A stretch of DNA of 34,813 nt from Saccharofermentans sp. (GCA_016292155.1 JAEFBC010000084.1:1-34813); one strand, 5' to 3'; positions 1 to 34,813 are shown, counted from the first letter of the stretch. The notes: generated from the letters alone by a model not told the origin. Numbers and translations are program-made.

Positions 1-38
1 AAATATTGTGGCAAATAAACAGGCGGCTGCCTCAATTA

Positions 39-1835
39 TCAGCCAATGAACTTCAGAGCCTCTATTGTCTTCTCGGCAGTCATATCAATATATTTATCAT
101 CAACGAAACGCTGCGAATAATCAAACAGGATCAGTTTTGCATCAGGCATGCTGTCAACGGCTTTCATGGATTCAGCCTGATTCCTGGGCTCGAGGATCAC
201 TGTCGGTGTATAACATTCAGGAAGCATCTCATAAAGCCTTACAGCAAGCTTCGGTTCATTCGAAAATTCAAGATACTGGTTGCTGAAGAGCTCAGGCTGA
301 ACTATTATCATGCCCTTGAACTCAGATTGTCTTTCAATTCCCGTGTAAAGGGCGATAACGCCTCCTATCTCATGTCCCCACAGATAGATGTTATTCATGT
401 CGATATCAGGGATATAGCGCATCTCATCTATAACTGCATAGAAATCCAGGACCTGCTTGAAATAGACATCCGAGAAAGTCTTATCGCCACTTCCGCCGGA
501 ACGGCTTATTATCTCTGATTCATGTGTATTCTTGATCTGCAAAGCAGCATAACCGTTCTCATTCAGGATGCGTACTACAGAAGAATACATTGAATAATCG
601 CTTCCGAACTTGCCGCGCATTACCACAGTCTTAAAGGGACCTGCTCCTTCAGGAAGGCTCAGTCTTGCTTTTACCGGACTGCCGTCTCTGTAGAATGTGA
701 TATCTTTAACTCTTTCATATTTCCTGCTTACAACAGGTACAGAAGTCTCATAATCAAAAGGAGCTTCGCGCTTTACGGGAGCATCAATGACAGCTTCGCT
801 TACGAGTTCGTCAATAATGCTCTGCTCGTGCTCAGCAGCCTTGGGATTAAGGACTGAAAAGCCTGATACGACTATCAATGCTGCAAGGCTCAATGCTACT
901 GCTTTATAGCTTGTCCTGGCAGGGTGCTTTAAGCTCATGAGTCTTCTTCTCATGGACTTATATCCTGACTTCATTCCGGTTGTCATGGAGAATCTGTAGG
1001 AAGAATCAGATTTCCTCTGCATCAGCAAAAGAAGATCTTCCGCATATCTGTCAGCAGAGCCGCTTCCGTATACTCTTACAACTTCCTCATCGCAGGCCAG
1101 CTCGCAGTCGCGTCCTGACAGGATAAATGCCGCCCAGATCAAAGGATTGTACCAGTTAAGCGCAAGCACAAGATGTCTTACGATGACCCATATAAAATCA
1201 CCGTGTTTATAGTGGCACGCTTCGTGGCAGACAGCATATTCGCTTAAAATTGCAGGGTCGGTGTCAACATAGATCTTATTGAAAAGAAGGAACGGCACTC
1301 CTCTGTGATTGATACCGTATACACCAAGTCCACTCCTGGGATCAGTTCCAATAAACTTTCTGTTGCGCCTGCAGAATACAACAAATCCAGTGTTATAGAC
1401 CGTCAGCAGAACGATCAGCACCGCTGCCACAGAGATATATACAACGTTGAGGATGAGACCGGTATTTACATGTGTTTTTGAGGGGACATTGGCTGCTGTG
1501 ATGCCGCTTGCAGCTTTCTCCGAAGTGACGGCCTGTTCGTCTGCCATCCCGAAAATCATGTCTGAAGCGTCATCTTTTTCGAAATCTTGGGAAGGCAGAA
1601 CATCATTGCTGTACACCTTCTCGTAGATCGCCTGCTCAACATTTGCAGGGATCAGGCTGCTTATCTCTTCCGTTACCGTGACATTGATCTTGATGAATGG
1701 TGAAGCAATCATGTAAAGAGGTATCAGAAGCCATAAAGCATACTGATACCTTCTGGGCATCCTTCCTGCGGCAAGACGCCTGATGAGCATTATGGCAATC
1801 GCTATGAGCGAGACACCGATAATGTAGCGCAGCAT
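39..1835 (-). CDS. BlaR1/MecR1-like M56 membrane metalloprotease with C-terminal alpha/beta-hydrolase-like domain
   Basis: N-terminal TM segments; zinc motif HEACH (HExxH) followed by DCELACDEEV; directly downstream of a BlaI-like gene; C-terminus has hydrolase-fold sequence with GHEIGG at the nucleophile elbow. Confidence 0.85.
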   Translation of the reverse strand: MLRYIIGVSLIAIAIMLIRRLAAGRMPRRYQYALWLLIPLYMIASPFIKINVTVTEEISSLIPANVEQAIYEKVYSNDVLPSQDFEKDDASDMIFGMADEQAVTSEKAASGITAANVPSKTHVNTGLILNVVYISVAAVLIVLLTVYNTGFVVFCRRNRKFIGTDPRSGLGVYGINHRGVPFLLFNKIYVDTDPAILSEYAVCHEACHYKHGDFIWVIVRHLVLALNWYNPLIWAAFILSGRDCELACDEEVVRVYGSGSADRYAEDLLLLMQRKSDSSYRFSMTTGMKSGYKSMRRRLMSLKHPARTSYKAVALSLAALIVVSGFSVLNPKAAEHEQSIIDELVSEAVIDAPVKREAPFDYETSVPVVSRKYERVKDITFYRDGSPVKARLSLPEGAGPFKTVVMRGKFGSDYSMYSSVVRILNENGYAALQIKNTHESEIISRSGGSGDKTFSDVYFKQVLDFYAVIDEMRYIPDIDMNNIYLWGHEIGGVIALYTGIERQSEFKGMIIVQPELFSNQYLEFSNEPKLAVRLYEMLPECYTPTVILEPRNQAESMKAVDSMPDAKLILFDYSQRFVDDKYIDMTAEKTIEALKFIG

Positions 1836-1836
1836 A

Positions 1837-2193
1837 TTACCCTTCCCTGATGATCCTTTTAAGCTCTGCCAACTGTTCTTCAGTGAGCTGATCCGAATCC
1901 AGAAGATTAGAGATCATGAGACCGACATTGCCCTTATAGACTTTATCGAGGAAAGATGTGGTCTCCTCGAGCTCGGCTTCAGACCTGTCGATAACAGGAT
2001 GGAATCTTTTGGCCTTGTCTTCCTGGGCAAAAGTCACAGCGCCCTTTTCAGTCATGCGTTTAAGCATCGTAATGATAGTGTTCTTGGACCATCCCGTAAC
2101 AGGACGGAGCGCTTTGGTAAGCTCTGTTATCGTCATATCGCCATTATCCCAAAGGCAGTCTGCTATCTTCCATTCTGAATCTGATAAACGCAT
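1837..2193 (-). CDS. BlaI/MecI/CopY family transcriptional repressor
   Basis: MRLSDSEWKIADCLWDNGDMTITELTKAL...WSKNTIITMLKRMTEKGAV is a typical BlaI winged helix; ATG at 2193 preceded by GGAGG; the longer ORF to 2265 would run over the promoter. Confidence 0.92.
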   Translation of the reverse strand: MRLSDSEWKIADCLWDNGDMTITELTKALRPVTGWSKNTIITMLKRMTEKGAVTFAQEDKAKRFHPVIDRSEAELEETTSFLDKVYKGNVGLMISNLLDSDQLTEEQLAELKRIIREG

Positions 2194-2220
2194 ATAAAAA
2201 ACCTCCAATACATATTTTAA

Positions 2221-2249
2221 AATATAGCACTCGGGTAGACAGCTATCAA
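2221..2249 (-). promoter_or_regulatory. blaI promoter: -35 TTGATA (2249-2244), 17-nt spacer, -10 TATATT (2226-2221)
   Basis: Consensus-like hexamers with 17-nt spacing, about 20 nt upstream of the SD/ATG. Confidence 0.6.
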
Positions 2250-2251
2250 CC
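2234..2251. promoter_or_regulatory. Candidate BlaI-like operator, GGTAGACAGCTATCAACC
   Basis: 15/18 identical to 3336-3353; overlaps -35/spacer of the blaI promoter; pseudo-palindromic. Confidence 0.6.
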
Positions 2252-2257
2252 AAACTG

Positions 2258-3262
2258 TCATGCACACTTAAGCTTTTTCCGCTCTTCCCTGCGCTCTGAT
2301 CTTATAAGTCTTTTCTGCTTTGCCTCGTCCCAGTCTTTTATGAAGATCAGATATATGACACCTGCAAAGAAGGAATAAAGAGCAAGCATGATAAGGCTTG
2401 CGGCTGACGTTTTATCATAAGCAAAACCGCCGCCGTAGAACTGGTTCTGCAGATACTGCATAAGCGTAATGTTAGTCATGAAGACATCGTACGCATTTCC
2501 GATATAAGAAGGCACCTTATACATGCCGACACCGTCAATAATAGAGATTACGGCTATGAAGAACACGATAGGCTTCATGCATGGCAAAGTAACCCTGGTA
2601 AACGTCTGGAATCTGTTAGCGCCGTCGATCTCCGCTGCTTCCATAACCTCAACAGGGACACCTGTAATGCCGGCAATAATATAGATAAACGAGATCCCGA
2701 AGTGAGAATAGATACTTAAGACGATTATGAAAAAGCGGTCTGACATGAAGAATTTAAAGTCTTCCTCAGTAAAACCGAATCCGTTCATAGCAGATGCCGC
2801 TGTGAGCAAAAACAGAGTGCTTCCGACAGTAGCTACAAAGTGATTAGTAAGGATAAAACCCATATCGGTGCCTTCAAGAAGTTTGGGCAAAAAGAATCCG
2901 GTCTTAAAGATCGTTCTGCCCTTCATCTTAAGTCTTCTGTCGGTGATCATGGCTGCCAGCCAGCAAGTGAATATGAGCTCCGGTATTGCATAGGCAGCCC
3001 ATATCGTCATAGTGTTCTTAAATGCCTTGGCAAATGTTTTTGCCTGGAAGATCTCAACAAAATTAGTATACCAGGGCTCTCCTATGGATGGCAGGAACTG
3101 GGCTTCGGCAGTACCCATTCCCCTCATATGACAGAAGGCAAAGTAAACAGTATTTGCAAGAGGGTGAAAGTAAAAAAACAGGAATGCGGCAGCAAAGGGG
3201 ATCATGAAGATATATCCCCATTTGTTATAATGCCTTTCCAGGTTTGATTTCTTCTTTCTCAT
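2258..3262 (-). CDS. Sugar ABC transporter permease (CUT1, MalF/UgpA-type)
   Basis: Multiple TM segments and EAA loop EAAEIDGANRFQTFTRVTLPCMKP; start placed at ATG 3262 (MRKKKSNLERHYNKWGY). Confidence 0.88.
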   Translation of the reverse strand: MRKKKSNLERHYNKWGYIFMIPFAAAFLFFYFHPLANTVYFAFCHMRGMGTAEAQFLPSIGEPWYTNFVEIFQAKTFAKAFKNTMTIWAAYAIPELIFTCWLAAMITDRRLKMKGRTIFKTGFFLPKLLEGTDMGFILTNHFVATVGSTLFLLTAASAMNGFGFTEEDFKFFMSDRFFIIVLSIYSHFGISFIYIIAGITGVPVEVMEAAEIDGANRFQTFTRVTLPCMKPIVFFIAVISIIDGVGMYKVPSYIGNAYDVFMTNITLMQYLQNQFYGGGFAYDKTSAASLIMLALYSFFAGVIYLIFIKDWDEAKQKRLIRSERREERKKLKCA

Positions 3263-3302
3263 ATCAGTTTCCGGTACAATTTTGAGCCCAAAAATTTGTG
3301 CA

Positions 3303-3320
3303 GGTATACGAATGTATACC
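3303..3320. repeat. Perfect inverted repeat GGTATAC-GAAT-GTATACC
   Basis: 7-bp perfect arms just downstream of the minus-strand -10; possible second operator. Confidence 0.5.
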
Positions 3321-3323
3321 GAT

Positions 3324-3351
3324 ACTATATCACTCGGTAGACATATGTCAA
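3324..3351 (-). promoter_or_regulatory. Promoter of MalF-type permease: -35 TTGACA (3351-3346), 16-nt spacer, -10 TATAGT (3329-3324)
   Basis: Consensus-like hexamers upstream of ATG 3262. Confidence 0.6.
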
Positions 3352-3353
3352 CC
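3336..3353. promoter_or_regulatory. Candidate BlaI-like operator, GGTAGACATATGTCAACC
   Basis: Near-perfect 18-bp palindrome (one mismatched pair), overlaps -35; 15/18 identical to 2234-2251. Confidence 0.65.
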
Positions 3354-3396
3354 GCAATGCTATATTGGCAATATAAGTTCACTAAGTGAGGTATGG

Positions 3397-4260
3397 ATTA
3401 CGGCTGAAAGAGCACTTACAAGAACCATAACCAGAAGAAGAGACACTATTCTTAAAGTGGTCTTGTATACTGTCTGCATAACGCTGACTATATTAAGCCT
3501 GTACCCTATTTTTCTTTTTTTCAAGGATTCATACCAGTATACGTTCATAGATGAACCGACGACCTTCGGAAAACTAATAAATCATCCGTACAAAAAGTTC
3601 TCTAACAACTGGAAAGTCTTCTGGAACGCTTATCAGTATCTGTTCATAGGACTTAAGAATTCTCTCATCGTATCCGTCAGCAGCACGATCCTTACCGTTT
3701 ACTTCTCGGCTCTTACCGCCTATTCGCTTACAGCATATAATTGGAAGCTCAGGAATATCTGCAACACGGTCATTATGGCCGCCATGATGATCCCTTCCAC
3801 CATCGCCACTTACGGATTCCTGCAGTTCATTTTCAAAATGCATTTCACCAACAAGCTCTTTATATTCATCCTCCCGGCCATCGCATCACCAATGACGGTA
3901 TTCTTCATGAAGATGTATCTTCAGGCGTCATTCTCGAAAGAAATGATCCAGGCTGCAAGAATAGACGGAGCCGGTGAATTCAGGATATTTAACCAGATAG
4001 TCCTCCCGATAATAAAACCGGCGGCAGCGACACAGGCAATCTTTGCGTTCGCTGCCAGCTGGAACGACACTTCAATGTCTTTCATAACGATTGCCCAGGT
4101 TGAGAAAAAGACTCTCCCCCTTATGTTCTCGCCTATCTATTATCTGAAGCCAAATGACTTTCCCGTAGTCCTCGCATCGGTTCTGCCGCCCATAATCCTA
4201 TACGCCTTCTTATCCAGACATATAGTCGAAGGCATCTCATTAGGCGGAGTTAAATTGTAA
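3397..4260 (+). CDS. Sugar ABC transporter permease (CUT1, MalG-type); start codon uncertain
   Basis: TM segments and EAA loop QAARIDGAGEFRIFNQIVLPIIKPA; the maximal ORF starts with GTG at 3298 inside the opposing promoter; GAGG at 3388-3391 precedes an in-frame ATT at 3397. Confidence 0.8.
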   Translation: MTAERALTRTITRRRDTILKVVLYTVCITLTILSLYPIFLFFKDSYQYTFIDEPTTFGKLINHPYKKFSNNWKVFWNAYQYLFIGLKNSLIVSVSSTILTVYFSALTAYSLTAYNWKLRNICNTVIMAAMMIPSTIATYGFLQFIFKMHFTNKLFIFILPAIASPMTVFFMKMYLQASFSKEMIQAARIDGAGEFRIFNQIVLPIIKPAAATQAIFAFAASWNDTSMSFITIAQVEKKTLPLMFSPIYYLKPNDFPVVLASVLPPIILYAFLSRHIVEGISLGGVKL

Positions 4261-4267
4261 AAGGGTT

Positions 4268-5047
4268 TTAGAGCGTCTTGAAAATGGAATACTCAGCCCA
4301 GCTGTACTGGGCCATATATTCACCCTTATAGGAATTGACCATTGTTGAGTCGCCTTCAAGATACTTGAACAGGTCGCACTCAATGCACTTCGGGTTTACG
4401 GCAATCTGGCCTCTCTGTCTGATGACCGCATCCTCCGAACCCAGCTCTAGCAAAGTATTAACAAGATCCTGCTTGAGTTTCTTCAAGTAGTCCTGACGGT
4501 CAGTACCGAAATCATCGTCTTCCCAGATGACTGCAATGATCTCACTATTGGTGCACATGGCACCTCTTCTGTCGATGAGGTACGCAAGGAGCTCCTTGGT
4601 CTTCTTATATCTGAACTTGATCGGTTCACCGTGGCTGTAAACTTCAAAATTACCGAATGTAACTGCCTTCAACCTTCCTTCTTCAAAGACGTTGCCGTAT
4701 CTTAAGGTCTCTAAAGCCTTCTTGACCTTCTCGGCCGTTACGGGCTTCATGATGTAGGCTGATGCGAAAATAGAAAATGCCTCACCGGTATAATCGCCGT
4801 AACCTGTAACAAATACGATATTTACCTTCGGATTGATGGCCTGGATCTTCTTTGCCAGTTCAATACCGTTGACATCCCTCATTTCGATGTCGAGGAAAGC
4901 AATATCACAGCCGTTCCTGCCGACGAAGACTTCAGCATCAGTCGTTCTCCTGAATGCGTTGACAGTCTCATTCGGAAGGTTCTCTTTTATGCAGGAAACC
5001 AGAGCTTCCAACGATAATTTCTCATCATCTACAGCTATGATATTCAT
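4268..5047 (-). CDS. Response regulator: REC domain plus SARP/OmpR-like winged-helix output domain
   Basis: IIAVDDEKLS, AFLDIEM (phospho-Asp), KPVTAEKV; C-terminus VTFGNFEVYSHGEPIKFRYKKTKELLAYLIDRRGA resembles SARP/AfsR-type DNA-binding domains. Confidence 0.85.
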   Translation of the reverse strand: MNIIAVDDEKLSLEALVSCIKENLPNETVNAFRRTTDAEVFVGRNGCDIAFLDIEMRDVNGIELAKKIQAINPKVNIVFVTGYGDYTGEAFSIFASAYIMKPVTAEKVKKALETLRYGNVFEEGRLKAVTFGNFEVYSHGEPIKFRYKKTKELLAYLIDRRGAMCTNSEIIAVIWEDDDFGTDRQDYLKKLKQDLVNTLLELGSEDAVIRQRGQIAVNPKCIECDLFKYLEGDSTMVNSYKGEYMAQYSWAEYSIFKTL

Positions 5048-5061
5048 AAAGCGTGTCTCCC

Positions 5062-6474
5062 TTAGTCTTTGGATGCGGCTTCATCACCGTCATCGTCATC
5101 ATCAGGCTTAACGTTGCTCTTCTCACCGGGGAGCTTCGGGATCGTAATAACTGCTGTCGTTCCCTTGCCCTTAGATGAGAACAATTCTAATTTTCCGTTT
5201 ACTCTCTTCTCGATCCTGACCCTTACATTCTCGATACCGATATGTGATCTGCCGTCATCAGCAGGCTTCTTCTTTGTATCAAAACCTACACCGTTATCAA
5301 TAACGTAGACATAGTGATTATCGTAGTCTTCGACCGTGCGGATAATTAGCTTGCCGCCCTTGGAGCTCTTTGCGATACCGTGCTTGACGGCATTTTCTGC
5401 CAGAGGCTGGACCACGAGCATGGGGATGTGAAAATCCGTAGGTCCTATGTCATATTCTATTTCGAGCTCATCATCGAAGCGGAGCTTCTCAAGATCAAGA
5501 TAGTTCTTAACGTGTTCAAGTTCTTTGCTGAACGGAGCCAGCTCGTCGGAAACGAGCGAATCGATGTTGGTCCTTAAATAGCTTGAGAAATTGTCTATTG
5601 CCGTCTGGGCAAGCTTTGTATCCTTTGCGCAGAGATAATAGATGATGTTTAAAACGTTAAACACGAAATGCGGCTGCATCTGTGTGATTACCATGTTGAG
5701 CTGGAGATTCTCGATCTCCTCCTTCTTCTCGGCGATTACCTTATTCTGGTTCAAAAGCACCATATTCTGCTGGAGCACTTTCTTATTAAGTTCCGACTCC
5801 ATGATGGTGATCTTAACATTATTGACGATGAAGATGATAATGAGCGAGATGGCCATTCCTATATTGGTAAGATTAATGCCGGGTTTAAGAACTACCTGAA
5901 GGAGAACCATGATGAATGGTATCGTTATATAGAGCAGCAGGCTGATAATCTGCTTGATCAGGAGCCTTTTCGCGCAGACAACGATCTGGGCAATAACGAG
6001 TGCATATAAGATGACTATCAGGTAGATAGCAAAATTATAATACGGCATTCTCTGATAAACGTTCTGGTCATCGATCAGGTAGTACCAGTGCGTATATTTT
6101 GCGGAGATAATGCATGTCAGAGCGCACCCTGCAGCAAAGCAGTAAGTGAAGTTAGCAATAACATTCGATACCTTCCCCGCTCTGGAAAGATATTTTATAT
6201 AACCTACGAAAAGCGCAACCATCAGATACTGCAGGATCATCATGGTAGCCATAGATCCGTGGAATACGATCTTTGCCCATGGCTCATTTACGTTCTGGCT
6301 GATTACAACGCCTACGTCAAACGTCAGTGCCGCAGCAGCAACGAACTGCATTATGCACATGACGGAATCCGCTCTGTTATTGATCTTTGTTACCAGGAAA
6401 AAATATATTCCGATGCCGGAACATATAAGGATTCCCCAGATCTCAAAAGCTGCCAGTAAGTTCTCAATTGCCAT
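5062..6474 (-). CDS. LytS/YehU-type sensor histidine kinase (His_kinase PF06580 type)
   Basis: N-terminal multi-TM region; QMQPHFVFNVLNIIYYL; VVQPLAENAVKHG; NGVGFD; HIGIENVRVRI; start overlaps the sortase stop. Confidence 0.9.
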   Translation of the reverse strand: MAIENLLAAFEIWGILICSGIGIYFFLVTKINNRADSVMCIMQFVAAAALTFDVGVVISQNVNEPWAKIVFHGSMATMMILQYLMVALFVGYIKYLSRAGKVSNVIANFTYCFAAGCALTCIISAKYTHWYYLIDDQNVYQRMPYYNFAIYLIVILYALVIAQIVVCAKRLLIKQIISLLLYITIPFIMVLLQVVLKPGINLTNIGMAISLIIIFIVNNVKITIMESELNKKVLQQNMVLLNQNKVIAEKKEEIENLQLNMVITQMQPHFVFNVLNIIYYLCAKDTKLAQTAIDNFSSYLRTNIDSLVSDELAPFSKELEHVKNYLDLEKLRFDDELEIEYDIGPTDFHIPMLVVQPLAENAVKHGIAKSSKGGKLIIRTVEDYDNHYVYVIDNGVGFDTKKKPADDGRSHIGIENVRVRIEKRVNGKLELFSSKGKGTTAVITIPKLPGEKSNVKPDDDDDGDEAASKD

Positions 6475-7891
6475 TGCCCGTACCTTCCGGTCTGCGCATC
6501 TGCGCTACTTCTTCAGGTGTCAAAATTCTTATATCTCTATAAACAAAGCATATAACATCAATTATAAACATAAAAGCACTAATTGCGACCATTAACGGTG
6601 TGTACTTATCGCACATGACCACAGGAGTCGTCATATCCTCTGTCAGGAAGAATGAGAGAACGGATGAGACCAGTATAAAGATCTCAATAGCAGTACCGGT
6701 ATTTACCCTTAAGCGGAAGCGCTTAAGCTTATCCTTTAACTTGTCACCATACTTGATTATCGCCATGGCATCAGCGCCGCTGTAACCGTAGCCGGAATAA
6801 AGATCCCTGATCTTCTTTGCTGCCCTGCTCTGCCTGAACTTGATCCTGGTCTTTGTAAGAGGCAGTACTACAACGATGCAGTAGATAACGCAGACGAGAT
6901 TTAAGAATGCCCAGTTATCGGATCCGAAGGGATGGCCGATAGCGGTGAGTTTGTCGATAACAGAAGGAGTCTGTGGAGTATTACCGCCGTTACCTCCATT
7001 CTCACCGCCGCCATTATTGTTAAAGCCGGGTAGGTCTTTAGCGTCAACGGGGGTAGCCTTAAAGAAAACAACGATTCGTCCGTTGGTAATCGCGGATTCA
7101 CATGTCGAGAGCGCGAGGACCAGCGCGGGATCACCGGACTTCTGGAGATCATCAAGGGCCTTTACGCCCTCCTTCTCAAAGCGTTCCAGTGCCTCCCTGT
7201 CAGAATCGGTCAGGATTTTATAGTATTCGGAATTTGAAAGTATATAGTTGATCCTCTCTTTGATCTTGAGAGCATCTTTATCGTAGACATTTTTATTGTA
7301 GGCATCTGTCATCATGACAGCGAAAACATCGAGTTTGTAATAACGGCCGTTGGCATAGAGCCAGCCCGTTTTATGCGAATCGAAATATTCCTTATCCTTA
7401 TACTTTTCGAGGTCACCGAACATCGCACCATTATCCATGTGGTGACCGAAGATAACGTTGTACGGGTCGCTGAAATCATCAGCATTGACCGTCATAAGAT
7501 AGATGGCGCCGGTAATGCTCGTATTGCCGTAGATGTCCTTGGAAGCGTATTCCAGGTCATCCTCGCCCTGTACTACCGGGTAATCGATATTGGTATTGTG
7601 GATCGTAAGCCAGCCTGTGGCATCCTCATTGACTTCCTTAAGTCTAGTAAAGCTGTCCTCATCGTAGTCAGTGCCGCTTCCGTCGCCGTTGCGCTTGCCG
7701 GAATTCTCATCAACTGTCACCGGCAGAGGCTTATACTGCTTGAGTTCATAAGATGAGAATGCGTGCTGGTTGATATAGAACGTGTCATAAAGAGAATATG
7801 CAGCAAACATTATTATGATCACGGCAACAACGGCTACGATAGCTCTCATAACCGTCTCTATGATCTTAACTATGCTGCATACAGTTTTCAT
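6464..7891 (-). CDS. Class B sortase with Gly/Asn-rich linker and C-terminal membrane domain
   Basis: TGWLTIHNTNIDYPVVQ, IFGHHMDNGAMFGDL, ALSTCES, NGRIVV; then GFNNNGGGENGGNGGN linker and about three TM helices. Confidence 0.9.
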   Translation of the reverse strand: MKTVCSIVKIIETVMRAIVAVVAVIIIMFAAYSLYDTFYINQHAFSSYELKQYKPLPVTVDENSGKRNGDGSGTDYDEDSFTRLKEVNEDATGWLTIHNTNIDYPVVQGEDDLEYASKDIYGNTSITGAIYLMTVNADDFSDPYNVIFGHHMDNGAMFGDLEKYKDKEYFDSHKTGWLYANGRYYKLDVFAVMMTDAYNKNVYDKDALKIKERINYILSNSEYYKILTDSDREALERFEKEGVKALDDLQKSGDPALVLALSTCESAITNGRIVVFFKATPVDAKDLPGFNNNGGGENGGNGGNTPQTPSVIDKLTAIGHPFGSDNWAFLNLVCVIYCIVVVLPLTKTRIKFRQSRAAKKIRDLYSGYGYSGADAMAIIKYGDKLKDKLKRFRLRVNTGTAIEIFILVSSVLSFFLTEDMTTPVVMCDKYTPLMVAISAFMFIIDVICFVYRDIRILTPEEVAQMRRPEGTGNGN

Positions 7892-7915
7892 AGTCTGCCT
7901 CTGACTTATTAGGAA

Positions 7916-8494
7916 TTACAGGTTATTACGCCTTATGATCGTAACTACCGAGCCCTTGATCTCTTTTGCCTTAACCATGCCGTAGTAACGGCTGTCCTCT
8001 CCGCCCTCTCGCTTATCCACAAGGATGAAATACTCACCTTCAGGTACTGTCTGCGGGTATTCCTCATAGCCTTCATAGCGGGGCGTTGTGTAGAAGATCT
8101 TAGGTTCATTTACGGCGTTGCCGTTAACGATAAGGGTAGCATCATCAGTGATATCAACAGTATCACCGCCGGCAGCTATAACTCTGCCCAGATAGATCGT
8201 GTCGTTCTTGTTGATGACGACTACCTCATTGATATCGAACTTTCTGTCAAATCTGAAATAAAGGAGAAGATCGCCGTAATCGACTCTCGGGGACATATCA
8301 TTCGACGGAGCCTTCATGATTCCGAAAACGACGCCCAGCATGAGCCATACGAGTATTATGATTATCAGAATACTCAAAAGCGAAAAGTGAAGGGATCTCA
8401 TCTGGGACTTTGCCTTGCCGATCGTCTTCTGCGTACCGGCTGCTGCAGCATTCTCCTCATTTCTCTTCTCAATTGGATTAATTTCTTCACTCAT
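7916..8494 (-). CDS. Signal peptidase I-like protein lacking the Ser/Lys dyad (SipA-like pilus assembly factor)
   Basis: S26 framework PSNDMSPRVDYGDLLLY, IYLGRVIAAGGD, YGMVKAKEIKGSV; Ser position is Asp, Lys position is Gly; ATG 8494 with AGAGGT SD. Confidence 0.88.
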   Translation of the reverse strand: MSEEINPIEKRNEENAAAAGTQKTIGKAKSQMRSLHFSLLSILIIIILVWLMLGVVFGIMKAPSNDMSPRVDYGDLLLYFRFDRKFDINEVVVINKNDTIYLGRVIAAGGDTVDITDDATLIVNGNAVNEPKIFYTTPRYEGYEEYPQTVPEGEYFILVDKREGGEDSRYYGMVKAKEIKGSVVTIIRRNNL

Positions 8495-8534
8495 ATGGCT
8501 ACCTCTTACAGCTCCCCATTGGATTTTTAAAGAA

Positions 8535-8564
8535 GGTACGGATGCTTTAAAGAGCATCCGCACC
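8535..8564 (-). terminator. Intercistronic hairpin between pilin and sipA-like gene
   Basis: GGUGCGGAUGCU-CUUUAA-AGCAUCCGUACC on the minus RNA: 12-bp stem including one G-U pair; followed by UUCUUUAAAAA. Confidence 0.55.
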
Positions 8565-8612
8565 CCTTATATTTTAAACCGATAATCTGAGTTAACCGGA
8601 CACCGGCTTATC

Positions 8613-9818
8613 TCAAGCCTGCTCCTCTTTTCTCTTTGTTGTGCTGATTACCATGAATCCGATACCGAATCCTAAGAGGATTACGAACGGAAGCACTGCC
8701 ATTGCTACACCTGTAGGTGAGATGAGAACGTAAGTATTTGTGAATTCAACTGTCTTATCCTCACCTGCTTCACCCTTTGTTGTAGTAACTGTAACAGCAT
8801 CTGTCGTAGCATCAGGCTCAAGAACTGCGTTTGCAAGATTTGTCTGAGCACCAGTTGTTGTGACATAGTAGATCTTACCTGTTACATTGTTCTTCTCAGA
8901 GATACCGACTGTTGTTCCACAAGGGATACCGGTATATGTAACGGAAGCATTGTGCTTGATAGCTGCTGTAAGGCTGTCTGCCATATCTGTAGCAGTTCCG
9001 TCAACATCAAGCTTAAAGGAACCAGTAAATGCAGCAGGCTTCTCAAAAGTTACTGTAAACGGGAATGCGTTATCTTCATTAGCTGTGTCGTTTTCGAGCT
9101 TCTTGCTTACTGTTACGTTATATGTATAGTAAGAATCGGCGTCGATTGTTGTAGATCCGCTTGTCGTCTCAACAAAACCCTGTGTCTTAACAACACTCTC
9201 AAGATTGTTGCCTGAATCAGATCCGTTGATATCGCTGTCATTGACGAACAAAACATAACCATAGATTATGAATTCGCCTGCCTGATCACCGTCTCTGACA
9301 TATACATCGAGATAACGGATAACGTCATCAGCAGAACCAATTACGCCTGCAGCTTCTTTGCCTGAACACTGCTCTGTAATTTTATAACGATAGACACCTG
9401 CACCGGGGAATTCAACAGTTGCAAAATCAATCTCAATATCCTGAGTATTTGATTTACCAGCTGCAGCAGCATCTACAAGACTAGCACTGCTCCAGGAAAG
9501 ACTTCCGGTAATAGTCGGTGAACCCACGCCTGCTTTGGTTAATGTCTTTACACCATCTGCATCCGTAATCTCCTTGCCAGCAGAAGATGCGGCAATTGAA
9601 TATGTATAGGTGACGTTCGGACCATAGACCTTTTCAGCTGACGGATTGTAAACCTTAAGTTCTTTCTTAATTACCAGAGTGGTAGTAAGAGTAGATGTTT
9701 TGCTACCTGTTACACCACCGGACGGTAATGTCTCGTCAGCCAGTGCGGTCATACCCAGCATGGCGACCATAGCTGTGGCAACTAAGATGCTTGCCACTTT
9801 TCTTAATATGCGTTTCAT
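8613..9818 (-). CDS. FctA/Spy0128-like sortase-anchored major pilin
   Basis: Signal peptide; isopeptide-type K (VTVSKKLEND), E (VGISEKN), N (VEFTNTY) in second domain; C-terminal ISPTG, hydrophobic stretch, KRKEEQA. Confidence 0.9.
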   Translation of the reverse strand: MKRILRKVASILVATAMVAMLGMTALADETLPSGGVTGSKTSTLTTTLVIKKELKVYNPSAEKVYGPNVTYTYSIAASSAGKEITDADGVKTLTKAGVGSPTITGSLSWSSASLVDAAAAGKSNTQDIEIDFATVEFPGAGVYRYKITEQCSGKEAAGVIGSADDVIRYLDVYVRDGDQAGEFIIYGYVLFVNDSDINGSDSGNNLESVVKTQGFVETTSGSTTIDADSYYTYNVTVSKKLENDTANEDNAFPFTVTFEKPAAFTGSFKLDVDGTATDMADSLTAAIKHNASVTYTGIPCGTTVGISEKNNVTGKIYYVTTTGAQTNLANAVLEPDATTDAVTVTTTKGEAGEDKTVEFTNTYVLISPTGVAMAVLPFVILLGFGIGFMVISTTKRKEEQA

Positions 9819-9889
9819 AAAAGTATCCTCCTCATAATTATCAGTTTTGAGTTTGTTTGTAGTTTGATTCTCGTAGTTGTAATGATTTT

Positions 9890-9923
9890 TTTATACCATT
9901 AGGTTAGGGACAGAAATGGGACA
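9890..9923 (-). promoter_or_regulatory. Pilin promoter with direct repeat TGTCCC-ATTTC-TGTCCC, 11-nt gap, -10 TATAAA
   Basis: Repeats at 9923-9918 and 9912-9907; -10 at 9895-9890; same architecture as at 17419-17452. Confidence 0.65.
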
Positions 9924-9958
9924 CTTCGGGCCTTTCCGGCCTTATACCGAAAAGTGTC
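9920..9958 (-). repeat. Stem-loop directly after the adhesin stop codon
   Basis: GACACUU(UU)CGG...CCGAAGUGUC with inner GGCC-GGAAA-GGCC; no U-run; distal arm overlaps the upstream TGTCCC repeat. Confidence 0.5.
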
Positions 9959-9963
9959 ACATT

Positions 9964-12900
9964 TTATTCATCGTTTGTACTTTTATCCTGCCCCCCTTTC
10001 CTCTTGCGCTCTTTCTGTACAACGGCTCCTGCGAAGCATGTTGAAGACAGGATCAGCATGATCATGAAGCTCATGCTGTTGTCCTTAACAGCCGTAGGTG
10101 CCACGAGCGGAAGTACTTCCTGTGTATTCGTGAATGTAATCGTAAGGTTTTCATTTGCTTCTACAAAACCTGTTGAATTGCCTGTGCCGCTAATCGAGAG
10201 TGTTTCATCGGGATTAGTAACTACGTAAGAAATCTCATAATCTGATTCCTCATCAGCTTCTTCTGTGACACTAACGCTCATTCCCTTATGAACGGTAAAG
10301 ACTATGCTGTCAGTTCCGTTATCCGCGGGTGATAAAGTAAATGTGGCAATACCATCAGAACCGGTAACGATATCATCAGAAGTATCAGCAGTTCCCTTAT
10401 CGCTCAATGTGTAGTTAGCTACTGCAGAGCCCTTATCCTTCAGCTGCAAAGTGAATGTGAAAGTACCGCCGGTGCCGACAACGTTCTTAACTACTGTGAC
10501 ATCGACCTTTTCTCTTGTGTTCATAAAGAGAACATATTTATCAGAATCAGCATCAAGATTTACAACTGTTCCATCTGTTGCTGTTCCCAAGCTGCTTGCG
10601 TCAGTACCGGTCTTATAGGATGTTATGTAACCTGGTTCAACGTTTTCTTCGATCTTTACTTTCGCGTTTTTCGGAACATACAGCAAAGCTGTCTGGTTGT
10701 TTGCAAGAGTGAACTGAAGCACACCCTGTTCATTTGTGCCCTGAGATCCGTGAACATTAGACAACTGGATCGGATCACCGTTGCTGTCAGTAAGGGTCAA
10801 CGTGAAGAGGAAGCTGTTGATACCGTAATCGTTATAGATCTCTTTCTTAACGGTAACGCGCATCATCTTCGGATTAACGACTTTGATAATGTAAGTAGAA
10901 CTACTGTCTTCGTATTCCACTTCTACTGTATCAGCATCACTGCCCGTTGTTACGCTAACTCCGGCCCCATTGATATCTACTGTTGCGGGAGCCTGGAGCT
11001 TTGTATATCGAACGCCGTCATGGTCATACACTTCTGTTTCAGTAAGAATATACTGACCTGCATATGCCTCACCTTCCCAGACAAGTCCTGTACCCTCAGC
11101 AGAGAACTTCTTCCCGTCGAAAACACCGGGGAATGTGAAGTTTGCACTATCCAGAGGATTGCCTTCGTCATCTACTACAACGAGACGAATGTTCTGTGTC
11201 TTCAGTGCATTGGTAAATGTAACTGTCGTATCATCTGTTACAACAAACGAGAATACATTACCTTCCTGGTTAAGATCAGTAACAGGCGAAGAGTCTGCAG
11301 CTCTTATTCCTGCAGCCGATGTATCGAACCGGTTGCTGTCAACGTTCTCGGTAATAGTAAGCACAGCACCTGTAGGAATGCCTTCGATCTTCCACTCACC
11401 GCCGTGCTCAGCATCTGCATCGTTTACGATGTAATTACTTGCAGGATCAAGCACATAACTCTCACCGTTCTCCAGTGCGACGTTAAACTCGAAGTTCTCA
11501 GAATTTAATGTCTCAGGGAGCAACTTCTTTTTGATAGTAACATCAGCAGTCTTGCGGGTATTGGTAAATACAACCGTACCGCCGGTTCTGTCGATTGTCC
11601 ATTTTATCTCATTATTAGGATCCGTAATGCCTTCAGGAGTGATCTTAAAGTCCTGATTATATAAGCCTACGATTTCAGTGCTGGCAATATAATCGCTATC
11701 TTCTGTCTCCGTAACTGTTACGCTTGTTAAAGCAACATCGTTATAACCATTATTATTATTGTTTTGCCAGCCGACATATACTACTGATCCTGCAGTTGTT
11801 CCATCAGCATTATATTTACGTACCGCAACTCTCAATGTTGCTCTGTTTCCGGAACCGCCGTTATTACGTTCCATACTGATAGTAAGATACTGGCCATGAG
11901 AAAGGGTAAAGTTTTCATTTTTGTCTACTTGCGAGTAACTGGAGGATGAGTATCTCCTATACTGACCCTGTATTCTTACATTAAATGTAAATGTCTTGGA
12001 TCCAGACTGATCTCCGGGCGCAGGAACTTCCTTATAAACCTTTACGACGCCTTCCTGATCGTTAGAACCCCAAACAGCATATAAGTGTTTAATGTCCGTA
12101 GGATCTCCATTTTCATTCTTGAAGAGATCATCTAATACAAGATTCTGATCCATAGAACCATTGCCTGAGATAGGATACTTAGGTGTAGTATCTGTAGGGT
12201 TCTCACCCCAGCCCTTGAATACTCGTCCGACACGGACACGTGTCTCTGTTAAGTGATATGTGGTCTCACTTATGTCAAATGACTTCTCCCATGTCGCATC
12301 TATAGGATCGTTATCATGAAGTACCAAAGTCCTTGGCATCTGCATTGCAGAGAATGTAACTACAACAGGACGGCCCTGAGTATCTTCATAGAGCTGGTCA
12401 GTAATCGAATAACTCATAGTATTCTTGATATCACTGACTATTTCGGGATCTTCATCGCTGGAACGTCCTGCATAAGTGCTGGAAACACTCATTACCCAAC
12501 CATAACCAAGAGTATTCGTACCATTGATCGTAAAGTCTTTGCCTGCACCATAAGGCATGACCAGACGTGTAGTTCCGGGTTGGATTACCACATTATTAGG
12601 ATTTACAGGTGTTCTGGAGAAAGAACCATCCGCCTGATTAACTATATAAAGAGCATTTCCGCTGGTTGATGTAATCGAAATTGTAAGCGCCTGATTTGTT
12701 GTATTTACGAGGTCAAGGTATACCATAGGTTCCCATACCGCATAAAGTGTATGAGTCTCGCCAGGAGTTACTGCTACGACTGAATCGGCAGGATAATCCG
12801 GAACAAAGTCTGTATCATAGGCATCCTTGTCAAAGCCAAGCAGCTTATAACCAGCTGGATGAGTAAAGAACTTTACACCTGCCGGATCAAGTGTCTCTCC

Positions 12901-15900
12901 GGTTGTTTCATTCTGAGTAAGTGTTGTTGAGTACTTATATAGATGTACTGAAGTATTGGACTGTGCGTCACCAAATACTATTGATTTATTTTCTGTATCA
13001 AGATAAGAACGGCCAGGCCATGTCCATTCAGGTAATTCTCCGGCAGCACTGTACAGAGTGCCGTATGCTGTTCCCATAGCATCCCTGCCGGCATTCAAAG
13101 TCAGGTTAACAACATCAGGTCTTCTGTAAGCTTCAGAACGTTTTTCGTATACAGCCTGCATGTGTATAACCATGTTCTCATCTGAGTATCTGGCCTTTAC
13201 CGTGAGTTCCTGACCTGCTGTGTAGTACACACCGGGTTCCAGAGGAGTATAACGGGGTCTGCCTGCAACAGTCACGACCTTAACGATCTGCCAGCCGCGG
13301 AACTGGTAATCAACATAATCAGAATCCGTTGAGGTCTTACCATTTACCCTTATGGATGTAGGCTCCTGCATTGCCTGTGTAGACGCACCGTCTGAGTATT
13401 TCGAATGTCCGTCCAAAGGATCAGTCCAGTCTTCAAGATTTGCTGTGATGTAGTCATTGTTATCAGCATAGAACTCGGTTGTATAAAGGATGCTGTAGCC
13501 GCCTTCCAAACGCCATTCAGCGATTAATGTAGTCTCACTGTCAGCGGGCTTTGAAAAATCAAACGGAGTATTCTGACGGACACCATCTACCACTTCATAC
13601 CAAGCAAGGAATACATAGGACTCGCCGCTTCTGAGCTCACGGTATTTCTCTGTTGATACATAAGTAGCTTCCCACTGAGCACGCGGCAGAGGAACCAATT
13701 GAGGATCCCTTTCCTGTCGTGCTACTACTTCATGAACATAATACTGATAGAAAATATTCAATGATTGAGGCGTATCTTTGATATAAACTGCTGTTCGGCC
13801 GGCAGCACTGATCTTTCCTTCGCCGCCTTCAAGATTCGATTTGTAAATATAGACATATCGGTATACAGACTCAGGATCCATCTGAGCTGCTTCAATATCA
13901 CTTATTTCGACATATTTGCGCTTCATATTTTCATAGCGCTCAATAGTCTGTGTTGCTTCATTGTCAAAGTATGTAGCGTAATTATTTTTCTCAGTCTCAG
14001 GAGGAAGACCAACAATTCCCAGCTGTTCTGACGTAAACCAGTCATATTCAATGGAGTTGATCACACCACCATTAGGATTAATGTTGATCGGATAAGAGAC
14101 CAAAGACCACTTAGCGTAAATAACTTTATTTGCGGCAGGCATTGTTTCGTTAGCAAAATCAAACGGTACAGAACCGGCTGCATCTTCGTACCAGCCATCA
14201 AAGTAGTAATTGGAATTGGGCGCTGCAGGAGCTTCTGTTCCACTGTAAGACGCAAGGCTCTTCTCGTACGGGATATTGCCATAAACCTGTGCGGCAGGAG
14301 CACTTCCTGCAAGTGAAGGCGGATAGTTAGGAGAAAAAGTCAGTTCGCTGGTTTTTCTTGAATAATAGAATTCGGCTACACGTGTTCCGCCTGAGACTCT
14401 TTCGCCCTCACCAAAGCCAGTATAAGCAGGTGCATTCTGCTGACCAATTTCCTGGTTGCTGGAACGCGCAGTAAAACTGTCTGCCAAGTAATAAGTCTTG
14501 TTGTTCCTGGTAACTAAATCCAGTCCGGAATAATCTACACCATCGAGAGTTTCCCAGTAGATTTTGTATGTCCAGTCATAAGGTATGCTGGTTCTGTAAC
14601 TGGCAATAAGGAAGTTTCCATCAGGTGAATCAGTATAACCAAGGATCTTTTCATCCATAGTTGAAACTACACCCTTTACAGTATCGTTTTGTCCAGGACT
14701 GCCATATAAGCCGGCATTAGCCATCATCCACCAGCCGGATAAATATCTGTTGTTATTAGGAAACTTTGAATATTCCGGCCAAGCACTTGAGATATCAAAA
14801 CCATAATTTGCAGTTATAACGTAGAAATAATAACGGTAGCCGTTATAATCTGCATAACTGATCTTGCCTGCATCATATGTACAGAGAGATGACAACTGTG
14901 ATATTCCGGAATCGTCCCAATTTATACCTGAACCAGCCGTACAATAAGATTGCCAGGTAATCGTATTTGGAGGAGTAAATCTGTTGCTTAATGTAGGAAC
15001 CCTGAAGTATCCTGTCTCAGTTCCGTTATTAGCTAACTGACGTCTTGCAAAGATAAACTTCAAATTATAGGTAATACGGTCATAGTAAACATTGATAACC
15101 GTACCGCCCTGAGGATCAATGGTTCCGAGGTTTTCACTGCGGCTATATTGGAAACCGGTGTAATTCATGCCAAGCAGATTGAGATTGCTTACATTTACAG
15201 TTTGATTATTGTCATTAACATAAGAACCGGAGTAATTTCGCAATACTGCTTCTGTTACCGGATTTGCGGTATTCCAATCCTCATCGAAATAGTAAGTCTC
15301 AAAATCGTATTTCTTATTTGCATCTGAAATACCGGCTTCATCTGTAACCTTCTGCTTCCAGATTACGACCTTATATTGCGCCGTAATATTCGGAATCCAT
15401 TTAGCATAGAGAGTCTTGCTGTCAAGCTCATCATAAGCGTAGATCTTGCCATTTGATACCTTGAAACCAGCCTCGTTAATAGAGGCCTCTGTTCTGACTG
15501 TTCCTTCAGCATTAGTGACTTGAACGCCGGCACCGTCAGCTTCGGTATACCAGCCTCCAAATATGAAGCCGTTTCTGGTTGTCGTAGGCAAAGAAGTCAA
15601 AGCATACTCATCACCTTCAGCATCATCGCTGGTGAAGATTAGCTGAGGCTTTACGAACAATGCACCATTTCCGCTGGGACCGATATTGAAATTGATATAA
15701 CGGGCCTGAACAAAGTGCGGATAAAGATCGATAGTCTCTGCACCTGCTGTGAGATATGTGCCGTCCTTGCCCGGCTGAATGATCTCTTCGTTATTGGAAT
15801 CGATAGTTCTGATAAGCTCCCAATTAGGATTCTGTGCTGTTCCGGTATTTCTCTCCCAACCGATGAATACAACGTGTACGGGATCGCTGCTTGGAGACTG

Positions 15901-17376
15901 TATATCACTTACCTTTACTTCAGTCTGATGGCTGCTTCCAAGAACGATGAGCTTACGTGAAAGAAGTGTCTCGCCTGTAGTCGAGTCATAAGATCCGAGA
16001 TGGAAGTTAACGAAGTAATAGTTGCTGTAGATAGGCGCGAGATATACATGAGCGCATCCTTCAGAATCGACATCGGTACATGTGCCGGAAGCATTGCCTA
16101 CAGTCCACTTGATGGATGTGATTGTAGAGCCTGATTTAACTGAGCTGACAGTTACATCCTTATCGAGTTCGATACGGATAGGATCTGTTAACGGCCAGCT
16201 GTATTTAATTGTGCCGCCATATGTCTTACTGGAATTATTAAAGGTAACCGAATCCTCAGACATATCGACTGTATACCATCCGTAGAAGTATGTGTTCTGG
16301 GTATTCATCGGCGCTTCGATTGATTCGAGCTTATCGCCGTCACGGACGATCATGGAGACCTGCTTATTGCCTGCCTGAGGATCGGTTGCCTTGTTGGTAA
16401 AAGTATAAGGAGCAGATGTGTATTCATCGCCATTAGGCTGATAGTCTTCTTCAACTGGTGCGATGAAGTGGAACTGGACACGGGGAGTAACAACTTCTCC
16501 TCCCTCATGCTCAATGATGACATAAACGCTGAAGTGACCGGCTTCAAATTCAACCTTACCGTTTTTGACCTCAGCGTCAATTTTTTCGATTTTCTTGTTC
16601 TTGATGTCGACCGGCTTGCCACTCTCTGCGAGCTCGTCAGGAACATAAATGACTTCGGCTTCATTTTTTGTAACACTGTTACATTCGTCTGATGCAACCT
16701 CGATCTTGAGGGGCTCAGCGGGCTGCCATTCGTTGCCGTCTTTGTCGAAAACCTTGATATCATAGGCTGCTATAACCTTTGCACCGCTTACTTTGACCTC
16801 TACGCGCTCTGCAGTTACTCTTACGTCTTCCGGTAAGAGGCCTGTTACATAAATATCAGCGCCCTCTGCCTTGATCTTGCGCTCTTTAAGCTCAACATCA
16901 GTCTTGGAGGGCTCTGTTTCTACTGTCGTTGTTTCAGAAGGCTCTGTCTCTGCTGGTTCTGTTGCCTTCTCTGTTTCAACAGGTTCTGTCTCTTCTGTAT
17001 TTGATTCAGTGGGCTCTGTTGCCTCGGCTGTAGTTTCTGTTGTCTCTGTAGTCTCTGCTGTATTCTCCGGTTCTGTCGCAGCCGTTGTTTCTGAAGTTGT
17101 CTCTGCGGGTTCTTCCTTGGCTTCTGTATCGGTGGGTTTTGTTACCTCGGGAGCTTTTGTCTCTTTTGGCTCTGTCGCCTTCGGTTCAGCCTTGGGAGCC
17201 TCGCTCTCGGCCGAAGGTGTTTCCTCACCTTCGACCTCATCAGCGAATACGGTTTTTATGGAACCAAAGAACTGGCCGGCTTTGTCATAAGCCAGAACGA
17301 TGGACGCGGTCATAGCAGCAACCAGGATGATTGCGATGGCCTTTTTGAGTAATAAGCGGATGTCTATGCGCTTCAT
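9964..17376 (-). CDS. Giant cell-surface pilus tip/adhesin-like protein
   Basis: ATG 17376 after GAGGA; signal peptide; T/E/P-rich stalk; multiple InlB-B/Flg_new-like GWY...YAKW repeats; tandem Spy0128/Cna-B-like domains near C-terminus; end LPLVAPTAVKDN-hydrophobic-KERKRK. Confidence 0.9.
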   Translation of the reverse strand: MKRIDIRLLLKKAIAIILVAAMTASIVLAYDKAGQFFGSIKTVFADEVEGEETPSAESEAPKAEPKATEPKETKAPEVTKPTDTEAKEEPAETTSETTAATEPENTAETTETTETTAEATEPTESNTEETEPVETEKATEPAETEPSETTTVETEPSKTDVELKERKIKAEGADIYVTGLLPEDVRVTAERVEVKVSGAKVIAAYDIKVFDKDGNEWQPAEPLKIEVASDECNSVTKNEAEVIYVPDELAESGKPVDIKNKKIEKIDAEVKNGKVEFEAGHFSVYVIIEHEGGEVVTPRVQFHFIAPVEEDYQPNGDEYTSAPYTFTNKATDPQAGNKQVSMIVRDGDKLESIEAPMNTQNTYFYGWYTVDMSEDSVTFNNSSKTYGGTIKYSWPLTDPIRIELDKDVTVSSVKSGSTITSIKWTVGNASGTCTDVDSEGCAHVYLAPIYSNYYFVNFHLGSYDSTTGETLLSRKLIVLGSSHQTEVKVSDIQSPSSDPVHVVFIGWERNTGTAQNPNWELIRTIDSNNEEIIQPGKDGTYLTAGAETIDLYPHFVQARYINFNIGPSGNGALFVKPQLIFTSDDAEGDEYALTSLPTTTRNGFIFGGWYTEADGAGVQVTNAEGTVRTEASINEAGFKVSNGKIYAYDELDSKTLYAKWIPNITAQYKVVIWKQKVTDEAGISDANKKYDFETYYFDEDWNTANPVTEAVLRNYSGSYVNDNNQTVNVSNLNLLGMNYTGFQYSRSENLGTIDPQGGTVINVYYDRITYNLKFIFARRQLANNGTETGYFRVPTLSNRFTPPNTITWQSYCTAGSGINWDDSGISQLSSLCTYDAGKISYADYNGYRYYFYVITANYGFDISSAWPEYSKFPNNNRYLSGWWMMANAGLYGSPGQNDTVKGVVSTMDEKILGYTDSPDGNFLIASYRTSIPYDWTYKIYWETLDGVDYSGLDLVTRNNKTYYLADSFTARSSNQEIGQQNAPAYTGFGEGERVSGGTRVAEFYYSRKTSELTFSPNYPPSLAGSAPAAQVYGNIPYEKSLASYSGTEAPAAPNSNYYFDGWYEDAAGSVPFDFANETMPAANKVIYAKWSLVSYPININPNGGVINSIEYDWFTSEQLGIVGLPPETEKNNYATYFDNEATQTIERYENMKRKYVEISDIEAAQMDPESVYRYVYIYKSNLEGGEGKISAAGRTAVYIKDTPQSLNIFYQYYVHEVVARQERDPQLVPLPRAQWEATYVSTEKYRELRSGESYVFLAWYEVVDGVRQNTPFDFSKPADSETTLIAEWRLEGGYSILYTTEFYADNNDYITANLEDWTDPLDGHSKYSDGASTQAMQEPTSIRVNGKTSTDSDYVDYQFRGWQIVKVVTVAGRPRYTPLEPGVYYTAGQELTVKARYSDENMVIHMQAVYEKRSEAYRRPDVVNLTLNAGRDAMGTAYGTLYSAAGELPEWTWPGRSYLDTENKSIVFGDAQSNTSVHLYKYSTTLTQNETTGETLDPAGVKFFTHPAGYKLLGFDKDAYDTDFVPDYPADSVVAVTPGETHTLYAVWEPMVYLDLVNTTNQALTISITSTSGNALYIVNQADGSFSRTPVNPNNVVIQPGTTRLVMPYGAGKDFTINGTNTLGYGWVMSVSSTYAGRSSDEDPEIVSDIKNTMSYSITDQLYEDTQGRPVVVTFSAMQMPRTLVLHDNDPIDATWEKSFDISETTYHLTETRVRVGRVFKGWGENPTDTTPKYPISGNGSMDQNLVLDDLFKNENGDPTDIKHLYAVWGSNDQEGVVKVYKEVPAPGDQSGSKTFTFNVRIQGQYRRYSSSSYSQVDKNENFTLSHGQYLTISMERNNGGSGNRATLRVAVRKYNADGTTAGSVVYVGWQNNNNNGYNDVALTSVTVTETEDSDYIASTEIVGLYNQDFKITPEGITDPNNEIKWTIDRTGGTVVFTNTRKTADVTIKKKLLPETLNSENFEFNVALENGESYVLDPASNYIVNDADAEHGGEWKIEGIPTGAVLTITENVDSNRFDTSAAGIRAADSSPVTDLNQEGNVFSFVVTDDTTVTFTNALKTQNIRLVVVDDEGNPLDSANFTFPGVFDGKKFSAEGTGLVWEGEAYAGQYILTETEVYDHDGVRYTKLQAPATVDINGAGVSVTTGSDADTVEVEYEDSSSTYIIKVVNPKMMRVTVKKEIYNDYGINSFLFTLTLTDSNGDPIQLSNVHGSQGTNEQGVLQFTLANNQTALLYVPKNAKVKIEENVEPGYITSYKTGTDASSLGTATDGTVVNLDADSDKYVLFMNTREKVDVTVVKNVVGTGGTFTFTLQLKDKGSAVANYTLSDKGTADTSDDIVTGSDGIATFTLSPADNGTDSIVFTVHKGMSVSVTEEADEESDYEISYVVTNPDETLSISGTGNSTGFVEANENLTITFTNTQEVLPLVAPTAVKDNSMSFMIMLILSSTCFAGAVVQKERKRKGGQDKSTNDE
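16900..17235 (-). repeat. Low-complexity T/E/P-rich stalk-encoding region of the adhesin
   Basis: Translation PKATEPKETKAPEVTKPTDTEAKEEPAETTSETTAATEPENTAETTETTETT... Confidence 0.8.
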
Positions 17377-17418
17377 AATCATGTCCTCATTACATAATTT
17401 GCCCAGTCTTACAATCCG

Positions 17419-17452
17419 ATGATAGCAAAGCACTAGGGACAGAAAGGGGACA
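17419..17452 (-). promoter_or_regulatory. Adhesin/operon promoter with direct repeat TGTCCC-CTTTC-TGTCCC, 11-nt gap, -10 TATCAT
   Basis: Repeats at 17452-17447 and 17441-17436; -10 at 17424-17419; no good -35 hexamer; about 40 nt upstream of ATG 17376. Confidence 0.65.
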
Positions 17453-17476
17453 AAAATAAAATTAATTTGCTAATAA

Positions 17477-17530
17477 GAAATAATAGAAAAATAGCGAAAA
17501 AACGAGAAAAAGCGAGAAAATGCGCGAAAA
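17477..17530. other. Six A-tracts phased at 10 bp (predicted intrinsic DNA curvature)
   Basis: Six successive 10-bp blocks end in AAA(A): taataagaaa taatagaaaa atagcgaaaa aacgagaaaa agcgagaaaa tgcgcgaaaa. Confidence 0.65.
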
Positions 17531-17534
17531 CCGT

Positions 17535-17563
17535 TTGATTTTTGTCAATTTTCGCGTTAAAAT
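17535..17563 (+). promoter_or_regulatory. MATE promoter: TTGATT, 17-nt spacer, TAAAAT
   Basis: Consensus-like hexamers upstream of ATG 17613. Confidence 0.5.
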
Positions 17564-17612
17564 TCCAATCCTGCGTAAATTTATATATATATGGGAAATA
17601 GGAATTTATTTT

Positions 17613-18968
17613 ATGACACAGATTAAAGACACATCATTCAGAAAGAAGCTTATCTCGCTGATCCTGCCGATGACACTGCAGAACTTCGTGTTCGCATTGG
17701 TACCGGTATCGGATGCCATCATGCTGCTCTTCCTCTCACAGGATTCAATGGCAGCTGTATCACTTGCTACACAGGTCGTACTCGTACTGACCCTGTTTAC
17801 CATGTCCATCACAGCAGGCGGCTCTATGTTCGCTGCGCAGTACTGGGGCAAGGGTGACAATAAATCGATCGAAAAGGTTTTCGGTTACATGTTCGCATTG
17901 TCGCTCCCTGTTGTTATCGTATTCTTCTGCTGCGGCATGTTCATGCCTGAAGGCGTAATGAGAGTATTCACCAACGAGCCCGAGCTCATCGCTAACGGAA
18001 TCCCTTATATCAGGATTGCGTCATTTTCGTATGTCTTCATGACACTCGCATCTGTTTTCGAGACTCTCCTTAAGAACGTCGGATTCGTTAAGGAATGCAC
18101 GATCGCAAGTGTTGTTATCGTATTCCTGAACATCATCCTGAACGCCATCCTGATTTTCGGTCTTATCGGCGCACCCAGAATGGGATCTGCCGGAGCTGCT
18201 CTTGCGACAACGATCTCAAACGGCGCAGGATTCCTTCTCTGCGTAATATTCATCCTTGTGAAAACGAAGTTCAGGCTTAAGTTCAAGAACATCTTCCATG
18301 TCGATCTGGACTTAAGAAAGAGATTCTCCAAATACACACTCCCCTACCTTCTGAATTCACTTCTCTGGGGATTTGGCTTTACCATGATCACTGTAATCAT
18401 GGGACACCTGGGCTCTGATGCTGCGGCTGCCAACGGCATTGCCGCGATCGTCAAAGACCTCGTCTCCTGCCTCTGCTTTGCTATCGCAGGCGGAAGCGTC
18501 ATCATCATCGGCAACGAACTTGGTGCCGGCAGACTTGAGCAGGCTAAGGAATACGGTGATAAGCTCTTTAAGATCACAGTTATCTCCGGAATTGTTCTGG
18601 GACTTGTTGCAGCTGCGTCAGCTCCTCTTGTACTCTACTTCGTTAACCTGACAGAGACAGCTGAGCACTACCTGTTCATCATGCTCCTGATGTGCAGCTA
18701 CTACATCCTTGGAAGATCGATCAACTCCACGCTCATCAGCGGCATCTTCTCTGCAGGCGGAGACACAAAGTTCGGCTTCATCTGCGACACCGTCACAATG
18801 TGGGCATTTATCGTGCCTTTTGGATTTATCTCAGCATTCGTCCTGAACTGGCCCGTAATGGTCGTCTACTTCATCTTAAACCTCGACGAGATCGTTAAGA
18901 TCCCTGTCGTAATCGCCCACTACAAAAAATACAAATGGGTGAAGAACATCATCAACGAAGAAGTATAA
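17613..18968 (+). CDS. MATE family efflux transporter
   Basis: About 12 TM segments; LILPMTLQNFVFALVPVSDAIMLLFLSQDSMAAVSLATQV; AQYWGKGD; start at ATG 17613. Confidence 0.92.
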   Translation: MTQIKDTSFRKKLISLILPMTLQNFVFALVPVSDAIMLLFLSQDSMAAVSLATQVVLVLTLFTMSITAGGSMFAAQYWGKGDNKSIEKVFGYMFALSLPVVIVFFCCGMFMPEGVMRVFTNEPELIANGIPYIRIASFSYVFMTLASVFETLLKNVGFVKECTIASVVIVFLNIILNAILIFGLIGAPRMGSAGAALATTISNGAGFLLCVIFILVKTKFRLKFKNIFHVDLDLRKRFSKYTLPYLLNSLLWGFGFTMITVIMGHLGSDAAAANGIAAIVKDLVSCLCFAIAGGSVIIIGNELGAGRLEQAKEYGDKLFKITVISGIVLGLVAAASAPLVLYFVNLTETAEHYLFIMLLMCSYYILGRSINSTLISGIFSAGGDTKFGFICDTVTMWAFIVPFGFISAFVLNWPVMVVYFILNLDEIVKIPVVIAHYKKYKWVKNIINEEV

Positions 18969-18976
18969 ATAATAAA

Positions 18977-19003
18977 GAAGCCGCCTTACGAGGCGGCTTT
19001 CTT
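18977..19003. terminator. Bidirectional rho-independent terminator
   Basis: AAGAAGCCGCCT-TACG-AGGCGGCTTTCTT between convergent genes. Confidence 0.85.
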
Positions 19004-19004
19004 A

Positions 19005-20765
19005 TTATCTTGCGTAATCAGTATGTTCGAATGATTCGTAGAGAGCGATGATCTCTTTCTTCAAAGAGATAAATATGCGGCCCAGGTGCGGATCGAAGTG
19101 GTGTCCCAGTTCCTGTCTGATGATCTCGAAAGCCTCGTCGTAGGTCATTGGATCCTTGTAATAACGGCGGCTTGCAAGAGCATCGAAAACATCTGCCAGA
19201 GCCATTATCCTTGCCTCGAACGGGATGCTCTCACCTCTTAACTGGTCAGGATAACCTGTGCCGTTGTACTTCTCATGGTGATAGTGGGCAACATTGGTAG
19301 CTACTCTTACGAATTCCTTATCCTCAACGTCTTCAAGGACCTTGCTCATGATCTTCGCGCCGTAAGGGGCGTGGATCTTCATCTTCTCATATTCCTCATC
19401 AGTAAGGCCGGAAGGTTTTCTTAAGATAGCGTCATCAACGGCAATCTTACCAAGGTCATGGAGAGGTGCGGCGTTGATTACTGAATCCCAGTAATTCTCG
19501 CTCATATTGTAGTCGTCGAGCTTACGGAGGTGCTCAACGAACAAAGCAACGCAGGCAGATGTCCTGTTGATGTGACCGCCCGTGGAGTTGTCACGTGATT
19601 CGATCATGGCCGCCATGCCGAGAATAGTGGACATCTGCATCGACTTGGCTCTCTTGGTCTGACGCTCTACCTCACGCTTCAAAGATTCACCCTTAAAGCT
19701 CATGGACTCGATCATGTTATGCTGCTCGGTGTCGTCAATGAGCTCTACCAGGTATCCTGAAACGTGTTCTTTGAATAATCCGAAATGAATGAAGCTCATC
19801 TCACATTCAAGGTGGCGCCTCTCACTTGGGCTTCTGTCATTGATCACGATAGCCTTCTTGAATTTGCTCTGAGAATTCTCGCTTTCTGAAGATTCTTCAG
19901 CATTCTTGGCGATCCATTTAAGGAGATCCTTCAGCGCGTAATCCTTAGGGATGATCTTGGAGTCGATCCTTGAATTCTTGATCTCAGGGAAGAATTTCTG
20001 GGCCACGGCGTTGCTTCCCACATACTTAAACTTCCTGTCCAAAACAAGATAGCCGAATGTACTGAGTTCGTCGATCTTCTCCTGAACGCTTAAGTTAACG
20101 TTGTAGATCGTGGATCTGGCGACAACGTAGTCGAGCATCAGCGTGCAGATAAGATAGAAGAACGGAATGATCTCGACCTTAAGATCGAACAATTTTGAGC
20201 TAAGATAAACCAGCATTACGCCAAACAGAGAACCTGCATAGGTGACCATGAGTCTGAACGAAGCGCTTCGCTTGCCGAGATAAGTCAGGATAGTAAAGAA
20301 TGCAGCAAGTCCGACCTCTACCGCCAGGATTATGTATCTGATGTAATAGATCTGGGCCGGCTCCTTAATAAGGAATGAAGGAGAACCGGGAACGAACTGG
20401 ACTGCAGCATAGAAATAAGGAAGTCTGTCCGTAAGCATTACGGATGTAAATACAATGATATTGATAACGAGGATGACGATCGAGAACCATGTAGGAACTT
20501 TGGAATCCGAATAGTCGATCAGGATATATACTATAAGGAGAGGCAGGAATATTCCGCCGACGTAAGCCAGGGTATTGGCAAGGAGTGCTTCCTGAACATT
20601 TCTGGAACACGAAAGGATGAAGTAACCGGAGTTGCTGATCGTGACACAAACGGACATCAAAACCTCAAGTGTATTGGCGCCACGTCTCGTAAAGAGAACG
20701 AGCGCAAAAGTAGATAACATGCTGAGTAGCATTACTACTCCCAATACGATCGAATATATACCCAT
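19005..20765 (-). CDS. Membrane-anchored HD-GYP domain protein (putative c-di-GMP phosphodiesterase) with N-terminal multi-TM and PAS-like region
   Basis: APLHDLGKIAVDD; HYHHEKYNGTGYP; ARIMALADVFDAL; ATG 20765 (MGIYSIVLG). Confidence 0.88.
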   Translation of the reverse strand: MGIYSIVLGVVMLLSMLSTFALVLFTRRGANTLEVLMSVCVTISNSGYFILSCSRNVQEALLANTLAYVGGIFLPLLIVYILIDYSDSKVPTWFSIVILVINIIVFTSVMLTDRLPYFYAAVQFVPGSPSFLIKEPAQIYYIRYIILAVEVGLAAFFTILTYLGKRSASFRLMVTYAGSLFGVMLVYLSSKLFDLKVEIIPFFYLICTLMLDYVVARSTIYNVNLSVQEKIDELSTFGYLVLDRKFKYVGSNAVAQKFFPEIKNSRIDSKIIPKDYALKDLLKWIAKNAEESSESENSQSKFKKAIVINDRSPSERRHLECEMSFIHFGLFKEHVSGYLVELIDDTEQHNMIESMSFKGESLKREVERQTKRAKSMQMSTILGMAAMIESRDNSTGGHINRTSACVALFVEHLRKLDDYNMSENYWDSVINAAPLHDLGKIAVDDAILRKPSGLTDEEYEKMKIHAPYGAKIMSKVLEDVEDKEFVRVATNVAHYHHEKYNGTGYPDQLRGESIPFEARIMALADVFDALASRRYYKDPMTYDEAFEIIRQELGHHFDPHLGRIFISLKKEIIALYESFEHTDYAR

Positions 20766-20902
20766 GTTCACCCTGTTTAAAATAAAAGCACTAAACCTAA
20801 TATATTTTACCGCAAATTCGCTATAAAGTGTTATTATTTTTGCTGTCCAATTAGATAATTTTACTAAAACTAAGGTCAAAAATAGGGAGAAATGTCTGAA
20901 AA

Positions 20903-21895
20903 ATGCTTAAAGACGACGTTCTAAAACTCATCTCCAGAGAGGATGATTACATCTCAGGAGAGGCAATAAGCCGCAAGCTGGGTGTCACCAGGGCAGCTGT
21001 AAATTCGGCTGTAAAAGCTCTCAGAGACGAGGGATACGAGATAACTTCATCCACTAACAAGGGTTATCTTCTGACCAAGAGCCCGGACATTCTCTCCAAA
21101 GGTTCGGTTTCAGTCTTTCTTCCGGATGCCTTGATCCCCAATGTTCATGTTTTCGAGTCAGTCGACTCCACAAATAATGTACTTAAGGACATGGCAAGGA
21201 ACGGCGCTCCGTCCGGCACTGTCGTTATCGCAGACTGCCAGACAGGCGGAAAAGGCAGACGCGGCAGGAGCTTCTCCTCCCCCAAGGGCGTCGGAGTGTA
21301 TTTCTCCTACCTGTTCAAACCCGAGTCAGGCTTTGATAAGATCGCAAATCTCACCAGCTGGACTGCTATCGCGGTGTCTGATGCGATCTACAACGCCTAC
21401 GGCGTCGACTCACAGGTCAAATGGGTAAACGACCTTCTCATGAACAGGAAGAAGATCTGCGGGATCCTTACAGAAGTTACGGTCGAGGCTGAAAGCGGTC
21501 TTATCGACAGCTGCATCATCGGTATCGGCATTAATGTCAACGAGCAATCCTTCCCTGAGGAGTTATCCCGGATTGCCACTTCCATCTCACTCGAAAACGG
21601 CAATAAGACATTCAACCGTTCCAAGCTCGCAGCTGAGCTCATCAGGGCGATGGGCGATATCGCATACAGATGGCCTGATGATGAATACTATCTTAACCGT
21701 TACCGCAAGAGCAACGTGACGGTCGGAAGCAAGATCGTGGCTTATCCGCAGCTCGCTGAGAACAGTCAGGGGCGCTCAGGAACAGCTATAGCCATTAATG
21801 AGGATTTTACTCTTAAGGTTAAGTTCGATGACGGCTCTATTGAAGATTTGAGGAGCGGAGAAGTAAGCGTCCGCGGCCTTTACGGTTACACCTGA
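20903..21895 (+). CDS. birA: Bifunctional biotin-[acetyl-CoA-carboxylase] ligase / biotin repressor
   Basis: N-terminal HTH; VFESVDSTNNVLKDM; GRRGRSFSSPKGVGVYFSYLF; KWVNDLLMNRKKICGILTE. Confidence 0.94.
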   Translation: MLKDDVLKLISREDDYISGEAISRKLGVTRAAVNSAVKALRDEGYEITSSTNKGYLLTKSPDILSKGSVSVFLPDALIPNVHVFESVDSTNNVLKDMARNGAPSGTVVIADCQTGGKGRRGRSFSSPKGVGVYFSYLFKPESGFDKIANLTSWTAIAVSDAIYNAYGVDSQVKWVNDLLMNRKKICGILTEVTVEAESGLIDSCIIGIGINVNEQSFPEELSRIATSISLENGNKTFNRSKLAAELIRAMGDIAYRWPDDEYYLNRYRKSNVTVGSKIVAYPQLAENSQGRSGTAIAINEDFTLKVKFDDGSIEDLRSGEVSVRGLYGYT

Positions 21896-21898
21896 TAC

Positions 21899-22618
21899 TC
21901 AGACGCAGATATAATCCTTTATCCTGTTATATTTTGAGTCACCTATTCCGGTGACGTTCTTGATGTCCTCTATTTTCTTAAAAGGATTCTTTGCTCTGTA
22001 ATCAACTATCGCCTGCGCCGTCACCCCTCCGATCCCCGGCAGGGTCTTGAGCTCGTCCACCGTTGCCGTATTGATGTTGACTATGCTTATCACGGTGCTT
22101 CCGGTATCAGAAGACCCTCCCTGCTGATTGCCCCAGACATATACACCGTCCTGCCTGATTATGTCGCCGCCGTTAAAGCCACTCGCAGTCTCATCCCTGG
22201 ACGGGATATATATCGACATATTGCCGGTTATCTGATAGACGAAGTTGATATTATTCACCGAAGCTTCGTCCGTAAGACCTCCCGCATCTTCAATGATGTC
22301 ATTCAGCATCACGCCTTTTGGAGCTTCGTAGATGCCTGGATTTATGACTTCGCCGCAGATATAGACACTTACGAGCTGGACTTTCTCAGTTTGGGAAGCT
22401 GATGCTGACTCCGATACAGAGGCAGGCGTCTCAGAAGGTTCAGGCGGAGTACTCTCCTCAGCCCTTATCACCTCAGTCTTCCCGCTCTTAAATGCGCTTA
22501 TGGTAAAGTCTGTATTTCCCTTGAATACCAGCTTATATACGGCACTCAGGATTATCACCAGAATGAATGCCAGAGGATAGATCAGTTTCCGGATTTTAGC
22601 AGCGGCGCTCTTTTTCAT
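21899..22618 (-). CDS. comEA: ComEA-like SLBB/helix-hairpin-helix DNA-binding protein
   Basis: N-terminal TM; VYICGEVINPGIYEAPKGVMLNDIIEDAGG (SLBB); VNINTATVDELKTLPGIGGVTAQAIVDYR (HhH). Confidence 0.88.
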   Translation of the reverse strand: MKKSAAAKIRKLIYPLAFILVIILSAVYKLVFKGNTDFTISAFKSGKTEVIRAEESTPPEPSETPASVSESASASQTEKVQLVSVYICGEVINPGIYEAPKGVMLNDIIEDAGGLTDEASVNNINFVYQITGNMSIYIPSRDETASGFNGGDIIRQDGVYVWGNQQGGSSDTGSTVISIVNINTATVDELKTLPGIGGVTAQAIVDYRAKNPFKKIEDIKNVTGIGDSKYNRIKDYICV

Positions 22619-22640
22619 AGGTAGAGCATAACACCCTTCT

Positions 22641-22700
22641 TTGTCGGTTTTTACCGACAAAACCATACAAAAACCGACAAGGAATTTCCTTGCCGGTCTC
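22641..22700 (-). terminator. Tandem hairpins downstream of rsfS, first resembling a rho-independent terminator
   Basis: Minus: CCGGCAAGGAAATTCCTTGTCGGTTTTTG, then TTTGTCGGTAAAAACCGACAAA. Confidence 0.7.
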
Positions 22701-22731
22701 AAACATTACTTTAAATAAATTACTATAAGAG

Positions 22732-23076
22732 TTACTCTTCGCCCTCTCTGCGCTTTGTCTCCCAGAACTTCTCGATATTGTAGTTCTCACGCTCTTCCCT
22801 GCCCATGACATGAACTACAACGTCCTTATAATCCAAAAGGATCCACTTGTCGCCTGAGCGGCCTTCGATGTGGTCGGGAGTGATATCGTAATCCTTCTTA
22901 AGGACATACTCTACTTCATCAGCCAGAGACTTGATCTGTGTGGTCGAATTACCGCTTGCAAGAACGAAATAATCAGCGAGTACTGTCTTTCCTGTTAAGT
23001 CTATCGTCTCAATATCGATACCCTTCTTTGAATCAAGAATGTCAACGATCTTAGCGGCTAATTCTTTTGTGTCCAT
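22732..23076 (-). CDS. rsfS: Ribosomal silencing factor RsfS
   Basis: DLTGKTVLADYFVLASGNSTTQIKSLADEVE...HIEGRSGDKWILLDYKDVVVHVM. Confidence 0.95.
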   Translation of the reverse strand: MDTKELAAKIVDILDSKKGIDIETIDLTGKTVLADYFVLASGNSTTQIKSLADEVEYVLKKDYDITPDHIEGRSGDKWILLDYKDVVVHVMGREERENYNIEKFWETKRREGEE

Positions 23077-23126
23077 TATTTATCTCCTTGGATTTATTAA
23101 TAGTTTGATTGTATCACAATAACGCC

Positions 23127-24347
23127 TTACATATGTAAGTCTTTCATCATCAGGACCGTCATCGGGTGGATATCTCTTCCCTGCGATACGAACTTGTCCC
23201 TTACGGCGGCTGCCGTCATTCTCATCGCGCTGTCGAGATCTATCTCAGCAGCAGTCCTGATGGGTGTCAGATCAGTATAGTTTCTGGAAGGTTCGATCTT
23301 ATCTGCGAGGTATACGATCTTCTCAAGAAGAGTCATGTTGCCTCTACCCGTCGTGTGATAGCAGATGGCATCAAGGATCTCTTTATCTTCAATACCTAAT
23401 TCTTTCCTCGCGAACGTTGCGCCCGCAGGTGAATGGAGGAGCTTTTTCTCAGTAAACAGATCGCCTGAGTATTCTTTTGCGAGCTCTGTCTGCTTCTCGA
23501 GAGGGAGTTCTTTCGCACAGTCGTGAAGAGCGCCTGCAATAAGCGCCTTATCCTTGTCACAGCCGAAGACATCAGCCAGATGCGCGGAAAGATAGCCTAC
23601 GTTAAGCGTGTGGAGAAGCCTTTTCGCGCCCAGATACTTATACATCCATACTGAGCACTCGTAAAACTGCCTGCGTGCCTCATCAGAAACGCCTTCGAGC
23701 TTAGTATTCTCAGTATAAAGAGCATGTCTTGCTATGAATTCCCTTGCAGGTTCCGGCACCATCGAAAAGTCACCGGAAGAAGTGATCCCCGATGAGGAAC
23801 ATTCAACGCCGTTAAGGCGGAATATCTCTACTTTTCCTCCGAGATTCTTCCTTATAGATTCAGCTGCCCTTTCAACATCAGTCGTATCGCCGGGTCTTGC
23901 AGCTGCTAAAAGTGCCGCGTGATTTAAGATCTCGCCCGGGTTATACCATGTCTCGAAAGTTCCGAGCGTATCAGAACCCATGATCCAGAAGAATTCATGA
24001 GGCTCTTCGGCTTTCTTTTTCTTGACGCCGTTCTTTAAAAGGAACTCCTTTATATATTCTTCTGAAGTAAGCTTCTTAAGAACTACAGCCGTATAGCTTA
24101 CGCCTTCTATGCCGTATTCCACATCGCTTACATAGCAGTTCTTGATGCCAAGGCCTTCTATGGTCTCTGCCATCATGTAAAGGCGGTACGGGGGCGGAAG
24201 CTTATTTGCATAGAGCTTGAAATTATTTCTGACCGAAGGAATAACGATCACAAGATCAATGTATCCGCTCTTTAACGCGGAATTTACCATTGCTATGTGA
24301 CCGTTGTGAACCGGATCGAATGAGCCTCCGTAGATGCCTATTCTCAT
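23127..24347 (-). CDS. nadD: Nicotinate-nucleotide adenylyltransferase (NadD) fused to YqeK-type HD hydrolase
   Basis: N-terminal GIYGGSFDPVHNGHI; C-terminal RLLHTLNVGYLSAHLADVFG...ALHDCAKELP; followed by rsfS. Confidence 0.92.
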   Translation of the reverse strand: MRIGIYGGSFDPVHNGHIAMVNSALKSGYIDLVIVIPSVRNNFKLYANKLPPPYRLYMMAETIEGLGIKNCYVSDVEYGIEGVSYTAVVLKKLTSEEYIKEFLLKNGVKKKKAEEPHEFFWIMGSDTLGTFETWYNPGEILNHAALLAAARPGDTTDVERAAESIRKNLGGKVEIFRLNGVECSSSGITSSGDFSMVPEPAREFIARHALYTENTKLEGVSDEARRQFYECSVWMYKYLGAKRLLHTLNVGYLSAHLADVFGCDKDKALIAGALHDCAKELPLEKQTELAKEYSGDLFTEKKLLHSPAGATFARKELGIEDKEILDAICYHTTGRGNMTLLEKIVYLADKIEPSRNYTDLTPIRTAAEIDLDSAMRMTAAAVRDKFVSQGRDIHPMTVLMMKDLHM

Positions 24348-24350
24348 TTA

Positions 24351-25604
24351 TTAACCGAGTGTCCTTCCTATATCGTGGCGGAAGTGCATATCCTTGAAGG
24401 AGATCTTTGCGACACCTTCATATGCGCCGTCGATTGCTTCATCAAGGGTGTCTGCCTCATCATATACGCAGAGAACACGTCCGCCGCTGGTAACGAGCTT
24501 GCCGTCCTTAAGTGCGGTGCCTGCCTGGAATACGATCTTGCCGCAGGTATCGATGCCTGTGATCTCGTAGCCCTTTGCATAGCTCTGCGGATATCCGCCG
24601 GATGCCATGACAACAACGCAGGAGCACTTATTCTTCCACTTGAATTCGACCTGGTCGAGCTTGCCGTCGATTACAGCATCGACTATATCGAGGAGGCTGT
24701 TCTCCAGGAGAGGCAGTACTGCCTGAGCCTCAGGATCTCCGAAACGTGCATTGTACTCAACAACCTTCGGTCCTTCAGGTGTAAGCATGAGGCCGAAATA
24801 GATAACACCCTTGAAAGGTCTTCCCTCTTTCTTGAGAGCTTCGACTGTAGGTGTGATTATCTCGTTCTGGATGCGTGCCTTAAGTTCATCTGTCATGTCG
24901 GCACCGGGTGTAACAGCGCCCATTCCGCCTGTGTTAAGGCCTTCGTCGTGATCGTATGCTCTCTTGTGGTCTCTTGAAGATACCATCGGAACACATGTAT
25001 TGCCGTCAGAGAAAGCAAGGACTGTAAGCTCAGGACCTGTCATGCACTCCTCGATAACGATCGTGGAGCCTGCGCTGCCGAACTTCTTATCTTCCATCAT
25101 GTCCTTAACTGCCTGCTTAGCCTCATCAAGGGTCTGGGCAATGATAACGCCCTTGCCGAGAGCCAGGCCGTCGCACTTGATAACGATAGGCATAGGCTGT
25201 GTCTCAAGATAATCGAGAGCTGCCTTCTCATCTTCGAAGATCTCATACTTTGCAGTAGGTATCGAATACTTCTTCATGAGCTGCTTGGAGAAAGCCTTCG
25301 AGCTCTCAATGATCGCTGCATTAGCCTTGGGGCCGAATGCTCTGAGGCCTGCTTCTTCCATCCTGTCGACCATACCGAGTGCGAGCGGATCGTCCGGAGC
25401 TACGAAAACGAGATCAAACTGCTCTTTTTTCGCGAAGTCGACCATGGAATCCAGATCTGTAGCCTTAATATCAACGCATGTAGCGATAGAAGCAATACCG
25501 CCGTTGCCGGGCGCACAGTAAAGCTCCGTTACCCTGGGATCCTGCTTGAGCTTCCAGCAGATAACATGCTCTCTTCCGCCGCCGCCTACTACGAGTACCT
25601 TCAT
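24351..25604 (-). CDS. purD: Phosphoribosylamine-glycine ligase
   Basis: MKVLVVGGGGREHVICWKL; HKRAYDHDEGLNTGGMGAVTP; EYNARFGDPEAQ. Confidence 0.97.
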   Translation of the reverse strand: MKVLVVGGGGREHVICWKLKQDPRVTELYCAPGNGGIASIATCVDIKATDLDSMVDFAKKEQFDLVFVAPDDPLALGMVDRMEEAGLRAFGPKANAAIIESSKAFSKQLMKKYSIPTAKYEIFEDEKAALDYLETQPMPIVIKCDGLALGKGVIIAQTLDEAKQAVKDMMEDKKFGSAGSTIVIEECMTGPELTVLAFSDGNTCVPMVSSRDHKRAYDHDEGLNTGGMGAVTPGADMTDELKARIQNEIITPTVEALKKEGRPFKGVIYFGLMLTPEGPKVVEYNARFGDPEAQAVLPLLENSLLDIVDAVIDGKLDQVEFKWKNKCSCVVVMASGGYPQSYAKGYEITGIDTCGKIVFQAGTALKDGKLVTSGGRVLCVYDEADTLDEAIDGAYEGVAKISFKDMHFRHDIGRTLG

Positions 25605-25635
25605 TTATATATCCTCCGAATTGTTTGTTTTTCGA

Positions 25636-26814
25636 TTACTTAAGATAGTGCATCCAGGATTTAGCGCCAGTCTCTGTCATGAGCTGTGCGATATCCTTAT
25701 GCTTAATGCCGCTTACGAGGATCGCTTCCTCAGAGAGGTAAACGCAGCTGTAGCCCTTTACCACTGCTTCTGCGGCATTGTCGACTCTGATCACGATATC
25801 GGTGATGATCTCATCGTAAGGTGTGATATCAACGCTCTCAGAAGTCCATGCTCTTGCTTCAGAAGGATTGCCCATTGCAGCCTCAAGAACGTCACCGCAT
25901 ACTGCAGATGCCGTAGGGAGCGTGCCTGCGCCCTGACCATAGAACATAGCCTGACCCAGGCTGTTGCCGTCAACCATTATCGCATTGAAAACGCCGTTGA
26001 CGTTATATAAGAGATTGGTCTTGTCTACCAATGCGGGAGCAACATAAGCGACAGGCTTTTCGCCAGCTTCATAAAGAGCGATGAGCTTTATGTCGCAGCC
26101 GATGGATGCTGCGAATGTCATATCCTCTGTCGTAATCGCGGAAATGCCTTCAGCAGAGATCTTCTCAGGTGCGATGTAATCACCGTCATTTGCGATCGTT
26201 GAAAGGATCGAGAGCTTTCTCTGTGCATCGATACCGTCGATATCCGCAGAAGGATTAGCCTCTGCAAAACCGTTCTCCTGTGCCTGCTTTAAAGCCGTAA
26301 CAAAATCCACTCCCTCGTCTTTCATCTGGGAGAGAATGTAATTCGTTGTGCCGTTAACGATACCTGCGATCTTCGTGATCTTGTTTGCAGCAAGGCACTT
26401 ATAGAGAGGTCTGATGATCGGGATTCCGCCGCCTACTGCAGCTTCGAAGAGATAGCAGCAGTTATGCTCTTTTGCGATCTGAAGGAGCTCGGGACCCTTT
26501 GTGGATACCAGTTCCTTATTGGAAGTTACGACGCTGATGCCCGAAGACAGAGCTCGCTTTGTGTATTCATAAGCAATCCTCGCACCGCCTATAGTCTCGA
26601 CTGCAATCTGTATGTCGCTTCCGAAAACTTCGTCAGCGTCATGTGTTACAAGATTTGCGAATCTGCTGTCAGGAAAATCCCTGATATCAAGGATGTACTT
26701 AACGTTGATCTCTTTGCCGATACGCTTGGAGATAACATCCTTGTTGACGTCCAGAGTCTCGGCAACGCCTGAACCGACCGTACCGAAGCCCATAATTGCG
26801 ATGTTGATAGCCAT
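25636..26814 (-). CDS. hom: Homoserine dehydrogenase
   Basis: NIAIMGFGTVGSGVAE; VVTSNKELVS; GIVNGTTNYILSQM; DIDGIDAQRKLSIL. Confidence 0.95.
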   Translation of the reverse strand: MAINIAIMGFGTVGSGVAETLDVNKDVISKRIGKEINVKYILDIRDFPDSRFANLVTHDADEVFGSDIQIAVETIGGARIAYEYTKRALSSGISVVTSNKELVSTKGPELLQIAKEHNCCYLFEAAVGGGIPIIRPLYKCLAANKITKIAGIVNGTTNYILSQMKDEGVDFVTALKQAQENGFAEANPSADIDGIDAQRKLSILSTIANDGDYIAPEKISAEGISAITTEDMTFAASIGCDIKLIALYEAGEKPVAYVAPALVDKTNLLYNVNGVFNAIMVDGNSLGQAMFYGQGAGTLPTASAVCGDVLEAAMGNPSEARAWTSESVDITPYDEIITDIVIRVDNAAEAVVKGYSCVYLSEEAILVSGIKHKDIAQLMTETGAKSWMHYLK

Positions 26815-26833
26815 TTCTTTAATGTTCCTTTCG

Positions 26834-27280
26834 TTATTCCCTGCTCAGGATCATGCACTTGCGCACACCCGCGAGCTTAGAGATATCATTGATTATGTCG
26901 TCAACTGTACCATACATCGATACTGTCTCAATAGAGATCGAGATATCGGCAAGGCCGTTGATCGGAATATTCTGATTGATAGTCAGGATATTAGCGCGCG
27001 ATTCCGCGATAGTCCTTATTATCTCTGATAAGATGCCCTGGAAGTTCTCAACAGACAGAAGGAGTGTAACCTTCTTGCCGCTGGCAGCCTCATAGAACGG
27101 CAGGACTGAATCCTTATACTTGTAGTATGCACTTCTGGAGAGCCCGGTCTTTCTGACGGCTTCGTTTACGGAAGTGGATTCGCCGGTGTTAAGGCGCTGC
27201 TTAACTTCCATTACCTTAATGAAGACTTCAGGCAAAACTCTTTTGTCGACGAGGAAATATTCGGGGTTATCCTGATGCAT
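26834..27280 (-). CDS. pheB: ACT domain-containing protein (PheB/UPF0735 family)
   Basis: FLVDKRVLPEVFIKVMEVKQRL...GLSRSAYYKYKDSVLPF plus C-terminal ACT domain; upstream of hom. Confidence 0.88.
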   Translation of the reverse strand: MHQDNPEYFLVDKRVLPEVFIKVMEVKQRLNTGESTSVNEAVRKTGLSRSAYYKYKDSVLPFYEAASGKKVTLLLSVENFQGILSEIIRTIAESRANILTINQNIPINGLADISISIETVSMYGTVDDIINDISKLAGVRKCMILSRE

Positions 27281-27507
27281 AAGGTCAAGACCTTTCTATG
27301 AGATTTTCGCGCCCAAGTATACTTCCACAGACGGACATTTGTACGCGCCTGACAATATTAACACGATTACATGGTGTTTTCAACGAATTATAATTAATAA
27401 GGTGAATTGCACGGGATTTATTCGTTACCGTACATTCAAATTCTTTAAAAACGACTATTTTGATTGGACTTCTAAGCGACGGTCCCGTTTTCGAGGTCAT
27501 CTGAATG

Positions 27508-27626
27508 TGTTCGTCTGAATGTTCGTCTAAAACAGGAGATTTAAACGAACAAATAGGCGGAAACAGCCAAATGTTGCCAAATTGTTCGTCTAAAACAGGG
27601 AAAATAGACGAACAATTAGACGAACA
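27508..27626. repeat. Five copies of the 9-mer TGTTCGTCT in direct and inverted orientation
   Basis: Forward at 27508, 27520, 27583; inverted (AGACGAACA) at 27606 and 27618; 27581-27592/27605-27616 form perfect 12-bp arms. Confidence 0.8.
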
Positions 27627-27647
27627 GCAACCTGCACACCGGAATAA

Positions 27648-28253
27648 TCAGCCCAATTCTTCCTTCAGCTTTTCCGCCATGGCCCTTGAAGCCTTGCCCC
27701 TGTGGCTTATCGAATTCTTCTGTTCCTTGGTCATCTGGGCCGTGGTCATGCCGAATTCGGGCACATAGAAGATAGGATCGTAGCCAAAGCCGCCGTCGCC
27801 CATGGGCTTCTCATGAAGAACGCCGCAGACTTCGCCCCTTACGGTAAACTCGGAGCCGTCAGGTCTTACGACCGCGATGCTGCAGACGAACTTAGCGGTT
27901 CGCTTGTCTTCGGGCACGTCCTTAAGCATCTCGAAGATCTTTGCAAACTTCTCGGGATATGTGGAATCCTCACCGCAGAATCTAGCGGAATAGATGCCCG
28001 GAGCGCCGTCGAGCGCGTCGATGCAAAGTCCGGAGTCATCGGCCATGACGTATGCGCCTTTTGCCAGAGCGTGTACGGCGCGCGCCTTGATAAGAGCATT
28101 CTCTTCAAAGGTCTTGCCGTCCTCAACGATGTCGGGATCAAAGCCCTCTTCCTTCATTGTCGTAACGACAAAAGGTGTGCCGTCCAATATCTCTGCGATC
28201 TCTCTTGCCTTGTCCTTGTTGGATGTCGCAAGAATAAGTTTGAATTCCGTCAT
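27648..28253 (-). CDS. rdgB: XTP/dITP diphosphatase (RdgB/HAM1 family)
   Basis: LILATSNKDKAREI; ADDSGLCIDALDGAPGIYSARF; GDGGFGYDPIFYVPE; start ATG 28253 overlaps upstream stop (ATGA). Confidence 0.95.
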   Translation of the reverse strand: MTEFKLILATSNKDKAREIAEILDGTPFVVTTMKEEGFDPDIVEDGKTFEENALIKARAVHALAKGAYVMADDSGLCIDALDGAPGIYSARFCGEDSTYPEKFAKIFEMLKDVPEDKRTAKFVCSIAVVRPDGSEFTVRGEVCGVLHEKPMGDGGFGYDPIFYVPEFGMTTAQMTKEQKNSISHRGKASRAMAEKLKEELG

Positions 28254-29680
28254 ATAAGCCTCCATGCCTTGGGATACATATTTTTAGCGGTCTGTCCGTT
28301 GATCTTGGCAAAGCCCAGCGGATAGTCTCCGATGCCTACAAGAATTGTTCCTGAAGCCTTAAGCCCGTCTTCAGGAGTAACTGATATCGTCTCACCTCTT
28401 AAGTACTTAAGGAGCCTGTCGTCATCACGGGATAAGCCCAGATATGAGTCATCACGGATCTCAGATCTGTCTAAAGCGAGCGCTATGCTGTTGGAGGGCT
28501 CGAAAACCTTCTTCCCCGACTTCAAAGGCTTGATATCACCTACATAAAGGCCCGTCTTTACGACCTTGAGGCCCTTAAAGAGCTTCTCGTCAAAAGTCAT
28601 CTGGAAGATGCCCGTGCCGTGGCAGATGAATTCGCCTTTGAGGATGTCTTCCCTGCCCTTATCCGATAAGACTTCATCGAGCATGCCCATTGCAGCTTCG
28701 ACGTTCTTGTCCCTGGATTTGACCTCGCGGTTGATAAGATATTCACCTGCGGATTTAAGGTCTTTCTCCTCACCCTTAACGATATGGACGCAGAAATGAC
28801 CGTCGCCTTCGGATAAATGCGGCCAGATCCTCATGGAACCGGGAAGGATAGAATCTTCGCCGCCGTGAGTGATGCCGGTGATCTCAGGATGAGCTTTAAC
28901 GTGATATTCGGGATGGCGCTCAATGAAGCGCTTAATCTGGTTCTCGTCTTCGTCAACGCAGAAAGTGCATGTGGAGTAAACGATGGAGCCGCCTTCTTTA
29001 AGGCATTTGTGGGCCGCTTCGAGGATAGATTCCTGCAAAGGAACACAGACCTTCGGGCCGTAGTTCATGTAGCTCTTAACGGCGCCAGGATCTCTTCTGA
29101 ACATACCCTCTCCTGAGCATGGAGCATCGATAAGGATCTTGTCGAAGAACAGAGGAAGCCTGGACGCAATATTCTCGGGCGTCTCATTGAGGATAACGGC
29201 GCCCTTGATGCCTGAACGCTCTATGTTGCGGAGAAGCGCTTTGGAGCGGTCGAAACTGATCTCATTAGCAACAAGGATACCTTCGCCCTTCATGTCTTCG
29301 CCGAGCCTGCAGGCCTTGCCACCCGGAGCGGCACAAAGGTCTAATACTATCTCGCCTGGCTTTGCAGCCATAACCTGTGCAGGAAGCATTGCTGAAGGCT
29401 CCTGGGGATAGTAAACGCCGGCATGGTAAAGAGCTTCTTTGCCGCCGGTCTCATTATTGATGTAATATCCGCCGGAGCACCACGGGACAGGATTCTCGCC
29501 CTCTCCAAGCTCATTAAGGAGCGCGTGCTCTTCATCAGCGGTATTTATTTTGCTTCTCGAGAATCTTATTCCCTTCAAAGGCTCTTTTTCGAAGCTCTCA
29601 TAGAATCCTTCCTGCGGTACATACGTATAACGCGAGAAGAAATCATTCATCTCATTTAAGAACTCTTCGGGAAACTTCAT
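28250..29680 (-). CDS. rsmF: RsmF/RsmB-like rRNA (cytosine-C5-)-methyltransferase
   Basis: VLDLCAAPGGKACRL; DAPCSGEGMFRRD; YSTCTFCVDEDE; C-terminal PUA/RsmF-like region. Confidence 0.88.
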   Translation of the reverse strand: MKFPEEFLNEMNDFFSRYTYVPQEGFYESFEKEPLKGIRFSRSKINTADEEHALLNELGEGENPVPWCSGGYYINNETGGKEALYHAGVYYPQEPSAMLPAQVMAAKPGEIVLDLCAAPGGKACRLGEDMKGEGILVANEISFDRSKALLRNIERSGIKGAVILNETPENIASRLPLFFDKILIDAPCSGEGMFRRDPGAVKSYMNYGPKVCVPLQESILEAAHKCLKEGGSIVYSTCTFCVDEDENQIKRFIERHPEYHVKAHPEITGITHGGEDSILPGSMRIWPHLSEGDGHFCVHIVKGEEKDLKSAGEYLINREVKSRDKNVEAAMGMLDEVLSDKGREDILKGEFICHGTGIFQMTFDEKLFKGLKVVKTGLYVGDIKPLKSGKKVFEPSNSIALALDRSEIRDDSYLGLSRDDDRLLKYLRGETISVTPEDGLKASGTILVGIGDYPLGFAKINGQTAKNMYPKAWRLI

Positions 29681-29687
29681 CTATGCC

Positions 29688-31400
29688 TCACAGATTAAGG
29701 AAATCCGCACACTTGAAGGCAAGGCGCTTGATGACATCGACGTCAAAAGGCGACTCGATGCCGGACTTCTTTATGAGATTTAAGAATGTATCGCTGCCGC
29801 CCAACTGGCAGAGCGTATTGTACTTCTCCAATGCGACCTTCAGATCTGTTCTGGACTCATCCCAGAGCTCAAGAGCGCAGATCTGCGAGAGGCAGTAATC
29901 GATATAGTAGAAAGGCGTTGTGAAGATATGGTCTTTCTTCATCCAGGCGCCGCCCAGTGCATGGAAAGGCGTGTCATTTGCATCGTATTCGGTAAACGGC
30001 TGGTAGGACTGCTCCAACATTCTCCAGATCTCATGGCGCTCGTTGGGTGTCATGTTCGGATTGTCGTAAATAATGTGCTGGAACTCATCGACCATACAGC
30101 CGTAAGGCAGGAACAAAAGACCGTCCGTCATGTGGAGCTCACAGTACTGTTCAGCCTGATTGCCGTAGAAGATGTTCATGAAAGGATAAGACATGTATTC
30201 CATCGATGTCGAGTGGATCTCACATGTCTCAAGCGTGGGAGAAAGGCACTCCACAAACGGCGAAGATTCAGCGCCTGCAAGTGCTGCATAGGCATGTCCA
30301 CCCTCGTGGATAACAGTCGCAACGTCATCGAAAGTGCCGTTGCCGTTCATGAAGATAAACGGAATGCAGTAATCCTCAAGATACATGCAGTAGCCGCCCG
30401 TGGACTTAACGGGACGGGACAGAAGATCCGTATAGCCGTGGCCCGAGAGGATATCGAAGAAACTCGGATTAGCACCGAACATCTTGCGGAAGAACTTGCC
30501 TGCAGCTTCCTCATAAGTATCCTTGCTGATAACCGGTGCAGGGTTGCCGTCCTTGAAAAGGCAAGGCAGATCGTGGAACATAAGCTCATCAACACCGAGC
30601 CTGTCCTTCTGGAGCTTTCTTATCTGCACCGTAAGCGGAACAATATATTTCTTGATGTTCTCCCTGAAAGAAGCAACCTCTTCCCTGGTGTAATCGTAGC
30701 GCTCCATGCGCTTATAGCCGAGCTCTGTAAAGCTCTCATATCCGAGCTTTCTGGCAGCCTGTGTCCTTACCTTTACGAGGTCATCGTAGATAACATCGTA
30801 AGTATCTTTACGGGACATGTAGTACTTATCGAGCGCGATATGAGCCTCTCTTCTGACCTTCCTGTCCGTTGACTGGAGATAAGGCTGGATAAGGCTTAAA
30901 TTAAGCGTTTTCTTGCCGAACGGGATCTCAGCTTCGGACTGCTTCTGGGAGTACTCGTTCTCGAGCTTGGATTCCTCTGTGAGGTCATCTATTACCTCGC
31001 TTGAGATGATCTCCCTCTGGTTCTTGGCCTTGCGGAAGATCATGGGGCCGTACTTGACCTTCAGTGAATCAGCACAGGGCGCCGTAAGAAGGCCTGATAA
31101 AACGGCGGATGAGAGCTCCTGGACTCTGGCTGTTGCCTCGTCGAAGAACGCCATCTCGTTATTGTAGAATTCGTTTGAAGTATCGAGATCGTGGAGGATC
31201 TGGCAGAGCGCATACTGTGTGTCGAAAGAGCTTATCGCTATCTCATACTCACCTATCGCCTCATCTGCCGCCTCGATGGTCTTGGCGGTCATGAGCCTTA
31301 ATCTAACGGCTTTTACTGTCTCCGTGAACTTATCAAGATCAGGTCTTGTGTATTTCAGTTCCTTAAAATCAGGTACCGAGCTGTTAGTTGTGTTCTCCAT
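29688..31400 (-). CDS. M3 family oligoendopeptidase
   Basis: VATVIHEGGHAYAA (HExxH), ETCEIHSTSMEYM; oligoendopeptidase F-like layout. Confidence 0.92.
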   Translation of the reverse strand: MENTTNSSVPDFKELKYTRPDLDKFTETVKAVRLRLMTAKTIEAADEAIGEYEIAISSFDTQYALCQILHDLDTSNEFYNNEMAFFDEATARVQELSSAVLSGLLTAPCADSLKVKYGPMIFRKAKNQREIISSEVIDDLTEESKLENEYSQKQSEAEIPFGKKTLNLSLIQPYLQSTDRKVRREAHIALDKYYMSRKDTYDVIYDDLVKVRTQAARKLGYESFTELGYKRMERYDYTREEVASFRENIKKYIVPLTVQIRKLQKDRLGVDELMFHDLPCLFKDGNPAPVISKDTYEEAAGKFFRKMFGANPSFFDILSGHGYTDLLSRPVKSTGGYCMYLEDYCIPFIFMNGNGTFDDVATVIHEGGHAYAALAGAESSPFVECLSPTLETCEIHSTSMEYMSYPFMNIFYGNQAEQYCELHMTDGLLFLPYGCMVDEFQHIIYDNPNMTPNERHEIWRMLEQSYQPFTEYDANDTPFHALGGAWMKKDHIFTTPFYYIDYCLSQICALELWDESRTDLKVALEKYNTLCQLGGSDTFLNLIKKSGIESPFDVDVIKRLAFKCADFLNL

Positions 31401-31416
31401 CGATCTGCCTTTCTAA

Positions 31417-33189
31417 TTACATCTTCTCGACAACGCCGATTCCGAGCATATCAAGTCCGGACTTGATTGTGTCTGCAACTGCCTCGCAGAGCTTGAGTCG
31501 TGCATCTCTTAATTCGTCTGAATCGCAGTTTAAGATCCTGGAATTGTTGTAGAAGCGGTTGAAGTTCCTTGCGATAAGCGAGATCTGGCGTGAGATCATG
31601 AAAGGCTCATAGCTCTCAGCAGCCTTAACGACCGCATCTTTGAAGTCAGCAAGGCTTCTGATAACCGCATACTCATCTTCAGCCGTAAGCCCAGCTGCGG
31701 CATCAACAGAGCCCTTAAAGCCCTGATCTTCAGCCTTCCTCAGGATCGACTTGATCCTCGCATATGTGTAGATGAGGTAAGGTGCTGTATCGCCCTCAAA
31801 ATCGAGCATGTCATCCCAGTCAAAGAGGATATCCTTCTCTCTTCCTGCCCTGAGATATGTATAAGAAACTGCACCGAGACCTACAACCTCAGAAACCTTT
31901 GCGATCTGCTCGTCAGTCATGTCGCCGCCACGAAGCTCGCTGTTCTTTCTGATGATCTCAGCTGTCTTCTCTGTTGTCTTATCAAGGAAATCGTCGAGTT
32001 TGATGATGTTGCCGGCACGTGTTGAGAATGCCTCAACGACCTCATTGCCGTTCTCATCCTTCTTGGGCTTGAACTTCAAAAGGCCAAAGCCTACGTGTAC
32101 GCAGTCGTCAGCAAAGTCGTAGCCAGCCTTCTTGAGCACAGCGAAAACCTGCTTGAAGTGGAGCTGCTGCGGAAGTCCTACAACATAGATATTCTTGTAG
32201 AAATTGAACTCCTCATGTCTGTAGAGAACTGCTGCAAGGTCTCTTGAAGCATAGATCGTGGTACCGTCGCTCTTTACAACGAGGCACGGAGGAAGTCCCT
32301 CTTCCTCGAGCTTTACGACCTTTGCACCTTCGCTCTCTTCCAAAAGGCCCTTATCTTCAAGCATCTTAACGACGCCGGGGATCCTTGATGAATAGAAGGA
32401 TTCGCCGTTGTAATTATCGAACTTGATGCCCATTCTCTCATATGTCTTCTCGAAAACCTGGAGTGACAGGTCTCTGAAGCGCTGCCAGAGAGCTACTTCC
32501 TCAGCTTCGCCCTCTTCGAGCTTCCTGAAATTATCTCTTGCAGTGTCTTCGAGTTCCTTTTCGCGCTCGGGAGATACCTTGCACTCGTCGTGGAACTTAA
32601 CATAGATCCTTGTAAGCTCGTCAATAGGATTTTCCTGCATGGCTTTCTCATCGCCCCAGAGTCTGTAAGCCGTGATGAGCTTGCCGAACTGGGTGCCGTA
32701 ATCGCCCAAATGGTTAAATCTGATTACGTTATAGCCGAGTCTGGAATAGATATTAGCAAGTGAATTACCTAAGATCGTCGTGAAAGCGTGGCCTACATGG
32801 AAAGGCTTGGCGATATTTGGGGATGAGAACTCAATGATGACATTTTTGCCCTCGCCGATGTTCTTATTGCCGTACTGGTCGCCCGCTTCAGTGATCTCAG
32901 AGATTACACTCTTGGCAAGAATGCCTCTGTCGATCCTGAAATTGATGTAAGGGCCGGCAGTATCAACTGTGACAGCGCCGTCAAAGCCTTTTACGAGCTC
33001 AGGAGAGTCCTTGAGTTCATTAGCGATCATGGGCGGAGCCTTGTGAAGAGTCTTTGCCAGAACGAAGCACGGGAAAGCAAAATCACCGAGCTCGAGCTTG
33101 GGCGGAATCTCGATGAGTCCTTCAACCTGGGCCTTATCCAGGCCTGTGCATGCTGCCAAATTTGTAGCTATCAAATCTTTGTAATCCAT
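31417..33189 (-). CDS. argS: Arginyl-tRNA synthetase
   Basis: EFSSPNIAKPFHVGHAFTTILGNSLANIYSRLGY; DALR-type anticodon-binding C-terminus. Confidence 0.97.
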   Translation of the reverse strand: MDYKDLIATNLAACTGLDKAQVEGLIEIPPKLELGDFAFPCFVLAKTLHKAPPMIANELKDSPELVKGFDGAVTVDTAGPYINFRIDRGILAKSVISEITEAGDQYGNKNIGEGKNVIIEFSSPNIAKPFHVGHAFTTILGNSLANIYSRLGYNVIRFNHLGDYGTQFGKLITAYRLWGDEKAMQENPIDELTRIYVKFHDECKVSPEREKELEDTARDNFRKLEEGEAEEVALWQRFRDLSLQVFEKTYERMGIKFDNYNGESFYSSRIPGVVKMLEDKGLLEESEGAKVVKLEEEGLPPCLVVKSDGTTIYASRDLAAVLYRHEEFNFYKNIYVVGLPQQLHFKQVFAVLKKAGYDFADDCVHVGFGLLKFKPKKDENGNEVVEAFSTRAGNIIKLDDFLDKTTEKTAEIIRKNSELRGGDMTDEQIAKVSEVVGLGAVSYTYLRAGREKDILFDWDDMLDFEGDTAPYLIYTYARIKSILRKAEDQGFKGSVDAAAGLTAEDEYAVIRSLADFKDAVVKAAESYEPFMISRQISLIARNFNRFYNNSRILNCDSDELRDARLKLCEAVADTIKSGLDMLGIGVVEKM

Positions 33190-33351
33190 ATCTGTTACTC
33201 CTTAATTACAAGTTGTTATATTAACATATTTTGGCCAAGACTGACGAGGCAATCAGGTCGATTTATTGCACTATTTGATGATTTTTTTATGCGATTTGTT
33301 AGGATATAATGCTTTTGTTATAGAAACCTTAACGAGCGAGAGGCATTCTTA

Positions 33352-34386
33352 ATGTACTTTATATACAAGATGGCAATAGGCCTTGCGGCTGCATTTGCCA
33401 TTACAATGATCCTTTTGAGACTCCTTCCCGGTGAGAAGGTCTTATTGGGACATGACCGCGGACGTAAGTTCGCCCAGGGCGCAGCAGCTAACATCGGTAA
33501 GCCTACCGGTGTCGGTTTTTACTTTATGCTGGTGTTCCTGGTGATCTCTGCCATACTCTGCTTCTTCTATAACCCGGTAACATCCGATAAGGGCCTTTTC
33601 GAGAGCGGCAATGAAGTAACAGGCCTTGCTATGGGTCTCATCGGTACCCTTGCTGCCATGATCACGGGCTGGCTCGACGACAGATCAGCCGATGCCTGGA
33701 ATGAATATCTCAAAGGCGCACTTGACTTCATCGTTTCTCTAATAGGCGCATTTATCTGTGTCCATTTCTTCGGCACAAGAGTCTATATCGCTATCACAGG
33801 CACATATTTCGACTTGAATCCTATCGTTTTCTATATCCTCGCGGTAATCCTCTTCGTAGTATCGATCAACTCAACAAATGCCACTGACGGCATCGACGGC
33901 CTGTCCGGAACACTCTCGATCCTTGCGGTATTCACTACATTCCTCATGGGATTCATGGCGCTTTCCCTGCCCGACAGGAATTCGATAATTCTCCTTATCG
34001 TCTTTATTCCTTCGGTCATGGCATATCTTCTTTATAACTTCCACCCCTCGAAAATGCTCATGGGCGACGCCGGCTCCCGCGGCCTCGGCTTTTTCATCGC
34101 ATTCTTCCTGATCTACTGCAGAGTGCCTCTCCTCTACTTCATCGTAGGACTTCCCTTCCTTTGTGACGGCGGCATCTCCATCGTTAAGATCACAGTCGGA
34201 AGAATAACCAAGAAGAAGATCATTCTCTTCAAGAACATCACAACACCTCTTCACGACGAACTTCGAAAGAACAGAAAGTTCAGCGTCAAGCGCGTCTGGT
34301 TCGTCCTCGTCATCGCAGCAGGCATGATCGACTTCCTCTACGTATTTGCCGCAACGCTGCTGAGGGTGTTGGGTGTTGTCCAATAA
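33352..34386 (+). CDS. MraY/WecA-family phospho-sugar transferase (MraY-like)
   Basis: Multi-TM; NATDGIDGLSG, MGDAGSRGLGFF; NIGKPTGVGF near N-terminus. Confidence 0.82.
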   Translation: MYFIYKMAIGLAAAFAITMILLRLLPGEKVLLGHDRGRKFAQGAAANIGKPTGVGFYFMLVFLVISAILCFFYNPVTSDKGLFESGNEVTGLAMGLIGTLAAMITGWLDDRSADAWNEYLKGALDFIVSLIGAFICVHFFGTRVYIAITGTYFDLNPIVFYILAVILFVVSINSTNATDGIDGLSGTLSILAVFTTFLMGFMALSLPDRNSIILLIVFIPSVMAYLLYNFHPSKMLMGDAGSRGLGFFIAFFLIYCRVPLLYFIVGLPFLCDGGISIVKITVGRITKKKIILFKNITTPLHDELRKNRKFSVKRVWFVLVIAAGMIDFLYVFAATLLRVLGVVQ

Positions 34387-34402
34387 AACAGTTAATTAAA
34401 TG

Positions 34403-34435
34403 CAAAAAGGCCGGAGAAAAACTCCGGCCTCTTTT
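34403..34435. terminator. Rho-independent terminator
   Basis: AAAAAGGCCGGAG-AAAAA-CTCCGGCCTCTTTT between convergent genes. Confidence 0.85.
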
Positions 34436-34452
34436 CCCTTCTTATCTATCCC

Positions 34453-34813
34453 TTACATCTCTCTTACATATTTGGTTACGCGGTCATTGATGTAATTAAT
34501 CGCATCGTCGAGTGAACGGTCGCCTGCATAGTATGGCGCGAGTTCTTCATCCATGAACTGAACGATCGTGTAGTCCTCGTAATAGTAGATAGAGATCGAC
34601 GCGAGGCTCTCACGGAAGATACGGATCATTCCATCGGTTGAATACTTATCGCCAAAAACCTTGTCATAACCTGTTGCAGGACGGAAGACTCCACTCTTTA
34701 CATTGGCTTCATAAGCTGCGTAAATATCGTTATTGTGATCCGAGAGACACTGAATGTTTTTATCCATGATCTCTTTATTGGTTACTATCTGCATGAAATT
34801 GCATTCGGCTGAA
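34453..34813 (-). CDS. C-terminal part of an extracellular solute-binding protein, truncated by window edge
   Basis: Open frame continues past 34794 to the edge; C-terminus SLDDAINYINDRVTKYVREM is typical of family 1 solute-binding proteins. Confidence 0.6.
   Translation of the reverse strand, partial: SAECNFMQIVTNKEIMDKNIQCLSDHNNDIYAAYEANVKSGVFRPATGYDKVFGDKYSTDGMIRIFRESLASISIYYYEDYTIVQFMDEELAPYYAGDRSLDDAINYINDRVTKYVREM

Follow-up and report, generated by a model that had tools for sequence, protein, structure and literature searches.

Two 17-bp direct repeats located upstream of a giant adhesin gene and of a pilin gene in a Saccharofermentans genome are very probably the operators of a response regulator encoded in the same locus (positions 4268 to 5047), which would form a two-component system with the adjacent histidine kinase (5062 to 6474). 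We propose that two phosphorylated regulator molecules sitting on the half-sites replace the -35 element by acting through sigma, thus activating the adhesin gene, the pilin gene, and a putative intergenic RNA. From the sequence we infer binding, phosphorylation, and activation rather than repression, as well as the points where transcription starts and the RNA itself, with its function. Coordinates refer to the window, i.e., the whole stretch of 34,813 nucleotides that was analysed.

Promoter architecture of the pilus locus

The locus reads on the minus strand in the order adhesin, pilin, signal peptidase I, sortase, kinase, and regulator, and this order is kept in the related genomes that were fetched (MAGs from rumen and gut, under the labels Saccharofermentans, Clostridiales, or Ruminococcaceae). 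The adhesin gene (9964 to 17376, minus strand) encodes a protein with a signal peptide, InlB-type B repeats, and a C-terminal sorting-type tail; its start is probably at 17376, which gives ~2,470 amino acids. The pilin gene (8613 to 9818, minus strand; 401 amino acids) ends in LISPTGV, a hydrophobic stretch, and a basic tail. It is followed by the signal peptidase I gene (7916 to 8563, minus strand), in a SipA-like position within the locus, and by the gene of a class B sortase with a C-terminal FILTED domain (6464 to 7891, minus strand; sortase_srtB E = 7.8e-45, FILTED E = 2.3e-12). The LytS-type histidine kinase (5062 to 6474, minus strand; His_kinase PF06580 and HATPase_c) has a conserved adjacency to the response regulator (4268 to 5047, minus strand), the putative binder of both operators, which comprises a receiver (residues 1 to 112), a SARP-like winged helix, and a truncated BTA-like C-terminus. 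With a sorting-tailed pilin and adhesin, a pilus sortase, and a SipA-like peptidase, the region is predicted to be a sortase-assembled pilus locus. The FCT pilus loci of Group A Streptococcus (SrtB Spy0129, SipA) likewise bring together an adhesin, a pilin, a SipA-like peptidase, and a class B sortase; FCT loci are regulated by stand-alone regulators, whereas the Saccharofermentans locus has a kinase and a SARP-like regulator of its own at the end. The tails of the pilin (8613 to 8700) and of the adhesin (9964 to 10100), both on the minus strand, carry a (S/T/A)PT(G/A)V-type sorting motif, not LPXTG, with the FILTED-bearing class B sortase nearby. Elsewhere in the window, a BlaR1-like membrane metallopeptidase (39 to 1835, minus strand) lies beside a BlaI repressor, and its C-terminal half appears by eye to be alpha/beta-hydrolase-like and not a penicillin-binding sensor.

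The adhesin operator (17436 to 17452, minus strand) is made of TGTCCC (17452 to 17447), the 5-bp spacer CTTTC, and a second TGTCCC (17441 to 17436). Eleven nucleotides past the second repeat comes the hexamer of an extended -10 element (17419 to 17427, minus strand), TGC followed by TATCAT (17424 to 17419), with no -35, so that 17452 to 17419 reads TGTCCC CTTTC TGTCCC TAGTGCTTTGC TATCAT. The pilin operator (9907 to 9923, minus strand) has TGTCCC (9923 to 9918), ATTTC, and TGTCCC (9912 to 9907), with an extended -10 (9890 to 9898, minus strand) of TGG and TATAAA (9895 to 9890), and 9923 to 9890 reads TGTCCC ATTTC TGTCCC TAACCTAATGG TATAAA. Both strings are exactly as claimed in the original prediction, which described a TGTCCC-N5-TGTCCC-N11-(-10) arrangement with a repeat period of 11 bp and a gap of 11 nt to the -10 at both promoters. 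It had also noted the lack of a clear -35, and we found instead an extended -10 TGn in most of 25 aligned sites of the genus (T in 22/25, G in 20/25). The -10 starts with TA in all 25, and the spacer preference is N(T/A)TTC; the near-invariance of the hexamers in this alignment is a product of how the sites were found.

These two sites are the sole matches to the pattern in the window, even allowing two mismatches. The genome-wide search for the repeat that had been proposed with the prediction returned just the same two exact copies in the 2.4-Mb assembly (77% complete), rather than many random ones, against a chance expectation of ~0.2 and a reversed-pattern control of 0. The significance of the sites lies in both being perfect, in both standing at promoters of one locus, and in both being conserved in relatives. 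Between adhesin and pilin, an inverted repeat GACACTT...AAGTGTC (9920 to 9958, minus strand) overlaps the first pilin TGTCCC with its 3' arm; its arms are kept in 12/13 genomes around a variable loop, and it may be an mRNA stem-loop or an extra half-site.

Conservation of the repeats and co-occurrence with the regulator

In 13 genomes of the genus, the pilin site is without mismatch, a conservation that supports the earlier proposal that the pilin gene would have its own promoter. Among 11 adhesin promoters, 7 are perfect and 4 carry one mismatch, all distances being kept. Spacers and flanks differ among the adhesin, pilin, and RNA promoters, while the hexamers, the 11-bp period, and the N11 gap are constant. 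Allowing up to two mismatches, the 13 genomes contain the adhesin, pilin, and RNA sites only, and matches with three mismatches occur at about the level of the reversed control.

In the family, the perfect pattern and the pilin site were found in 12/12 genomes having an orthologue of the REC-wHTH regulator at 80% identity or more, compared with a perfect site followed by TA at N11 in 3 of the 103 remaining genomes, the three including G083, a pilus fragment in the form of a contig with the pilin promoter. The association is strong (Fisher p = 7e-14, ancestry ignored), and part of it reflects shared ancestry, since the adhesin and pilin operators are linked to the regulator gene. Scanning 188 genomes of the order gave TGTCCC-N5-TGTCCC-N11-TA 26 times in 15 genomes and the reversed pattern 4 times. 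Moreover, a Lachnospiraceae MAG whose regulator is 61% identical (L139) has a homologous pilus locus with two TGTCCC operators, one before the pilin gene and one before the signal peptidase gene.

When the -10 was dropped from the pattern, unrelated matches appeared in the family, mostly TGTCCCCAAATTGTCCC and similar sequences, none of them with a -10 at N11. TGTCCCCAAATTGTCCC recurs in many family genomes, e.g., G098:C8:13390, G105:C41:3421, and G109:C4:16315.

A putative small RNA as proposed third target

A perfect site unlinked to the pilus locus was found in four genomes, flanked on one side by a methyltransferase gene and on the other by a gene that is convergent or has a promoter of its own. 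The source genome (C203:893) has TGTCCC-CTTTT-TGTCTC-N11-TATAAT, one change from perfect, and G073 also has the site; six genomes in all, source genome included, carry this promoter with the operator layout. In the alignment, the sequence from the operator through a strong terminator-like hairpin aligns, and the sequence 5' of the operator does not. The predicted transcript is intergenic and ~110 nt long (L102:893-1037 on source contig C203; L057, L059, L061, L064, and L269), with a C-rich hairpin loop (ACCUCCC...), given by UACCUCCC(AUAACCCCC), and the terminator-like hairpin; promoter and hairpin are conserved in the 6 genomes, and the putative RNA folds better than shuffled sequences (z of -4.5 to -4.8).

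Reading the third site as the leader of a protein-coding gene was rejected for most genomes: the gene that follows is either convergent or served by a separate promoter, and a hairpin terminator stands between it and the site. The putative RNA contains no reading frame of note, its search against Rfam gave no match, and no compensatory pair changes were seen in it. A crude RNAduplex screen against the start regions of the fetched loci yielded no target, adhesin and pilin not being preferred (ranks 7 to 22). In G033 and G054, the methyltransferase neighbour is present and the RNA absent. The small RNA is a candidate third member of the regulon. In L057, L061, L064, and L059, a pair of genes judged by eye to be LuxE-like and LuxC-like (acyl-protein synthetase and acyl-CoA reductase) lies 3' of the RNA locus.

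A SARP-like response regulator

The receiver matches Response_reg (E = 1.2e-17), D53, T81, and K101 are invariant in 42 members, as is D7 and nearly so D8, and the kinase gene is adjacent, all of which identify a response regulator. For the DNA-binding region, the best hit of a PDB profile search was AfsR (8hvr, E = 0.0015), with EmbR further down, and Trans_reg_C scored 19.7 bits against a cut-off of 26.2. A model of this region (pLDDT 87.5, pTM 0.85) has three short helices in its C-terminal part; in a fold search it retrieved AfsR and EmbR as the six best matches (TMq 0.67 to 0.75), OmpR-type domains reaching ~0.5. The full-length model resembles OmpR types, whereas the DNA-binding region fits AfsR/EmbR better. 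A full BTA domain (7 helices, ~150 amino acids) is absent, only ~40 residues following the winged helix, and 0/42 members match Pfam BTAD at E ≤ 1.

SARPs act as dimers on their repeats, with activation by way of sigma region 4. Their target promoters have direct repeats with an 11-bp spacing just upstream of the -10 (PMC10936776), and such repeats are present at both promoters. The original prediction of a SARP-type regulator thus stood for the DNA-binding region, for which AfsR and EmbR are the closest in both profile and fold, and for the repeats in the AfsR register, but not for the protein as a whole: because the BTA part is truncated to ~40 residues and matches no Pfam BTAD, the regulator is, as judged from sequence and structural model, SARP-like and not a full SARP.

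Comparison with known regulators places it accordingly. OmpR/PhoB regulators (PhoB, PhoP, and KdpE) share the receiver and the winged helix, and many of them also use direct repeats near 11 bp overlapping the -35; compared with them, the Saccharofermentans regulator adds a conserved C-terminal GEYMxQYSWxE tail. REC-wHTH-BTAD two-component regulators (COG3947) share the receiver and the SARP-like winged helix, the BTA domain being truncated in our protein. EmbR of Mycobacterium tuberculosis shares the fold of the DNA-binding region and the start of the BTA domain (TMq 0.74 to 0.75) but has a full BTA domain and an FHA domain and no receiver. AfsR, a Streptomyces SARP acting at the afs box of the afsS promoter (PMC10936776), shares the OmpR-like winged helix and a pair of direct repeats, spaced by 11 bp, in place of the -35; it has C-terminal NOD-TPR domains, whereas the Saccharofermentans regulator has a receiver in front, and the half-site TGTCCC does not occur in the AfsR paper (PMC10936776). 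AfsR-type SARPs act on antibiotics in Streptomyces, in contrast to a regulator from Bacillota that would act on a sortase-assembled pilus and a putative RNA.

Fixed geometry and changing hexamers in distant relatives

We sampled the loci of 70 distant relatives of the regulator (42 to 61% identity) from Lachnospiraceae, Erysipelotrichaceae, Oscillospiraceae, and Treponema, a site being defined as two identical hexamers with a period of 11, followed after 11 nt by a TATAAT-like box, on the coding strand. This combination of period and gap gave 19 matches, the mean of the other combinations being 1.7. Fourteen of these matches lie within 500 bp of the regulator gene, which is 18.6 times the density of distant sequence, and other periods gave 0 to 2. 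In a class-wide set of held-out loci, the period-11 row reached 12, with mostly 0 to 2 in the off-period cells. Across the distant relatives as a whole (36 to 63% identity), this geometry is kept and the hexamers change, to TGTGTC, TGTGAC, TGCAAC, TGTTGC, TGTCAC, TGCCTA, and others; many relatives (e.g., L142, L143, and L146) had no site by the rule used. In two Lachnospiraceae loci (L140:6337 and L141:9641), a TGTGTC-type operator lies ~330 bp 5' of the regulator gene itself, which suggests that these regulators are autoregulated.

The recognition helix of the source regulator is DYLKKLKQDL. Among the relatives, residue 2 of the variable pair of this helix tracks bases 3 and 4 of the half-site: K or H goes with TGTC, S with TGC, N with TGTG or TGTT, and Q or M with TGTT. 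A near-minimal pair is given by two regulators that are 78% identical, L154 (helix AYLRSLRKDL, operator TGCAAC-GGTTC-TGCAAC) and L209 (helix AYLRKLRKDL, TGTCAC-GGTTC-TGTCAC at a promoter homologous to that of L154), in which both half-sites changed jointly; the second-set entry L210 duplicates the L154 protein and was excluded as an independent case. The relation between helix and hexamer was never reached in 20,000 shuffles of a plain permutation. On supported branches of the receiver-domain tree, all comparisons agree (p = 0.5), a test that cannot reach significance with only two independent pairs per trait.

In our reading of the profile alignment, the variable pair falls on AfsR R87 and T88. 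In the AfsR complex, T88 contacts base 5, R92 touches base 3, and T-38/T-27, which are base 3 of each repeat, are essential (PMC10936776). The relation found here is with bases 3 and 4 and not with base 5, and the position of R92 is an Asp; on this alignment, the agreement with AfsR is by region, not for every contact.

Discussion

The proposed model is as follows. The LytS-type kinase and the SARP-like regulator would constitute a two-component system in which two molecules of phosphorylated regulator bind side by side on one face of the DNA, at half-sites one helical turn apart. With the -10 at -12 to -7, these half-sites would lie at about -40 to -35 and -29 to -24, and their starts would match those of the AfsR repeats (-40 to -30 and -29 to -19; PMC10936776). 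The regulator would then contact sigma as AfsR does, standing in for the missing -35, and turn on a pair of extended -10 promoters: that of the giant adhesin, and that of the pilin, which would also serve the signal peptidase and the sortase and probably the kinase and the regulator downstream. Adhesin and pilin would thus be raised together from separate promoters, and a third target, the short intergenic putative small RNA, would be activated elsewhere in the genome. The assignment of the repeats to this regulator, already put forward in the original prediction, has several lines of support: the repeats and the regulator co-occur in genomes of the family, these genomes have a third site away from the locus, distant relatives of the regulator have repeats of this geometry nearby, and the hexamers track a helix residue.

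It is unlikely that the same regulator is instead a repressor, or an activator only when phosphorylated and a repressor otherwise, that covers the -35 region. The sites do overlap the -35 region, a common location for repressors, and the promoters have decent extended -10 elements. However, every site is without a -35 and keeps a strict 11-nt phase to the -10, as expected of an activator touching sigma, and a repressor does not need such fixed phasing; moreover, AfsR, the closest relative with a solved structure, is an activator in this register. Binding by another transcription factor, e.g., the BlaI-type repressor encoded at 1837 to 2265 or an unlinked global regulator, is very improbable. 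BlaI is encoded inside the window and the site assignment is drawn from sequence, but only G000 and G079 have BlaI linked to the locus, whereas the sites occur in all 12 genomes, and in other families a change of hexamer goes with a change in the response regulator's recognition helix; BlaI was rejected as the binding protein because it is unlinked in relatives. Still harder to believe is that the hexamers form the upstream element of an alternative-sigma promoter class, for which the fixed distance to the -10 could speak, since this would account neither for two identical hexamers one helical turn apart, nor for a hexamer drift coupled to the linked regulator, nor for an ordinary TATAAT with an extended -10 TGn. 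Chance repeats or a low-complexity artefact, a reading with a negligible probability that could draw on the two-mismatch count in the window alone (no excess over shuffles, uninformative, and superseded by the genome and order scans), are refuted by the comparative data: 13 genomes keep the sites at homologous promoters, a third, unlinked locus has one as well, and reversed-pattern controls are near zero.

Beyond activation of this locus by its own regulator, we lean towards the view, held with somewhat more belief than doubt, that a class-wide family of truncated-SARP two-component systems in Bacillota uses one rigid operator grammar (a hexamer, an 11-bp period, 11 nt to an extended -10, and no -35), and that specificity evolves through one or two residues of the recognition helix together with a swap of both half-sites. 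In the same view, the regulon in the genus would be exactly the adhesin, the pilin, and the small RNA with a C-rich loop, which could couple the expression of surface fibres to the translation of other genes.

Direct-repeat operators of SARPs are already known. In the open literature, we found no paper on operators of REC-SARP regulators in Bacillota and nothing on SARP control of sortase pili. What appears to be new is the assignment of such operators to SARP-like two-component regulators of Bacillota, with their tie to sortase pili and a putative RNA, as well as the series of drifting hexamers in a fixed geometry.

Our study offers a rare and testable definition, straight from sequence, of a regulon for the sortase pili of uncultured rumen bacteria. 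It also provides natural regulator/operator pairs in which the geometry is fixed and the letters change, including the near-minimal pair (S to K in the helix; both half-sites from TGCAAC to TGTCAC). SARP-type recognition has been detailed for few proteins, and these pairs would let its rules be measured directly and could serve to predict operators for many as yet unstudied two-component systems of gut Bacillota.
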